Of a stretch of 64,000 bases of DNA, positions 1-64,000 are shown in pieces. The DNA comes from Azospirillum lipoferum 4B (GTDB lineage: Bacteria > Pseudomonadota > Alphaproteobacteria > Azospirillales > Azospirillaceae), in assembly GCF_000283655.1 (NCBI RefSeq), contig NC_016622.1:756501-820500 (forward strand), given 5' to 3'. Both the position numbers and the translations under genes were made by a program. Within the stretch, counting starts at the first letter, position 1. The number at the start of each line of letters is the position of its first letter. The notes below the pieces were generated by a model that saw nothing but the letters and a program-made list of their open reading frames with translations, was not told the DNA's origin and ran no database searches.

Positions 1-343
1 CGATCTCGCCGTTGCGCTCTGCGGCGATGGAGATCGCCCAGTGCGGCAGGCCGTGTAGGAAGTTGGTGGTGCCGTCGAGCGGGTCGACGATCCAGCGCGC
101 CTCGGCGTCGCTGCCCTTGGACGCGCCGCTCTCCTCCATCAGGAAGCCGAATTCGGGACGCCCCTTCTGCAGCTCCTCGCGCAGGGTGCGTTCGGCCTTC
201 AGGTCGGCGGCGGACACGAAGTCGGCCGGCCCCTTGCGCGACACCTGGAGGTGTTCGACCTCGCCGAAGTCGCGGACGAGACCCCGGGCAGCCTTTTCGG
301 CGGCGCGGACCATGACGTTGATGAGAGCGGAGCGGGTGGCCAT
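1..343 (-). CDS. suhB: Inositol-1-monophosphatase (SuhB family), 3' end outside window
   Basis: The first 114 codons of an inositol monophosphatase-fold protein. The metal-binding signature WIVDPLDGTTNFLHG is present near residue 85, together with the upstream EES motif that supplies metal-ligand glutamates. The family hydrolyses inositol-1-phosphate and related sugar phosphates with Mg2+; E. coli SuhB also acts on rRNA antitermination and maturation. The start is the ATG at 343, where the protein begins MATRSALINVMVRAAEKA, as is usual for this family. It lies downstream of efp on the same strand with about 97 bases between, so co-transcription is possible. The C-terminal half is outside the window and cannot be assessed. 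Confidence 0.93.
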   Translation of the reverse strand, partial: MATRSALINVMVRAAEKAARGLVRDFGEVEHLQVSRKGPADFVSAADLKAERTLREELQKGRPEFGFLMEESGASKGSDAEARWIVDPLDGTTNFLHGLPHWAISIAAERNGEI

Positions 344-440
344 GGGTGTTGGTGTACCGTTTTATGCAGGAACCAGAAAACAATACACCGGCCTCCGCGC
401 TTGGCGAAGACCGGTGATGGCAGGACGGACCTGGGAAGGA

Positions 441-1007
441 TCAGTCCTTCGCGCGCTCGACATACTCGCCGGTGGCGGTGTCGACGACGACGCGGGTCCC
501 GGCCTCGATGTGCGGCGGAACCAGGATCGACACGCCGTTCTCCAGCTTGGCCGGCTTGTAGGAGGAAGAGGCCGTCTGGCCCTTCACCACCGGGTCGGAC
601 TCGGTGATCGTCAGCGTGACCTTGCCGGGGATCTCGACGCCCAGCGGCGAGCCTTCATGGCTCTGCACCGTGACTTCCATGCCGTCCTGCAGGAAGACGG
701 CCGGGTCGCCGATGATGTCGCGCGGGATCGCGACCTGCTCGAAGCTTTCCTTGTCCATGAAGGTGAAGCTGTCACCTTCGGCGAAGAGGAAGGTCATCTC
801 ATGCTCGTCCAGGCGAGCGCGCTCAACGGTTTCCTGGGTGCGGAACCGCTCGGTCGACTTGTTGCCGGTGCGAACGTCCTTCATTTCCAGCTGGATGAAG
901 GCGCCGCCCTTGCCAGGCTGCACGATGGCGGTTTTGGTGATGACCCAGAGCTTACCGTTGTGCTCCAGCACATGGCCGGGGCGCATCGTGTTGGCATTGA
1001 CCTTCAT
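441..1007 (-). CDS. efp: Translation elongation factor P
   Basis: EF-P of 188 residues, full length for the family. It binds ribosomes stalled at polyproline stretches and promotes peptide-bond formation. The N-terminal KOW-like domain carries the loop QPGKGGAF with Lys33, the counterpart of E. coli Lys34 that is beta-lysylated. The OB domains follow and the C-terminal signature is intact (EIPGKVTLTI... to ...ETGTRV-like HIEAGTRVVVDT). The divergently transcribed neighbour epmA encodes the enzyme that would modify Lys33, so substrate and modifier sit side by side. The very proline-rich TolA encoded at 21.6 kb is a plausible EF-P-dependent protein (inference). Confidence 0.97.
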   Translation of the reverse strand: MKVNANTMRPGHVLEHNGKLWVITKTAIVQPGKGGAFIQLEMKDVRTGNKSTERFRTQETVERARLDEHEMTFLFAEGDSFTFMDKESFEQVAIPRDIIGDPAVFLQDGMEVTVQSHEGSPLGVEIPGKVTLTITESDPVVKGQTASSSYKPAKLENGVSILVPPHIEAGTRVVVDTATGEYVERAKD

Positions 1008-1410
1008 GGCGTACTCGTGAATTCCAGAATCAGGGCGGCGCGGACCCTACCAGCTTGACCGCCCATAGGCAACGGCGCGGAACGGTAAACAGGCGCGATC
1101 CGCGACGCGGGCGGACGATTCTTTGGCGAATCGGCGTCTGCTTCTTGGAATCGCTCCAGGAGTGGAACGTTTGAAACAATTTCCCGGCCCCTGTTCACTG
1201 TTCCATCCGCACCTGTCCGCAGATCGGCCGCAGATCGGCAGCCGGTCCGGCAAGAGTAGCACGGGGCCTTGCCCGGCGATAAGCGCGCGCAGCAAAACCG
1301 GCCGCCCGGTGTGATGCCGCTGTGACCGATGCCGACCCGGCTTGAGTACGCCGCCCGTGGGTGTTCTGATGCGCCGGCACCCCTTTCGACTTTGCAGAAG
1401 AGCGCGCCGC
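1008..1410. other. Divergent intergenic region between efp and epmA
   Basis: About 400 bases with no convincing gene. Open frames here lack family features and a usable ribosome-binding site. The region must hold the divergent promoters of efp and epmA, but I could not pick out convincing -35/-10 pairs. The epmA start could be moved upstream into it (ATG at 1342), but the extra residues are Arg-rich and unlike the family. Confidence 0.6.
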
Positions 1411-2475
1411 ATGCCCGCCAACCGATCCCCCGAGCTTCCTCCCTGGCATCCCGAGGCGCTGGCCCGACGCCGGCCCTATCTGGCGGCGCGCAGCCGGGTG
1501 CTGAACGCCGTCCGCCGCGTGTTCGAGGAGCTTGCCTTCGTCGAGGTGGACACGCCCGCCCTGCAGGTGTCGCCGGGGATGGAACCGCATCTCCAGGCTT
1601 TCGCCACTGAACTGCAGGGTCCTCATCCGGACGACCGCCGGCCGCTCTACCTGCACACCAGCCCGGAATTCGCCATGAAGAAGCTGCTGGTCGCGGGCGT
1701 GCCGCGGCTTTGGCAGCTGGCGCATGTCTACCGCAACGGCGAAAGGTCGGGCACCCACGCGCCGGAATTCTCGATGCTGGAATGGTATCGCGCGGGCGAC
1801 GGCTACCGCACCCTGATCGAGGATTGCCAGCTGCTGTTGCAGGCCGGGGCGGAAGCGGGCGGGCGGCGGAGCTTCACGTTCCGCGGCATGACCTGCGATC
1901 CCTTCGGCACCTGGCGGGTGCTGACCGTGCCGGACGCCTTTCAGGAATACGCCGGCATCGACCTGATGGCGACCTATGACGGCAGCCACGATCCCGACCC
2001 GGCGGCGCTGGCGGCGGAGGCTGCGCGCATCGGCATCGCGCCCCATCACGGCGACCGCTGGGAGGATATTGTTTTCCGCATCATGTTCGACCGGATCGAG
2101 CCGCATCTGGGCGGCGGCGTGCCATGCGTGCTGAGCGACTATCCGCTGTGCATGGCGGCACTGTCGCGGCCGAAGCCGGAGGACCCTCGGCTGGCGGAAC
2201 GGTTCGAGCTGTATGCCTGCGGCCTGGAACTGGCGAACGCCTTCGGCGAGTTGACCGACCCGGCGGTGCAGCGCGCTCGCTTCGAAGCCGACATGGACTT
2301 GAAGGAGCGGCTCTACGGCGAGCGCTTCCCGGTGGACGAGGATTTCCTCGCCGCGCTGGAGCATGGCATGCCGCAGAGCAGTGGAATCGCCATGGGCTTC
2401 GACCGGCTGGCGATGCTGTGCAGCGGGGCCGAGAGCATCGAACAGGTGTTGTGGCTGCCGGTGGCGGGTGTGTGA
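1411..2475 (+). CDS. epmA: EF-P--lysine lysyltransferase (class II LysRS paralog)
   Basis: A 354-residue class II lysyl-tRNA synthetase-like protein without the anticodon-binding domain, which is the hallmark of EpmA/GenX/PoxA. It activates lysine (preferably R-beta-lysine) and transfers it to the conserved EF-P lysine. Class II motifs are visible: motif 1 around FVEVDTPALQVSPG, motif 2 around VYRNGERSGTHAPEFSMLEWY, and motif 3 near the end (QSSGIAMGFDRLAML). The start at 1411 (MPANRSPELPPWHPEALARR) is chosen because homologs begin just before the W-x-P motif. The usual partner EpmB (lysine 2,3-aminomutase) is not adjacent and not in the window. Confidence 0.95.
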   Translation: MPANRSPELPPWHPEALARRRPYLAARSRVLNAVRRVFEELAFVEVDTPALQVSPGMEPHLQAFATELQGPHPDDRRPLYLHTSPEFAMKKLLVAGVPRLWQLAHVYRNGERSGTHAPEFSMLEWYRAGDGYRTLIEDCQLLLQAGAEAGGRRSFTFRGMTCDPFGTWRVLTVPDAFQEYAGIDLMATYDGSHDPDPAALAAEAARIGIAPHHGDRWEDIVFRIMFDRIEPHLGGGVPCVLSDYPLCMAALSRPKPEDPRLAERFELYACGLELANAFGELTDPAVQRARFEADMDLKERLYGERFPVDEDFLAALEHGMPQSSGIAMGFDRLAMLCSGAESIEQVLWLPVAGV

Positions 2476-2543
2476 GGGGGATGCATTGCGTGGATTGGAT
2501 AGGAAACGGGAGGTGCGCGGCCCTTGAAGATTCTCGCCGCGCG

Positions 2544-2602
2544 CCCCCCTCACCCTAACCCTCTCCCCAGGGGGGAGAGGGGATAACTCGTGTGGGAGAG
2601 GG
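2544..2602. repeat. GC-rich palindromic repeat, class B
   Basis: A C-rich run (CCCCTCACCCTAACCCTCTC) is followed directly by its G-rich complement (GGGGGAGAGGGG) and a further GTGGGAGAGGG half. It lies in the 136-base gap between convergent epmA and fadL. Related sequences occur at 13658-13680, 17610-17665, 18076-18122 and 24897-25009. It could form a strong hairpin in either transcript and may act as a bidirectional terminator. Confidence 0.75.
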
Positions 2603-2611
2603 CAATCACCC

Positions 2612-3946
2612 TCAGAACGTGAACTTCGCCTGCAGGCCGATCAGGTCGATGCTGCTCTTGTACTCCGCGGTCAGGTTGCCGCGACCGGCTTCGGCGCCGG
2701 TCAGGTCGTCGGTCAGGTCGACCGAGGCCTTCGGCACGAAGACATGGGAGTAAGCGGCGTCGACGCGCAGGCTGTCGGTCACCTGATAGCCGGCACCCAC
2801 CGACAGCCAGTAACGGTTCTGCTCCGGAATGCGGGGCGTGCGGTATTCGACGTCGACCGCGCCCTTGTCGAAGGCGATGCCGCCGCGCAGCGTCAACTTG
2901 TCGGTCACCTTGTAGGAGGTGCCGAGCGCGTAATACCAGGTGTCCTTCCAATGCTCTTCGGTCAGGGAGTTGAGCGCCGGGTTGGCGATGTTGACCCGCA
3001 GCTCCTTGAAGCGCGACCAGTTGGTCCACTGCACGTCGGCCATCACCGCCCAGCGGTCGTTCACCTCGTGGTACAGGCCGACGGAGGCGATTTCCGGCGT
3101 GATCAGGTCGGCATTCGCCGCCTGGGAGGGCAGGGCCCCGGCCAGCGATGCGGGGAGACCGGTGAAGGAGATGTTGCCGCTCAGCGTATGCTTGACCGCC
3201 GACCGGTAGCCGATGCCGATGCGCGTGCCCTTCATCGGTTCGATCAGGGCGCCCAGCGAAACGCCCCAGCCCCAATCGTCGCCGGTCACGTCGCTCTTGA
3301 CGTCGAGCGCGCCCGGACGGCCCAGCCGGCTGGCGCCGAAGTCGGACGACTGCGACAGCTTGGCCTTGGCGTACTGGATCTGCACGCCGCCGCCGATGAT
3401 GATCATCGGGTTGATGCGGTACGACACCGTCGGCACGAAGTTATAGGTGCGCAGATCCGACCGGATGCCGTGATAGCGGCCGATCCAGCTGTCGCCGTAA
3501 TCGGTGACGAGGCCCCAGGGACCGTTGGCCGACAGGCCGACCTTCAGGTCGTCGCTGATCGAATAGACGAAATAGCCGGCCGGGACGATGGCGTCCTGCG
3601 CGATGTCGCCGGGCGAGGCATTGCCGCTGATCGCAGTGCCGCCGAGCCGCCGGGCGCGGGTGGCGCTGGCGCTGTCGACCTTCGACTTCACGATGACGCC
3701 GGTGGCGGTCTGAACCGCCTCGATCCCCGTGACCAGGCCCATGGTCGCCGGATTGTAGAACATGGAGCTGGCATCGCCGTTGCCGCCGGCGGTCACGCCG
3801 GCATAGGCGGTGCCCTGGCCCGATACGCTCTGCTCCTTCAACGCAAATCCGGCGGCGAACGCGGTCGAGGCGGTCGCGATCGGTGCGGTTACCGCAATGG
3901 CGGCAGCGGCGGTCATCAGGCGGGTCTTGAGCGTCATCGGAGACAT
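2612..3946 (-). CDS. FadL/TodX-type outer membrane transport protein
   Basis: An outer membrane porin of 444 residues in the OmpP1/FadL/TodX family, which takes up long-chain fatty acids or other hydrophobic compounds. A signal peptide (residues 1-32) ends at STAFA before the typical mature start AGFALKEQS. The family motif GxAYAGV-x-GDASSMFYNPA follows, and alternating beta-strands run to a C-terminal aromatic residue (ends QAKFTF). The ATG at 3946 is preceded by AAGGAA at good spacing. Upstream reading frame exists but contains no signal sequence. It converges on epmA across a palindromic repeat. Substrate cannot be told from sequence. Confidence 0.92.
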   Translation of the reverse strand: MSPMTLKTRLMTAAAAIAVTAPIATASTAFAAGFALKEQSVSGQGTAYAGVTAGGNGDASSMFYNPATMGLVTGIEAVQTATGVIVKSKVDSASATRARRLGGTAISGNASPGDIAQDAIVPAGYFVYSISDDLKVGLSANGPWGLVTDYGDSWIGRYHGIRSDLRTYNFVPTVSYRINPMIIIGGGVQIQYAKAKLSQSSDFGASRLGRPGALDVKSDVTGDDWGWGVSLGALIEPMKGTRIGIGYRSAVKHTLSGNISFTGLPASLAGALPSQAANADLITPEIASVGLYHEVNDRWAVMADVQWTNWSRFKELRVNIANPALNSLTEEHWKDTWYYALGTSYKVTDKLTLRGGIAFDKGAVDVEYRTPRIPEQNRYWLSVGAGYQVTDSLRVDAAYSHVFVPKASVDLTDDLTGAEAGRGNLTAEYKSSIDLIGLQAKFTF

Positions 3947-3962
3947 GGTTCCTTCCCCAAAT

Positions 3963-3987
3963 TGTGTTATTGACCCAATGATACACA
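3963..3987. promoter_or_regulatory. Candidate operator upstream of the FadL-type gene
   Basis: A 25-base stretch with TGTGT and ACACA outer arms and ATTG/CAAT inner arms, ending 17 bases upstream of the fadL-type ATG. Its dyad symmetry and place near the start resemble a TetR- or GntR-type repressor site. The regulator is unknown and the spacing of the arms is not perfectly symmetric, so this is tentative. Confidence 0.3.
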
Positions 3988-4151
3988 AACTGACGCTTAC
4001 GTAAAGAGCCGCCCGCCGCTTTTTGTTGGCTGCACAAGCAGTGTTGCGGCCCTGCATCGGTTCCAAAAACCGGAATGGAAAAGTGGCCGCAAGGAGGCGT
4101 CACCGGCGGGAGCAGGCTCGCCGGCCGGGGCGCCGCCTTGCGGCGGAATTA

Positions 4152-4252
4152 GATCGGATCGCGTAAAATCGGGATCGATTTGGAGCGTGAATCCGATCGC
4201 CAAACATAAAGCTACAGCGTCGTGCGTTTCATATTAAACGCACGACGCTGTA
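4152..4252. repeat. Intergenic element with 17-bp perfect palindrome
   Basis: Two nested dyads lie in the 351-base gap between the fadL-type gene and the TauE/SafE gene. The first has arms GATCGGAT (4152-4159) and ATCCGATC (4191-4198). The second is a perfect 17-bp inverted repeat, TACAGCGTCGTGCGTTT (4213-4229) and its complement (4236-4252), around the 6-base loop CATATT. There is no T-run on either side, so it is not a classic intrinsic terminator. The frame TACAGCG...CGCTGTA recalls palindromes I associate with Rhizobiales intergenic regions (memory, not checked). The segment is more AT-rich than its surroundings. Confidence 0.8.
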
Positions 4253-4297
4253 TCCAGTGATTTCAGTGGAGAAAAAGCGCCGGTGGCACCCGGCGCG

Positions 4298-5104
4298 TCA
4301 GGCGATCCAGGCGACGGCGGCAGCGAAGAGTTCGCGCAGGATGTTGTGCTCGTCGCTCCACACCAGTTTGGCGGTGATGACGACGGAGGCTACGACCAGC
4401 ATCGGTCGGACGACTCGGGCGCCGTTGCGGATCACCATATGGGCGCCGAGCTGGGCGCCGATGTATTGGCCGACGCCCATCAGCAACCCGATCGTCCACA
4501 GCACATGGCCGCCGATGATGAAGAACAGCAGCGACGCCACGTTGCTGGTCAGGTTCAACACCTTGGTGTGGGCGGTCGCCCTGCGCAGATTGTGGCCGAG
4601 CAACGAGACGAAGGCGATGGCGAAGAAGGTGCCGGTGCCCGGCCCGAAGAATCCGTCGTAGAAGCCGATGCCGGTGCCGATGCTCAGCGCGAAGGCATGC
4701 TCGCCGATGCGCTGGTGGGCGTCGACATCGCCGGCCTTGGGCGACAGCAGCAGATAGATGGCGATGCCGATCAGCAGGATCGGGATGACGTCGCGCAGGA
4801 AGCTGGGATCCAGCATCTGCACCAGCGTGGCCCCGGCCCCGGCGCCGACGAAGGTGCAGAGGATCATCGTGCGCATCGCGCCCGGATTGACCTCGCCGCG
4901 GCGGACGAACTTGATGGTGGCGGACAGCGACCCGAAGCTGGACTGCAGCTTGCCGGTGGCCAGCGCCTCGGCGGGGGACAGCCCGGCGGCCAGCAGGGCT
5001 GGGATGGTCAGAAGGCCGCCGCCGCCGGCGATGGAATCGACGAAACCGGCCAACAGGCCGACGGCGAACAGGATGCCCAGCGACTCGGGCGTCAGAAGAT
5101 CCAT
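4298..5104 (-). CDS. TauE/SafE family sulfite-exporter-like permease (YfcA type)
   Basis: A 268-residue integral membrane protein of the TauE/SafE family. It begins with the family motif GFVDSIAGGGGLLTIPALL, and a half-repeat of the same kind (GFYDGFFGPGTGTF) appears in the middle, giving the usual two-fold internal repeat of four helices each. Members export sulfite, sulfoacetate or other organosulfur compounds, or take up anions; the substrate here is unknown. It sits alone on the reverse strand, 55 bases beyond thiE, and could be read through from the aldolase-thiE transcript. Confidence 0.92.
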   Translation of the reverse strand: MDLLTPESLGILFAVGLLAGFVDSIAGGGGLLTIPALLAAGLSPAEALATGKLQSSFGSLSATIKFVRRGEVNPGAMRTMILCTFVGAGAGATLVQMLDPSFLRDVIPILLIGIAIYLLLSPKAGDVDAHQRIGEHAFALSIGTGIGFYDGFFGPGTGTFFAIAFVSLLGHNLRRATAHTKVLNLTSNVASLLFFIIGGHVLWTIGLLMGVGQYIGAQLGAHMVIRNGARVVRPMLVVASVVITAKLVWSDEHNILRELFAAAVAWIA

Positions 5105-5159
5105 GATCCTGGGAAAGTCCGCTTAGGGGTGCCGGCCGGCAGGGCCGGCATATGTACGC

Positions 5160-5834
5160 TCAGCCGGTCGAACCGGCAAGCGCCGCCTCAATGGCGGCGT
5201 TCAGCGCCCGGACTCCGGCGCCCGGACCCTGGGGATGACCCCAGACGGCGTTCACCACGGCCAGGAAATCGGCGCCCGCGGTGACCAGCGGCGCGCAATT
5301 GTCGGCGGTGATGCCGCCGATGGCGACGCAGGGGACCTCCATCAGCTCCGACCACCAGCTCAGCAGTTCCGGCTCCGCCTTGTACTCGGCCGTCTTGGTG
5401 GTGGTGGGAAAGAAGGCGCCGAAGGCGACGTAATCGGCCCCCTCCTCGCCGGCGATCATGGCGAGATGGCGGCTGTCATGGCAGGTGACGCCGACGATGG
5501 CGTCGTTGCCGAGAATCTTGCGGGCCTCGCGATAGGGGGTGTCCTGCTGCCCGACATGGACGCCGTCGCAGCCGGTTTCCCGCGCAAGACGCGGATGGTC
5601 GTTCAGGATGAAGGCGACGTCCCGTTCCTGCGCGATCGGGCGCAGCAGGTCGCAGGCGCGACGGATGTCGTCCTCGGAACAGTCCTTGAGGCGCAGCTGC
5701 ACGCAGGCGACGTCGCCGGCATCCAGCGCTTCCCGAAGAAGCGGCGCGAACGCCGCCGGCTCCAGGGCCGGCGGCGTCACGAGGTACAGACGGCAGGCGG
5801 GAGGTTCCGCCTGCGCCGGCTTTCCCTTGGCCAA
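5160..5834 (-). CDS. thiE: Thiamine-phosphate synthase
   Basis: ThiE of 224 residues, a TIM-barrel enzyme that joins HMP-pyrophosphate and the thiazole phosphate to make thiamine monophosphate. Diagnostic segments are present: QLRLKD near the start, [28 protein letters not shown] and [10 protein letters not shown]. The gene begins 3 bases after the aldolase stop codon, so the two are almost certainly co-transcribed. No thiamine riboswitch is visible ahead of the pair. The kinase ThiL for the next step is encoded at 54.7 kb. The N-terminal 14 residues ([14 protein letters not shown]) are probably a short unstructured extension. Confidence 0.95.
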
Positions 5835-5837
5835 GTG

Positions 5838-6767
5838 TTACTCCCGGCCCTGGTAGATCTTCATGATCCGGTCGAGCAGCTTCAGCGCATCCTCGCGCGG
5901 GCGCTGGAAGGCGTTGCGGCCGATGATCGAGCCGTTGCCGCCGCCGTCACGGATGGCGCGGGCGTCCTCGAACACCGCATCCTCGCCCTTGGTGGCGCCG
6001 CCGGAGAAGACCACGATGCGGCGGCCGTTGAAGGTGCACTGCATGATGTGCTTCACCCGCTCCGCCTGGGTGGCGATCGGGATGTTCTTGGACTCGTAGA
6101 CCTTCTTGGCCTCCGCCTGCTCCAGATGGGCCGACGGCAGCTTCACCTTGATGATGTGGGCGCCGAGCAGGGCGGCCATGTGGGCGCCATAGCCGATCAC
6201 GTCGATGGCCAGCTCGCCGTCCTTGGAGACGGCGCCGCCGCGCGGGTAGGACCACAGCACGGTGGCGAGGCCGTAGGACTTCGCCTCTTTCGACAGCTCG
6301 CGGAATTCCTCGTACTGGTTGTACATGGCTTCCGAGCCGGGATAGATGGTGAAGCCGATGGCCGAGCAGCCCAGGCGCAGGGCGTCCTGGATCGAGGCGG
6401 TCACGGCCTGGTCGGCATTTTCCTTCTGGGTGGACAGCGAGTTGGCGCTGTTCATCTTCAGGATCAGCGGGATCGAGCCGGCGAAGGTGCCGGCGCCGGC
6501 TTCCAGCGAGCCCAGGGGGGCGGCGTAGGCGTTGCAGCCCGCGTCGATGGCCAGCTGGTAATGGTAGTGCGGGTCATAGCCGGCATCGTTCGGGCCGAAG
6601 CTGCGGGCGGGCCCGTGCTCGAAACCCTGGTCGACCGGCAGGATCACCAGCTTGCCGGTGCCGCCGAGCTTGCCTTCCATCAGGATGCGGGCGAGGTTCG
6701 CCTTGGTGCCGGGATTGTCGCTCTCGTAGTTGGCGAGAATGTCTTTGACGCGGCGCGTGAGCTTCAT
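5838..6767 (-). CDS. Class I fructose-bisphosphate aldolase (DhnA/FbaB type)
   Basis: A 309-residue archaeal-type class I aldolase that cleaves fructose-1,6-bisphosphate to glyceraldehyde-3-phosphate and dihydroxyacetone phosphate through a lysine Schiff base. The region GAHIIKVKLPS holds the likely Schiff-base lysine, and the phosphate-binding SGGATKG and GRNAFQRP segments follow. The start at 6767 (MKLTRRVKDILANYES) has a GGAAGAG-like site upstream in GGGAAGAGCCACA; the upstream in-frame extension lacks family similarity. No class II aldolase is seen in the window. gap and tkt are encoded separately at 10.4-13.5 kb. Confidence 0.94.
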   Translation of the reverse strand: MKLTRRVKDILANYESDNPGTKANLARILMEGKLGGTGKLVILPVDQGFEHGPARSFGPNDAGYDPHYHYQLAIDAGCNAYAAPLGSLEAGAGTFAGSIPLILKMNSANSLSTQKENADQAVTASIQDALRLGCSAIGFTIYPGSEAMYNQYEEFRELSKEAKSYGLATVLWSYPRGGAVSKDGELAIDVIGYGAHMAALLGAHIIKVKLPSAHLEQAEAKKVYESKNIPIATQAERVKHIMQCTFNGRRIVVFSGGATKGEDAVFEDARAIRDGGGNGSIIGRNAFQRPREDALKLLDRIMKIYQGRE

Positions 6768-6933
6768 TGTGGCTCTTCCCCTGGGGCATTCTTGGAAATG
6801 GCGCCGTCTTAGCCCGTATTCGGCCGCTTTGCAACGGTGGGAGGGGCATAAAGCGGCCATTTGCCACGCCTGAACGGCCTAGGGCGTGTGGACGGGCCAA
6901 GCCCGCAAGGTGGGTGACGCACCCACCAAGGTG

Positions 6934-7179
6934 CTAAGGCAGAAGGGTGTGCAGCGCGATGTACAACCCATAGCCGGCACCGCCCAGAACCGCCCAGGCC
7001 CCGGCCGTCAATCCGATCCAGACCGCCAGCAGGCGGATGCCGCGCATCTTCTCCGGTCCCGCACCGGGACTGGCGGGCCCCAGCCCGCTTCGGTCGGCCG
7101 GCCGGCCGCTTGCGGAGTGCCCCGGACGGCGAGGTTGCGCGACCGTCGAGTCCGGCGTGGTCAGCGAGGTGATGCTCAT
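6934..7179 (-). CDS. Small hypothetical membrane protein
   Basis: I do not recognise this gene. From ATG 7179 it encodes 81 residues; an alternative ATG at 7197 adds six. The first half is polar and rich in Pro, Gly and Arg, without features. The second half, after KMRGIRL, is a single hydrophobic segment of about 24 residues rich in Gly, Ala and Leu that would span the membrane near the C terminus, followed by YIALHTLLP. This suggests a tail-anchored small protein. Coding status rests on codon usage and the clean hydrophobic segment only. Confidence 0.5.
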   Translation of the reverse strand: MSITSLTTPDSTVAQPRRPGHSASGRPADRSGLGPASPGAGPEKMRGIRLLAVWIGLTAGAWAVLGGAGYGLYIALHTLLP

Positions 7180-7289
7180 GGGCGGGTCATCCGGCATCGG
7201 AGGGAGGGTGCGGTGTCACAAAAATATCCTTACGCGACGTTACACCACCTTTGCGCGGCGGGGCTGTGCGAAAAAGCGGTAGTCCCACC

Positions 7290-7736
7290 CTAACCATGGT
7301 CGCGTGCCAGCCAGCCGCGGCATAGGGCCTCCAGCGCGGCGGCGCTGCGCCGATCCCGGCCTTCGGCGGGGGTGGCGGCTGCAAGGTCGAGGATCGCCGG
7401 GCAGCGGGTCAGCAGCGCCGCGCCGCGGGCAGCGGCGATGGCGGCCAGCCGGTCGGCCATGTCGGGCCGGCCGGTGAACAGGAGCAGGCGCAGGCCGGCC
7501 GTCAGCGCCCCCTGTGCCTCGCCGGCGCGGTCGCCGCAATCGAGCAGGCCGGTGACCTCCAGTTCCGGATAGGCCTTGCGGACCCGCTCCACCACCCCGC
7601 GCAGCCACAGGGCGCCGGCCGTCGGCGGAGCCATCAGCACGAGAGGCGTCCCGGCCGAGTCGGCGGCGGCGGCGGCGGGCAGGGCGTCGTCCAGGCCGCG
7701 AATCAGGATGGGACGGAAGGGCGAAGGGGCGGTCAT
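7290..7736 (-). CDS. Conserved hypothetical protein
   Basis: A 148-residue protein, mostly alpha/beta by eye, with no membrane segment or signal peptide. The N-terminal motif FRPILIRGLDDALPAAAAA and the run GTPLVLMAPPTAGALWLRGVVE look like the start of a Rossmann-like domain. The later LLFTGRPDMADRLAAIAAARGAALL suggests a second strand-helix unit. I recall similar unnamed proteins in Rhodospirillales but cannot assign a function. A short 10-base tandem repeat lies immediately upstream of its start. Confidence 0.6.
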   Translation of the reverse strand: MTAPSPFRPILIRGLDDALPAAAAADSAGTPLVLMAPPTAGALWLRGVVERVRKAYPELEVTGLLDCGDRAGEAQGALTAGLRLLLFTGRPDMADRLAAIAAARGAALLTRCPAILDLAAATPAEGRDRRSAAALEALCRGWLARDHG

Positions 7737-7740
7737 CGGC

Positions 7741-7770
7741 AGGTTGGGGCAGGTTGGGGCAGGTCGGGGC
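7741..7770. repeat. Three-copy 10-bp tandem repeat
   Basis: AGGTTGGGGC occurs twice, followed by AGGTCGGGGC, directly upstream of the reverse-strand hypothetical gene starting at 7736. It could be a simple slippage product. It would lie in the leader or promoter of that gene. Confidence 0.8.
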
Positions 7771-7993
7771 AGCGGGGAGGGGCGGCGCAGTTTAGCCGCG
7801 GCCGGCAGCCGCCGGAACGGGCGAATCGGAGATCCGGCCGGGCGTGATCCTGCGGATGAGAGAATTGAGGCAGGTCAAACCCTGTGCTCGCGGTCCCGGA
7901 GTATGGTCGGTCGCATCGGACCCAATCTCTGGGGACAGGGTGCCAGCGCGCCGGGGTCCGTTTCATGGGAATCGATTCCCCGGGAATGCCGCG

Positions 7994-8338
7994 ATGATGG
8001 AATACAAGGGTTACAAGGCCCAGATCGACTTCGACAACGACGCAGGCGTCTTTGTCGGCGAGGTCATCAACACCCACGACGGCATCACCTTTACAGGCCG
8101 CTCCGTGGACGAGCTGCGCGAGTCCTTCCGCCGTGCGGTGGACGATTATCTCGACCTGTCCTGCGACATGGGCGGCGATGGGGAGCAGCCCTTCTCCGGC
8201 CGCCTCTCCATCCGCATCAACCCCATCCTGCACCGGGCCATCGCCGACTGCGCCGCCCGCGAGGGCAAGAGCCTGTCGGCCTGGATCGCCGATTGTCTTG
8301 GCCGGGCGGCCGGGGTGGCGAAGGTAAAGGCGAGCTGA
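7994..8338 (+). CDS. HicB-family antitoxin-like protein without adjacent HicA
   Basis: A 114-residue protein with the HicB architecture. The N-terminal partially degraded RNase H-like domain reads MEYKGYKAQIDFDNDAGVFVGEVINT..ITFTGRSVDELRESFRRAVDDYL. The C-terminal ribbon-helix-helix domain reads GRLSIRINPILHRAIADCAAREGKSLSAWIADCLG. HicB proteins neutralise the HicA mRNA interferase and repress their own operon. No HicA-like reading frame (about 60 residues, double-stranded RNA-binding fold with a key His) is found within several hundred bases on either side, so this is an orphan. The start could be ATG 7994 or 7997. Confidence 0.85.
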   Translation: MMEYKGYKAQIDFDNDAGVFVGEVINTHDGITFTGRSVDELRESFRRAVDDYLDLSCDMGGDGEQPFSGRLSIRINPILHRAIADCAAREGKSLSAWIADCLGRAAGVAKVKAS

Positions 8339-8512
8339 GGATTCGCAAAATGCGATGCCGATTGCCTGTGCCGGTCCGGTGGCTTGGCATTCTGGCATCC
8401 GGGCCGTGGGTGGGAATTGCCCGCATGCGTTGAGATGCATGGGTATGTTCCTCTTGCCCAACTGGCATTGCAATTGCTCATATCTCCCCAAAGAATAAAG
8501 GGGGATTGCGCT

Positions 8513-10201
8513 ATGAGCGGATTCAAACTGACATTGCGAGCGAAACTATGGGCTTTGGTCGTGCTGGCCGGCGCCATCTGCATTGCATTGGCCGCTTCGG
8601 CATTGTGGCTGAATCAGCGCAGCACGCTGGAGGACCGTAAGGAGACGCTGCGCTCCGTCGTGCAGACCGCCCATGGGCTCGCCGCCGGCTACGACGCGGA
8701 GGTGAAGGCCGGACGCCTGACCCGCGAGCAGGCGTTCGAGCGGTTCAAGGCGAACATCAACACGATGTTCTACAACGGCAAGGATTACATCTTCGTCCTC
8801 GGCACCGCTTACCAGGCAGTCATTCACCCGGTCCGCCCCGACGTGATCGGCAAGGACCAGCGCGACATGAAGGATGCCAACGGCGTCTTCTTCTCCCGCG
8901 AGATGGTCGACACCGCCCGCAACAAGGGCGAGGGTTTTGTCGGCTACAGCTATCCCAAGGCGGGCGGCGACGTGCCGCTGCCCAAGCTGAGCTACGTCAA
9001 GATGTTCGAGCCGTGGCAGGTGATCATCGGCACCGGCGTCTACATCGACGACCTGGAAGCCCGCTTCATGCGCAGCCTGTGGACCATGGCGGCCATCGTC
9101 GGCGGGCTGGCCCTGCCGGTGGTGGCGCTGATCGCGCTGGTCGGCAACTCGATCAGCCGGCGCATCCGCCGCCTGTCCGACAGCATGCGCAGCCTTGCCG
9201 ACGGCAACCTGTCGGCCGCCGTTCCCGAGACCGGCAGCGGCGACGAACTGGGCGACATGGGCCGCGCCGTGGAAGTGTTCAAGCTGAATGCCGAGGCGAG
9301 CCGGCGCCTGGAGGCCGAACAGGCCGAGACCGCCCGCCGGGCCGAGGAGGACAAGCGGCAGGCGATGGACCGGCTCGCCGCCCGCTTCGAAGGGACGGTT
9401 GGCGGCATGATCCGCTCGGTCTCCACCACCACCGACGAATTGGGGCAGAAGGTGCGGGCGATGTCGCATGCCGCCGCGCAGACCAGCCAGCTCGCCGGGC
9501 TGGTGGCCAGCGCCAGCGACGGCACCGCTGCCAACGTGCAGACCGTGGCCGCCGCGTCGGAACAGCTTTCCAGCTCCATCGTCGAGATCGGCCGGCAGGT
9601 GTCGGAGGCCAGCCGCGTCGCCAACGAGGCCGTCGGCATGGCGCAGGAAGCGACCGGCCGCATCGGCAGTCTGGCCGAGGCGGTGGAGCGGATCGGCACC
9701 GTGGTCGGGCTGATCAACTCCATCGCCGGCCAGACCAACCTGCTGGCCCTGAACGCCACCATCGAGGCGGCGCGCGCCGGCGAAGCGGGCAAGGGCTTCG
9801 CGGTCGTGGCGAGCGAGGTGAAGGCGCTGGCCAACCAGACGGCGAAGGCGACCGACGAGATCGGCGGCCAGATGAGCGGCATTCAGTCGGTGACCGGTCA
9901 GGCGGTGACGGAGATCCAGAGGGTGTCCGCCGTGATCGAGCGGCTGAGCGCCATCGCCACGACGATTTCCGCCGCGGTCGACCAGCAGAATGCCGCAACC
10001 GCGGAGATCTCCCGCTCGGTCCAGCAGGCCGCCGCCGGAACCGGCGAGGTGTCGTCGAGCATCTCCGGCGTCACCGCCGCATCGGACGAGAGCGGCCGCA
10101 CCGCCCGCGAACTGGTGGAGGCGCTGGGCAAGCTTTCGGAGGAGGCCGCCGGGCTGAACGCCCAGGTCGGGACCTTCCTGGCGACGGTGCGGGCGGCTTG
10201 A
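8513..10201 (+). CDS. Methyl-accepting chemotaxis protein with periplasmic single Cache sensor
   Basis: A 562-residue transmembrane chemoreceptor. TM1 spans about residues 12-34, and a periplasmic sCache-type sensor runs to about 183 (motifs [32 protein letters not shown] and [19 protein letters not shown]). TM2 is about 188-210, followed by a HAMP domain, a coiled-coil linker, and the signalling domain with its conserved hairpin ([20 protein letters not shown]). No CheR-tethering pentapeptide is seen at the C terminus (ends LATVRAA). The start at 8513 ([15 protein letters not shown]) is preferred over an upstream frame because it begins just before TM1. The sCache class commonly binds small organic acids; the ligand here is unknown. 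Confidence 0.95.
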
Positions 10202-10223
10202 GGGGAGGCGTCGGCTTGCGCTT

Positions 10224-10348
10224 GCCCCCTCCCTAACCCTCCCCCTCTTCGAGGGAGAGGGGACTGCCGCCGCGTTGCAAATTCCTCCCTCTCCTGCCGA
10301 AGGCGGGGGAGGGAAGGGGCCCATGCGCAGCATGGGAAGGGAGGGGGC
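10224..10348. repeat. GC-rich bipartite palindromic repeat, class A, copy 1
   Basis: A 125-base element bounded by perfect 10-bp terminal inverted repeats GCCCCCTCCC and GGGAGGGGGC. Inside are two hairpins. The first has a TTCG loop between CCCTC and GAGGG arms, and the second joins CTCCCTCTCC-type and GGGGGAGGG-type arms. A spacer GGACTGCCGCCGC lies between them and is shared with copy 3. It occupies the gap between the convergent chemoreceptor and gap genes. Confidence 0.85.
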
Positions 10349-10365
10349 AAGCGAACTCCACCACA

Positions 10366-10400
10366 AAAAAGGCGCCTCCCTTGCGGAAGGCGCCTTTCTC
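10366..10400 (-). terminator. Intrinsic terminator of gap
   Basis: A 10-bp stem AAAGGCGCCT (10368-10377) pairs with AGGCGCCTTT (10388-10397). Read on the reverse strand it continues into a TTTTTT run, 15-50 bases beyond the gap stop codon. The opposite strand has TTTCTC after the stem and may also be weakly terminated. Confidence 0.85.
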
Positions 10401-10415
10401 TTGATCCGGCGAGGC

Positions 10416-11423
10416 TTACTTGGCGTTCGCCATGGCGACGGCGGTGTCGCTCATGCGGTTGGAGAAGCCCCACTCGTTGTCGTACCAGGTCATGATGCGG
10501 ACGAAGTTGCCGTCGATGACCTTGGTCTCGTTCAGCGCGAAGATCGAGCTGTGCGGGTCATGGTTGAAGTCGGTCGAAACCAGATCTTCGGTGTAGGCGC
10601 CCAGCACGCCCTTCAGCGGGCCGTTGGCGGCATCGCTGATCGCCTTGGTGATCTCCTCGACCGAGGTGGCGCGGCCAGCGGTGAACTTGAAGTCGACGAC
10701 CGACACGTTCGGGGTCGGAACGCGCATGGCGGTTCCGTCCAGCTTGCCCTTCAGCTCCGGCATGACCTTGCCGACGGCCTTGGCGGCGCCGGTGGAGGTC
10801 GGGATCATGTTCAGGGCCGCCGCGCGGGCGCGGTGCAGGTCCTTGTGGTTGGTGTCGACGATCCGCTGGTCACCCGTGTAGGAGTGGATCGTGGTCATGA
10901 AGCCCTTCTCGATGCCCACCAGGTTGTGGAGGACATGCGCGACCGGGGCCAGGCAGTTGGTGGTGCAGGAGGCGTTGGAGACAATCTTGTGCTCGGCCGT
11001 CAGCTTGTCATGGTTGACGCCATAGACGACGGTGATGTCCTCGTCGGTGGCCGGAGCGGAGATCAGCACCTTCTCGGCGCCGGCTTCCAGATGCTTGGCG
11101 GCATCGGCGCGCTTGGTGAAGATGCCCGAGCATTCCATGGCGATCTGGACGCCCAGATCCTTCCACGGCAGCTTGGCCGGGTCACGCTCCTGCACGACCT
11201 TGATGGAATGGCCGTTGACGATCAGAACGCCGTCGCCGGTCTCGATGGTGCCGGGGAAGCGGCCGTGGACGCTGTCGTACTTCAGCAGGTGCGCGTTGGC
11301 CTTCAGATCGGCCAGGTCGTTGATCGCCACGACCTCGACGTCCTTGCGGCCGCTCTCGTAGATGGCGCGCAGAACCAGACGGCCGATGCGGCCAAAACCG
11401 TTGATCGCTACCCGTACAGCCAT
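10416..11423 (-). CDS. gap: Glyceraldehyde-3-phosphate dehydrogenase
   Basis: A 335-residue NAD-dependent GAPDH, standard length. It oxidises glyceraldehyde-3-phosphate to 1,3-bisphosphoglycerate in glycolysis, or runs in reverse in gluconeogenesis. The NAD-binding motif INGFGRIGRLVLRA is at the N terminus, the catalytic cysteine is in SNASCTTNCLAPV, and the C-terminal WYDNEWGFSNRM is present. It lies 59 bases downstream of tkt on the same strand, so the two probably form a tkt-gap operon. It ends at an intrinsic terminator, so phosphoglycerate kinase, often next in this operon, is not part of it here. Confidence 0.98.
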   Translation of the reverse strand: MAVRVAINGFGRIGRLVLRAIYESGRKDVEVVAINDLADLKANAHLLKYDSVHGRFPGTIETGDGVLIVNGHSIKVVQERDPAKLPWKDLGVQIAMECSGIFTKRADAAKHLEAGAEKVLISAPATDEDITVVYGVNHDKLTAEHKIVSNASCTTNCLAPVAHVLHNLVGIEKGFMTTIHSYTGDQRIVDTNHKDLHRARAAALNMIPTSTGAAKAVGKVMPELKGKLDGTAMRVPTPNVSVVDFKFTAGRATSVEEITKAISDAANGPLKGVLGAYTEDLVSTDFNHDPHSSIFALNETKVIDGNFVRIMTWYDNEWGFSNRMSDTAVAMANAK

Positions 11424-11482
11424 GACTTCCTCCAGTTGGATATGGGGCGCCCAAAATCGGCCGGACGCCCCTTCGGCTTCTC

Positions 11483-13486
11483 TCAGAGACGCGCCTTAAC
11501 GGCGTCCACGACCGCTTCGGCGGTGATGCCGAAGTGCTTGTACAGTTCCTGGTAGGGGGCCGATTCGCCGAAGCCGGCCATGCCGACGAAGGCGCCCTTG
11601 TCCCCAGCGCCGCCCAGCCAGCGGTCCCAGCCCAGACGGATCGCCGCCTCGACGCCGACGCGCACGCCGGTGCCCAGCACCGAAGCCTTGTACGCATCGT
11701 CCTGTCGGTCGAACAGTTCCCAACTCGGCATAGACACAACGGCGGTGCCGATGCCCTCAGCCTGCAGGGCCTTGCGGGCCTCCATCGCCAGCGACACTTC
11801 CGAACCGGTGGCGAGGATGGTCGCCTTGCGCTCGCCCTCGGCCTCGGCCAGGACATAGGCGCCGCGGGCCGACAGGTTCTCGGCCGTGTGCTCGGTGCGC
11901 AGGGTCGGCACATTCTGGCGGGTCAGCGCCAGGACCGACGGGGCGCCGGTGGCCTCCAGCGCGATCTGCCAGCATTCGGCGGTCTCGACCGCGTCGGCCG
12001 GGCGCAGCACCAGCAGGTTGGGGATGGCGCGCAGCGCCGCCAGATGCTCCACCGGCTGGTGGGTCGGGCCGTCTTCGCCGAGACCGATCGAGTCGTGGGT
12101 CATCACGAAGATCGAGCGCTGCTTCATCAGCGCGGCCAGACGGATCGACGGGCGGCAGTAGTCGGCGAACTGCATGAAGGTGCCGCCATAGGGGATGACG
12201 CCGCCATGCAGCGCCATGCCGTTCATCAGCGTCGCCATGCCGTGCTCGCGCACGCCGTAGCGGACGTAACGGCCGGCGAACTCGCCCTTGCCCTTCACGT
12301 CGGCGGTGTTCTTGACCTTGGTGTTGTTCGACGGGGTCAGGTCGGCGGAGCCGCCGATCATCTCCGGGATCGCCGGGACCAGCACCTCCAGCGTGTTGCC
12401 GGACGCGACGCGGGTCGCCCAACTCGGCTTCTCGGCACTGACCTTCTGCTTGAAGGCGACGATGGTGTCGACCAGCGCGGAGGGCACGCCGCGGCCGAAG
12501 GCCTCGTCGAACGCCTTGCCGGCGGCCTCGGTGAGGCCGGCGCGGCGGTCGGCCCAGGCGGCATGGGCGTCGGCGCTGCGGGATCCTGCGGCGCGCCAGG
12601 CGGACAGAACCTCGTCGGGAACGATGAAGGGCTCATGGGTCCAGCCGATGGCCTCGCGGGTCGCGGCGACCTCGTCGGCGCCCAGCGGCGAGCCGTGGCA
12701 GCCGTGGGTGTTGGCCTTGTTCGGCGCGCCCTTGCCGATGATGGTACGGCAGGCGATCAGCGTCGGCTTGTCGGTGGAGGTGCGGGCCTGGGCGATGGCC
12801 TTCGACACGGCGTCGGTGTCGTGTCCGTCGACGGCGATGGTGTTCCAGCCGTAGGAGCGGAAGCGCGCCTGGGTGTCGTCGGTGAAGCTGAGGTCGGTCG
12901 AGCCGTCGATGGAGATGTGGTTGTCGTCCCACAGCACGATCAGGCGGTTCAGCCCGAGATGGCCGGCGAGCGAGCAGGCCTCGTGGCTGACGCCCTCCAT
13001 CAGGTCGCCGTCCGAGGCGATGACGTAGGTGTAATGGTCGATCAGCTCGTCGCCGAAGCGGGCGTTGGTGATCCGCTCCGCCAGCGCCATGCCGACGGCG
13101 GTGGAGACGCCCTGGCCCAGCGGACCGGTGGTCATCTCGATGCCCAGGCTGGGATCGACTTCCGGGTGGCCGGGGGTCAGGCTGTGCAGCTGGCGGAAGC
13201 GCTTGATCTCGTCGATGGTCATCCGCTCGTAGCCGGTCAGGTAGGCCAGCGAGTAGATCAGCATCGAGCCGTGGCCGGCCGACAGCACGAAGCGGTCGCG
13301 GTCGGGCCAGGACGGGTTCTTCGGATCGAACTTCAGGAACTGGGTGAACAGGACCGTGGCGACGTCGGCCATGCCCATCGGCATGCCCGGGTGGCCGGAC
13401 TTCGCGGCCTCGACCGCGTCCATGGAGAGCGCGCGGATCGCGCTGGCCATCGTGTGGAGGGAGGGCTGGGCGGAGGCAGCGGACAT
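11483..13486 (-). CDS. tkt: Transketolase
   Basis: A 667-residue thiamine-diphosphate-dependent transketolase of the pentose phosphate pathway. The N-terminal motif [18 protein letters not shown], the ThDP/metal-binding block [19 protein letters not shown] with the downstream DDNHISIDG, and the pyrimidine-domain motif [19 protein letters not shown] are all intact. The start at 13486 ([20 protein letters not shown]) is chosen because the in-frame upstream extension is an Arg-only run unlike any transketolase. First gene of the probable tkt-gap operon. Confidence 0.97.
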
Positions 13487-13905
13487 CTGGCGTTTCCTGC
13501 GGGGTCGGGCGCGGTTGCGGCGTCGGCGACGATGCCAAGTCAACGGGTGTGGCGCGGTCGCCGGATGAGGCGCCGCGAAACGGGCGCACCATGCAGAACC
13601 GCCGTCCGCAGGTCAACATGGGAATGGGGTAAGGAGTAGGGGCTATCGCGCATGGCTCCCTCTCCTTGGGCGGGAGAGGGCGTTTATCGTCAGATGCGAA
13701 GTTTCCCGCCCTCTGCGGCCTTCCGTCACGTTTCGGGATTCCGCATGGGCATTCGGTGGAAGAGTCCGTCGTGACGGTTGACGAGGTCGGCGTGCCGGCC
13801 CAACTCTATGCGCTCCGATAAGGCAGCGGTTTGGCTTGGCGGACAGCCGCTCGGGCGCCTTCTGCCCCTTGAACATGACGTGCCCACAGGTCGAGGTTGA
13901 CGTCC
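13487..13905. other. Divergent intergenic region between tkt and the zapA block
   Basis: About 420 bases without a supported gene. It contains one class B palindrome half (13658-13680, CCCTCTCC and GGGAGAGGG arms). The rest must include promoters for tkt and for the cell-division operon, which I could not locate with confidence. Confidence 0.6.
13658..13680. repeat. Class B palindrome, single hairpin
   Basis: A 23-base hairpin with arms CCCTCTCC and GGGAGAGGG around TTGGGC, matching the outer hairpin of the palindromes that flank the DUF559 segment in ruvC. Here it stands alone between divergent genes. Confidence 0.7.
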
Positions 13906-14130
13906 ATGGATTCCCTGAAAACCGCTCTCGACCGTCTCGGCCGCGCCGTGGACCGGCTGGAACATGCCGCGACGGCCCGCGAGGAGCGGGTGGTCCGGCG
14001 CGAACAGGACTTGTCGCAGGCGCTGGAAACCGCGCGGGCGGACCGGGCGACCGCCCAGGCCACCGCGGAGGCGGTGTCGCAGCGGCTGGAGGTCGCCATC
14101 GCCCGACTGCAACAAGTGCTGGAGAGCTGA
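13906..14130 (+). CDS. ZauP-like coiled-coil protein (DUF4164 type) of the zapA operon
   Basis: A 74-residue protein that is almost entirely a coiled coil with heptad-spaced Leu, Ala and Val (LKTALDRLGRAVDRLEHAA ... AEAVSQRLEVAIARLQQVL). In alphaproteobacteria a short coiled-coil protein encoded just upstream of zapA (ZauP in Caulobacter) partners ZapA to focus the FtsZ ring. The position 4 bases upstream of zapA, the length and the coiled-coil character fit that role. Assignment rests on context; the sequence is too short and repetitive to be diagnostic. ATG 13906 is preferred over the TTG three codons earlier. Confidence 0.75.
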   Translation: MDSLKTALDRLGRAVDRLEHAATAREERVVRREQDLSQALETARADRATAQATAEAVSQRLEVAIARLQQVLES

Positions 14131-14134
14131 CGCC

Positions 14135-14443
14135 ATGGCCCAGGTCGACATCGAAGTGAACGGCCGTTTCTATCGCATGCTGTGCGAGGACGGGCAGGAG
14201 GCCCGGCTGCGGGAGCTGGCGGCCTATGTCGACGACCGGCTGCGCCGGCTGACCGGCGGCGGCCGCAGCGGGTCGGAGGCGCAGATGATGCTGATGACCT
14301 GCCTGGTGCTGGCCGACGAGCTGCAGGATGTGATGTCCGGCAAGGGGATAGCCCCCGCCGTGGACGAGGGCGCGGTGGTCGGCGAACTCGATCGTGTGGC
14401 AAAACGCATCGAAGAGGTTGCCGCGCGGCTCGAGCGCGCCTAG
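14135..14443 (+). CDS. zapA: Cell division protein ZapA
   Basis: A 102-residue ZapA. The N-terminal beta-strand domain (MAQVDIEVNGRFYRMLCEDGQEARLRELAAYVDDRLRRL) matches the family, and a long C-terminal helix forms the dimeric coiled coil. ZapA binds and crosslinks FtsZ filaments at mid-cell. It follows the ZauP-like gene by 4 bases and precedes 6S RNA, the arrangement conserved widely in proteobacteria (zapA-ssrS-fau). Confidence 0.93.
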   Translation: MAQVDIEVNGRFYRMLCEDGQEARLRELAAYVDDRLRRLTGGGRSGSEAQMMLMTCLVLADELQDVMSGKGIAPAVDEGAVVGELDRVAKRIEEVAARLERA

Positions 14444-14453
14444 ATTGGGTCTC

Positions 14454-14622
14454 GGAAGGACCGCTGCCTGGTTCGATAGGCTGCAATAATCCCCAGGGCC
14501 GATAACCTTGATCTCTAGGGAGCTGTCCCTGTCCGGCCCAATGGGCCGGGTATATGGCGCCCACCTGCTCATGCAGGCCATGGAGGATAGGCACATGGCC
14601 ACCGGCCGAGGCGGCACCTTCC
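14454..14622 (+). ncRNA. ssrS: 6S RNA
   Basis: About 169 bases between zapA and the 5-FTHF cyclo-ligase gene, the conserved position of 6S RNA. The ends can pair: GGAAGG at 14454-14459 with CCTTCC at 14617-14622, extended by CCGCTGCC-type pairing with GGCGGC. The interior holds further hairpins (CCGGCCC/GGGCCGG near 14535-14551 and CCTGC/GCAGG near 14567-14580) and a less paired central part, as expected for the promoter-mimicking bubble. A pyrimidine- and T-rich run follows at 14623. 6S RNA binds sigma70-RNA polymerase in stationary phase. Ends are estimated from the pairing. Confidence 0.75.
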
Positions 14623-14650
14623 ACCTTCTTTTCCCCGCACGCAGTCCGCG

Positions 14651-15235
14651 ATGACCGATCCGCAAGCCAAGGACGCCGCCCGACGCGAGGCGCGCGCCCG
14701 GCGCGACGCCGTCGCCGACTCCGACCGTCCCGCAGCCTCCGCCGCCGTGTGCCGCCGCATCGCCGAACTGGCGGCGGACGGGCATCTGCCGCCGGGGGCC
14801 GTCGGCGGGTATTGGCCGCTCGGCTCCGAACTCGACGCGCGGCCGGCATTGCTCCATCTTAAACAGCTTGGCCATCCGGTTTCCCTGCCGGTGTCGGGGC
14901 CGCGCGGCACTGCGCTGGTCTTCCGCGACTGGGATCCGGAAGCGGCGATGGCCATTGGCCGCTACGGCATCCGGGAGCCGGGGGAGGAGCGCGCGGTGCT
15001 GCGCCCGTCGCTGCTGCTGGTGCCGATGCTGGCCTATGACCGCAACGGGCACCGCCTGGGCTATGGCGCCGGCTATTACGACCGGACGCTGGACGGCCTG
15101 CGGGCGGGTGGGGCGGTTCTGGCGGTGGGCGTGGCCTTCTCCGCGCAGGAGATGCCGGCGGTGCCGGTGGACGTCCATGACGAGCGGCTGGACTGGATCG
15201 TGACGGAGCGGGAAACGCTCCGCATTCATAAGTGA
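14651..15235 (+). CDS. 5-formyltetrahydrofolate cyclo-ligase
   Basis: A 194-residue enzyme (YgfA/Fau family) that converts 5-formyl-THF to 5,10-methenyl-THF using ATP. The basic nucleotide-binding start (KDAARREARARRDAV), the GGYWPLGSELD segment, the central VPMLAYDRNGHRLGYGAGYYDRTL motif and the ending with DVHDERLDWIVTE are all family-typical. It is the gene usually found after 6S RNA. In E. coli the 6S transcript can continue into this gene; the 28-base gap would allow the same here (inference). Confidence 0.95.
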   Translation: MTDPQAKDAARREARARRDAVADSDRPAASAAVCRRIAELAADGHLPPGAVGGYWPLGSELDARPALLHLKQLGHPVSLPVSGPRGTALVFRDWDPEAAMAIGRYGIREPGEERAVLRPSLLLVPMLAYDRNGHRLGYGAGYYDRTLDGLRAGGAVLAVGVAFSAQEMPAVPVDVHDERLDWIVTERETLRIHK

Positions 15236-15257
15236 GATTATCGGGAAGGTTGGGGCG

Positions 15258-16082
15258 ATGCGGATTCTGTTCTTCGGCGATGTGGTGGGCCGGGCCGGGC
15301 GCGATGCGGTGCTGGCGCACATGCCGATGCTGCGCGAGAGGCTGGATCCCGACCTGACTGTGGTGAACGGCGAGAATTCCGCCGGCGGCTATGGCGTCAC
15401 CGTCAAGATCGCCGAGGAGTTCTTCGCCGCCGGTATCGACGTGGTGACGCTGGGCAACCACACCTGGGACCAGAAGGAACTGGTCGGCACCATCGAGCAG
15501 CAGCCGCGCATCATCCGCCCGCTGAACTACCCGGAGGGCACGCCCGGCCGCGGCTTCGTCCTGCTGCAGGCGCGCGGCGGGCGCAAGGTGCTGGTGGTGA
15601 ACGTGCTGCTTCGCCTGTTCATGGAGCCGATGGACGACCCGTTCGCCGCGGTGGACCGGGTGCTGAAGGCGCATCGCATGGGGCCGGGGGGCGTGGATGC
15701 CGTGCTGATCGACATGCATGGCGAGGCGACCAGCGAAAAGATGATCATGGGCCATTTCTGCGACGGCCGCGCCTCGCTGGTGGTGGGCACCCACAGCCAT
15801 GTGCCGACCGCCGACCATATGGTCCTGCCGAAGGGCACCGCCTATCAGTCGGACGCCGGCATGTGCGGCGATTACGACAGCGCCATCGGCATGAAGAAGG
15901 AGGTGGCGCTCGCCAAGATGGTGCGCAAGCTGCCGACCGAGCGGCTGTCCCCGGCCGAAGGGGAGGGCACCGTCTGCGGTTGCTACGTCGAGACCGACGA
16001 CCGCAGCGGGCTCGCCGTCCGCATCGAACCGTTGCGCATCGGCGGGCGGCTGAGCCAGACGTTGCCGGAGCGGATGCAGTAG
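15258..16082 (+). CDS. YmdB-like metallophosphoesterase (TIGR00282 family)
   Basis: A 274-residue calcineurin-like metallophosphoesterase. Metal-binding motifs are clear: MRILFFGDVVGRAGRD at the start, NGENSAGG, DVVTLGNHTWDQKE, DMHGEATSEK and VGTHSHVPTAD. The Bacillus homolog YmdB is a 2',3'-cyclic nucleotide phosphodiesterase that also binds RNase Y. It starts 22 bases after the cyclo-ligase gene and is likely in the same operon. Substrate in this organism is inferred only from family. Confidence 0.92.
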   Translation: MRILFFGDVVGRAGRDAVLAHMPMLRERLDPDLTVVNGENSAGGYGVTVKIAEEFFAAGIDVVTLGNHTWDQKELVGTIEQQPRIIRPLNYPEGTPGRGFVLLQARGGRKVLVVNVLLRLFMEPMDDPFAAVDRVLKAHRMGPGGVDAVLIDMHGEATSEKMIMGHFCDGRASLVVGTHSHVPTADHMVLPKGTAYQSDAGMCGDYDSAIGMKKEVALAKMVRKLPTERLSPAEGEGTVCGCYVETDDRSGLAVRIEPLRIGGRLSQTLPERMQ

Positions 16083-16258
16083 GGCGTTCGTTCACGGCTC
16101 CGACTGCGCCGCGCCGCAATCTCGCCATATTGACTTTCTAATCCCGTGGGTGTCGTCTCCCGCGCCGAAAAGGTGCGGTGGGGCGGCAGACCTGTTACAT
16201 GTGTCGTGCGCTCACCCCGCCCGATTGACCATTTTCCGTTTCGAGGCTCGTTCGACCC

Positions 16259-17011
16259 ATGGCCGGTCATTCCCAGTTCAAGAACATCATGCACCGCAAG
16301 GGCGCGCAGGACGCCAAGCGGTCCAAGATCTTCAACAAGCTCGCCCGCGAGATCACCGTCGCCGCCAAGAGCGGCCTGCCGGACCCGGCGGCCAACCCGC
16401 GCCTGCGCGCCGCCATTCTCGCTGCGCGCGTGCAGAACATGCCGCGCGACCGCATCGACCGCGCCATCAAGCAGGGCACGCCCGGCGGCGGCGACGACGC
16501 GAATTACGAGGAGGTGCGGTACGAGGGCTACGGCCCCGGCGGCGTCGCCCTGATCGTCGAGGCGCTGACCGACAACCGCAACCGCACCGCCGCGGAAGTG
16601 CGCTCCAGCTTCACCAAGTATGGCGGCAGCCTGGGCGAGACCAACTCGGTCAGCTTCATGTTCAACCGCGTCGGCGCGATCTATTACCCGGCCTCGGCCG
16701 CGGATGCCGACACCGTGTTCGAGGTGGCGCTGGAAGCCGGCGCCGACAACGTCGAATCCGACGAGAACGGCCATGAGGTGACCAGCACGGTCGAGAATTT
16801 CGGCGCCGTGCGCGATGCGCTGGAGGCCAAGTTCGGCGGGGCGGAGAGCGCGCGGCTGACCTGGCGTCCGCTGAACACCGTCGCGCCCAGCGAGGATGCC
16901 GCGGCCAGCCTGCTGAAGCTGCTGGACGTGCTGGAGGACAACGACGACGTCCAGGTGGTCGAAGGCAACTTCGACATCTCCGACGAGCTGATGCAGAAGC
17001 TGACTGCGTAA
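16259..17011 (+). CDS. YebC/PmpR family regulatory protein
   Basis: A 250-residue YebC family protein. The family start [23 protein letters not shown] is exact, followed by [11 protein letters not shown] and the acidic middle and C-terminal domains. Members were described as DNA-binding regulators (PmpR) and more recently as factors that help ribosomes through difficult proline-containing stretches. The gene sits directly upstream of ruvC, as in most proteobacteria, and ruvC follows after about 70 bases. Confidence 0.95.
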
Positions 17012-17080
17012 CATCGACGCGGGTCTTGCAGGCGGAGTGCGGGTGCCGTGTTTGCGCGGGCAGGACGAACTGAGGCAGGG

Positions 17081-18136
17081 GTGCCTTCGCCGGTGCGGCT
17101 GCTGGGGATCGACCCCGGCCTGCGCCACACCGGCTGGGGCATCATCGACGTGGCGGGTAACCGTCTGAGCCACGTCGCCGACGGCGCGGTGCATTCCGAC
17201 GACTCCTGTCCGCTGGCCGAGCGGCTGCTGCAGCTTCACGACGCCCTGTCGGCGGTGGTGGAGCGCTACCGTCCCGACGAGGCGGCGGTGGAGGAGACCT
17301 TCGTCAACAGCAACGCCGTCTCGACGCTGAAGCTGGGGCAGGCCCGCGCCGTGGCGCTGCTGGTGCCGGCCCAGGCCGGGCTGGCGGTGGCGGAATACGC
17401 CAACAACATGGTCAAGAAGGCGGTCGTCGGCCAAGGCCGCGCCGAAAAGGCGCAGGTCCAGACCATGGTGCGCCTGCTGCTGCCCGGCTGCGAGATCGGC
17501 AGCCCCGACGCCGCCGACGCGCTCGCCGTGGCGATCTGCCATGCGCACCACCGCGCAAGCTGGACGATGTGGCGGCGGGGTGGTGAAGCGTCCCAACCGG
17601 CGCAAAGCGCCCTCTCCCGTCCCGGGAGAGGGAGGGGACCCGCCGCAGGCGGGGAGGGTGAGGGGCTATCCACCCCGCCACTCGCCAAACAAGCCAAACG
17701 CCTCCCGACCCCCGAAGAAACCGAACGCGCCCACGTGCTTCGCCGCGATTCCACCGAGGTGGAAAAAATGCTGTGGCAGAAGCTGCGGAACGGCCAGCTG
17801 GGGGCGAAATTCCGTCGTCAGGAACCAATATTCGGCTTTACCGTCGACTTCGTTTCACACGATCACCGGCTGATCATCGAACTGGATGGCGGCCAGCATG
17901 CAGAGCAGCGCGCCGCCCATGATGAACGACGCTCCAGGATGCTGGAGCAGGCCGGTTTTCGCATCATGCGGTTCTGGAATACGGATGTTGGCGACAACCT
18001 CGACGGTGTCCTGACGACTATCAAGGCGCGCTTGGACGAAACTTCCGTCCTGCGGCGGCCGGTCGCCGCGGCGAACCCCTCACCCGGCCCTGCGGGCCAC
18101 CCTCTCCCGGGGCGGGAGAGGGACTCGGAGTCCTGA
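17081..18136 (+). CDS. ruvC: RuvC Holliday-junction resolvase fused to a DUF559 nuclease domain
   Basis: One uninterrupted frame of 351 codons, twice the normal RuvC length. Residues 1-160 are Ruv[13 protein letters not shown] with Asp11, VEETFVNSN with Glu71, and [16 protein letters not shown] with Asp143 and Asp146 give the full catalytic tetrad. Residues 175-205 are translated from a GC-rich palindrome and are low complexity. From about 215 a complete DUF559 domain follows ([29 protein letters not shown] with Asp256, [10 protein letters not shown] with Glu267 and Asp269, RFWNTDV). The tail is translated from a second palindrome. RuvC usually ends near residue 173. GTG 17081 has GAGG 5 bases ahead; GTG 17048 is an alternative. 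A GTG at 17735 could start the DUF559 part separately. ruvA begins 3 bases after the stop. Confidence 0.9.
17610..17665. repeat. Class B palindrome, left end of DUF559 cassette
   Basis: A 56-base GC-rich element within the ruvC frame: perfect hairpin CCCTCTCCCG-TC-CCGGGAGAGGG type, then a second small dyad and GGTGAGGGG. It is the inverted counterpart of 18076-18122. Confidence 0.8.
18076..18122. repeat. Class B palindrome, right end of DUF559 cassette
   Basis: A 47-base element near the end of the fused ruvC frame, 17 bases before the ruvA start. It reads as the reverse complement of the left element with a shorter spacer. It could form a hairpin in the mRNA just ahead of the ruvA ribosome-binding region. 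Confidence 0.8.
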
Positions 18137-18139
18137 ACC

Positions 18140-18766
18140 ATGATCGCCAAGCTGACCGGCATCGTCGATTCCACCGGCACCGACTGGGTCGTGCTCGACG
18201 TGAACGGAGTCGGTTACCTGCTGTCCTGCTCCAACCGCACGCTGTCGCGCATGGCGGTGGGCGAGCGCGTGTCGTTGGTGGTGGAGACCTTCATCCGCGA
18301 GGAGCGCATCGTCCTGCACGGCTTCGGCGATCAGGCGGAACGGGAGTGGTTCAAGCTGCTGACCACCATCCAGGGCGTCGGTGCCCGGCTGGCGCTGTCG
18401 ATCCTCGGCGTGCTCGACCCCGACCAGCTGACGCGCGCCATCGCGTCGCAGGACAAGACCGCGCTGGTGCGCGCCGACGGCGTCGGGCCGAAGGTGGCGG
18501 CGCGCATCCTGAACGAACTCAAGGACAAGGTCGGCAATCTGGCGCTCGGCCCCGCGGCGACCGTGGGCGCGCCGGCCGGCAAGGGCGCCCCCGCCGCCGT
18601 GCCCGGCGCCAGCCCGGCGCTGGCCGACGCGGTGTCGGCGCTGGTCAATCTCGGCTATGGCCGGTCGGAGGCCTTCGGCGCGGTCGTCGCCGCCGGGCGC
18701 GTGCTGGGCGATGACGCCGGCGTGTCCGATCTGATCCGCCAGGGCCTCAAGGAACTGAGCCAATGA
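18140..18766 (+). CDS. ruvA: Holliday junction branch-migration protein RuvA
   Basis: A 208-residue RuvA. The N-terminal OB fold ([28 protein letters not shown]), the tandem helix-hairpin-helix region ([17 protein letters not shown] and [17 protein letters not shown]) and the C-terminal RuvB-binding domain ([16 protein letters not shown]) are all present. An Ala/Pro/Gly-rich flexible linker precedes domain III. RuvA tetramers clamp the Holliday junction and recruit RuvB. The last four bases overlap the ruvB start (ATGA). Confidence 0.97.
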
Positions 18767-19836
18767 GCGCCCCCCAAAACGATCGTCTGGTCCAGCCGGG
18801 CCAGGGCTACGGCGATTCGGGCGAGGCGTCGATCCGTCCGCTGTCGCTCGCCGAGTTCATCGGCCAGCGCCAGGCGCGCGAGAACCTGTCGATCTTCATC
18901 CAGGCCGCCCGCTCCCGCAACGAGGCGCTGGACCATGTGCTGCTGTTCGGGCCCCCCGGCCTGGGCAAGACCACGCTGGCGCAGATCGTGGCGCGCGAGC
19001 TGGGGGTCGGCTTCCGCGCCACCTCCGGTCCGGTCATCGCGCGGGCCGGCGATCTGGCGGCGCTGCTGACCAACCTGCAGCCGCACGACGTCCTCTTCAT
19101 CGACGAGATTCATCGCCTTAATCCCGCCGTGGAAGAGGTGCTCTATCCCGCCATGGAGGATTTCCAGCTCGACCTCATCATCGGCGAAGGCCCGTCGGCG
19201 CGGTCCATCCGGATCGACCTGCCGCCCTTCACCCTTGTCGGTGCCACGACGCGCAGCGGCCTGATCACGCGGCCCCTGCGCGAACGCTTCGGCATTCCCG
19301 TGCGCCTGCAATTCTACGAGCCGGACGAGCTGGAGCTGATCGTGCGCCGCGCCGCCGGGGTGCTCGGCATGGGCATCACGCCGGAGGGCGCGCGCGAGAT
19401 CGCCAACCGCTCGCGCGGGACGCCGCGCGTGTCGGGCCGGCTGCTGCGCCGGGTGCGTGATTTCGCCGCAGTGGCGGGGGTGGAGGAGGTCGACAAGCGC
19501 GTCGCCGATGCCGCGCTGACCCGGCTGGAGGTCGACCGGCTCGGGCTGGACAGCATGGACCGCCGCTATCTCGGGCTGGTCGCCAACAACTATGGCGGCG
19601 GACCGGTGGGCGTGGAGACGCTGGGCGCCGCGCTGGGCGAACAGCGCGACGTGCTGGAGGAGGTGGTCGAACCCTACCTGATCCAGCAGGGCTTCCTGCA
19701 GCGCACGCCGCGCGGGCGCATGCTGACCGATCAGGGCTTCCGCTATCTCGGCCTCAACCCGCCGAACGCGCCGATCCGGCAGCTCGACCTGCTGGACCGG
19801 GTTCCGGATCCGACGGAAGGGGATGGCGATGAGTGA
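18763..19836 (+). CDS. ruvB: Holliday junction DNA helicase RuvB
   Basis: A 357-residue AAA+ motor that drives branch migration with RuvA. The N-terminal [11 protein letters not shown], Walker [13 protein letters not shown], Walker [16 protein letters not shown] and sensor region [19 protein letters not shown] are intact. The C-terminal winged helix ([18 protein letters not shown]) is also complete. It overlaps ruvA by 4 bases and ybgC by about 14, so the ruv genes and tol genes form one tightly packed run. Confidence 0.98.
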
Positions 19837-20311
19837 GCGCGCCGCCTCGCTTTCAGGATGGTTCGCCGAGGACGGTACGCACCGCTTTCCGCTGCGGGTC
19901 TATTACGAGGACACCGACGCCGGCGGCATCGTCTATCACGCCAATTACCTCCGCTTTGCGGAGCGGGCGCGGACGGAGATGCTCACCCTGATGGGCTTCC
20001 GTCAGAAGGAGATGGCGGAGGGCTCGGGCGATGTCACAGGTGTGTCATTTGCGGTACGGCGTCTGACCATTGATTTTGACGCGCCTGCCAAGCTGGAGGA
20101 CACGCTTGAAGTGGAAACCCGAATCGTCGATATCCGCGGTGCCTCCTTCGCAGTCGCACAAGTCATCCGCCGCGACGGTCGCGTGCTGGCGCGCGCCGAC
20201 CTGCAGCTGGTGACGATCAACCGGGCCGGGCGGGCCGTACGCCTGCCGGACCCGGTGAAAGCGGCGATGGAGACGCTGCACGACAAGCAAAGCTCCTCTC
20301 CACTAGCCTGA
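19823..20311 (+). CDS. ybgC: Tol-Pal-associated acyl-CoA thioesterase YbgC
   Basis: A 162-residue hot-dog-fold thioesterase. The active-site motif [27 protein letters not shown] carries the catalytic Asp. YbgC hydrolyses short-chain or acyl-ACP thioesters and is the first gene of the tol-pal cluster in most proteobacteria. The frame opens inside the end of ruvB (ATG 19823, or ATG 19829), so translation is probably coupled. A 59-base gap separates it from tolQ. Confidence 0.94.
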
Positions 20312-20370
20312 TTTTCCAGTTACTTCTCTTTCCACCCCGTGCCAACAGCGCAAACGCGAGACTGACTGCG

Positions 20371-21105
20371 ATGGACGCCCTGCAAACCGCCCAACTGGCC
20401 GGCAACGCCGCCGCCACGACGGCACATGAGATCACCATGCTCGGCCTGTTCTGGCAGGCCGATGCGGTCGTCAAGATCGTGATGCTGATGCTCATCGTCG
20501 CCTCGGTCTGGTGCTGGGCGATCATCATCGAGAAGCTGATGCGGATCCGCCGCCTGAACGCCCAGGCCGACGCCTTCGAGGAGGCGTTCTGGTCCGGCGG
20601 CTCGCTGGATGCGCTGTACGACCGCATCGGCCAAGCGCCGGCCGACCCGATGGCCGCGACCTTCGCCGCCGGCATGCGCGAATGGCGCCACGCCGCCGAC
20701 CGCGGCATCGCCGGCACGATGAAGGGCTCGCTGCAGCAGCGGGTCGAACGGGTGATGGCGGTGACCATCGGCCGCGAGATGGCGCGGGCCGAACGCTACA
20801 TGACCTTCCTGGCCTCGGTCGGCTCCACCGCCCCCTTCATCGGCCTGTTCGGCACGGTTTGGGGCATCATGAATTCCTTCACCTCCATCGCCGGTTCGGG
20901 CAACACCAGCCTCGCCGTGGTGGCGCCCGGCATCGCCGAGGCACTGTTCGCCACCGCCATGGGCCTGCTGGCCGCCATCCCGGCGGTGCTGTCCTACAAC
21001 AAGTTCTCCACCGACCTCGGCCGCTACGCCGACCGGCTGGACACCTTCTCGGGCGAGTTCTCGGCGATCCTGTCCCGCCACCTCGAGGAGCGGGGAGCCG
21101 CCTGA
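20371..21105 (+). CDS. tolQ: Tol-Pal system proton channel subunit TolQ
   Basis: A 244-residue inner-membrane protein of the TolQ/ExbB/MotA family. One hydrophobic helix lies near residues 25-48 (VVKIVMLMLIVASVWCWAIIIEKLM), then a cytoplasmic loop, then two more helices containing the conserved VGSTAPFIGLFGTVWGIMNSF and VAPGIAEALFATAMGLLAAIPAVL. With TolR it forms the proton-driven motor that energises TolA for outer-membrane constriction at division. tolR starts 3 bases after the stop. Confidence 0.97.
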   Translation: MDALQTAQLAGNAAATTAHEITMLGLFWQADAVVKIVMLMLIVASVWCWAIIIEKLMRIRRLNAQADAFEEAFWSGGSLDALYDRIGQAPADPMAATFAAGMREWRHAADRGIAGTMKGSLQQRVERVMAVTIGREMARAERYMTFLASVGSTAPFIGLFGTVWGIMNSFTSIAGSGNTSLAVVAPGIAEALFATAMGLLAAIPAVLSYNKFSTDLGRYADRLDTFSGEFSAILSRHLEERGAA

Positions 21106-21108
21106 ACC

Positions 21109-21591
21109 ATGGCCGGACAACTCGCAGGCAAATCCCACGGGCGTGGCAAGCGCCGGGGCTATCGCGCGATGGCCGAGATCAACATGACGCCGTTCATCGA
21201 CGTCATGCTGGTCCTGCTGATCGTCTTCATGGTGGCCGCCCCGATGCTGACCGTCGGCGTGCCGGTCGACCTGCCCAAGACCAACGCTGCTCCGCTGGAG
21301 CAGCAGAAGGATCCGCTGTTCGTCACCGTGCAGACCGACGGCCGCGTTTTCGTGCAGGAGACGGCGGTCGAGCTGACCAACATGGTGCCGCTGCTGATCG
21401 CGGTGACCAACAACAACCCGGAGGCCCGCATCCTGGTCCGCGGCGACGCCAAGATCGCCTATGGCAAGATGCTGGAGGTGATGGGCACCATGAGCGCCGC
21501 CGGCTTCAAGAAGGTCGGTCTGGTTGCCGAGATGCCGAACGGCCCGACCGCGTCCAGCGCGCGGGTCGGTGCACCCAAGCCGGCGCGTTGA
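21109..21591 (+). CDS. tolR: Tol-Pal system protein TolR
   Basis: A 160-residue TolR of the ExbD family. A short basic cytoplasmic N terminus is followed by a single membrane helix carrying the proton-path aspartate in MTPFIDVMLVLLIVFMVAAP. The periplasmic domain includes the VPVDLPKTNA and VRGDAKIAYGKMLEVMG blocks. It shares the operon with tolQ and tolA. Confidence 0.96.
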   Translation: MAGQLAGKSHGRGKRRGYRAMAEINMTPFIDVMLVLLIVFMVAAPMLTVGVPVDLPKTNAAPLEQQKDPLFVTVQTDGRVFVQETAVELTNMVPLLIAVTNNNPEARILVRGDAKIAYGKMLEVMGTMSAAGFKKVGLVAEMPNGPTASSARVGAPKPAR

Positions 21592-21607
21592 GGCGGGCGG
21601 AACTCCC

Positions 21608-22810
21608 ATGCGCAAGCCCCTGATCGCCTCGGCGGTGCTGCACGTCGCGCTGGTCGCGCTGATGGTGCTCGGCATGCCGCCCAGCGATCGCAAGCTCGAA
21701 ATCGCCTCCTCGATCCCGATCGAGATCGTCGACGTCGGCGAGATCACCGAGGCCGCCCGCGTCGAGAAGGGCGAACCGAAGCCGGCCGCCAGCGCGGCGG
21801 CCCGTCCGCCGGTACCCGAAGCGAAGCCTGCCCCGCCGGCGCCCGAGCCGCCGGACGAGGAGGACGAACCGCCGCCTCCGCCACCGCCACCGACGAAGAC
21901 GCCGGAGCCGCCGAAGGTCGCCCAGGTGCCGCCGCCGCCGCGCGAGCCGACGCCACCGCCCAAGCCGGCCCCGACGCCCCCTCCGCCTCCGCCGCCACCC
22001 CCTCCGCCTCCGCCCCCGGATCCGGCGCCGTCGCCAACTCCCAAGCCGCCGGAGCCGCCGAAGCCTGAGCCTCCGAAACCGGAGCCGCCCAAGCCCGAGC
22101 CTCCCAAGCCGGAACCGAAGAAGCCCGAGCCCCCGAAGCCGGAACCGCCCAAACCGGAACCGCCGAAGGTCGAGCCGAAGAAGCCGGAGCCGCATAAGGA
22201 GCCGCCGAAGGAGGTCGCGAAGGCGGAGCCGCCGAAGGATGCCGCCAAGGCCGATCCGAAGAAAACGGAGGCTCCCGCGAAGCAGCCGGAGAAGCCGTCG
22301 GCCAAGACCGACCCGCTGTCCGACCTGCTGTCGAATGTCGGGAAGATCAAGCCGTCGGACAACCCGAAGGCGGACGGCAAGGCATCGGCCAGCGCCAACA
22401 GCGACGCCAAGCCCAGCCAGAAGACCGCATCCGCGGCTCCGGCCGGGGCGGCGAAGGCGACGAACGGCCCCGACAAGCCGTTCAAGCCGTCCGGCCGCGC
22501 GCTGGACGCCATCCGCGGGCAGCTGAGCAAGAACTGGAACTTCGACAGTGGCCGCAAGGACGCCGCGTCGATGCAGATCGAGATCCATGTGGAGGTCGGC
22601 CGCGACCACAGCGTGGTCCGCGCCTGGATCGACGACAAGTACCGGTCGCGCTACATGAGCGACGCCGCCTTCCGCGCGTCGGCGGATGCCGCCGTGCGCG
22701 CGGTCAAGCGGTCGAGCCCGCTGGAGTTGCTTTCCAGCGAGTTCACGGCTGACACTTATGAAAGCTGGCGCTACATCGTGTTCAATTTCGACCCGAGGGA
22801 CATGTTCTGA
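21608..22810 (+). CDS. tolA: TolA, proline-rich Tol-Pal energy transducer
   Basis: A 400-residue TolA. An N-terminal membrane helix (residues 5-22, [18 protein letters not shown]) contains the SxxxH-type motif that contacts TolQ/R. A very long linker follows: a run of prolines near residues 118-140, then more than ten KPEPP repeats, then Lys/Ala-rich sequence. The C-terminal domain (from about 295) contains [15 protein letters not shown] and ends in the TonB-like [17 protein letters not shown]. The start at 21608 is fixed by the membrane helix. In most Tol systems the linker is a helical Lys/Ala repeat; here much of it would be an extended polyproline helix. Confidence 0.95.
21860..22215 (+). 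repeat. Proline-coding tandem repeat in tolA
   Basis: About 350 bases coding for runs of Pro and KPEPP units. It contains a stretch of ten or more consecutive proline codons and multiple CCGGAGCCGCC-like units. Such a region is prone to slippage and would demand EF-P for translation. Confidence 0.85.
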
Positions 22811-22812
22811 CC

Positions 22813-24165
22813 ATGACGACGAAGACGAGGCTTCTGCTGAAGCTGGCCGGGGCGACCGGCGCGCTTCTCCTCTCCCTCGGCGTTGCCGCTCCGCAGGAGG
22901 CGCGCGCCGAGTTGCGCATCGACATCACGCGGGGCGTGTCCGAGCCGCTGCCCATCGCGATCACCAGCTTCGCCGGATCGGGCGGGCGCGACGCGCAGAT
23001 GGGCGCCGACATCTCCAAGGTCATCTCCGACGACCTGGAGCGGTCCGGCCTGTTCAAGCCGCTCGATCCGCGCGGCTTCCTGCAGACGCCGGACCAGCTG
23101 CGCAGCGGCGAGCCGCGTTACCAGGACTGGAAGGCGCTGGGCGCCCAGGCGCTGGTCGCCGGCAACACCACCACGGGCGGCGACGGCCGCATGAAGGTCG
23201 ATTTCCGCCTGTGGGACGTCGCCGCCGGCCAATACATGCAGGGGCTGAGCTACAGCGCCTCGCCGCAGGAATGGCGCCGCATCGCCCACATCGTCGCCGA
23301 CGCCATCTACAAGCGGCTGACCGGCGAGGACGGCTATTTCGACACGCGCATCGTCTATGTCGCCGAATCCGGCCCGGCGAACGCGCGCAAGAAGCAGCTG
23401 GCCATCATGGACCAGGACAGCGCCAACCATCAGTTCCTGACCGACGGCCAGACCCTGGTCCTGACGCCGCGCTTCTCGCCGACGTCGCAGGAAATCACCT
23501 ACATGTCGTACTTCAACAAGAAGCCGCGCGTGTACCTGTTCAACATCGATACCGGCCGCCAGGAGGTCCTGGGCGACTTCCCCGGCATGACCTTCGCCCC
23601 GCGCTTCTCGCCGGACGGCAACAAGGTCATCATGTCGATGGCCCAGAACGGCAACACCGACATCTATACGCTGGACCTGCGCACCCGCCGCCAGACCCAG
23701 CTGACCGACGCGCCGGGCATCGACACCGCCCCCAGCTATTCGCCGGACGGCCAGCGGATCGTCTTCGAGTCGGACCGCGGCGGCACGCAGCAGCTCTATG
23801 TCATGGGCGCCGACGGCTCGGGCGTGAAGCGGCTGACCTTCGGCGAGGGCCGCTACGGTACGCCGGTGTGGTCGCCGCGCGGCGACCTGATCGCCTTCAC
23901 GCGCCAGCGTGGTAGCAGCTTTGCAGTGGGCGTAATCCGTCCGGATGGGACGGGGGAACGAATCCTGACCGAAGCCTTCCACGTCGAGGGTCCGACCTGG
24001 GCACCGAACGGCCGTGTTCTCATGTTCTTCAAGGACTTGCCGTCAGGTGACGGCCGTGGCCGCAATGCCAAGCTGTACAGCATCGACATCACCGGCGCCA
24101 ACGAGCGCCGCGTCAGCAGCCCGGTCGATGCGTCGGACCCCGCGTGGTCGCCCTTGATTCCCTAG
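22813..24165 (+). CDS. tolB: Tol-Pal system beta-propeller protein TolB
   Basis: A 450-residue periplasmic protein. A signal peptide of about 34 residues ends at EARAEL, followed by the N-terminal domain ([16 protein letters not shown]) that occludes or displays the TolA box. A six-bladed propeller of PD40-type repeats follows ([27 protein letters not shown] and [11 protein letters not shown]). TolB binds Pal and is released by TolA pulling. It starts 2 bases after the tolA stop codon. Confidence 0.97.
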
Positions 24166-24315
24166 TGGAGTAGCCCTATTTTGCGGCCACGCGAGAGCAA
24201 TGCTCAAGACTTGGGTTGGACGTCGTCTTTTCGTCGGGGCTTGGCGGAAAGAAGCGGCTCTCGCGCCGATAATTGTCCGACCACTCAACAAGTTTCGTTC
24301 AAGGGGTCCCTGAAC

Positions 24316-24786
24316 ATGCGTATGAAGTTCCTCGCTCTCGCCGCGGTCGCTCTGCTTGCCGCTTGCGAATCCACTCCGAACGACGCCGCCAACGGCGCGA
24401 ACACCGGTGCCCAGCAGTCGTCGGTCCGTCCGGGTTCGGCGGAAGATTTCGTCGTCAACGTCGGCGACCGCGTCTTCTTCGGCCTGGACCGCTACGACCT
24501 GTCGCCGGAGGCCCGCGCCACCCTGGACCGTCAGGCCAAGTGGCTGCAGACCTACGGCTCGGTCACCGTCACCGTCGAGGGCCATGCCGACGAGCGCGGC
24601 ACCCGCGAGTACAACCTGGCTCTCGGTGAGCGCCGCGCCAACTCGGTGAAGAACTACCTGGCCGCCAAGGGCATCACCCCGAACCGCGTCAATGTCGTGT
24701 CCTACGGCAAGGAGCGTCCGGCGGTGGTTGGCTCGAACGAGGCCGCCTGGTCGCAGAACCGCCGTGGCGTGACCGTCGTCAACTGA
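24316..24786 (+). CDS. pal: Peptidoglycan-associated lipoprotein Pal
   Basis: A 156-residue outer-membrane lipoprotein. The signal peptide ends in the lipobox LLAAC with Cys17 as the acylated residue. The OmpA-like peptidoglycan-binding domain includes VFFGLDRYDLSPEA, VEGHADERGTREYNLALGERRA and the conserved C-terminal region. Pal anchors the outer membrane to peptidoglycan and is recycled to the septum by the Tol motor. It starts 150 bases after tolB and is followed by a strong terminator, so the operon appears to end here. Confidence 0.97.
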   Translation: MRMKFLALAAVALLAACESTPNDAANGANTGAQQSSVRPGSAEDFVVNVGDRVFFGLDRYDLSPEARATLDRQAKWLQTYGSVTVTVEGHADERGTREYNLALGERRANSVKNYLAAKGITPNRVNVVSYGKERPAVVGSNEAAWSQNRRGVTVVN

Positions 24787-24820
24787 TGACGCCGGTCCCC
24801 GCCTGACGGGGAATGGAGAC

Positions 24821-24863
24821 AAGGCGCCGCCGCCGGGCAACCGGTGCGGCGCCTTTTCTTTTG
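24821..24863 (+). terminator. Intrinsic terminator after pal
   Basis: A 10-bp stem AAGGCGCCGC (24821-24830) pairs with GCGGCGCCTT (24846-24855) and is followed by TTTCTTTT. It lies 35 bases beyond the pal stop codon and should end the tol-pal transcript. Confidence 0.88.
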
Positions 24864-24896
24864 GCGGGCGGTGCAGCAGCCGTTCCGCATTGGACG

Positions 24897-25009
24897 CCCT
24901 TCTCCCCTTGCGGGAGAAGGGTTGGGATGAGGGGTAAGAGGCCAAAGGCCGATGGAACCATCGACTTGCGCCCCCTCACCCCCACCCCTCTCCCACAAGG
25001 GGAGAGGGG
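24897..25009. repeat. Class B palindromic pair
   Basis: Two G/C-rich hairpins in inverted orientation, about 50 bases apart: CCCTTCTCCC/GGGAGAAGGG at 24897-24921 followed by GGGATGAGGGG, then CCCCCTCACC with CCCCTCTCCC/GGGGAGAGGGG ending at 25009. The layout is like the two ends of the DUF559 cassette in ruvC but with no coding sequence between them. Confidence 0.75.
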
Positions 25010-25200
25010 CTTGTTCACCTTAGGCGATTTCACCTTGTTCGTTGCCGCATACGCCAACACGGGCATAGGACGACGGCGGTTCTTTGCGCCGCTGCGAAAC
25101 TTCTGCTAAACAGCGGCCATTGCGTCGCCTTTTTCGTTTGCCATGGTCGCCGTGGGTGTTTCCGCCCTCCGGCCTCAGATCTCCTCAGGATCCCACGCGC

Positions 25201-26064
25201 ATGACCCACATCCGTCCCGTCGCCGCCCTGCTGCTGGGTGGCATGCTCGCGGCAAGCCCCGCACTGGCCCAGTCGAAGGGGCAGATCGAGCGGCTGCAAT
25301 CGCTGGAAACGCAGGTCGCGGTACTGGGCGGGCCGGTGGAGGTGGCGCAGCTGTCGCCCTCCGTCGCGGCGGATTTCGAGATCCGGCTGCAGAACCTGGA
25401 ACGCTCGATGCAAGAGCTGACCGGCAAATACGAGGAGTCGACCTATCAGATCGGCCAACTGCGCGAGCGTCTGGAGAAGATCAACGGCGACATCGATTTC
25501 CGCCTGAAGGACCTGGAGAAGGGCGGCAGTGCGATGGGCGGTGCCATGGGTGGCGCAATGGGGGGGGCCATGTCCGACGCCGCTCCGCCCAAGGCGGCCG
25601 CGAAGGCGGAGGACAAGAAGCCCGCCGACAAGCCGGCGCAGACCGCAACGGCCAACCCGCCGTCCACCGCCGGGCTGTCGCCGGAAAAGCAGTATGAGCA
25701 GGCCTTCGAACTGCTGCGCAACTCCGACTATGACCGGGCGGAGAAGGCGCTGCAGGAGTTCATCGTCAAGAACAAGAGCCATGCCTATGCCGGCAATGCG
25801 CAGTACTGGCTGGGCGAGAGCTATTACGTCCGCAACAAGTATCCGGAAGCGGCCCAGGCCTTCGCCGAAGTGCTGTCCAAGTACCGCAACAACCCGAAGG
25901 CGGCGGACAGCCTGCTGAAGCTGGGCATGACGCTGCAGCAGATGAACAAGAAGTCGGATGCCTGCACCGCCTTCAGCCAATTGCTGACCAAGTTCCCCGA
26001 AGCCTCGGCCAGCGTGAAGCGCCGCGCCGACACGGAGCGCAAGCGCATCAATTGCCCGGGCTGA
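25201..26064 (+). CDS. cpoB: Cell division coordinator CpoB (YbgF)
   Basis: A 287-residue periplasmic protein. A signal peptide (residues 1-22, ending SPALA) is followed by an N-terminal coiled coil (SKGQIERLQSLETQVAVL ... LRERLEKINGDIDFRLKDLE). A Gly/Met/Ala repeat and a Lys/Ala/Pro linker come next. C-terminal TPR repeats follow (YEQAFELLRNSDYDRAEKALQEF, NAQYWLGESYYVRNKYPEAAQAF). CpoB couples Tol-Pal constriction with PBP1B peptidoglycan synthesis. Eight consecutive G at 25560-25567 lie in the linker. The stop codon overlaps the tilS start (TGATG). Confidence 0.94.
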   Translation: MTHIRPVAALLLGGMLAASPALAQSKGQIERLQSLETQVAVLGGPVEVAQLSPSVAADFEIRLQNLERSMQELTGKYEESTYQIGQLRERLEKINGDIDFRLKDLEKGGSAMGGAMGGAMGGAMSDAAPPKAAAKAEDKKPADKPAQTATANPPSTAGLSPEKQYEQAFELLRNSDYDRAEKALQEFIVKNKSHAYAGNAQYWLGESYYVRNKYPEAAQAFAEVLSKYRNNPKAADSLLKLGMTLQQMNKKSDACTAFSQLLTKFPEASASVKRRADTERKRINCPG

Positions 26065-27425
26065 TGGCCGACTCCGACTCCGGGCCGGGCGATGCCGCCC
26101 CGGTGACGCCAGGGGAGTTCGCCCGCGCGATGGCGGCGCTGGACGGCTTCGAGCCGGCGCCCGCCGTGGCGGTCGGCCTGTCCGGCGGCGGCGACAGTCT
26201 GGCTCTGGTCCTGCTGCTGCGGCATTGGGTCGCAGAGCGGGGCGGCAACCTGCTGGCTCTCACCGTCGATCATGGGCTGCGCGCCGAGTCCGCCGACGAG
26301 GCGGCGGTGGTCGGGACGGCGATGGCCCGCATCGGCATTCCCCACCGCATCCTTCGCTGGGCGGGGGACAAGCCGGTCTCCGGGCTGCAGGCGGCGGCAC
26401 GGGCAGCGCGCCACCGGCTGCTGGCCGACGCCTGTGTCGAGGCCGGCATCCTGCATCTGGCGCTGGCCCACCACCGCGACGATCAGGCGGAGACGGTGCT
26501 GCTGCGGCTGGCCCGCGGCTCCGGCACCGACGGGCTTGCCGGCATGGCGGCGGTGCGCGCCGATGGCGCCGTTCGGGTGATCCGTCCGCTGCTGGGCTTT
26601 TCCCATGACCGGCTGCTGGCGACCTGCCGCGCCGCCGGACTGGAGTGGGTTGAGGATCCCTCCAACCACAACCCGCGCTTCGCCCGTGCCCGGCTGCGCG
26701 CCGCCCGCGATCTGCTGGGCGGGGAGGGGCTGGACGGCGACCGGCTGTGCGAGGTCGCCCGCCGCGCCGGTCGCGCCCGCGCCGCGCTGGAGCAGGCGAC
26801 CGCCGACTTGCTGGCGCAGGCCGCGACCATCCATCCCGAAGGCTGGGTCACGTTCGATCCGGTCCCGCTGCTGGCCGCCCCGGAAGAGATCGCGCTGCGG
26901 GCGCTGGCGCAGGCGCTGGCGGCGGTCGGCGGGGCCGGTCCGGTGCGGGACGAGGCGCTGGAGCGTCTGCTCGGCTCGCTGGCCGACGGGCAGGGCGGGA
27001 CCCTGGGCGGCTGCGTGGTGCGGATGCGCCGCGGTGCCGTCATGGTCGCGCGTGAACCGGCGGCTGCGGTGGAAAGGCTGCTGGTTCCGCCCGGCGGGCG
27101 CGTCCTGTGGGATGGTCGATTCGACCTGCAGGTGTCGCACCGGTGGGAACGGCCCGTCGAGGTCGCGGCGATCGGCGCCGCGGGGTGGCGCAAAGGGGCG
27201 GGGCCGGGTGGGCATCCGGGATTGTCCGACCTGCCGGTTCCGGTGCGCGAATCGCTGCCAAGCCTTTGGTTGGGAACGGAAATGCTTGCTATCCCGACGA
27301 TCGGTGGCGCATACGGGTTCGACGCGGATGGACAGGCACCGATGGACTGCGCGATCTTCCGTCCAATTTCGCCGTTGGGAAGACCAGCTTTTACGGTTGT
27401 TTCGGACCGGCGCGGCATTATTTAA
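26064..27425 (+). CDS. tilS: tRNA(Ile)-lysidine synthase
   Basis: A 453-residue TilS that converts C34 of the CAU-anticodon tRNA(Ile) to lysidine, changing its specificity from Met to Ile codons. The PP-loop ATP-binding motif AVGLSGGGDSLAL is near residue 36, followed by LTVDHGLRAESADE, the AHHRDDQAETVLLRLARGSG block and the HNPRFARARLR segment. The C-terminal domain is more divergent. The ATG at 26064 shares one base with the cpoB stop, indicating coupled translation. An ATG 12 bases earlier is less likely. Confidence 0.95.
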   Translation: MADSDSGPGDAAPVTPGEFARAMAALDGFEPAPAVAVGLSGGGDSLALVLLLRHWVAERGGNLLALTVDHGLRAESADEAAVVGTAMARIGIPHRILRWAGDKPVSGLQAAARAARHRLLADACVEAGILHLALAHHRDDQAETVLLRLARGSGTDGLAGMAAVRADGAVRVIRPLLGFSHDRLLATCRAAGLEWVEDPSNHNPRFARARLRAARDLLGGEGLDGDRLCEVARRAGRARAALEQATADLLAQAATIHPEGWVTFDPVPLLAAPEEIALRALAQALAAVGGAGPVRDEALERLLGSLADGQGGTLGGCVVRMRRGAVMVAREPAAAVERLLVPPGGRVLWDGRFDLQVSHRWERPVEVAAIGAAGWRKGAGPGGHPGLSDLPVPVRESLPSLWLGTEMLAIPTIGGAYGFDADGQAPMDCAIFRPISPLGRPAFTVVSDRRGII

Positions 27426-27507
27426 TCTGGGAACGTGCCCGTAGGAGTCCGGGGTGCGGCCTTGTCGGCGCACCGCATGGCGATGGGTTCGCAGAAAGGC
27501 GTGTGAC

Positions 27508-29445
<1,938 letters not shown>

Positions 29446-29468
29446 GGGCTCTCGGTTCGGAAATGAAG

Positions 29469-29500
29469 AAGGCGGCGCTGCGAGGCGCCGCCTTTTTCTT
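29469..29500 (+). terminator. Intrinsic terminator of ftsH
   Basis: An 8-bp stem GGCGGCGC (29471-29478) and GCGCCGCC (29485-29492) with loop TGCGAG, followed by TTTTTCTTTT. It begins 26 bases after the ftsH stop codon. Confidence 0.88.
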
Positions 29501-29532
29501 TTGAGCGAGTGATTAAAGTGGGTGAGCGCTCT

Positions 29533-29637
29533 GCCCCCTCCCTAACCCTCCCCCTGCCTTCGGCAGTGGAGGGAATACAGCCGCTTCGCAGGAGGCACCC
29601 TCTCCCGCCGGAGGCGGGGGAGGGATGGGGAGGGGGC
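29533..29637. repeat. GC-rich bipartite palindromic repeat, class A, copy 2
   Basis: A 105-base element with terminal inverted repeats GCCCCCTCCC and GGGAGGGGGC. Internal hairpins are CCTCCCCCTGCC-TTCGGCAG-type and CTCCCGCCGGAGGCGGGGGAG-type. It lies between the ftsH terminator and the convergent unknown gene. Confidence 0.85.
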
Positions 29638-29658
29638 GGGTTTTGGATAAAAGGCCCC

Positions 29659-30804
29659 TCAGAACGCGCCCTTCTGTTCGCGGCGACGGTCGAGAGCCAC
29701 GTCGAACTGGCGCAGCAGCTTCTGCATGCCTTCGAAGTAGAGCTTGCGCGACGGCGTGTTCTTCATGCAGCGGGCGTCCAGATGGGCGACGCTGGTCAGC
29801 GCCGAGACGCAATAGCCGAGCAGCCAATAGCGCGAGCGGATGCTGCGCAGGTAGTCGCGGAAAGGCTCCGGCTGGCCGTTCATGAAACTGCTGAAGGCGG
29901 TCTCGTAGTCGGACAGGATGGTGCGGATGTCCATCAGCGTCGTCTCCAGCAGCTTGCCCACCTTCTCGATGTGCATCAGCAGCTGGGTCTCGTAGGGCTT
30001 GTGCATGCGGATGTCGACCGGAATGCATTCCCGCGACTTCAGCCAGGTCAGGATGACGCGCGCGCGCGGGGCGATGCGGCGCAGCTGGTATTCGTAGAAG
30101 GTCGTGCCCTTCCAGGCGCTGAAGATGGTGTCGGCCTCCGCCCGCTCGATGCCGAAGGCGGAGACGAACAGGCCCGCCTCTTCCAGGTTGGGATTCCAGA
30201 TCGCTTCCAGGAAGCGCTCGATGCTCTGGGCGTTGCCCTGGCTGCCCGACAGAGCCTTGCGGACGATCGGCTCGATCCGGGCGCGGATCAGGCGGCGGAG
30301 CTGGTGGTCCTCCTCGTTGCTGATCAGCCAGTGGCGCGGATCGACGTTGACCTTCTCCCCCTCGAAGCAGGTCTTCAGCAGGAAGGCGTCGAGCGAGGGC
30401 ACGTCGTCGATCATCGACAGCATCTTCATGTCGCCGATGATGCCGTTTTCCTGCGGCCCGTGCTTGATGCCGAACTGCTCTTCCAGCAGGGCTTCGCTGT
30501 TGCGGCCGCGCAGATAGACGGCGACGCCGCCGGATTCGGGCGACTTGGCGTTGTGCGGCACATAGATGCCGGTTTCGACAGGCCGGCTGCCGCCCTCCAG
30601 CTCCTCGTCCTCCGCCATCGGATCGCCGCCGTCATCGTCGCGGTCGTCGAAATTCGGGTACTTGAACAGGATGCAGTTGTTCAGGCCCTGGGCCTTGAAC
30701 ATGCGCTGCTCTTCGGGGATCTCGCGCGTGATGGCGATGAGATTCATCGACACGCTGGAGCCGCCGTAAAGGATCTGCTCAAGGATCGGAGAAACCGAGT
30801 CCAT
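29659..30804 (-). CDS. Conserved hypothetical protein, function unknown
   Basis: I do not recognise this 381-residue protein. There is no signal peptide or membrane helix. The N terminus (MDSVSPILEQILYGGSSVSMNLIAITREI) is followed by an acidic loop (DDRDDDGGDPMAEDEELEGG). The rest is mainly helical, with LRRLIRARIEPIVRKALSG, LRRIAPRARVILTWLKSR and a C-terminal helical region containing YWLLGYCVSALTSVAHLDARCMKNTPSRKLYFEGM in part. Start 30804 is preferred over ATG 30822 because a promoter-like -10 box ends 2 bases before that ATG. It is single-copy, on its own transcript, and has normal codon use, so it is probably a real chromosomal gene. Confidence 0.75.
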   Translation of the reverse strand: MDSVSPILEQILYGGSSVSMNLIAITREIPEEQRMFKAQGLNNCILFKYPNFDDRDDDGGDPMAEDEELEGGSRPVETGIYVPHNAKSPESGGVAVYLRGRNSEALLEEQFGIKHGPQENGIIGDMKMLSMIDDVPSLDAFLLKTCFEGEKVNVDPRHWLISNEEDHQLRRLIRARIEPIVRKALSGSQGNAQSIERFLEAIWNPNLEEAGLFVSAFGIERAEADTIFSAWKGTTFYEYQLRRIAPRARVILTWLKSRECIPVDIRMHKPYETQLLMHIEKVGKLLETTLMDIRTILSDYETAFSSFMNGQPEPFRDYLRSIRSRYWLLGYCVSALTSVAHLDARCMKNTPSRKLYFEGMQKLLRQFDVALDRRREQKGAF

Positions 30805-30824
30805 TTTCTTACGAGCGCGCATGA

Positions 30825-30854
30825 ATATTACCCAAATCCGCGAATATTGCGCAA
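30825..30854 (-). promoter_or_regulatory. Candidate promoter of the unknown 381-residue protein
   Basis: On the reverse strand TTGCGC (30854-30849) and TAATAT (30830-30825) are 18 bases apart in an AT-rich patch. Transcription would start near 30818, which favours translation from ATG 30804. Not confirmed by any other site. Confidence 0.4.
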
Positions 30855-30883
30855 ATCATAAACGCCGAATTCGCAAACGCAAA

Positions 30884-30907
30884 GAGGGATCGGCAAACCG
30901 ATCCCTC
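30884..30907 (-). terminator. Terminator-like hairpin after fabI
   Basis: A perfect 10-bp stem GAGGGATCGG (30884-30893) and CCGATCCCTC (30898-30907) with a 4-base loop. On the reverse strand it is followed by TTTGCGTTTG, a weak T-run, 50 bases beyond the fabI stop. Confidence 0.65.
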
Positions 30908-30957
30908 TCTTCATCATGCGATTGCAGGCGTGTTACCGCCGTTCAACCGGGCTGGCC

Positions 30958-31806
30958 TCAGCCGGCCTTCGGCGTACCGCCCAGCGAACCCAGGAGGCTG
31001 GCGACCTCGGCCGCCTCGTCCACCGCGACCATGCCGACGGTGTGATAGCCGCTGTCGACATGCATCACCTCGCCGGTGACGCCGCTGCCGAGATCGGACA
31101 TCAGGAACAGGCCGGCACCGCCGACCTCCTGGATGGTGACGTTGCGCTTCAGCGGGGCGTTCAGCTCGTTCCACTTCAGGATGTAGCGGAAGTCGCCGAT
31201 GCCGCTGGCGGCCAGCGTCTTGATCGGGCCGGCGGAGATGGCGTTGACACGGATGTTGCGGCCACCCAGATCGACGGCCAGGTAGCGCACGCTGGCCTCC
31301 AGCGCCGCCTTGGCGACACCCATCACATTGTAATGGGGCATGACGCGTTCGGCGCCGTAATAGGATAGAGTGAGCAGGCTGCCGCCGTCCTTCATCAGCG
31401 GCACGGCGCGTTGCGCCACCGCGGTGAAGGAGTAGCAGGAGATGTCCATGGTGCGCAGGAAGTTGGCCCGCGTCGTGTCCAGATACAGCCCGTCCAGTTC
31501 ATTCTTATCGGAAAAGGCGATGGCATGAACCACGAAGTCCAGCCCGCCCCATTCCTGTTCGATGGCGGCGAAGGTCGCATCGATGCTGCCCTCGTCCGTC
31601 ACGTCGCAGGGCAGGACCAGCTTGGCGCCGACCTGTTCGGCCAGGGGCTTCACCCGCTTCAGCAGCGCATCACCCTGATAGGTGAAGGCAAGCTCCGCCC
31701 CGTGCTGGGCCAGGGTGGAGGCGATCCCCCAGGCGATCGAACGATCGTTGGCCACGCCCATGATCAGGCCACGCTTGCCGGCCATGAGCGGCATCGGATT
31801 GGACAT
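30958..31806 (-). CDS. fabI: Enoyl-[acyl-carrier-protein] reductase (NADH)
   Basis: A 282-residue FabI of the short-chain dehydrogenase fold that reduces enoyl-ACP in the last step of fatty-acid elongation. The start MSNPMPLMAGKRGLIMGVANDRSIAWGIA, the strand PCDVTDEGSIDATF, HAIAFSDK and the active-site YYGAERVMPHYNVMGVAK (Tyr and Lys spaced by six) are all present. ATG 31806 has GAGG at suitable distance; the upstream frame lacks family sequence. Transcribed away from the BrkB-type gene. Confidence 0.96.
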   Translation of the reverse strand: MSNPMPLMAGKRGLIMGVANDRSIAWGIASTLAQHGAELAFTYQGDALLKRVKPLAEQVGAKLVLPCDVTDEGSIDATFAAIEQEWGGLDFVVHAIAFSDKNELDGLYLDTTRANFLRTMDISCYSFTAVAQRAVPLMKDGGSLLTLSYYGAERVMPHYNVMGVAKAALEASVRYLAVDLGGRNIRVNAISAGPIKTLAASGIGDFRYILKWNELNAPLKRNVTIQEVGGAGLFLMSDLGSGVTGEVMHVDSGYHTVGMVAVDEAAEVASLLGSLGGTPKAG

Positions 31807-31924
31807 CGGAACCTCGTGAACGACGGATGTGCTGCGGCTCCAGCCGCGAAAAGTGCCGCGCATCCTACACGAAAGCGCTCACCGGTCAAACCGACGCGGG
31901 CGGTCTTGCCGCAGGGGGCGCCGC

Positions 31925-33295
31925 ATGCCTCTCTCTGAGGACAATTCCCGCCCGGAAGAGGAGGAGCGCAGCGGCATCTTCGGCGGCCTGAAGGAGCTGG
32001 GCGGCTTCTTCGGCCATTCGATGCTGCGCTTCTACAACGACAACTGCTTCCAGACCGCGGCGTCGCTGACCTACACCTCGCTGTTGGCGATCGTGCCGAT
32101 CATGACCATCGGCTTCGCCATCTTCTCGGCCTTTCCGGCCTTCAGCGCGCTGCAGATGCGGATCCAGACCGCCGTCATCAAGAATCTGGTGCCGGAGATC
32201 GGCGACGCGATCCTGGAATATCTCGGCCGCTTCATGGCGAATGCCGGCCAGATGCCGATCTTCGGCGTGATCGGTCTGGCGATGTCGGCGGTGCTGCTGA
32301 TCTGGACCATCGAAGGGTCCTTCGCCACCGTCTGGCGGGTGCGGGAGCCGCGGTCCTACGTCACCCGCATCCTGTCCTTCTGGGCGGTGGTGTCGCTGAC
32401 GCCGCTGTTCGCCGGTGCCAGCCTGTCGCTGTCCAGCACGCTGTGGACCGCGCTGGAGCTGGCGCATCTGGAGGGGATGGTCCATCCCCTGGCCGGCATC
32501 GGCATGCTGCTGCCTTTCCTGCTGCAGCTGGTCGGCTGCACGCTGCTGTACCTCATCATCCCCAACCGCGATGTCTTCTGGCTGGACGCCCTGTGCGGCG
32601 GGGCCATCGGCTCGGTCCTGCTGGAGGGATCGAAGGCGATCTTCGGCTGGTACATGCGCGAATACCCGGCCTACCAGACCATCTACGGCGCCCTTTCGGT
32701 CGTGCCGATCTTCCTGTTCTGGCTGTACATCGCGTGGTCGACGGTGCTGTTCGGCGCGGTGGTCGCCGCATCCCTGCCAGAATGGCGGGCGGGCAAGGTC
32801 ACCCGCGGCGGCATGGAGGGACTGTTGCCGGCCCAGCGGCTGGCGCTGGCGCTCGCCGTCCTGCACGAGCTGATGGAGGCGAGCCGGCTGGGCGTGGGCC
32901 TGCGCCGCCGCACGCTGGTCGGCCGCGTCCCGGTGGGCACGCTGCTGATCGACGGCATCCTGGAACAGCTGCGCGACGCCCATTGGGTCGCCCACACCAC
33001 GCGCGACGCCTGGGTGGTGACCCGCGACATGGGCGAGGCGACGCTGCTGGAGCTGATGAAGGCGCTGGGCATCGGCATGCGCGGCTCCGTCCACGGGCTG
33101 GGCGGGCTGAACCTGCCCTGGCAGGAGCGCACCGCCCGGCTTCTGGACGCGGCGGAAGCCAGCCAGAGCGACCTGCTGAGCGTGCCGCTGAAGACGCTGC
33201 TGAACGACGACCCGCCGCCCGAAGGGCAGCCGGCCGGACAGGGGGACCTGCAGGCGGCGGCGGGGCCGGTGCCGTTGCGGGCGGTTAAGAAATAG
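31925..33295 (+). CDS. YihY/BrkB family inner-membrane protein
   Basis: A 456-residue protein. The N-terminal 280 residues form the six-helix YihY/BrkB domain (TAASLTYTSLLAIVPIMTIGFAIFS, YLGRFMANAGQMPIFGVIGLAMS and VFWLDALCGGAIGSVLLEGSKAIFGWYM). A cytoplasmic C-terminal extension of about 170 residues follows, with a winged-helix look (QRLALALAVLHELMEASRLGVGLRRR). The family was once annotated as ribonuclease BN, which is not correct; its function is still poorly defined. The start at 31925 follows an Arg-rich non-family stretch. The gene ends 4 bases before the convergent DUF805 gene. Confidence 0.9.
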   Translation: MPLSEDNSRPEEEERSGIFGGLKELGGFFGHSMLRFYNDNCFQTAASLTYTSLLAIVPIMTIGFAIFSAFPAFSALQMRIQTAVIKNLVPEIGDAILEYLGRFMANAGQMPIFGVIGLAMSAVLLIWTIEGSFATVWRVREPRSYVTRILSFWAVVSLTPLFAGASLSLSSTLWTALELAHLEGMVHPLAGIGMLLPFLLQLVGCTLLYLIIPNRDVFWLDALCGGAIGSVLLEGSKAIFGWYMREYPAYQTIYGALSVVPIFLFWLYIAWSTVLFGAVVAASLPEWRAGKVTRGGMEGLLPAQRLALALAVLHELMEASRLGVGLRRRTLVGRVPVGTLLIDGILEQLRDAHWVAHTTRDAWVVTRDMGEATLLELMKALGIGMRGSVHGLGGLNLPWQERTARLLDAAEASQSDLLSVPLKTLLNDDPPPEGQPAGQGDLQAAAGPVPLRAVKK

Positions 33296-33299
33296 CCGT

Positions 33300-33686
33300 T
33301 CAGGCGACAGCGGGCGAACCGGCAGTCGGCTGCGGTGGCGGGCCGAAGCGGTTTTCCGCGGCATCGCCCTTGGTCACCGTCCAGACGAGGAGGACGATCC
33401 ATCCGATCACCGGAACAATCGCCAACAGCAGCCACCAGCCGGACCGCCCGACGTCATGCAGGCGGCGGGCCGATACAGCCAAGCCCGGCAGCAGCAGTGC
33501 CAGATTGACGATGGAGCTCAGGGGGCTGGCATCCTCGAATGGAAAGAGAGCGACATCGATGATGCCGGTGACAATGCCGATCAGCACGGTGAACAGAACC
33601 CAGTACCAGTATTCGGATCGCAGTGCGCGGCCGGAGAACCCGACATATTGGGAAAACACCGACCTGATGGCTTCGAAGAAATTCAT
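33300..33686 (-). CDS. DUF805 family membrane protein
   Basis: A 128-residue DUF805 protein. The family features are the F-SGRALRSEYWYWVLF start, then helices around LFTVLIGIVTGIIDVALF and VNLALLLPGLAVSARRLHDVGRSGWW, and the final IGWIVLLVWTVTKGDAAENRFGPPP. Function unknown; members are small four-helix inner-membrane proteins. It converges on the BrkB-type gene with only 4 bases between stop codons. Confidence 0.9.
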   Translation of the reverse strand: MNFFEAIRSVFSQYVGFSGRALRSEYWYWVLFTVLIGIVTGIIDVALFPFEDASPLSSIVNLALLLPGLAVSARRLHDVGRSGWWLLLAIVPVIGWIVLLVWTVTKGDAAENRFGPPPQPTAGSPAVA

Positions 33687-33835
33687 TGTCCGCTACCCCG
33701 GCGAATGGCCTGCCGCGATTGGTCAGCCTGATGAGATCACGATGTGCAGGCAATCGGTACGGTGCAACACTCTCATTCGATGCAGAACAGTCCTGACCGC
33801 GGCGTCGTGACGCGCTGCAGGATTGGGCGCAAACG

Positions 33836-33865
33836 AAAAGCGGCCCGCCCTGATGGGCAGGCCGC
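33836..33865 (-). terminator. Intrinsic terminator of the DnaJ-like gene
   Basis: On the reverse strand GCGGCC-TGCCC pairs with GGGCG-GGCCGC around ATCA, and TTTTCG follows. It starts about 40 bases beyond the stop codon of the DnaJ-like gene. Confidence 0.75.
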
Positions 33866-33906
33866 CTGTCCAGATCGCCGCATGCAAGTCGACCGGGCGC
33901 CTTCGC

Positions 33907-34887
33907 TTACTCCAGCCCCGCCTTCTTGCGGACGTCGTAGCTGCGGGTCTTGGCCCATTGCTCGACGAACTTGACCAGTTCGGCGTCGGGCGGGTCGGGC
34001 AGGACGACCTTCAGTTTCACATACTGGTCGCCCGGCTGCTTGGTGGCCTGGTTCACCACGCCCTTGCCGCGCAGCCGCAGGACGGAGCCGGTGTTGGCAC
34101 CGGGCGGCACCTTCACCGCCACCTTGCCGCTGATGGTCGGGACATTGACGGTGGCGCCCAGCACCGCCTCGTTCAGGGTGATCGGCACCTCGACATGGAT
34201 GTCGCTGTCCTGCCGGGTGAAGTAGGGGTGGGATTCGACATGCACCTCGACGATGGCGTCGCCGTTGGGCATGCCGCCCATGCCGGGCAGGCCCTGGCCC
34301 TTCAGGCGCAGCTTCGACTCGTTCTCCGTTCCCGGCGGGATGGCGACGTCGATGCTCTTGCCGTTGGACAGGTTGATGCGCCGCTTCGACCCGTTCGCCG
34401 CCTCCACGAAGGGGACGGTGACGGAATAGGAGATGTCGCTGCCGCGAACCTTCGGCCCGGCCGAGCCGCCGGTGGGGCCACCAGCGGAGCCGCCGCCCAT
34501 GCCCGCCCCGGCCCCCGCCCCGCCGGGACGGCGCCGGCCGCCGCCGAACAGGTCGGAGAACCAGTCGTCACCGCCGCCGAAGAAACTGTCGTCGGCGGTG
34601 CCGCTGTAGGCCTTGCCCCGGCTGGTCCGGCCGCGGGGGCCATAGCCCGCGTGCCGTTCCTGCCCGGAGGGATCGATCTCGCCCCGGTCGTAGCGGGCGC
34701 GCTTCTCGGCATCCGACAGCAGCGTGTAGGCGGCCGAGATTTCCTTGAACCGCTCCTCGTTGGCGGCGTCGCCCGGTTTCAGGTCCGGGTGATGCTGCTT
34801 GGCGAGCTTGCGGTACGCCTTCTTGATGTCGTCGGCACTGGCGGACCGGCTGACGCCGAGAACGCTGTAGGGATCGCGCGTAGCCAC
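33907..34887 (-). CDS. CbpA-like DnaJ-class co-chaperone
   Basis: A 326-residue J-domain protein. The J domain (residues 1-70) has the HPD motif at 33-35 in [14 protein letters not shown] Gly/Phe-poor but Gly/Arg-rich linker follows (about 75-145) with [16 protein letters not shown]. There is no cysteine-rich zinc-finger domain. The two C-terminal substrate-binding beta-sandwich domains include [24 protein letters not shown] and [10 protein letters not shown]. This layout is that of CbpA/DjlA-type DnaJ homologs, which stimulate DnaK ATPase. No dnaK or grpE is adjacent. Confidence 0.93.
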
Positions 34888-34938
34888 GGGCAGAGAATTC
34901 CCGCCCCAACGGGGCTCAAGGGTTGCAGGTCGGTTGTG

Positions 34939-35412
34939 TTACGAATTGCCGACGATCTTCCACGTACCGTCGGCCTGTTTGCAAGCGGTTCCGTATGCCT
35001 GCTCCGTCCGGCCCTTGACCACGATGGTCTGCTGGAACTCGCGGCAGTAGGTGCCGGTGTTGCTGTAGCCGTCGCGGGTGGTGACGATGGTGCCGGAATT
35101 GCCCGACTGCGGGTTGTTCCAGGTGATGCGGTCGCCGACGGGGGCGGCATAGGCCTGACGGGCCGCGGTCTCGGCATAGCCGGCATCGGCCTTGTCGAGA
35201 GAGCTGCCGACCTCGCGGCCGATGAAGGCGCCCAGCAGGGTGCCCACGCCGGTCGCCACCAGCTTGCCCGTTCCGCCGCCGATCTGCGATCCGATCAGGC
35301 CGCCGGCGACCGCGCCGCCGACCGTGCCGACCGTTTCCTTCTGGCCACCCAGCTGGCAGCCTGCCAGCAGGCTCGCGACGATCACGGCCGGAACGACTTT
35401 CTTCACGAACAT
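34939..35412 (-). CDS. Glycine-zipper surface lipoprotein (RT0821-like)
   Basis: A 157-residue predicted lipoprotein. The signal peptide ends in the lipobox SLLAGC with Cys19 as acylation site. A glycine-zipper segment follows (VGGAVAGGLIGSQIGGG ... GVGTLLGAFIGREVGSSLD), the 17-kDa surface-antigen-like repeat. The C-terminal domain (ITWNNPQSGNSGTIVTTRDG, TYCREFQQTIVVKGRTEQAYGTACKQADGTWKIV) matches the RT0821/Lpp0805 family. Function is unknown. Start 35412 is set by the signal peptide; the longer in-frame extension has no start-like features. Divergent from pdxH. Confidence 0.88.
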   Translation of the reverse strand: MFVKKVVPAVIVASLLAGCQLGGQKETVGTVGGAVAGGLIGSQIGGGTGKLVATGVGTLLGAFIGREVGSSLDKADAGYAETAARQAYAAPVGDRITWNNPQSGNSGTIVTTRDGYSNTGTYCREFQQTIVVKGRTEQAYGTACKQADGTWKIVGNS

Positions 35413-35609
35413 CCTTGCGCCTCGAAAAGGTTGGTTGCCGCGGCACCTTGTCGGTAGCTTCGCGGTGGACAGTGATATAAGCGACCCTATCCTTGCTGTG
35501 AATTGTGATGAGGCTGTGACCCTTTCGCTTTTGCACAAAGGATAGCCCCCGCACCCGGCCTGTGGGCGATGCGGGACCCATCGAAACAGGATCCGATCGT
35601 AACAGGACC

Positions 35610-36227
35610 ATGGGCATGACCGACAGCAGCGAGCGCGACCCTTACGAACTCTTCTCCGAATGGATGAAGGAAGCCGAGCAGAGCGAGCCCAACGACCCCA
35701 ACGCCATGGCGCTGGCGACCGCCGATGCCGACGGCATTCCGTCCGTGCGCATGGTCCTGCTGAAAGGCATCGATCCGCGCGGTTTTGTCTTCTACACCAA
35801 CACCGAGAGCCGGAAGGGCGAGCAAATGCTCGCGAATCGGAACGCCGCCCTGTGCTTCCATTGGAAGACCCTGCGCCGGCAGGTGCGGGTGGAAGGGCCG
35901 GTGGAGGTCGTGACCGACGCCGAGGCCGACGCCTATTTCGAAAGCCGCCCGCGCGAAAGCCGCATCGGCGCCTGGGCCTCTCAGCAGTCGCGCCCGCTGG
36001 AAGGCCGGTGGGAGCTGGAGAAGCGGGTGGCGCAGTTCACCGCGAAATACGCCATCGGCACCGTGCCGCGGCCGCCGCATTGGACCGGCTTCCGCGTCCT
36101 GCCGTCGCGCATCGAGTTCTGGCGCGACCGGCCCTTCCGCCTGCACGACCGGCTGGTCTACCGCCGCGCCGCGGAGGCAACGGATGCGGCTTCGCCGGGC
36201 TGGACGACCGAGCGGCTCTATCCCTGA
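35610..36227 (+). CDS. pdxH: Pyridoxamine 5'-phosphate oxidase
   Basis: A 205-residue FMN-dependent oxidase that makes pyridoxal 5'-phosphate from PNP or PMP. Motifs: [52 protein letters not shown], and the C-terminal [20 protein letters not shown] ending in RLYP, the usual terminal signature. The ATG at 35610 has ACAGGA just upstream; ATG 35616 is an alternative. glyA at 49.8 kb is one of several PLP users in the window. Confidence 0.96.
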
Positions 36228-36267
36228 AGGGTGGCCCAGAACACCAGCACTGAACAGAAGGCAGCTC

Positions 36268-37191
36268 GTGAGCGACAATCTGGACAGCGGCGCCCGGACG
36301 GATAGCCTGCGCCGTCGCGCCACCTATGCCAGCGTGGCGGTGGCCTCCACCCTGATCGTGGCGAAACTCGGGGCCTATCTGCTGACCGAATCGGTCAGCA
36401 TCCTGTCGTCGCTGATCGACTCGACCACCGACATGATGGCGTCGCTGGTGACGCTGCTTGCCGTGCGTGAGGCCCTGCGGCCGGCGGATGCCAACCACCG
36501 CTACGGCCATGGCAAGGCGGAGGCGCTGGCGGCGCTGGCCCAGGCGGCCTTCATCGCCGGGTCCGCCGTGCTGCTGAGCGTGGAGGCGGTGCGGCGAATC
36601 GTCCGGCCGGAACCGATCGCCGAGGGGACGATCGGCATCGCGGTGATGCTGCTGTCGATTGTGCTGACGGCCGGCCTCATCACCTTCCAGCGCCGGGTGC
36701 AGGTGGCCACCGGGTCGGTCGCCATCGGGGCCGACCGGCTGCATTATGCCGGCGACCTGCTGATGAACAGCGCCGTCATCGCCGCCATCCTGCTGACCGA
36801 GGCGACCGGGCTCGCCATCGTCGATCCGCTGTTCGGCATCGGCATCGCGCTGTTCCTGCTGAACGGTGCCCGCGGCGTGGCCCGCGACGCGCTGGACGTC
36901 CTGATGGACCGCGAGCTGGGGCAGGAGGAACGCGACCGCATCGCGGCGCTGGCGCGGGCCGAGCCCGGCGTGCGCGGCCTTCACGACCTCCGCACCCGCA
37001 ATGCCGGCACCGGCTGCTTCATCGAACTGCATCTGGAACTGGACGGCACGCTCACTCTGACCGAGGCCCATGAGATCGCCGACCGGGTGGAGCGGCGGCT
37101 GCGGGATGCCTTCGTCAATGCCGAGGTGCTGGTCCATCAGGAGCCCGCCGGGCTGGCCGACGACCGGCTGGACAACCGCATCGCCGGCTGA
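36268..37191 (+). CDS. Cation diffusion facilitator family transporter
   Basis: A 307-residue CDF transporter (FieF type) that exports divalent metals such as Zn2+ or Fe2+ in exchange for protons. Six membrane helices and the metal-site motifs are visible: [12 protein letters not shown] in helix 2 and [12 protein letters not shown] in helix 5 give the expected Asp/Asp and His/Asp set. The cytoplasmic C-terminal dimerisation domain includes [27 protein letters not shown]. The start is GTG 36268, 40 bases after pdxH. Exact metal unknown. Confidence 0.93.
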
Positions 37192-37397
37192 GGGCGGGCG
37201 TCCGCCGGCCCTTGCGGCCTGCCGCCACTGCTGCTTGCGCATTGTCGCTCGTGATACGGTGCCGTATTGCGGGGAATCCCGTATTTCGCGATGATCCTCG
37301 GCTCGTGCACAATCGTCGGACGCAACTTCTCCTAAAGGTATCCTACCAAAGGACAGGGGGTGCCGGGCCCATCCCGGACCGCCGGTTCGTTGCGAAC

Positions 37398-38861
37398 ATG
37401 TCTCAAAAGCGCAATAATAGTGCTTGGGAGAAAGCGCTCGGTTACAAAACAGCAAGAATGGTGGGCATAATGGATGGAAGCTTTACGCTTCGGCCGCATC
37501 TGATCGCGGATATCGCGACGGAAGCCGGCAATCTCGGCATCGAGATCGCGGACATCGCTGGCCACATCGAGGATGTGAACGCCCGCGTTACCCACCAGTC
37601 GGAGGTCTTCACGCAGTTGCGGGACACCGGCGCCAAGATGTCGCGCAGCACGCAGCGCATCTCGGAGGCCTCGGCGGTCGCGCGGTCGGTGACGGAACAG
37701 GCCCGGCAGGAAGTCGACGGTTCGCACGACCGGGTGCAGCGATCGCTGGCCGACATCCATGCGCTGGTGTCGTCGGTGACGGGCATCGAAGGGCAGATCG
37801 CCGGGCTGCGCGATGCGTTGGACCGCGTCGGCAAGGTCGCCAAGGAGATCTTCACCATCGCCAAGCAGACCAACCTGCTGGCGCTGAACGCCACCATCGA
37901 GGCGGCGCGGGCCGGCGATGCCGGGCGCGGCTTCGCCGTGGTCGCCAACGAGGTGAAATCGCTGTCCACCAAGACCAGCGAGGCGACGACGGAGATCGAC
38001 GCGACGCTGAAGGTGCTGAATGAACAGGCCCAGCGCCTGATGGCCGAAAGCTCGGCCAGTGCGGCCAAGGCCCGTGCGGTCAGCGAAGGCACGGCCGCCA
38101 TCGGCACGGTGATCGAGACGGTCGGCCGCGCCATGCGCGAGCTGAACGGCGAGACAGACAAGATCGACGCCGCCTCGGCCGAGATCGGCGCCAACTGCGG
38201 CGAGCTGGAGCACGAGATCGCCGATCTGGCCGCCGGCGTGAAGCTGTCCAGCGACAACCTCGCCCAGGCCCGCGACCGGGTGAACAGCCTCGTCGGCATG
38301 AGCGAGCGGCTGATCGGCATCACCGCGGAGCTGAACATCGAGACGGTCGACACGCCCTTCATCGCCACGGTGAAGGACGCCGCCGCCAAGGTGTCCGCTG
38401 CCTTCGAAGAGGCGCTGGCCCGCGGCGACATCAGCGAGGCCGACCTGTTCGACCGCAGTTACCAGCCGGTCGCCGGATCGGACCCCCAGCAGGTGATGAC
38501 CCGCTTCACCCAGCTGTGCGACCGCCTGCTGCCGGGAATCCAGGAGCCGGTGCTGTCCGCCAACGGACGGATCGTCTTCTGCGTGGCGGTGGACGACAAC
38601 GGCTATCTGCCCACCCACAACCGGCAATTCAGCCAGCCGCAGGGCAAAGACCCGGTGTGGAACGCCGCCAACTGCCGCAACCGGCGCATCTTCAACGACC
38701 GCGTCGGTCTGGCCGCCGGGCGCAACACCAAGCCATTCCTGCTGCAGACCTACCGCCGCGACATGGGCGGTGGGAAATACGCCCTGATGAAGGACGTCTC
38801 GGCGCCCGTCACGGTGCGCGGCCGGCATTGGGGCGGGCTGCGGCTGGCCTACAAGGTGTGA
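37398..38861 (+). CDS. Soluble chemoreceptor with C-terminal sensor domain
   Basis: A 487-residue methyl-accepting chemotaxis-type protein without any membrane helix. The signalling region is in the first half, with the hairpin [37 protein letters not shown] in part near residue 155. From about residue 320 a separate domain follows ([69 protein letters not shown] and [17 protein letters not shown]). It looks like a Cache-like ligand-binding fold placed after the signalling domain, opposite to the usual order. Start is uncertain: ATG 37398, 37458 or 37470. Confidence 0.88.
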
Positions 38862-38994
38862 GGAACCGCCGGTCCACTTCCCCCGCATCTCCGTTTCCCG
38901 AACGTGCACCACCGTGTACATGGCGGTGAATCGCGCTAAACTCGCCGGCCAAAGGGGTTGAGACGGCGCAAACTTGCGCTCTGGAGGCGGGGGA

Positions 38995-39819
38995 ATGGGC
39001 TTCACGGTTACCTTCTGGGGCGTGCGCGGCACGATTCCCTGCCCGATGGCCTCGCATCTGGGCTTCGGCGGCAACACCTCCTGCGTCGAGGTGCGGGCCG
39101 GCAAGCAGTGCATCATCATCGACGCGGGAACCGGGCTGCGCGCGCTGGGGCGCAAGCTGTTGGCGGAGGGGGTGACCAGCGCTACGCTGCTGCTGAGCCA
39201 CACCCACCTGGACCATATCAGCGGCTTTCCCTTCTTCGCGCCGGCCTACACCAAGGGCTTCGGCCTGCGGGTGATCTCCGGCCATCTCACCGGCAGCCCG
39301 GATATCGAATCGGTGATGGCCCGCCAGATGGAGCGCCCGCTGTTCCCGGTGCCGCTGCGCACAATGGGCGGCGACCTCAGCTTCCTGGAGGTTCCGCCCG
39401 GCCACAGCTTCAAGCTGGAGGGCGGGGTGCGCATCCACACTGCGGCGCTGAACCATCCCGACGGCGCCACCGGCTACCGCATCGAGTATCAGGGCCGCTC
39501 GCTCGCCTATGTCACCGATACCGAGCATGTGCCGGACCATCCCGACCGCAACATCCTGAACCTGGTGGATGGGGTCGACCTGCTGCTCTACGATTCGACC
39601 TACACCGACGAGGAGTGGGCGCAGCGCATCGGCTGGGGCCATTCCACCTGGATGGAGGCGGTGCGGATCGCCCGCGCCGCCCATGTGAAGACGCTGGGCC
39701 TGTTCCACCACGACCCCGACCACGACGACGCCACCATGGAACGGATCGAAGCCGCGGCGAAGGCGGAGTTCCCCAACTGCTTCGCCGCGCGCGAGGGCAC
39801 GACGATCTCCCTGGATTGA
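38995..39819 (+). CDS. MBL-fold metallo-hydrolase
   Basis: A 274-residue metallo-beta-lactamase-fold hydrolase. It starts MGFTVTFWGVRGTIPCPM and has GGNTSCVEV, DAGTGLRALG and the zinc motif LLSHTHLDHISGFPFF. Later ligands are TAALNHPDG, VTDTEH and the C-terminal HHDPDHDD. The WGVRGTIP start and the GTGLR block are typical of a subgroup resembling RNase Z-like and PhnP-like phosphodiesterases; the substrate is unknown. ATG 38995 has GGAGG 8 bases ahead. The next gene follows after 27 bases. Confidence 0.9.
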   Translation: MGFTVTFWGVRGTIPCPMASHLGFGGNTSCVEVRAGKQCIIIDAGTGLRALGRKLLAEGVTSATLLLSHTHLDHISGFPFFAPAYTKGFGLRVISGHLTGSPDIESVMARQMERPLFPVPLRTMGGDLSFLEVPPGHSFKLEGGVRIHTAALNHPDGATGYRIEYQGRSLAYVTDTEHVPDHPDRNILNLVDGVDLLLYDSTYTDEEWAQRIGWGHSTWMEAVRIARAAHVKTLGLFHHDPDHDDATMERIEAAAKAEFPNCFAAREGTTISLD

Positions 39820-39846
39820 TCTCCCCGGACTGAATGCCCCCTTGGA

Positions 39847-41082
39847 ATGACAGCGACAATCCTGATCCTGTTCGGCGCCACCTATCTGGGTATGGCGCTG
39901 GGCCGCTTTCCCGGTCTCAGCATCGACCGCACCGGCATCGCGCTCGTCGCCGCCATCCTGCTGCTGGCGACCGGGGCGCTCGATACCGGCCAGCTGGTGG
40001 CGGCTGTCGATTTCCCGACGATCTTCATCCTGCTGGGGCTGATGATCCTGTCGGCGCAATATGCCGGCAGCGGCTTCTACGACTGGTGCGCGCTGAAGGT
40101 GGCGCAGGCGGCGCGGTCGCCGGCGCGGCTGCTGGCGGTGATCGTGCTGGTCGCCGGCGGGCTGTCGGCGGTGCTGGCGAACGACGTGGTCGTCTTCGCC
40201 ATGACGCCGATGCTGTGCCTGGGCCTGCTGGCGCGCAAGCTCGACCCGCGGCCCTACCTGATCGCGCTGGCGGGCGCCGCCAACGCCGGCTCGGCGGCGA
40301 CGGTGATCGGCAATCCGCAGAACATCCTGATCGGGCAGGTCGGGCATCTCGATTTCTGGCGCTTCCTGGCGGTGTGCGGCGGTCCGGCGCTGGCTGCCAT
40401 GCTCATCGTCTATGTCACCGTCTGGCTGGTCTGGCGCGGCCGCTTCGGCGAGCCCGAGGGGGTGGGAGCGGGCAGGGAGGTGGCGCCGGTGCCGCTCGAC
40501 CGCTGGCAGCTGGGCAAGGCGGTGGCGGCGACGCTGGCGCTGCTGGTGCTGTTCACCCGCGACATCCCGCAGGAGCATTCGGTTCTGCTGGTGGCCGGCG
40601 TGATGATGGTCAGCCGGCGCATGGCCAGCCGCGACATGCTGGGCATGGTGGACTGGCACCTGTTGGTCCTGTTCGCGGCGCTGTTCGCCATCAACCATGC
40701 GCTGGGGTTGACCGGCATTCCGGCGGCGCTGGTGGGCGACCTCCAGGCGGCGGGATGGCTGCCCGACCGGCTGGCGGTGATGGTCCCGCTGGCGCTCGCC
40801 GGCAGCAACAGCATCGGCAACGTGCCGGCGGTGATCCTGCTGCTGGCCGCCTGGCCGAACCCGCCGGAAGGGGCGCTGTACGGGCTGGCGCTGCTGTCGA
40901 CGCTGGCCGGCAACCTGCTGCTGCCGGGAAGCCTCGCCAACATCATCGTGGCGGAACGGGCTGCGGCATCCGGTGTGCGGCTGGGCTTCGTCGAGCATGC
41001 CCGCTGCGGCGTGCCGATGGCGCTGCTGTCGATGGCGGTGGCGGCGGTCTGGCTGTGGGCCGGCGGCTGGATGGCCCCATGA
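39847..41082 (+). CDS. SLC13/ArsB-type anion permease
   Basis: A 411-residue membrane protein with about eleven helices, of the ion-transporter superfamily that includes ArsB, NhaD and SLC13 carriers. Diagnostic segments: FPTIFILLGLMILSAQYAGSGFYD, VLANDVVVFAMTPMLCLG, and two hairpin-loop motifs ANAGSAATVIGNPQNILIG and GSNSIGNVPAVILLL, the usual duplicated substrate/cation sites. Could carry an inorganic anion or dicarboxylate; no ars or other context gives a substrate. Probably co-transcribed with the MBL hydrolase. Confidence 0.9.
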   Translation: MTATILILFGATYLGMALGRFPGLSIDRTGIALVAAILLLATGALDTGQLVAAVDFPTIFILLGLMILSAQYAGSGFYDWCALKVAQAARSPARLLAVIVLVAGGLSAVLANDVVVFAMTPMLCLGLLARKLDPRPYLIALAGAANAGSAATVIGNPQNILIGQVGHLDFWRFLAVCGGPALAAMLIVYVTVWLVWRGRFGEPEGVGAGREVAPVPLDRWQLGKAVAATLALLVLFTRDIPQEHSVLLVAGVMMVSRRMASRDMLGMVDWHLLVLFAALFAINHALGLTGIPAALVGDLQAAGWLPDRLAVMVPLALAGSNSIGNVPAVILLLAAWPNPPEGALYGLALLSTLAGNLLLPGSLANIIVAERAAASGVRLGFVEHARCGVPMALLSMAVAAVWLWAGGWMAP

Positions 41083-41204
41083 AGCACAGGCAGTGAAGGA
41101 CAGGCTGTATTCCGTAATCGTATTGCAATTTTGTAAAGTGCAAGACTCTTTTTCGAACTGCGACAAATGGAGTACTCTCTTCGCGCACCGGGGGAGGGCG
41201 CGCT

Positions 41205-42434
41205 GTGAGTTTGGTCGTCCAGTTCATGGAGTTCATCGAAAGCGCGCCGAACCAGTCGCTTCGCGCGTTGAGCGACCGCGTGCTGCGCAAGTGCCGGGAG
41301 GTGACGGGGGCGGAGGCCGGAACGGTCTTCATGCTGCGCGGCCAGGGGCGGGGGCGGCAACTGGAGGCGGTCAGCGCCCAGAACGACGTGATCCGCGCCA
41401 AGCCTGCCCTGTTCACGGTGCCGGTGAACCAGACCTCCATCGTCGGCTATGTCGCCGCCACCGGCGAGACCCTGCTGCTGGATGACGCCTACGAGATTCC
41501 GGAGGAGCGGCCCTACCGCTTCAATCCCGCCTTCGACCAGCGCACCGGCTTCCGCACCCGCTCGATCATGGCCTTCGCGCTGAAAGGGGCCCGCGGCCGA
41601 CCGATCGGGGTGGTGCAGCTGATCAATCGCCGGCCCGTGCCGGGGGAGGCGGGGCCGCCGGTCTTCCAGCCCAACCACGAGCAGATGATCGCCCCGGTCA
41701 ACCACATCGTCGGCCGCGCCCTGGAGCGGGCCGCGACGCTGGAACGGCTGACCGAACGCAACCGCGCCCTGACCAGGGAGCGCCGCCGCGTCGCCGAACT
41801 CCAGGCGGAGACGGAGCGCGCCTTCATGGTTTCGGTCAACCTGCTGGCGCGCGCCGCCGAGGTTCATGACGAGGAGACCGGCAACCATATCCTGCGCGTC
41901 AACGAATACTCCTATGCGCTGGCCGGCTGGGCCGGCTGCAGCCGTGCCTTCTGCAAGGAAATCCGATTCTCCGCCGCCCTGCACGATGTCGGCAAGATGA
42001 GCGTCGATCAGGCGGTTCTGCACAAGAAGGGCCGGCTGGACGAACGCGAACTGGCGGAGATGCAGAGGCATCCCATCTACGGCCACGACATCCTGATCGC
42101 GTCCGACCGGCTGAAGATGGCCGCGGACATTGCGCTGTGCCATCACGAGCAATGGGCCGGCACCGGTTATCCCCAGGGGCTGAAGGGCGAGGAAATCCCG
42201 CTTGCCGCCCGCATCGTCGCCATCGCCGACTGCTACGACGCCCTGCGCAGCGCCCGTCCCTACAAGCCGTCCTTCAGCCATGAGAAGGCGGTGGACATCC
42301 TGCTGAACGGCGATGACCGGTTGGATCCCAAGGTGCATTTCGATCCCCGCCTGCTTTCGCTGTTCGCCTCCCGTCATGCGGAGTTCGATGCGATCTGGGT
42401 GGCGCTGAAGGACCAGGAGAAGGTCGAGGCGTGA
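41205..42434 (+). CDS. GAF and HD-GYP domain cyclic-di-GMP phosphodiesterase-like protein
   Basis: A 409-residue cytoplasmic protein. An N-terminal GAF domain (about 15-170) has ALSDRVLRKCREVTGAEAGTVFML and SIMAFALKGARGRPIGVVQLINR. A coiled-coil linker leads to an HD-GYP domain with HDVGK at 260-264 and HHEQWAGTGYPQGLKGEEIPLAARIV in part (GYP at 321-323). HD-GYP enzymes hydrolyse c-di-GMP. All metal-binding residues I can check appear conserved. The GTG start at 41205 follows a GGGGAGG site. Likely links an intracellular cue sensed by GAF to motility or biofilm control. Confidence 0.92.
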   Translation: MSLVVQFMEFIESAPNQSLRALSDRVLRKCREVTGAEAGTVFMLRGQGRGRQLEAVSAQNDVIRAKPALFTVPVNQTSIVGYVAATGETLLLDDAYEIPEERPYRFNPAFDQRTGFRTRSIMAFALKGARGRPIGVVQLINRRPVPGEAGPPVFQPNHEQMIAPVNHIVGRALERAATLERLTERNRALTRERRRVAELQAETERAFMVSVNLLARAAEVHDEETGNHILRVNEYSYALAGWAGCSRAFCKEIRFSAALHDVGKMSVDQAVLHKKGRLDERELAEMQRHPIYGHDILIASDRLKMAADIALCHHEQWAGTGYPQGLKGEEIPLAARIVAIADCYDALRSARPYKPSFSHEKAVDILLNGDDRLDPKVHFDPRLLSLFASRHAEFDAIWVALKDQEKVEA

Positions 42435-42480
42435 AGGACAGCCGGCGGGAGACAGCCCGTCATGATGGGCGCTTCCCCGG

Positions 42481-42514
42481 ACTCTCCCCAGACACTCTCC
42501 CCCAAACACTCTCC
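42481..42514. repeat. Short imperfect tandem repeat
   Basis: ACTCTCCCC at 42481 and 42494 and ACTCTCC at 42508, with a 13-14 base period, directly upstream of the FNR-type site. Possibly fortuitous. Confidence 0.6.
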
Positions 42515-42528
42515 TTGATCCGTATCAA
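42515..42528. promoter_or_regulatory. FNR/FixK-type anaerobox upstream of hypD
   Basis: A perfect palindrome TTGAT-CCGT-ATCAA, matching the consensus TTGAT-N4-ATCAA of FNR/FixK/Anr regulators. It ends 49 bases before the hypD start codon, a distance suitable for activation from about -41 if transcription begins near 42562. It suggests low-oxygen induction of hypD. The match is seen directly; function is inferred. Confidence 0.75.
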
Positions 42529-42577
42529 CGCGAACGGTCAGTGTTGCGGGTGAAATGGCAGGGCAGAGGGAGCGACC

Positions 42578-43690
42578 ATGAAGTATGTCGAAGAGTTCCG
42601 TGATCCGGTTCTTGCCCGCAACGTCGCCGCCGCCATCGCGCGCGAGGTGCGGGCCGACCGCTCCTATCACCTGATGGAGTTCTGCGGCGGGCATACCCAT
42701 GCCATCTCCCGCTACGGCATTCCCGATCTTCTGCCCGGCAATGTCCGCATGATCCATGGGCCGGGCTGCCCGGTCTGCGTGCTGCCGGTGGGGCGGATCG
42801 ACGATGCCATCGCGCTCGCCCGCCGGCCGGAGGTGACGCTGTGCACCTATGGCGACGTCATGCGCGTTCCCGGATCGGGGCGGCTCAGCCTGCTGAAGGC
42901 CAAGGCGCAGGGCGCCGATGTCCGCATGGTGGTGTCGGCCGACGCCGCGGTGCGCATCGCCGCGGAGAACCCGGACCGGCAGGTCGTGTTCCTCGCCATC
43001 GGCTTCGAGACGACGACCCCGCCCACCGCGCTGGCGGTGCGCGCCGCGGCGGCGCAGGGGCTGACCAACTTCTCCGTCTTCTGCAACCATGTGCTCACCC
43101 CTTCGGCCATCCAGGGCATCCTGTCGGGCACCGAGGAGGGGCTGTCGCTGGACGGCTTCGTCGGGCCGGCCCATGTCTCGGTGGTCATCGGCTCGGAAGC
43201 CTATGCGCCGGCCGCGGCGGAGCATGGCAAGCCGGTGGTGATCTCCGGGTTCGAGCCGCTGGACGTGCTGCAGTCGATCCTGATGCTGGTCCGCCAGATC
43301 AACGACGGGCGGGCGGAGGTGGAGAACCAGTTCACCCGCGCCGTCACCGCCGACGGAAACCGCAAGGCCCAGGCGATGGTGGCCGAGATCTTCGAGACGC
43401 GCCCCTCCTTCGAATGGCGCGGCCTGGGCAGCATCCCGCACAGCGGATTGAAGCTGCGCGAGGCCTATGCCGCCTTCGATGCCGAACGGCGTTTCCCCAT
43501 CGCCGGAGCCAGCGTTCCCGACCACAAGGGCTGCGATTGCGGCGCAATCCTGCGCGGCGTGAAGCGGCCGGTCGACTGCAAGCTGTTCGACACCGTCTGC
43601 ACGCCGGAGAACCCGATGGGCTCCTGCATGGTCTCGGCCGAGGGGGCCTGCGCCGCGCACTATACCTATGGGCGGTTCCGAGACGCCTGA
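42578..43690 (+). CDS. hypD: [NiFe]-hydrogenase maturation protein HypD
   Basis: A 370-residue HypD, the scaffold on which the Fe(CN)2CO group of [NiFe]-hydrogenases is built with HypC. Conserved parts: MEFCGGHTHAISRYG, MIHGPGCPVCVLP, LCTYGDVMRVPGSGR, IGFETTTPPTALA and GPAHVSVVIG. The C-terminal cysteines of the [4Fe-4S] site are present (KGCDCGAILRGVKRPVDC, LFDTVCTPENPMGSCMVS). No other hyp or hydrogenase genes are in the window, so it is separated from the usual hypABCDEF cluster. ATG 42578 has GGGAGCGACC upstream (AGGGAG at proper distance). Confidence 0.97.
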   Translation: MKYVEEFRDPVLARNVAAAIAREVRADRSYHLMEFCGGHTHAISRYGIPDLLPGNVRMIHGPGCPVCVLPVGRIDDAIALARRPEVTLCTYGDVMRVPGSGRLSLLKAKAQGADVRMVVSADAAVRIAAENPDRQVVFLAIGFETTTPPTALAVRAAAAQGLTNFSVFCNHVLTPSAIQGILSGTEEGLSLDGFVGPAHVSVVIGSEAYAPAAAEHGKPVVISGFEPLDVLQSILMLVRQINDGRAEVENQFTRAVTADGNRKAQAMVAEIFETRPSFEWRGLGSIPHSGLKLREAYAAFDAERRFPIAGASVPDHKGCDCGAILRGVKRPVDCKLFDTVCTPENPMGSCMVSAEGACAAHYTYGRFRDA

Positions 43691-43871
43691 CCGGACCGCA
43701 TCCGGCCGGCCGGGCGGCTGCGACCTTTCACCGCAGACGGTTCAACGCAGGCTGGACGAATGCCACACGGATAAACATGATGCAGATGAAACAATCCGTT
43801 CGGCCTCTTATCGGTCCGGCGGAGAACGGCAGACGTCGAAAGACATCGCATTTCATTCCGGGAGGGCCCGC

Positions 43872-44693
43872 ATGACCTACAAGCACATTCTCGTTCACCT
43901 CGACAGCAGCCCGCATGTCGAGGCACGGCTCGATGCCGCCATCGCGCTGGCGCAGCGCCACGGTGCTTTCCTGCGCGGGCTGTTCGCCCAGGGCGACCGC
44001 AACGCCACCAGCGTGATCGCCCGCCGGTCGAGCGACCATCTGGTCGAGGCCTCGGCGCGCAGCGAGGCGCTGTTCAGGGAGAAGCTGGCGGCGGCCGGTC
44101 TGCAGGGCCAATGGCACGGACTGACCCATGGCGAATACAACCACGTCATCCGCGAGGTCATCATCTGGTCGCGCTTCGCCGACCTGACCGTGCTGGGCCA
44201 GTATGACCGCGAGGCCGGATCGCAGGCTGCGCCGGAGGAGTTGAACGAGCAGGTGGTGCTGAATTCCGGCCGCCCGGCTCTGGTCATTCCCTATGCCGGC
44301 CGCTTCCCGGTGATCGGCAAGCGCGTCTCCGTCGCCTGGAATGCGGAGCGCGAGGCCGCCCGCGCCCTGTCCGACGCCATGCCGATGCTGGAGAAGGCCG
44401 ACGAGGTCACGGTGATTACCGTTCTGACCCAGGCTTCCGGCTCCGCACCCGAGGCGCCGAGGATCGGACTTCTCGACCATCTCGCCTTCCATGGCGTGAC
44501 GGCGGAGCAGACCCATTTCACCGTCAACGACATCGGCGCGATGGACGCCCTGCTGGCCCGCGCCATGGACACCGGCGCCGACCTGCTGGTGATGGGCGCG
44601 CACGGCCATTACGGTTTCCCGTTCCTGCACCGCGGCAGCGGGACCCGGCACGTCCTGCGCACCTGCCCGGTGCCGTTGCTGCTGTCGCATTGA
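43872..44693 (+). CDS. Universal stress protein with tandem Usp domains
   Basis: A 273-residue protein with two UspA-like domains. The first begins MTYKHILVHLDSSPHVEARLDAAIALA; the second begins near residue 150 with GKRVSVAWNAEREAARALSDAMP. The second ends with the ATP-binding-type motif VMGAHGHYGFPFLHRGSGTRHVLRTCPVPLLL. Such proteins respond to starvation or low oxygen. The ATG at 43872 follows GGGAGG. It comes 181 bases after hypD and could share the low-oxygen response, though I see no second anaerobox here. Confidence 0.92.
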   Translation: MTYKHILVHLDSSPHVEARLDAAIALAQRHGAFLRGLFAQGDRNATSVIARRSSDHLVEASARSEALFREKLAAAGLQGQWHGLTHGEYNHVIREVIIWSRFADLTVLGQYDREAGSQAAPEELNEQVVLNSGRPALVIPYAGRFPVIGKRVSVAWNAEREAARALSDAMPMLEKADEVTVITVLTQASGSAPEAPRIGLLDHLAFHGVTAEQTHFTVNDIGAMDALLARAMDTGADLLVMGAHGHYGFPFLHRGSGTRHVLRTCPVPLLLSH

Positions 44694-44723
44694 GCGCGGG
44701 AGCGGGGGGCGTCGGCTTCGATG

Positions 44724-44733
44724 CCCCCCCCCC
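44724..44733. repeat. Ten-C homopolymer
   Basis: Ten consecutive C in the gap between convergent usp and GNAT genes. It is a site of likely replication slippage or sequencing error but lies outside coding sequence. Confidence 0.85.
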
Positions 44734-44786
44734 ACACAGGGGTATGGATAGGTCATAGTGTCGCATCGGCTCGGCGACGGCCTGGT

Positions 44787-45248
44787 TCAGCGGCGCAATC
44801 GCATGTCGATGTGTGGAATCCCGAAATCGTCGTAGGACTCGGTGATTCGGACGAATCCGAAACTGCCGTAGAAGCGCTCCAGATGCTGTTGGGCGCCGAT
44901 CACCACGTCGCGCTCCGGCCAGCGTTCCACCAGTATCGCAAGGGACTCGGCGACAAGCGCCCGTCCCAGTCCGGTGGAGCGCTGCGACGGATCGACCGCC
45001 AGTCTCCCGAACGAGACCGGGGCGTCCGGCCCGTCCTCGTCCGGATCAAGACAGCGGGCACAGCCGACGATGGCGCCGGACGTGTCGGTGGCGATCAGAT
45101 GAAGGGCGCCGGGATCGCGGCCGTCGATGTCGGGATAGGGGGAGGCTTGCTCGACCACGAACACCCGGCTGCGCAAGGCCAGCAGGTCATGCAGGTCGCG
45201 AAGGCTCAGCGAGTCGAAGGAGACGCGGCGGATGGGCGGTCTGGACAT
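44787..45248 (-). CDS. GNAT family N-acetyltransferase (ElaA-like)
   Basis: A 153-residue acetyltransferase. The ElaA-type start has LRDLHDLLALRSRVFVVEQASPYPDIDGRD. Strand 4 and the acetyl-CoA loop are FGRLAVDPSQRSTGLGRALVAESL (R/Q-x-x-G-x-G/A motif). The ending HLERFYGSFGFVRITESYDDFGIPHIDM is typical of the family. Substrate unknown. It begins 16 bases after the stop of the small protein encoded upstream, so they may be co-transcribed. Confidence 0.9.
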   Translation of the reverse strand: MSRPPIRRVSFDSLSLRDLHDLLALRSRVFVVEQASPYPDIDGRDPGALHLIATDTSGAIVGCARCLDPDEDGPDAPVSFGRLAVDPSQRSTGLGRALVAESLAILVERWPERDVVIGAQQHLERFYGSFGFVRITESYDDFGIPHIDMRLRR

Positions 45249-45264
45249 CGGGGAGGCGTACCGG

Positions 45265-45675
45265 TCAGGCGGCCGCGTTGCGGATCATGTAGTCGGCGAT
45301 GTCCTTGGGCTTGACCTTGACCTCGGTCAGCGGTTCGTCGGCGGTCATCGCCTTGGCGACCAGCAGGCTGTTCTGCACATTGGTCAGGGCGATGCGGAAG
45401 ACGCCGGCGGCGCCCTTCAGCCGCGGGTAATAGGTGGGGTCGATCACCTTCTCGCGCCGGCCCAGCCGGGCCAGCGCGGTCTCCTCGTCCAGCCCGTCGA
45501 TCTCCCTGGAGTCGATCAGCTTCCAGTCGGTCTCGCCGCCCCAGCCGGCGGCGACGGCGGACTTGACGGCCGCCTCATCCTCGGCGACGCCCAGCTTGAA
45601 GATGTGCTTTCCCTGCCCGACGTCGGACGCCCATTTGGTCAGGGCGGCGCTGCGCGCGACGAAGACGACGGCCAT
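45265..45675 (-). CDS. Conserved hypothetical protein
   Basis: A 136-residue soluble protein I cannot assign. It begins MAVVFVARSAALTKWASDVGQGKHIFKLG and has a mid-section GWGGETDWKLIDSREIDGLDEETALARLGRREKVIDP that suggests an alpha/beta fold, ending in a Lys-rich helix (KVKPKDIADYMIRNAAA). No signal peptide or membrane segment. It lies between a FliL-like gene and the GNAT gene on the same strand, 41 bases after the former. Start at 45675 is preferred since earlier in-frame sequence is antisense to the FliL-like gene. Confidence 0.7.
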   Translation of the reverse strand: MAVVFVARSAALTKWASDVGQGKHIFKLGVAEDEAAVKSAVAAGWGGETDWKLIDSREIDGLDEETALARLGRREKVIDPTYYPRLKGAAGVFRIALTNVQNSLLVAKAMTADEPLTEVKVKPKDIADYMIRNAAA

Positions 45676-45716
45676 GACGACTCGATCCTCTTTGAGGGGA
45701 AAAGGGGGAAAGCCGG

Positions 45717-46160
45717 TTACTGCAGCGACGACTGGCGCGCGATCGGCGTGATCAGGATACGGGTAACCACGTCCTTGCCGAACATGGCGACCATCGATTC
45801 GTCGATGCGGCGGCGCAGGGCGGGGACGTTGGCGATGTTGCCGCGGACGATCCAGCCCTCGTCGATGCCCTTGTAGATGGCGGTCAGCACGGCGTCGTGC
45901 AGCCGGGGAATGCTCAACTGCACCTCGCCCAGCCGCAGGGCGTCGCCGATCTCCAAATTCACTTCGACCTGGGTGTATTTCTCGATCCGGCCCGCATTCA
46001 CCACCGGAACCATCAGCGGCTTGATTCGCACCGAGGGGGGCAGGGCGCCGGGCGCCCCTTCGGCCGCGGATGCGGGCAGGGCGGCCGTCAGGACGCCCGC
46101 CAGCGCCAGCATTCCGACCAGGGCGGCGCGGGCGGCGACGGAAAAGCAGCGGGCCGGCAT
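45717..46160 (-). CDS. FliL-like periplasmic protein, paralog of the one at 54154-54609
   Basis: A 147-residue protein with a signal peptide (about 1-33, MPARCFSVAARAALVGMLALAGVLTAALPASA). The mature part resembles the FliL-type domain: VRIKPLMVPVVNAGRIEKYTQVEVNLEI, PRLHDAVLTAIYKG, NVPALRRRI and VMFGKDVVTRILI in part. It aligns by eye with the membrane-anchored protein encoded at 54.2 kb. FliL proteins associate with the flagellar stator, but no flagellar genes are nearby, so the role is uncertain. ATG 46202 would add 14 residues before the signal peptide. Confidence 0.6.
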   Translation of the reverse strand: MPARCFSVAARAALVGMLALAGVLTAALPASAAEGAPGALPPSVRIKPLMVPVVNAGRIEKYTQVEVNLEIGDALRLGEVQLSIPRLHDAVLTAIYKGIDEGWIVRGNIANVPALRRRIDESMVAMFGKDVVTRILITPIARQSSLQ

Positions 46161-46321
46161 GCTGTTCGAAAGGAAATCGGCAGGCTGAAGGCTGCGCATC
46201 AAGAAGCACCGCGAAGGACCGGGAGGTGGTTAAACCTACCGGTCCGGCGCGGTGCTTGCAACCTTGGCCCATGCCACTAGGGTCGGCCCGGATGCGGCCG
46301 GTCACCGCATATCCGTGTTCG

Positions 46322-46834
46322 TCAGGCGGCCTTCTTGCCGCTGGCGGCGATGGCCTTCTTGTTGACGTCGCCGATCGCGAGCTTGTTCAGCAGCGAGTCG
46401 GTGTCCTTCTCCTCCTGCAGGGTCTCGTCGAGCAGCTGGGCGACCTTGTCCAGGCCGCAGGCGGTGGCATAGGCGTGCAGCGTGCCGTAGCTGGCGATCT
46501 CGTAATGCTCCACCTTCTGGGCGGCGGAGATCAGGGCGGCGTCCTGGACCTCCGGGGCGAGGCCCATTTCGAGGATTTCCTGGGCTTCGCTGATCAGCCC
46601 CTCCATCGCATCGCAATGCTTGCCGCGGGGGCGGGTGTCCAGCTCCTCGAAGACCTGCTGAAGCCGCTCGATCTGGCCGTTGGTCTGTTCGAGGTGGGTT
46701 TCGAAGGCCTGGCGGAGCTGGTCGGAATGGGCGGCCTTGATCATCTTGGGGAGGGCCTTCGTGATCTGCTTCTCGGCGTGGTAAATGTCGCGGAGATCCT
46801 CGATCAGCAGATCCTGCATCGTCTTGGCGGCCAT
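46322..46834 (-). CDS. YciE-like ferritin-fold protein (DUF892)
   Basis: A 170-residue DUF892/YciE/YciF protein, a four-helix ferritin-like bundle. The start MAAKTMQDLLIEDLRDIYHAEKQITKALPKM is family-typical. The metal-ligand-type residues recur in each helix (HLEQTNGQIERL, VEHYEIASYGTLHAYA and LLDETLQEEKDTDSLLNKLA). Members are induced by osmotic or oxidative stress; biochemical role is unclear. AGGAAGGA lies 9 bases ahead of ATG 46834. The C terminus is Lys/Ala rich. Confidence 0.9.
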   Translation of the reverse strand: MAAKTMQDLLIEDLRDIYHAEKQITKALPKMIKAAHSDQLRQAFETHLEQTNGQIERLQQVFEELDTRPRGKHCDAMEGLISEAQEILEMGLAPEVQDAALISAAQKVEHYEIASYGTLHAYATACGLDKVAQLLDETLQEEKDTDSLLNKLAIGDVNKKAIAASGKKAA

Positions 46835-47021
46835 GGTGACGGTCCTTCCTCGCTGTGGATGTCCGTCCGGCGGGCGTTTGCGGAGCGGGGCTCCAGCGCG
46901 CCGGATCGGCAGCGTGGACAACAGCGGCGATGGCCGGGTGTTGCGGTCTCGAACGGGGATCGGCCATCGGGCAAATGGGCTGACGGATGGGCAGGCGAAT
47001 GGGCGCCGAAGGAGGGTTCAT

Positions 47022-47282
47022 ATGACAGCAGGCAATGGGGACGGCGAGGTCCTGTTCGAGTTCCAGCGGGTCGGCAGCTATCTGCGGGTCACCGCCATCG
47101 ACGCGCAGACCGGCGTGGAGGTGACGGTGGCCGGCCCGGCGACCGGCAGCCAGGAGCTGCTGAAGCGGACGGCGATCAACAAGCTGCGCTTCGTCCAGAA
47201 CAAGGAGGCCCGGAACGGGGATGCTAAGGCGGCGCCGGCGCGCAAGCCGGGCACCAAGCCGGGATCCGGTGGGCTTTATTGA
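47022..47282 (+). CDS. Small conserved protein (DUF6898-like)
   Basis: An 86-residue protein: DGEVLFEFQRVGSYLRVTAIDAQTGVEVTVAGPATGSQELLKRTAINKLRFVQ followed by a basic Gly/Pro-rich tail. The compact beta-rich first half with LFEF, RVTAIDAQTGVEV and a final helix matches short unnamed proteins of Rhodospirillales that I recall as DUF6898; this name is not verified. ATG 47022 has GGAGGG 8 bases upstream, a strong site. Function unknown. Confidence 0.7.
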   Translation: MTAGNGDGEVLFEFQRVGSYLRVTAIDAQTGVEVTVAGPATGSQELLKRTAINKLRFVQNKEARNGDAKAAPARKPGTKPGSGGLY

Positions 47283-47662
47283 CCTTCGGGCGGCGCCGGT
47301 GACCGGGAAAAGAAAACGCGCCGCCGGTCGGGACCGGGCGGCGCGGATCGAAGTCTGGCTTTGCTGATGGTGAGCGCCGGCATGCCCCCGCCGGCGGCCC
47401 TGGCCTTGAGACCGGACCGCCGGTCGTAGAGCGAACCGCTCGACCCCGACAGTAGACCTATACCTGCCCGTTGGCTCTGGCGCAGAGGGTTTAACGCCTG
47501 TAGAACCGCGCATCGCTGAACGAATGGCGCATAAGAAGGGCGCTCTTCCGCGCCGTCCGTTCGGATCGCGATCGGCGGATTTGCACGGATCGCCTCCGGA
47601 CCGGCCTTGCGGGGTCGGCTGTTCGCCGGAGCAAAAGACCGAAACACCAGAGGATCGAGGCC
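47283..47662. other. Intergenic region holding a reverse-strand terminator
   Basis: About 380 bases without a supported protein gene. The reverse-strand terminator at 47302-47345 has no coding gene upstream of it on that strand until mucR (ending 48273), across an oppositely transcribed gene. The segment 47345-47520 has several potential hairpins and may encode a small RNA on the reverse strand. Confidence 0.5.
47302..47345 (-). terminator. Orphan intrinsic terminator
   Basis: On the forward strand CGCGCCGCC and GGCGGCGCG arms (9 bp, with inner GGTC/GACC pairs) enclose a short loop. Read on the reverse strand the stem runs directly into TTTTCTTTT, as in intrinsic terminators. On the forward strand no T-run follows, so it does not serve the forward gene ending at 47282. 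Confidence 0.75.
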
Positions 47663-48091
47663 ATGGTTCGTGTGACGGCTTTCCTGCGCGTGTCCCTCAT
47701 GTCGGCGGCGCTGGCGGCAACCCTGCTGGCTTCCCAGGCGGCGGCCGCCGCCGGAACCCAGGGGCATGCAGGCCAGGCAGGGCCGAAGTCCGGCGGCGAC
47801 AAGCAGGCCGGTCCGGCCAACGCCGCACCGCTTTCCACGGATCCCCAGTCGACAACGCCGGCCGCCGGCTGCCTGAAGCCCGGTGTTCCGCTCTGCATGG
47901 ATGATCAGGCCACCTTCCTCAGCGCCGACAGGATGTCGTCCTGCCAGGGCGAGGTGAAGGAGTATGTCGACAAGTCGATGGCCTATCTGACCTGCCTGAA
48001 TGACGAGAATATCGCCACGGGGCGCGAGTTGAGCCGCAATGTCGACCGCTTCAACTGCCGCCTGTCGGGCAGGAAGGGCTGCGCCAACTGA
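47663..48091 (+). CDS. Small secreted cysteine-containing protein
   Basis: I do not recognise this gene. It encodes 142 residues with a signal peptide (about 1-30, ending in AAAAAG). A Gly/Pro/Ser-rich spacer follows, then a short domain with several cysteines (GCLKPGVPLCMDD, SCQGEVKEYVD, YLTCLNDEN and FNCRLSGRKGCAN). The cysteines are paired closely enough to form disulfides in the periplasm. The ATG at 47663 is preceded by GAGGATCGAGGCC (GAGG). No neighbour hints at the function. Confidence 0.7.
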   Translation: MVRVTAFLRVSLMSAALAATLLASQAAAAAGTQGHAGQAGPKSGGDKQAGPANAAPLSTDPQSTTPAAGCLKPGVPLCMDDQATFLSADRMSSCQGEVKEYVDKSMAYLTCLNDENIATGRELSRNVDRFNCRLSGRKGCAN

Positions 48092-48218
48092 GGCGCGCTG
48101 GCAGCCGCTGGGAGCGGGCCTGAACATGGGGTCGGTTTTTGACTGCCGCCGCCGACGACCCTGCGATCGGGTCGCGTCTTCAATCAATCCGATATGGCCT
48201 GTACCGGCCGAACACGCG

Positions 48219-48251
48219 CACGGGCCGGATCCCGGCAGGGAACGGCCCGTG
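48219..48251 (-). terminator. Hairpin downstream of mucR
   Basis: Arms CACGGGCCG (48219-48227) and CGGCCCGTG (48243-48251) form a 9-bp stem, 20 bases beyond the mucR stop. There is no T-run on the reverse strand, so termination is a guess. It also lies in the convergent gap after the small secreted-protein gene. Confidence 0.4.
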
Positions 48252-48272
48252 TTGCATACGGACTTTGCTCGT

Positions 48273-48716
48273 TCAACCGGCCTTGCGGCGGGTCTGGCGG
48301 CCGGAGCTGCGGCCCAGGCCGATGCGCTTGGCGAATTCCGAACGCTGCGCGGCATAGTTCGGCGCGACCATCGGATAGTCGGGCGGAAGTCCCCAACGGG
48401 CGCGGTACTCGTCCGGCGACATGTTGTAGGTCGAGCGAAGGTGCCGCTTCAGCATCTTCAACTTCTTCCCGTCTTCCAGGCAGACGATGTATTCGGGAGT
48501 CACCGACTTGCGAATCGGAACGGCCGGCTTCAGCGGTTCCGCCGCGACCTCCCGCGGCTGACCATTCAGTCCGGTCAGCGACGAGTAGACCGTATTGATC
48601 ACGTCGGGGATTTGCTGAGCAGGCAACACGTTCTTGCTGACATACGCCGATACGATGTCGGCGGTCATCCGCAGCAGCGCATTGTCCGGTACATCGGCGC
48701 GAAGCTGGTCGCTCAT
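48273..48716 (-). CDS. mucR: MucR/Ros family transcriptional regulator with altered zinc site
   Basis: A 147-residue MucR/Ros regulator. The N-terminal half mediates oligomerisation (LLRMTADIVSAYVSKN, IPDVINTVYSSLTGL). The DNA-binding domain has YIVCLEDGKKLKMLKRHL and MSPDEYRARWGLPPDYPMVAPNYA. MucR proteins bind AT-rich promoters and act like H-NS, controlling exopolysaccharide, motility and symbiosis or virulence genes. Zinc-ligand positions Cys79, Asp82 and His92 are present, but positions 96-97 are Thr-Tyr, where Ros/MucR proteins normally have a histidine. ATG 48716 fits the family start; an AT-rich stretch upstream could be an autoregulatory site. Confidence 0.93.
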   Translation of the reverse strand: MSDQLRADVPDNALLRMTADIVSAYVSKNVLPAQQIPDVINTVYSSLTGLNGQPREVAAEPLKPAVPIRKSVTPEYIVCLEDGKKLKMLKRHLRSTYNMSPDEYRARWGLPPDYPMVAPNYAAQRSEFAKRIGLGRSSGRQTRRKAG

Positions 48717-49243
48717 TGCTCTGTGTCCTGGCTTTTCATTTGTCCGTACGAACCAAGTTGCATACCGTGATTTGAGTGTCAATATAATTTCGGCAAGCGC
48801 CAAATTAGTTGCTCTTGCCAGTCAGAACAAAGGAGCAAGGTGCAAATCAGCTTTCGCTGAAAACCGTCATCGCGTCGTGGCTGTGTCGCCGCTTTAAGAG
48901 GCGTCTAGTAAGCACCGGCTTGCGATTTTCCGACGATTGGGATGCGGTAATTGGCTGATTTCCAGCTCCTATAACGAATCGGTTATCTCCCTTGCTTCGC
49001 GGGATCGACAACGAAGGGATGAAAACCGTCTCTGAACTTTCGCGGGGGTTGGGGTACCGCACCGGCCGGAACTGGTGCGGCAGACGCCGGCAAGCTGGCC
49101 GGACCCCGCACCGACCCTAGCCATGCATCCACGTCATGGTGTGGCTGTGGCGGTTTGCACCGACATCTGGTAGGGTTCGGGCGTCTTTCGCCGCTTCACC
49201 GATCACCGCATCCGCTACCGCACGCACCGGAGTTTCCGTCGTC
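48717..49243. other. Intergenic region between mucR and rpiB
   Basis: About 525 bases. The mucR-proximal part (48717-48860) is AT-rich for this genome and is the likely mucR promoter and a candidate MucR binding region, with TTGACA on the reverse strand near 48785. The rest contains a 7-bp hairpin (CCGCACC/GGTGCGG near 49057-49080). I see no gene in it. Confidence 0.55.
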
Positions 49244-49681
49244 ATGACCGTCAGCACTGTGGCACTCGCCTCCGATCACGCCGGCTACGAGCTGAAGGCT
49301 CAGATCGGCCGGCAACTGGAGGCCGCCGGCTACACCGTCCTCGATCTCGGCACCGACGGTCCGGCTTCGGTCGACTATCCGGACTTCGCCGCGGCGCTGG
49401 CCGCCGCCGTCACCGACGGCCGGGCGCAGCGGGGCGTGCTGATCTGCGGCAGCGGCATCGGCATCAGCATCGCCGCCAACCGCCATCCCGGCATCCGCGC
49501 AGCCCTGGTCCACGACGTCACCACCGCGCGCCTGTCGCGCGAGCACAACGACGCCAACGTGATCGCGCTGGGCGCCCGCATCGTCGGGCCGGAAATCGCC
49601 AAGGATTGCGTGGATGCCTTCCTGAAGGCCGAATTCGAAGGCGGTGAGCGTCACAGCCGCCGCATCGCCAAGATGGGCTGA
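49244..49681 (+). CDS. rpiB: Ribose-5-phosphate isomerase B
   Basis: A 145-residue RpiB/LacAB-type isomerase interconverting ribose-5-phosphate and ribulose-5-phosphate. Family blocks: VALASDHAGYELK, VLDLGTDGPASVDYPDFA, GVLICGSGIGISIAANRHPGIRAA and REHNDANVIALGARIVG. The catalytic cysteine lies in the LICGSG segment. ATG 49244 matches the family start. It precedes glyA by 147 bases, an order common in alphaproteobacteria. Confidence 0.95.
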   Translation: MTVSTVALASDHAGYELKAQIGRQLEAAGYTVLDLGTDGPASVDYPDFAAALAAAVTDGRAQRGVLICGSGIGISIAANRHPGIRAALVHDVTTARLSREHNDANVIALGARIVGPEIAKDCVDAFLKAEFEGGERHSRRIAKMG

Positions 49682-49828
49682 GCGCCGCCGGCGCCGCCTG
49701 TCCTGGCCCAGAACTTGGCCGCAGAGGCCCGCAACCGGGGCGCGACAGCCCCCGGACCGACCAGTATGGAAGCCGCCCGTCCGGGCCGCCCGGACCGCTT
49801 CATGCCCTTCGATGAGGAACCTTCCGCC

Positions 49829-51130
<1,302 letters not shown>

Positions 51131-51179
51131 GGCCCGACTCTCTGATCAGACCGTTTGCTCCGACCAAGGTGATCGACAG

Positions 51180-51647
51180 ATGCGCTGCCCGTTCTGCGGA
51201 AACGAGGATACCCAGGTCAAGGACTCGCGCCCGACCGAAGACAACTCGGCAATCCGCCGGCGGCGCTTCTGTCCCAGCTGCAGCGCCCGCTTCACCACCT
51301 TCGAACGCGTCCAGCTGCGCGAGCTGACGGTGGTGAAGAGCAACGGCCAGCGCGAGCCCTTCGACCGCGAGAAGCTGTTGCGGTCGATGAAGATCGCGCT
51401 GCGCAAGCGCCCGATCGATGCCGACCGCATCGACCGGGTGGTGAACAGCATGGTCCGTCAGCTGGAATCCTCCGGCGAAAGCGAGATTCCGTCGAAGCAG
51501 ATCGGCGAGAAGATCATGGAGGCGCTGCAGACGATGGATCAGGTGGCGTATATCCGCTACGCCTCGGTCTACAAGGACTTCCGCGAAGCCTCGGACTTCA
51601 ACGAGTTCGTGGAGCAGCTGGCGCCGGAAGCCTCGCCGGGAATGTGA
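51180..51647 (+). CDS. nrdR: Transcriptional repressor NrdR
   Basis: A 155-residue NrdR that represses ribonucleotide reductase genes in response to dATP/ATP. The N-terminal zinc ribbon has [34 protein letters not shown] in part, followed by the ATP-cone domain ([28 protein letters not shown] and the rest). It is next to glyA and, in many alphaproteobacteria, upstream of ribD; here hppA and a few reverse-strand genes lie between it and the rib block. Confidence 0.96.
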
Positions 51648-51672
51648 TGTGTTGGGGGAGGGGCGTGCTATC

Positions 51673-51776
51673 GCCCCCTCCCTAACCCTCCCCCACCTTC
51701 GGTGGGAGAGGGGACTGCCGCCGCTCCGACACTTAACTCCCTCTCCCGCGAAGCGGGGGAGGGTCGGGGAGGGGGC
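51673..51776. repeat. GC-rich bipartite palindromic repeat, class A, copy 3
   Basis: A 104-base element with terminal inverted repeats GCCCCCTCCC and GGGAGGGGGC, hairpins around ACCTTCGGT and CGCGAAGCG loops, and the shared GAGAGGGGACTGCCGCCGC spacer of copy 1. It fills the gap between convergent nrdR and hppA. Confidence 0.87.
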
Positions 51777-51807
51777 AAATGACGATGCCCCGCCCCCGCT
51801 CATCTCC

Positions 51808-53910
51808 TCACCCGAACTGCGCCAGGATCGCCAGCAGCAGGATCGCCACGATGTTGGTGATCTTGATCATCGGGTTCACCGCCGGGCCGGCGGTGTCCTT
51901 GTAGGGGTCGCCGACGGTGTCGCCGGTCACCGCCGCCTTGTGGGCGTCGGAGCCCTTGCCGCCGTGGTTGCCTTCCTCGATGTACTTCTTGGCATTGTCC
52001 CAGGCGCCGCCGCCGGACGTCATCGAGATGGCGACGAAGATGCCGGTGACGATGGTGCCCAGCAGCATCGCGCCCAGCGAGGCGAATCCCGCCGCCTGAC
52101 CGCCGATGGCGGCGATGACGAAATACAGAACCACCGGGGCCAGCACCGGCAGCAGCGAGGGGATCACCATCTCCTTGATCGCCGCACGGGTCAGCATATC
52201 CACCGCCCGACCATAGTCGGGTTTGGCGGTGCCCTCCATGATGCCGGGGATCTCGCGGAACTGGCGGCGGACCTCCACCACCACCGACCCGGCGGCGCGA
52301 CCGACGGCGGTCATGCCCATGGCGCCGAACAGGTAGGGCAGCAGGCCGCCCACCAGCAGGCCGACGACGACATAGGGGTCGTTCAGCCGGAACTCCACCG
52401 GCACGTTCGGGAAGTAATGGCCCAGATCCTGGACATAGGCCGCGAACAGCACCAGCGCCGCCAGACCGGCGGAACCGATGGCGTAACCTTTGGTCACCGC
52501 CTTGGTGGTGTTGCCGACGGCGTCCAGCGCGTCGGTGGTGACGCGGATGTTGGCGGGCATGTCCGACATCTCGGCGATGCCGCCGGCATTGTCGGTGACC
52601 GGGCCATAGGCGTCGAGCGCCACCACCATGCCGGCCAGCGCCAGCATCGTCGTGGCGGCGATGCCGATGCCGAAGACGCCGGCCTGACCATGAGCGATCA
52701 GGATACCGGCGCAGATGACGATCACCGGCAAGGCGGTCGATTCCATCGACACGGCCAGCCCCTGGATCACGTTGGTGCCATGCCCGGTCTCCGATGCCTT
52801 GGCGACGCTGCGCACCGGCCGGAAAGCGGTGGAGGTGTAGAACTCGGTGATCCAGACCAGCAGCCCGGTGACGCCCAGCCCGACCAGGGCCGAGACGAAC
52901 AGGTTGAAGCCGGTGATCGTCATGCCGTCGGCCATCGGAATGGCGCGGGTGAAGCCGAACAGGATCGCGGTGACGATCAGGATCAGCACCAGCGACAACC
53001 CGGCCGCGACGATCAGCCCCTTGTACAGCGCCTTCATGATGGCGTTGTCGGCACCGAGCTTCACCGCGAAGGTGCCGGCGACCGAGGCCAGGATGCACAC
53101 CGCGCCGATCAGCAGCGGATAGACCAGCATCAGCCGCAACACGCCCCCGGAAAAGAAAATCGCCGCCAACAGCATGGTGGCGACGATGGTGACGGCGTAG
53201 GTTTCGAACAGGTCGGCGGCCATGCCGGCACAGTCGCCGACATTGTCTCCGACATTGTCCGCGATGACCGCGGGGTTGCGCGGGTCGTCCTCCGGGATGC
53301 CGGCCTCCACCTTGCCGACGAGGTCGGCGCCGACATCGGCCCCCTTGGTGAAGATGCCGCCGCCCAGCCGCGCGAAGATGGAGATCAGCGACGCGCCGAA
53401 GCTGAGCGCCACCAGCGCCTCCAGGATCGTGCGGACCTCCACCGGGTCGTTGACCCGGTAGATCAGCGTCAGGATGCCGAAATAGCCGCCGACGCCCAGC
53501 AGCCCCAGCCCGACCACCAGCATGCCGGTGATCGCCCCCGATTTGAAGGCAATGTCCAGCGCCGGGGCCAAACCGTTGGTCGCGGCCTGCGCCGTGCGGA
53601 CGTTGGCGCGGACCGACACGTTCATGCCGACATAGCCGGCGCTGCCCGACAGCACGGCGCCGATCAAAAAGCCCAAGGCCACCGGAAAGCCCAGCGTCAC
53701 CCACAGGATGACCAGCAGGACGACGCCGGCGATGGCGATGGTGGTGTATTGGCGGTTCAGATAGGCACGCGCCCCTTCCTGCACCGCTGCGGCGATGGCC
53801 TGCATCCGCTCCGACCCCGGCGATGCGGCCATGACTTCTTTTCCGGTGCGAAAACCGTAGGCCAGCGCGAGCAGGCCGGCGGCGATGATGACGATGAACG
53901 CTAAAGCCAT
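51808..53910 (-). CDS. hppA: K+-independent H+-translocating membrane pyrophosphatase
   Basis: A 700-residue membrane-bound pyrophosphatase with about 16 helices. It couples pyrophosphate hydrolysis to proton export. Catalytic segments: [44 protein letters not shown] in part (two DxxxD-type Asp clusters) and the late [21 protein letters not shown]. The motif GNTTKAVT places Lys470 and Thr473 at the positions that separate K+-independent H+-pumps (Lys/Thr) from K+-dependent enzymes (Ala at the first position). It converges on nrdR across a class A repeat. Confidence 0.97.
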
Positions 53911-54153
53911 CGCATCCCCCGATTGATTTCAATGTCGCGCCCAGGAAAGGCTGGTCCCACCACGTAATCAAATGGGGGAGAAGTCGGGCGCAAGTATTCC
54001 CGGAAAAAGCATGCTCCCCGCGCCGCCGCTTTGCAACCGCCGCCCGGCCGGAGGCAGCGCGGCGAAATGGCCGCGGGGCACCTGTCCTTTGTGGGTAGTG
54101 CCGGTCTTCTGCACCGCACAATAGGTGCGGATTTCAAGCAAATATGCGGCAGA

Positions 54154-54609
54154 TCAGAGATTGCGTTGCGTAACCGCCTGAACGAGAACGTCCTGCACGG
54201 CGTCCTTGCCGATGACTTTGCCGGCCGCCTCGATCAGTTTCGCCTTTACGGCAGGAATATTGACCAAAGCGCCGTTCAGGATCGACTGGTCGGCGATGCC
54301 CCCATAAAGCGCGGTCAGGAAGGCATCGGTCAGGCGCGGCTGGTTGGCCTGGGCCATCGGCTGCTTGTCCAGAACCACCTCGACCGCGACGACGACGGTC
54401 ACGAACTGCTCGACTCGGGACGGGCCGATCATCGGCACCACCAGCGGGGCCAAGCGCACGAAGGCGGTGGGGGGCTTCGGCGGCGGTTCCACCTTCTTCG
54501 GCTGGTCGGGCTGCTCGGTGAAGTATTTCTGGTAGACGAACCAGCCGCCGAAGCTGGCGCCGCCCAGCAGCACGATGCCCAGGACGAGAACGATCAGGGC
54601 CTTGACCAC
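54154..54609 (-). CDS. FliL-like membrane-anchored periplasmic protein
   Basis: A 151-residue protein with one N-terminal membrane helix (about 5-27, LIVLVLGIVLLGGASFGGWFVY) and a Pro/Lys linker. The periplasmic FliL-type domain has FVRLAPLVVPMIGPSRVEQFVTVVVAVEVVL in part, PRLTDAFLTALYGG, NIPAVKAKLIEAAGKVIGKDAVQDVLV. This is the FliL topology. No flagellar genes are near, so it is annotated only as FliL-like. The protein at 45717-46160 is a paralog. It is on the thiL/nusB strand, 90 bases beyond the thiL stop. Confidence 0.65.
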   Translation of the reverse strand: MVKALIVLVLGIVLLGGASFGGWFVYQKYFTEQPDQPKKVEPPPKPPTAFVRLAPLVVPMIGPSRVEQFVTVVVAVEVVLDKQPMAQANQPRLTDAFLTALYGGIADQSILNGALVNIPAVKAKLIEAAGKVIGKDAVQDVLVQAVTQRNL

Positions 54610-54699
54610 CGCAGCACACCTTCGCAGACATCGAACCGCCGCACCCTGCGCCGGTCATGCTTTCGATTGTCTTAAAGGGGCCGGGAGGGGAACAGGCAG

Positions 54700-55707
54700 T
54701 CAGAAATGGTCCCAGCCGCGGCGGGCCAGCGGCAGGGTGGCTCCGGCGGCGTCCAGCACCGTGACCTCGCCGGGCGGGCCGGGGTTGAGTTCGCCGATCT
54801 CGGTGATGGCGACCCCGCTGTCCGCGGCCAGGGCGGCCAGCGCATCGCGGGCCGACGGTGGGGCGGTGAACAGAAGCTCGTAATCGTCGCCGCCGGTGAT
54901 GGCCAGGGCCAGACGGACGGGATCGCCGTCGATGGCGCCACGCGCCGAATCCGACAGCGGCACCGTGCCGGCCCGCAGCAGGGCGGCGCAGCCCGACTCC
55001 TCGCAGAGATGGCCCAGATCGGCGACCAGCCCGTCCGACACGTCCATGGCGCCGCTGGCGAGCCCGATCAGGCGCGGCCCCACCGTCGTGCGCGGGTCCG
55101 GCCGGCGCAGGCGGCGCAGCAAATGGGCGCGGGTTTCCCCGTCCGGGATGTCGAGCCGGCCATAGGCGATCTCCAGCCCCAGGGCGGCATCGCCGATGGT
55201 GCCGGTGACGAAGACGCGATCGCCCGGACGCCCACCCCAGCGCGGCAGGGCGCGCCCGCTGGGCACCAGCCCGAAGGCGGTGACCGACAGGGTGATCGGA
55301 CCGGTGGTGGAGACCGAATCGCCGCCGGCCAGCGCGATGCCGAACTGCCGCTGGTCCTCGCCCAACCCGGCGGCGAAGCCCTCCAGCCAGGACTCGTCCA
55401 GCCCGCGGGGCAGGGCGGTCACCAGCGTGTAGGCCAGCGGCTCCGCCCCCATGGCGGCAAGGTCGGACAGGTTGCTGCGCATCAGCTTGGCCGCGATGTC
55501 AGCCGGCGAATCGTCGGGGAAGAAATGCACCCCGGCCACCATGGCATCGGTGGTGACCACCAATTCCCGCCCCTCCGGCACGCCGAACACGGCGGCATCG
55601 TCCCGCAGGCCGCGGGCACCGGGAAACCCGGCGGCCAGCGGCTTGAAGAAACGGGCGATGCGGCCGAACTCGCCGAGGGGGGGAGAGGGGATTTCTTCCA
55701 GAATCAC
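54700..55707 (-). CDS. thiL: Thiamine-monophosphate kinase
   Basis: A 335-residue ThiL that phosphorylates thiamine monophosphate to the active diphosphate. Family features: GEFGRIARFFKPLA, DDAAVFGVPEGRELVVTTDAMVAGVHF, AAKLMRSNLSDLAAMGAEPL, GGDSVSTTGPITLSVTAFG and MDVSDGLVADLGHL. It starts within the last 4 bases of nusB (ATGA-type overlap) and ends the reverse-strand rib/nusB block. Confidence 0.95.
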   Translation of the reverse strand: MILEEIPSPPLGEFGRIARFFKPLAAGFPGARGLRDDAAVFGVPEGRELVVTTDAMVAGVHFFPDDSPADIAAKLMRSNLSDLAAMGAEPLAYTLVTALPRGLDESWLEGFAAGLGEDQRQFGIALAGGDSVSTTGPITLSVTAFGLVPSGRALPRWGGRPGDRVFVTGTIGDAALGLEIAYGRLDIPDGETRAHLLRRLRRPDPRTTVGPRLIGLASGAMDVSDGLVADLGHLCEESGCAALLRAGTVPLSDSARGAIDGDPVRLALAITGGDDYELLFTAPPSARDALAALAADSGVAITEIGELNPGPPGEVTVLDAAGATLPLARRGWDHF

Positions 55708-56294
55708 TCCTCGGCCGTGCCGCGGCCGGGGTCGGGCTTGGCGAGGTCGTCGGCGCGCAGCGCACGGGCGACATGGTCGAGCACGCCGTTCACCATGGCC
55801 GGCTCGCGGCCGGAGAAGAAGGCGCGGGCGACGTCGACATACTCGCTGATGAGGATGCGCGGGTGGGTGTCGGTATGGACCGCGATCTCATAGGCGCCGG
55901 CGCGCAGGATGGCGCGCAGCAGCAGCTCCAGCCGGTCGAGCGGAAAACGCGGGTCGAGCGCGGCGCCCAGCACCCCGTCCACCTCGGCCCGGCGATGGAT
56001 CGCGCCGCGGACGATGTCGGCGAACAGCTGCGGATCGCCGGAAACGAACTTGTCGCCGTCGATCTCCTCGCCCAGCCGGTGGGCGACGAACTCGCCGACG
56101 ACAGTCTCGACCGGGGCCTGGGCCAGATCGATCTGGTACAGCGCCTGGGCCGCGGCCAGACGGGCGGCCTTGCGGCGCGCCTTGGCGGAGCCGCCGCCGG
56201 TCTTGTTCTTGCGGGATTTCGATTTGCCCTTGGAGTCGCCGCCCTTGGGGGCGTGATCGGGTGTCACGGGGCGGCCCGCGTCGTCGTTGCTCAT
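55704..56294 (-). CDS. nusB: Transcription antitermination factor NusB
   Basis: A 196-residue NusB, somewhat long because of an N-terminal basic tail of about 45 residues (KGKSKSRKNKTGGGSAKARRKAARL) before the core. The core shows AAAQALYQIDL, LFADIVRGAI, LELLLRAILRAGAYEI and VNGVLDHVARALR. NusB with NusE supports rRNA antitermination. It lies 36 bases after ribH, the conserved ribH-nusB-thiL order. Confidence 0.95.
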   Translation of the reverse strand: MSNDDAGRPVTPDHAPKGGDSKGKSKSRKNKTGGGSAKARRKAARLAAAQALYQIDLAQAPVETVVGEFVAHRLGEEIDGDKFVSGDPQLFADIVRGAIHRRAEVDGVLGAALDPRFPLDRLELLLRAILRAGAYEIAVHTDTHPRILISEYVDVARAFFSGREPAMVNGVLDHVARALRADDLAKPDPGRGTAEE

Positions 56295-56330
56295 GATCTG
56301 CAGTCGCTAAAAAGAGAGGAGATGTCGGGG

Positions 56331-56795
56331 TCAGCGCGGATAGAGGCGGAATTTGCGCTTCAGGTCAATCATGTCAAGACAGGCCCGCGCGGCGCGCCCC
56401 CCCATATTGACCGATCCGACATTGGCACGCGCCCAGGCCTGCTCGCGATTTTCCACCGTCAGGATGCCGTTTCCGACCGCCAGACTGTAGCGCAGGGCAA
56501 GATCCTGCAGGCCGCGGGCGCTTTCGGCACAGATCGTTTCGTACCGCGTCGTCTCGCCCCGGATGACGCAGCCCAGCGCGACATAGCCGTCGAAGCGCTT
56601 GCGGGCGGTGAAGAAATCCATGGAGCGGATGGCGTACATGATCGCCGCCGGAAGCTCCAGACAGCCGGGCACGCCATAGCGGATATGCGTGGCGCCGGCG
56701 CGGTCGAGTTCCGCGACGGCGCCACGCGCCAGCTCATCGGCGATGTCCTCGTGGACGCGGGCGTCCACGACCATGATGTGGGGCGTGTCGGTCAT
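56331..56795 (-). CDS. ribH: 6,7-dimethyl-8-ribityllumazine synthase
   Basis: A 154-residue lumazine synthase, the penultimate enzyme of riboflavin synthesis. Conserved parts: ITHIRYGVPGCLELPAAIMYAI-type segment, GYVALGCVIRGETTRYETICAE and VGNGILTVENREQAWARA. ATG 56795 (MTDTPHIMVVDARVHEDIADEL) follows the ribB stop by about 22 bases. Forms the lumazine half of the rib operon. Confidence 0.95.
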   Translation of the reverse strand: MTDTPHIMVVDARVHEDIADELARGAVAELDRAGATHIRYGVPGCLELPAAIMYAIRSMDFFTARKRFDGYVALGCVIRGETTRYETICAESARGLQDLALRYSLAVGNGILTVENREQAWARANVGSVNMGGRAARACLDMIDLKRKFRLYPR

Positions 56796-56817
56796 CCGGC
56801 GGCGTCCGGCCCCCTGC

Positions 56818-57957
56818 TCAATCGTCGCCGGGGTCGGCGGCACCCGGATTGATGGCGCGGTGGCCGACCACGGTCAGGCCATAGCCCTCCAGCCCGATGA
56901 TCGGCTTCTTGCGGTTGGACAGCAGCACCATCTTGCGCACGCCGAGATCCAGCAGGATCTGCGCGCCGATGCCGTAGTCGCGCAGTTCCGGCGCGCTGCT
57001 CGACTGGCCTTCCAGCCGGGCCTTGAGCACGGTGGACAGGCCGTTCGGGTTCGGCTCGCGCAGCAGCACGACGACGCCGCGGCCTTCCTTGGCGATCAGC
57101 TCCATCGAGGCATGGAGGTCGGCGTCGCGGCCGGAGTTGCGGTCGCCCAGCACGTCGTCCAGCACCGATTGGGCATGCATGCGCACCAGCACCGGCTCGT
57201 CGCCGGAGATGTCGCCGCGCACCAGCGCGATGTGCTCCGCATACTGGATCTTGTTGATGTAGACGTAGGACTGGAAGCGGCCGCCGAAACGGCTGTCCAG
57301 CGTGCCGGCCAGCACCTGCTCGACAATGGTCTCGGTCCGGCGGCGGTAGGCGATCAGGTCGGCGATGGTGCCCACCTTCAGCCCGTGGAACTGGGCGAAC
57401 TGCACCAGATCCGGCAGGCGGGCCATGCTGCCGTCGTCGTTCATGATCTCGCAGATCACGGCGGAGGAGGAATGGCCGGACAGCCGGGCGATGTCGACCG
57501 ACGCCTCCGTATGGCCGGCGCGGACCAGAACGCCGCCGTCACGCGCCAGCAGCGGGAAGATGTGGCCGGGGGTGGCGAGGTCCTGCGGGCCGGAGGCCGG
57601 GTCGATGGCGACCGCGATGGTGCGGGCGCGGTCGGCGGCGGAGATGCCGGTGGTCACCCCCTCGCGCGCCTCGATCGAGACGGTGAAGGCGGTCTGGTGG
57701 CGCGAGGCGTTCTGCTGCGCCATCAGCGGCAGGCGCAGCCGCTCGATGTTCGGCCGGTCCATGGTGAGGCAGATCAGGCCGCGGCCGTGCTTGGCCATGA
57801 AGTTCACCGCTTCCGGCGTGGCGCAGGAGGCGGGGATCACCAGATCGCCCTCATTCTCCCGGTCCTCGTCGTCGACCAGGATGAACATCCTGCCCTGACG
57901 CGCCTCTTCGATGATCTCTTCGGCCGTCGACAGGTATTTGTGAAACTCGGACGTCAT
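56818..57957 (-). CDS. ribB: 3,4-dihydroxy-2-butanone-4-phosphate synthase with degenerate RibA-like domain (RibBX)
   Basis: A 379-residue protein. The N-terminal RibB domain (1-205) is intact: FILVDDEDRENEGDLVIPA, RGLICLTMD, DRARTIAVAIDP and AGHTEASVDIARLSG. The C-terminal domain (about 210-379) resembles GTP cyclohydrolase II but lacks its zinc cysteines: the region 261-278 reads HAQSVLDDVLGDRNSGRD where RibA has Cys-x2-Gly-Asp...Cys-x-Cys. This is the RibBX pattern described in proteobacteria, in which the second domain is not a functional RibA. A separate ribA must exist elsewhere. The ATG overlaps the ribE stop (ATGA). Confidence 0.94.
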   Translation of the reverse strand: MTSEFHKYLSTAEEIIEEARQGRMFILVDDEDRENEGDLVIPASCATPEAVNFMAKHGRGLICLTMDRPNIERLRLPLMAQQNASRHQTAFTVSIEAREGVTTGISAADRARTIAVAIDPASGPQDLATPGHIFPLLARDGGVLVRAGHTEASVDIARLSGHSSSAVICEIMNDDGSMARLPDLVQFAQFHGLKVGTIADLIAYRRRTETIVEQVLAGTLDSRFGGRFQSYVYINKIQYAEHIALVRGDISGDEPVLVRMHAQSVLDDVLGDRNSGRDADLHASMELIAKEGRGVVVLLREPNPNGLSTVLKARLEGQSSSAPELRDYGIGAQILLDLGVRKMVLLSNRKKPIIGLEGYGLTVVGHRAINPGAADPGDD

Positions 57958-58541
57958 TCCTGCCCCGCGAGCCGGGCGACGTAGCGCGCCAGCATATCGA
58001 TTTCGAGATTGACCGGATCGCCCTCCTTCAGCCCGCCGAAAGTGGTGGCGGTCTGGGTGTGGGGGATGATGTTGACGCCGAAGCGGCTGCCGTCGACCTC
58101 GTTGACGGTCAGCGACACGCCGTCGATGGCGACCGAGCCCTTCGGCGCGATGTATTTGGCGAGAGTGGCCGGCGCCTCGAAGGTCAGGCGCAGCGATTCG
58201 CCTTCGGGGCGGATCGACAGCAGCCGGCCGACGCCGTCGACATGGCCGGACACGATGTGCCCGCCCAGCTCGTCGCCGACCTTCAGCGCGCGTTCCAGGT
58301 TGACGCGCGTGCCGGGCTCCCACCCGCCGAGCGTCGTCTTCGACAGGGTTTCCCCCGACGCCTGGATGACGTAGGTCCCCGGCCCCTTTTCGATGACCGT
58401 CAGACAGACGCCGTTGTGGGCGATGGACGCCCCGATCGCGATCGTCTCCGTGTCGAAGGCGGTCTCGATGGTGAACCGGGTATCGCCCTGCCGCTCCACG
58501 GCCCGGACGCGCCCGACATCGGTGATGATTCCGGTGAACAT
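57954..58541 (-). CDS. ribE: Riboflavin synthase alpha chain
   Basis: A 195-residue riboflavin synthase that dismutates two lumazines to riboflavin. The duplicated lipoyl-like barrels are clear: MFTGIITDVGRVRAVE at the start and the second half from KVGDELGGHIVSGHVDGVGRL. SIAHNGVCLTV and SVAIDGVSLTVNEV are the matching active-site segments. The start MFTGIITDVG at 58541 is characteristic; the longer in-frame extension is dismissed. It lies about 100 bases downstream of ribD. Confidence 0.96.
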   Translation of the reverse strand: MFTGIITDVGRVRAVERQGDTRFTIETAFDTETIAIGASIAHNGVCLTVIEKGPGTYVIQASGETLSKTTLGGWEPGTRVNLERALKVGDELGGHIVSGHVDGVGRLLSIRPEGESLRLTFEAPATLAKYIAPKGSVAIDGVSLTVNEVDGSRFGVNIIPHTQTATTFGGLKEGDPVNLEIDMLARYVARLAGQE

Positions 58542-58643
58542 GCCGGCGAATTTAGCAGGTTTCGCGGCCAGGGGAAGCGCGCGCGACACCGCGCGCGGCG
58601 CAACGGTCTGTTGCGTGGCCTGGACCGGTGGCGAAACCGATGG

Positions 58644-59768
58644 TCAGGACGGAATGCGGCGATAGCTCTCGGCGAGATCGGCGCCGGCGCTGCGGACCGC
58701 GGTGCGTTCGAGGCGGGGCATCGCCGACAGCGCCTCGACTCCGAAGCCGGCGACCGCCGGCAACCCGTCGCCGCCGATCAGTGACGCGGCGCGGAACCAC
58801 TCCAGCCTGTCGACCAGCCCGGCGCGGAGCAGGGCGCCGGCCATCGCCGCACCGCCCTCCACCAGGACGCGGGTGATGCCGCGGGCGGCGAGGGTGGAGA
58901 GGGCGGCAGCGGGATCGACGCGGCCGTCCCCACCGGCGGCGACCGGAAGGACCTCCACGCCGAGTGCGGTCAACGCCTCCAGGCGGGCGGAGTCGGGGGT
59001 GGGGCCGGTGACGACCCAGGTCGGAATGCGCTTGGCGCCGGTGGCGAGCTTCGCCGTGGGGGGCAGGCGCAGGCTGCTGTCCACCACCACGCGCACCGGG
59101 CTGCGGTCGCCGAGGCCGGGCAGGCGGCAGGTCAGTTCGGGATCGTCGGCCAGCGCGGTGCCGATGCCCACCAGGATCGCGTCATGGCTGGCGCGCAGCC
59201 GGTGGCCCCAGGCGCGGGCGGTCGGGCCGGTGATCCATTGCGACTCGCCGGTGCGGGTGGCGATGCGGCCGTCCAGCGTGCTGGCGACCTTCAGCGTGAC
59301 CAGCGGGCGGCCCAGCGTGATGCGGTTGAAGAAGCCTTCGTTGAGGGCCAGCGCCTCGGCCTCGCAGACGCCGGTGACGACCTCGATCCCGGCGTCGCGC
59401 AGGCGGGCCAGCCCGCCGCCGGCAACCCGCGGGTCCGGGTCCTGGCAGGCCACGACGACGCGCGCCACCTTCGACTCCACCAGCGCCAGGGCGCAGGGCG
59501 GCGTCTTGCCATAATGGTTGCAGGGTTCGAGCGTGACGTAAGCGGTGGCGCCCTCGGCCCCTCCCGGCAGGTCGCGGACGCGGGCCAGCGCCTCTGCTTC
59601 AGCGTGGGGACGGCCGCCGGGCTGGGTCCAGCCTCGGCCGATCACGGCACCGTCGCGGACCAGCACGCAGCCGACCGCCGGATTGGGCCATGTCCGCCCC
59701 AGCCCGCGCGCGGCGAGCGACAGGGCGGCTTGCATATGGCGCAGGTCGGTGTCGGGTGAAACGGGCAC
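58644..59768 (-). CDS. ribD: Bifunctional riboflavin deaminase/reductase RibD
   Basis: A 374-residue enzyme. The N-terminal deaminase (1-145) has the zinc motif PHAEAEALARV and TLEPCNHYGKTPPCALALVES. The C-terminal reductase (about 150-370) has RPLVTLKVASTLDGRIATRTGES and the late VLVEGGAAMAGALL. It catalyses steps two and three of riboflavin synthesis after GTP cyclohydrolase II. It begins 16 bases downstream of bamE, so transcription may start ahead of bamE. No FMN riboswitch is visible upstream. Confidence 0.96.
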   Translation of the reverse strand: MPVSPDTDLRHMQAALSLAARGLGRTWPNPAVGCVLVRDGAVIGRGWTQPGGRPHAEAEALARVRDLPGGAEGATAYVTLEPCNHYGKTPPCALALVESKVARVVVACQDPDPRVAGGGLARLRDAGIEVVTGVCEAEALALNEGFFNRITLGRPLVTLKVASTLDGRIATRTGESQWITGPTARAWGHRLRASHDAILVGIGTALADDPELTCRLPGLGDRSPVRVVVDSSLRLPPTAKLATGAKRIPTWVVTGPTPDSARLEALTALGVEVLPVAAGGDGRVDPAAALSTLAARGITRVLVEGGAAMAGALLRAGLVDRLEWFRAASLIGGDGLPAVAGFGVEALSAMPRLERTAVRSAGADLAESYRRIPS

Positions 59769-59784
59769 GGTAACGGTCAGGCGA

Positions 59785-60279
59785 TCAGCTGCCGGGGCCC
59801 TTGCCCTTGGTGTCTTTGGCCGAGAAGCGGCCGACGTTGCCCATCATCTGTTCCAGGAAGCCCATCTCGCGGCCGGCGGTGGGCGTCGAGCGCTCGACCA
59901 GATCGATGTCCTGGCCGTTCGACTTGTCCAGCGTCTTGATCTCGCGCAGGACGCCGGCATCGTCGAAGCGGGCGATGACGACGCGGCGTTCCGTCACCTC
60001 CGGCTCGAAGAAGGCGGTCTTCTCGGTCTTCTGGCCGATATAGTACCAGACATTCTGATCGAAGGTGCCCACCGAGGTCGGCGTGCCCAGAACGGCGGCG
60101 ACGTCGTCGCGCCGGCTCTGGCCGGGCTGCAGTTCCGCCACCAGCTGCGGGTCCGTCAGGTTGCCGCGGGTGGCGACGACGGGCGAGCAGCCGGTCGCGG
60201 CGAGGCCGGCGAACAGGACGCTCCCCAGAAGGGCGGTGCGAATGACGGCGCGCGGGGCGGAAAAGTTCGATCTGGTCAT
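59785..60279 (-). CDS. bamE: BamE/SmpA outer membrane assembly lipoprotein
   Basis: A 164-residue lipoprotein of the Bam complex. A signal peptide with Arg at 14 ends in the lipobox LAATGC (Cys31). The BamE domain follows: GNLTDPQLVAELQPGQSRRDDVAAVLGTPTSVGTFDQNVWYYIGQKTEKTAFFEPEV in part, matching the SmpA/OmlA pattern G-x-S-R-x-D-V-x-x-x-L-G-T-P. The start MTRSNFSAP at 60279 is set by the signal peptide. It is divergent from the cytochrome chaperone gene and upstream of the rib operon. Confidence 0.93.
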   Translation of the reverse strand: MTRSNFSAPRAVIRTALLGSVLFAGLAATGCSPVVATRGNLTDPQLVAELQPGQSRRDDVAAVLGTPTSVGTFDQNVWYYIGQKTEKTAFFEPEVTERRVVIARFDDAGVLREIKTLDKSNGQDIDLVERSTPTAGREMGFLEQMMGNVGRFSAKDTKGKGPGS

Positions 60280-60411
60280 GGTGCTCGGGCTATGATGGAG
60301 CCGGCGGGGCATAGGACTGCCTGCGGGTGCGGATAGTCGCTAAGGCGGGACAATCGCACCGGGCGCTTCGCCCTGTCAACGAGACTCCGAATCGGGGAAG
60401 GGCTGCCGTTC

Positions 60412-60993
60412 GTGTCTGAGAGCTTCATGGATCGTCTGCTGGGTCCACTGCTGAATGGCCTGGGTGGCAGCGTGCGCGCCCGCAATGCCGAGGCGGTGGG
60501 CGGGCTGTTCACTGGCATCGTCGCCCAGGCCCGCCAACCGGGCTTCTATGCTGCGCTCGGCGTGCCCGATACGTTGGACGGCCGCTTCGAAATGGTGGCG
60601 CTGCACCTGTTCCTGGTCATGCACCGGCTGAAGGGGCAGGGGGCGGCGGCGGCGAAACTGTCGCAGCGCCTCTACGAAACGATGGTCGACGATTTCGAGA
60701 AGTCGATCATGGAGCTGGGGGCTGGCGACAGCGGCATCGCCCGGCGTGTGAAGACGATGGCGCGCGGCATGGCCGGGCGAATCCGCGCCTATGACGAGGC
60801 GTTGGCCGAATCCGACGACGGCCGGCTGGACGTGGCGCTGGACAACAACCTGTACGGCACGGTCGATCCGGTGCGGGACGGGGCGCTCCCCGCCATGGCA
60901 GCCTATGTGCGCGCCTGCGCCGCGGCGCTCGATGCCCAGCCGTTGGAGTCGCTGATGCGCGGCGAGTTGCGCTTCGCCCCTGCGCCCGCCTGA
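60412..60993 (+). CDS. Ubiquinol-cytochrome c chaperone family protein (CBP3-like)
   Basis: A 193-residue protein of the CBP3/UQCC1-type family. Motifs: ARQPGFYAALGVPDTLDGRFEMVALHLFLVMHRL, SQRLYETMVDDFEKSIMELGAGDSGIARRVKTMARGMAGRI in part, YDEAL and LYGTVDP. The eukaryotic relatives help assemble cytochrome b of the bc1 complex. The gene starts at GTG 60412 (or ATG 60427). It is divergent from bamE and near DUF177/rpmF, the usual alphaproteobacterial arrangement. Confidence 0.92.
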   Translation: MSESFMDRLLGPLLNGLGGSVRARNAEAVGGLFTGIVAQARQPGFYAALGVPDTLDGRFEMVALHLFLVMHRLKGQGAAAAKLSQRLYETMVDDFEKSIMELGAGDSGIARRVKTMARGMAGRIRAYDEALAESDDGRLDVALDNNLYGTVDPVRDGALPAMAAYVRACAAALDAQPLESLMRGELRFAPAPA

Positions 60994-61148
60994 CGGCACA
61001 CTATATATACTGCGCCTGACGGGCGGGCGGCATCGCAGAGGGCTTGCCTTTCGCCGCCGGCGGCTGCATGTGACTCTGGGGCGGGCGCCTGCCGCTCCCG
61101 CCCGTCCGTTTCGACCGCCGCCATGGTTTCATCAGAGAGTCTTTCGCC

Positions 61149-61736
61149 ATGAGTCCTGTGAACGGTGCCCTGCCGGCCCCGGAATTCTCGCGCATCGTCA
61201 ATGCCGACGCGGTGCGCCGCGCCGACGTGACCGAGACCATCGAGGCGACGGAGACGGAGCGCCGCGCGCTCGCCGAGCGGCTGGAGCTGGAGGCGATCGG
61301 CAGCCTCACCGCCACGGTGAAGCTGCGCGCGGTGCGCGGCGGCCAGATGATCCGCGTGTCCGGCAAACTGGAGGCCGATGTGGTCCAGACCTGCGTCGTC
61401 ACGCTGGATCCAGTGCCGGCCCATGTCAGCGAGAGCTTCGAGGCGCTGTTCGCCCCATCCTCGATGGTCGAGGACCAGGGGCTGGAGATCGATTTCGACC
61501 CCTCCTTGTCGGACGAGGACATCCCCGAGCCGATGGAGAACAACCGAATCGATATCGGCGAACTGACCGCGCAGCACCTGTCGCTGGGCCTCGACCCCTA
61601 TCCGCATGCCGAGGGCGTGGAGTTCGAGGGCTATGACGAGGGTGATGACGGCGATCCGGTCGAAGACGAGGTGGCGGAGGAGCCGGAAAAGCCGAACCCG
61701 TTCGCCGTTCTGCAACAATTGAAGCAGCGGAAGTGA
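61149..61736 (+). CDS. DUF177 (YceD) protein of the rpmF operon
   Basis: A 195-residue DUF177/YceD protein. A beta-rich middle has KLRAVRGGQMIRVSGKLEADVVQTCVVTLDPVPAHVSESFEALFAPSS in part, including the conserved Cys region. A strongly acidic C-terminal third follows (DEGDDGDPVEDEVAEEPEKPNP). The family is linked to 23S rRNA handling in plants and bacteria. It is always upstream of rpmF-plsX-fabH. The ATG at 61149 is preferred. Confidence 0.92.
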   Translation: MSPVNGALPAPEFSRIVNADAVRRADVTETIEATETERRALAERLELEAIGSLTATVKLRAVRGGQMIRVSGKLEADVVQTCVVTLDPVPAHVSESFEALFAPSSMVEDQGLEIDFDPSLSDEDIPEPMENNRIDIGELTAQHLSLGLDPYPHAEGVEFEGYDEGDDGDPVEDEVAEEPEKPNPFAVLQQLKQRK

Positions 61737-61877
61737 CTGCGGTCTTGCGTCCCCCGCGGTTCCTTGTATAAGGGCCGGCGTTTCCACCCCCTCCAATGAG
61801 CGGCGCGGGGTTGCGAAATGGGGGTTGTTCGGGCTTGCCCTTCGGGAGCATTTGCCTTATTGAATGCCGCTCGCGCT

Positions 61878-61904
61878 GGGCGGCCCCTGTTCGGGCCGCC
61901 CTTT
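61878..61904 (+). promoter_or_regulatory. Hairpin in rpmF leader
   Basis: A 9-bp stem GGGCGGCCC (61878-61886) and GGGCCGCCC (61893-61901) with loop CTGTTC, followed by TTT, ending 23 bases before the rpmF start. It could be a partial terminator separating DUF177 from rpmF or an attenuation site. Confidence 0.5.
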
Positions 61905-61926
61905 CCAATGAAGAGAGTTTACGGTC

Positions 61927-62115
61927 ATGGCTGTTCCGAAGAAGAAGACCTCCAAGTCGCGGCGCAACATGCGGCGTTCGCACCACGCTCTGCCGACCTC
62001 GGCGTACAACGAGTGCCCGAACTGCGGCGAGCTGAAGCGTCCGCACCACGTCTGCGGGTCTTGCGGCCATTACGACCAGCGCGAAGTGGTTCAGAGCGGC
62101 ACCGCGGCCGCTTGA
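61927..62115 (+). CDS. rpmF: 50S ribosomal protein L32
   Basis: A 62-residue L32: [22 protein letters not shown], then [23 protein letters not shown] with the four cysteines of a zinc ribbon (CxxC...CxxC). The start after GAAGAGAG-like leader is certain. It is followed 82 bases later by plsX, the widely conserved rpmF-plsX-fabH arrangement that links ribosome and lipid synthesis. Confidence 0.97.
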
Positions 62116-62197
62116 TCCTGATCGCGTTGTCTGAGGTCCCGATGATCAGGGGCGTTTTCCGCCCCTGCCGGGGTCCTAGCCGGGGAGCCTGTTCGCG

Positions 62198-63250
62198 GTG
62201 AGCCAGCGCCTGACCATCGCCCTGGATGCCATGGGTGGCGATCTCGGTCCCGACATGGTCGTTGCCGGGGCGGACATCGCGCGGGAGCGCCATCCCGACG
62301 TCCGCTTTCTGCTGTATGGCGACCGGGAGCGGATCGAACCGCTGCTGAACCTGCGTCCCGCGTTGAAGGCGGTGGCGGAGATCCGCCATACCGCCGACTT
62401 CGTGGCCGGGGATGCCAAGCCCGCAATCGCGTTGCGCGCCGGACGCCAGTCCAGCATGAGGCTTGCCATTGACGCCGTGGCGTCGGGCGATGCCGCCTGC
62501 GTGGTTTCGGCCGGCAATACCGGCGCCCTCATGGCGATGGCGAAGTTCGTGTTGAAGACGCTGCCGGGCATCGACCGGCCGGCGATGGCGTCCTTCTTCC
62601 CGACGCAGCGGGGCGAGAGCGTGATGCTGGACCTCGGCGCCAATGCCGAATGCCAGCCGGAGAACCTCGTCCAGTTCGCCGTGATGGGTGCCGTCTTCGC
62701 GCGCGCCATCCTGGGGCTGCCGGAGCCGTCGATCGGCGTGCTGAACATCGGCTCGGAAGACATGAAGGGCAACGAAGTGGTGCGTGCCGCGGCGGCCAGC
62801 CTGCGCGACATGCCGCTGCCCGGCCGTTTCCATGGCTTCGTCGAAGGCACCGACATCGGGCTGGGCACGGTGGACGTCATCGTCACCGACGGCTTCACCG
62901 GCAATGTCGCGCTGAAGACAGCGGAGGGGACGGCCAAGCTGTTCTCCGAATTCCTGCGCCGCACCTTCGCGACGTCCTTCCTGGCACGGATCGGTTATCT
63001 GCTGGCACGCGGCGCCTTCAAGCGCTTCCGCGAGCGGATCGACCCGCGGCGCTACAACGGCGCGATGTTCCTGGGCCTGCGCGGCGTCTGCGTGAAGAGC
63101 CATGGCGGTACCGACCCGGTCGGATTCGCCAATGCCGTCGCGGTCGCCATCAATCTGGCGACTCACGGTTTCAACGAGCGCATCAAGGAAGAGATGGGGC
63201 GCATTGCCGACGCGACCCCTCTTCCCGACACGAAGGCGGCGGCGGGCTGA
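62198..63250 (+). CDS. plsX: Phosphate acyltransferase PlsX
   Basis: A 350-residue enzyme making acyl-phosphate from acyl-ACP, the donor for PlsY in phospholipid synthesis. Conserved segments: IALDAMGGDLGPDMVVAGA, AGNTGALMAMAKFVLKTLPGIDRPA, DLGANAECQPENLVQFAVMG, GNEVVRAA, DVIVTDGFTGNVALKTAEG and the C-terminal block with YNGAMFLGLRGVCVKSHGG. The GTG at 62198 gives the family start (MSQRLTIALDAMGG). fabH starts 2 bases after its stop. Confidence 0.96.
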   Translation: MSQRLTIALDAMGGDLGPDMVVAGADIARERHPDVRFLLYGDRERIEPLLNLRPALKAVAEIRHTADFVAGDAKPAIALRAGRQSSMRLAIDAVASGDAACVVSAGNTGALMAMAKFVLKTLPGIDRPAMASFFPTQRGESVMLDLGANAECQPENLVQFAVMGAVFARAILGLPEPSIGVLNIGSEDMKGNEVVRAAAASLRDMPLPGRFHGFVEGTDIGLGTVDVIVTDGFTGNVALKTAEGTAKLFSEFLRRTFATSFLARIGYLLARGAFKRFRERIDPRRYNGAMFLGLRGVCVKSHGGTDPVGFANAVAVAINLATHGFNERIKEEMGRIADATPLPDTKAAAG

Positions 63251-63252
63251 AC

Positions 63253-64000
63253 CATGGTCATGCGTTCCCGAGTTCTTGGTTGCGGTACCTTCCTGCCGGC
63301 CAACATCGTCACCAACCAGGATCTGGAACAGCGGGTCGACACGTCGGACGAGTGGATCGTCCAGCGTACCGGCATCAGGTCGCGCCACATCGCGGCGGAG
63401 GGGGAGAAGACCTCCGACCTCGCCATCGCCGCGGCGACCCGCGCGCTTGAGCATGCCGGCGTGCCGGCGGGCAGCATCGACTGCATCGTGCTGGCCACCA
63501 CCACGCCCGACAACACCTTCCCGGCCACGGCGACCAAGGTGCAGGCGGCTCTGGGGACCAAGGGCTTTGCCATGGACATCCAGGCGGTCTGCGCCGGGTT
63601 CGTCTATGCCATGGCGGTCGCCGACAATTTCCTGCGCAACGGTCAGGCGCGCCGCGCGCTGGTGATCGGGGCGGAGACCTTCTCCCGCCTGCTGGACTGG
63701 AACGACCGCACCACCTGCGTACTGTTCGGCGACGGTGCCGGCGCCATCGTGCTGGAGGCCTATGAGGCCAAGGGCGATTCGACCGACCGCGGCGTGCTGT
63801 CCACCCATCTGCATTCCGACGGCAGCCAGTACGACCTGCTCTATGTCGATGGCGGCGCGTCCTCGACCGGCACCATTGGCCATGTCCGCATGCACGGGCA
63901 GGAGATCTTCCGCCACGCCGTGTCCAAGCTGTCGGCGGTGGTGGAGGAGGCGCTGGTCGCCAACGGTCTGGAGTCCACCGACATCGACTGGATGGTTCCG
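63253..64000 (+). CDS. fabH: 3-oxoacyl-ACP synthase III (KAS III), 3' end outside window
   Basis: The first 249 residues of FabH, which condenses acetyl-CoA with malonyl-ACP to start fatty-acid synthesis. Motifs: [55 protein letters not shown], the catalytic cysteine in [19 protein letters not shown], and [13 protein letters not shown]. The later His and Asn of the triad lie beyond the window end. ATG 63253 follows the plsX stop closely; ATG 63259 is an alternative. Confidence 0.96.

Follow-up and report, generated by a model that had tools for sequence, protein, structure and literature searches.

Why should the sole RuvC of Azospirillum carry, in the same reading frame, a nuclease domain of the DUF559 family? 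The question arises from the window, by which we mean the whole stretch of 64,000 nucleotides of Azospirillum lipoferum 4B analysed here (NC_016622.1, positions 756,501 to 820,500). There, the first-pass annotation had reported a stop-free frame spanning both domains, and hence a Vsr-like nuclease joined in frame to RuvC inside the ruvCAB operon; both observations are borne out. The relevant features, in window coordinates, are:

16259..17011, + strand: open frame upstream of ruvC, which we take to be a YebC-like gene
17081..18136, + strand: fused ruvC-DUF559 open reading frame, 351 aa (open frame, Pfam, relatives)
17102..17542, + strand: RuvC domain, residues 8-154 (PF02075, TIGR00228, 1hjr)
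17610..18122, + strand: complete TM-DUF559-TM unit at the ruvC 3' end (palindrome arms around DUF559)
17610..17664, + strand: 5' palindrome (TM), translated as part of the linker
17717..18034, + strand: DUF559 domain, residues 213-318, with conserved E228, D256, E267, D269, H273 and D281 (Pfam, alignments)
18077..18122, + strand: 3' palindrome (TM), mirroring the 5' copy and translated as the protein tail
18140..18766, + strand: ruvA, beginning 3 nt past the fused stop codon

The single open frame starts with GTG at 17081, and an alternative in-frame GTG at 17048 would extend it to 362 aa. Its N-terminal part matches the RuvC family (PF02075, E 2.1e-44) with the tetrad D11, E71, D143 and D146 complete, scores above the TIGR00228 cut-off (145.1 bits against 100.65) and below that of NF000711 (146.3 against 163), and matches the solved structure 1hjr by sequence. 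That this is the genome's only RuvC suggests that the fused protein resolves Holliday junctions. The C-terminal part matches DUF559 (PF04480, E 1.6e-34, 118.4 bits against a gathering score of 20.6), contains the VDFV and IELDGGQH motifs, and finds its best named matches in A. picis and A. sp. 412522. AlphaFold modelled the whole fusion poorly (pLDDT 44 from 14 close rows), and that model was set aside, but DUF559 alone was modelled well (85.7 from 62 rows); the domain appears similar in fold to the homing endonuclease I-Bth0305I and to Vsr. Mitoribosomal and FASTK-like chains with a DUF559-like fold were also among the Foldseek matches. An internal GTG at 17735 had been proposed as a start for the nuclease alone; it corresponds to residue 219, and because it lies six residues inside the DUF559 match it is a poor start, and we reject a free nuclease arising from it. 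The remark that no RuvC-DUF559 protein had been described agrees with the literature searched, in which we found no paper mentioning both.

Whether the fusion is clade-wide or unique had been left as a check: it is no one-off, being in frame in 38 of 45 Azospirillum genomes (L001-L028, L030-L033, L048-L052, L134), with linkers of 37-135 aa if measured from where the RuvC core stops. PF02075 gave a single match in 44 of the 45. The patterns that had been named as evidence against a genuine fusion, a stop or frameshift, or a short ruvC with a separate DUF559, are confined to a minority: ruvC stands alone, adjoining ruvA, in three genomes (G033, G034, G011), and one genome each has ruvC and DUF559 adjacent in different frames (A. 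cavernae, G065), DUF559 at its usual position but put out of frame by a linker frameshift (G021), an assembly gap in the ruvC linker with a DUF559 copy about 8.6 kb off on the other strand (G008), and no ruvC match (G067). The distant copy in G008 (G008:C1:4588900-4601900, L045) may reflect an inversion or misassembly. Since the unfused G033 groups with a fused relative in the ruvC/ruvA tree (support 100), its state looks like loss. At the end of its ruvC is a remnant resembling the palindrome, after which come the final bases shared with the fused relatives; this fits loss of the unit's middle, or a solo palindrome. G034 and G011 lie near the base of that tree beside the fused L023, in an order that the tree leaves unsettled.

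Beyond the genus, the matches listed for 37 genomes of 12 other genera of the family (cut-off 1e-45) stop with RuvC, and none of the 18 loci opened from other genera (L135-L152) is fused. A class-wide draw of 385 genomes, of which 89 had a match at a cut-off of E 1e-58 at which fusions elsewhere may be missed, contributed one more fusion (G051, L038) and one tandem of ruvC and DUF559 with stops between them (G047, L039). The presence of DUF559 at the ruvC-ruvA junction in these three lineages might reflect a site preference, one old lineage, or chance. In the DUF559 tree the Azospirillum ruvC copies are grouped (SH-aLRT 91), with G051 and G047 not firmly placed. Three separate insertions at this junction are unsupported: a tree forcing all ruvC-linked DUF559 together was not worse, outscoring the quick free search (p-AU 0.61).

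What the first-pass annotation took for about 50 low-complexity linker residues does exist as a stretch, but it is a translated palindromic repeat rather than mere low complexity. The 5' palindrome consists of CCCTCTCCC at 17610, GGGAGAGGG at 17624 and GGGTGAGGG at 17656, with 23 nt between the second and third arms, and the 3' palindrome of CCCTCACCC at 18077, CCCTCTCCC at 18100 and GGGAGAGGG at 18114, such that the arms over 17610-18122 run T+ T- A-, then DUF559, then A+ T+ T-. The 3' palindrome is missing from the end of many Azospirillum ruvC alleles. Five of six frames are free of stops in both window palindromes and in a consensus-like one, as are three of six in an E. coli copy. The motif CCCTCWCCC has 19 matches in the window against 2.0 expected, the largest of 100 shuffles reaching 5. 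Similar palindromes occur at 2547-2602, between a presumably EpmA-like frame and what we take to be an outer-membrane-like gene on the opposite strand, and at 24973-25008, between genes that we take to be Pal-like and CpoB/YbgF-like.

The window locus displays the pattern CCCTCTCCC-loop-GGGAGAGGG-GGGTGAGGG, the same as that given for the intrastrand triplex motif TM or TMECO, earlier called BoxC or PIT, in the relevant passages of Holder 2015 (PMC4666352). These passages report triplex formation by TMECO, tie TM sites to instability, and treat TM as repeats between genes that have no mobility gene in their vicinity, remnants of transposases or integrases never having been found around the E. 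coli sites; here, in contrast, the palindromes are paired with a nuclease and translated. TMECO number 9 (1351204-1351239) is placed there between fabI and ycjD (PMC4666352), and ycjD is annotated as DUF559. Similar CCCTCTCCC..GGGAGAGGG palindromes are mentioned for Enterobacter sp. 638 in a passage of PMC2869309.

The pairing of palindromes with DUF559 extends well beyond ruvC. Outside Azospirillum, 65 DUF559 loci (L068-L132) were compared, whose record titles point to several phyla. One of the four 9-mers lies no more than 200 bp from DUF559 at 36 of them, upstream at 27, downstream at 34 and on both sides at 25, as against 1 and 2 in control windows 1.5 kb away from the same loci. Shuffled 9-mers of the same composition hit a mean of 10.1 and a maximum of 31 of these loci, and base composition may explain part of the association. 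It is unlikely to be the whole cause, because a palindrome lies within 300 bp at none of 30 Vsr and none of 30 UPF0102 loci; the figure is 18 for the 30 DUF559 loci that scored highest in a draw of 200 genomes of the phylum. Twelve of 20 additional Azospirillum DUF559 loci likewise have a palindrome. Exact 9-mers within these 200-300 bp are missing at the other 29 of the 65, 12 of the 30 and 8 of the 20 loci. Palindromes flank 44 of 115 DUF559 loci on both sides within 150 bp, 34 of the 44 in inward-symmetric order (binomial against 2 of 16 orders, 1e-22). At the level of genomes, with clear DUF559 defined by E < 1e-10, at least five palindromes are found in 24 of 47 genomes with the domain versus 9 of 153 without (Fisher 2.8e-11, uncorrected for kinship); counted by family, 16 of 22 with DUF559 versus 3 of 35 without are palindrome-rich, and the Mantel-Haenszel odds ratio within families is 15 (z 3.0). 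Exact palindromes are absent from 11 of the 47 genomes with DUF559, and at least one palindrome occurs in 23 of the 153 others, one of which has 107 copies.

Several loci and genomes show related arrangements. Three genomes with 57-107 palindromes have no clear DUF559 (G581, G601, G506), G581 and G601 being incomplete. In Methylococcus and Methylomicrobium (L128 199-4887, L085) tandem palindrome halves stand beside DUF559 and are translated in frame in L128. At L081, L090, L091 and L110 a nucleotidyltransferase, an HsdS-like domain (Methylase_S) and DUF559 share one frame of 745-790 aa devoid of exact palindromes. Phage or defence cargo was considered and rejected, as PADLOC gave only weak matches and a viral collection held DUF559 relatives at only 12 loci, with two peptide patterns. 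In the open-access literature, judged mostly from titles and passages and with the original RAYT/BoxC papers outside its scope, no report tying DUF559 to these palindromes was found.

DUF559 also lies in frame inside six unrelated host genes, those for IleRS, ValRS, Mfd, HsdM, hydantoinase B and a YkuD protein, with exact palindrome arms in five of the six. In the IleRS of a Rickettsiales MAG it occupies residues 311-415 within tRNA-synt_1 (42-820, profile 3-407); in Rickettsiales bacterium AM-377-L16 it is found at 241-346 of ValRS, within a host match of 27-650, and at 460-565 of Mfd, between the UvrB_inter and D3 domains. These are both of the DUF559 copies in that genome (valS, L086 2284-5493; mfd, L070 1618-5997). 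The host continues past the insert in comparisons with solved structures for IleRS (residues 286 and 468 equal 248 and 277 of 9w01), Mfd (298 and 696 equal 286 and 385 of 2eyq) and the HsdM of G484 (477 and 637 equal 496 and 505 of 3khk). In hydantoinase B of a betaproteobacterial MAG, DUF559 covers 573-681 and the host picks up at 715 (profile 111), while the YkuD host (L223) is matched in two stretches, of which 9-97 is the better, and has DUF559 at 108-214. The NCBIfam models ileS, valS and mfd score above cut-off for their hosts, and hsdM below its own. Exact palindrome arms flank the insert at either end in Mfd, HsdM, YkuD and ValRS (one arm each in ValRS) and at the 3' end only in hydantoinase B; the IleRS insert has none, its flanks being palindrome-like by eye only. 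Several of these mid-gene cases come from metagenome assemblies. A methyltransferase (L128) was dropped as a host after the search of solved structures showed no continuation past the insert. N-terminal fusions, with less certain starts, also join DUF559 to AroA, MurB, a class II tRNA-synthetase-like protein and CbiG.

Presence and absence of such a unit can be seen at another site in the genus. A DUF559 copy with both palindromes (L191, G022) is spanned by a match only in G022 and G002 among the 45 Azospirillum genomes; the matches listed for the remaining genomes end at or beyond the unit's edges, some several hundred bases out. The palindrome 9-mer is found in none of the seven sites inspected in relatives (G007, G014, G064, G070, G020, G035, G009), which are empty, and in G007, whose left flank is 95% identical, a shorter unrelated sequence takes the unit's place. 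No target duplication could be defined at these sites.

At ruvC the module is under purifying selection. Pairwise dN/dS across 39 fused genes (the 38 and the window) has a median of 0.12 in DUF559, where 12 of 737 pairs are saturated, and of 0.17 in RuvC. E228, D256, E267, D269 and D281 are retained in all 39 and H273 in 38, and the same positions are invariant across 62 diverse DUF559 domains. The exception, L012 (G004), in which this conserved His is lost, also has a linker that does not resemble the palindromes, and is perhaps a decaying module. The module is also exchanged as a block between strains. DUF559 types cut across the ruvC/ruvA tree, with an AU p of 0.026 against the window-type and oryzae-type forming one clade. 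Between the five types compared (31 of the 39 genes, 8 excluded, the types named after viewing trees and alignments), synonymous difference is 0.58-0.66 in DUF559 against 0.14-0.17 in ruvC and 0.08-0.14 in ruvA, the DUF559 value within types being 0.20-0.40. Measured per 60 bases in three pairs, identity drops from 87-100% to 18-88% in the interval from about codon 160 of ruvC to the start of ruvA, and then recovers. The exchange could be caused by homing, or by ordinary homologous recombination of a diversified locus.

Since similar units are found in frame in unrelated genes, we read the RuvC fusion as one case of an element. That the unit is a TM-DUF559-TM element we hold with high confidence; that at ruvC this palindrome-bracketed nuclease gene was inserted at the 3' end and spreads in a homing-like manner we consider probable; homing as the actual mechanism is a tentative proposal, to which we give slightly less than an even chance. 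The mobile-element reading draws on architecture, insertion pattern and polymorphism, with mobility and cutting inferred; no transposition or homing event was seen and no target-site duplication was defined. A gene for a Vsr-like or EDxHD-like endonuclease, between inverted stop-poor palindromes, would have entered ruvC near its 3' end, in frame, in the ancestor of Azospirillum or close to it, so that the linker derives from the 5' palindrome and, in the window allele, the tail from the 3' palindrome. Because the palindromes would have taken these roles, RuvC would remain a working enzyme, presumably expressed as one chain in which the nuclease is a passenger tethered to it. The probable targets of cutting by the nuclease are ruvC alleles without its module or with a different one, and repair from the donor would then copy the module across, as in homing.

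The first-pass annotation had envisaged two nucleases in one chain. The in-frame fusion stands, but in place of an enzyme built for junctions an inserted element reads better, given the palindromes of the DUF559 unit and the like units in unrelated genes. The nearest rival, possible but in our estimate unlikely, is that the fusion benefits the host, DUF559 having been recruited as a second repair activity, for VSP-like repair or junction trimming, and brought to DNA by RuvC. Its prevalence on the sole RuvC of 38 of 45 genomes, the low dN/dS and near-invariant residues of DUF559, the frame kept across linkers of such different length and the second fusion in G051 all accord with this, as does a passage on Caulobacter VsrA, a DUF559 protein that cells lacking the methyltransferase ScmA require for an SOS response (PMC12907096). 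Yet a repair role does not fit the copies in IleRS, ValRS, HsdM and others, ruvC stands alone in three of the 45 genomes, and the module is block-swapped between strains. For RuvC, passenger and partner roles are both possible. Less probable still is a caretaker role, in which DUF559 moves nothing and tends triplex- or hairpin-prone palindromes, being selected near them; the co-occurrence of the two at genome level and the instability linked to TM sites in PMC4666352 would be expected, but inverted palindromes bracketing the gene and in-frame copies within essential genes would be left unexplained. A useless extension tolerated by RuvC would account for the freely variable linker and tail lengths and for the L012 allele, but the purifying selection on DUF559 codons, stronger than on ruvC, makes it very improbable. 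A missed stop or frameshift, as the linker frameshift of G021 and the assembly gap of G008 might intimate, is refuted by the in-frame fusion in 38 genomes and the window.

Among known systems, the REP/RAYT arrangement is alike in that palindromes flank a nuclease gene and many more palindromes are dispersed. The DUF559 fold, in contrast, is Vsr-like, and Pfam finds no HUH domain in the window frame that would place it with the RAYTs, which are HUH enzymes as characterized in a passage of PMC6006769. The EDxHD homing endonucleases (I-Bth0305I) and Vsr appear similar in fold to DUF559, but here there is no surrounding intron or intein, the nuclease is translated within the host protein and inverted palindromes flank it; DUF559 also scores below the TIGR00632 vsr cut-off. 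Inteins likewise are endonuclease-bearing units that invade conserved genes in frame, but Pfam scans detected no splicing domain in the window frame or the six host frames, which sets the TM-DUF559-TM unit apart from them. Rickettsia palindromic elements, to our knowledge, are without a nuclease domain and differ in sequence. They too are palindromic DNA in frame in protein genes, each of about 150 bp according to a passage of PMC10969869.

We propose, at what we judge to be even odds, that the TM-DUF559-TM units form a class of mobile elements not described before and present in several bacterial phyla, the nuclease-bearing parent of the TM/BoxC palindromes; such an element would invade coding sequence in frame and unspliced and would have made part of Azospirillum's only RuvC subject to allele-swapping. 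Invasion without splicing would be feasible because the palindromic ends are mostly stop-free and serve as ready-made linkers. For the TM/BoxC palindromes, found in more than 260 genomes, the palindrome-bracketed DUF559 gene would be a concrete candidate for their origin. The same units point to a route by which a nuclease gene may occupy essential genes without splicing, and the puzzling RuvC fusion of Azospirillum would thereby be explained as one instance of the element.
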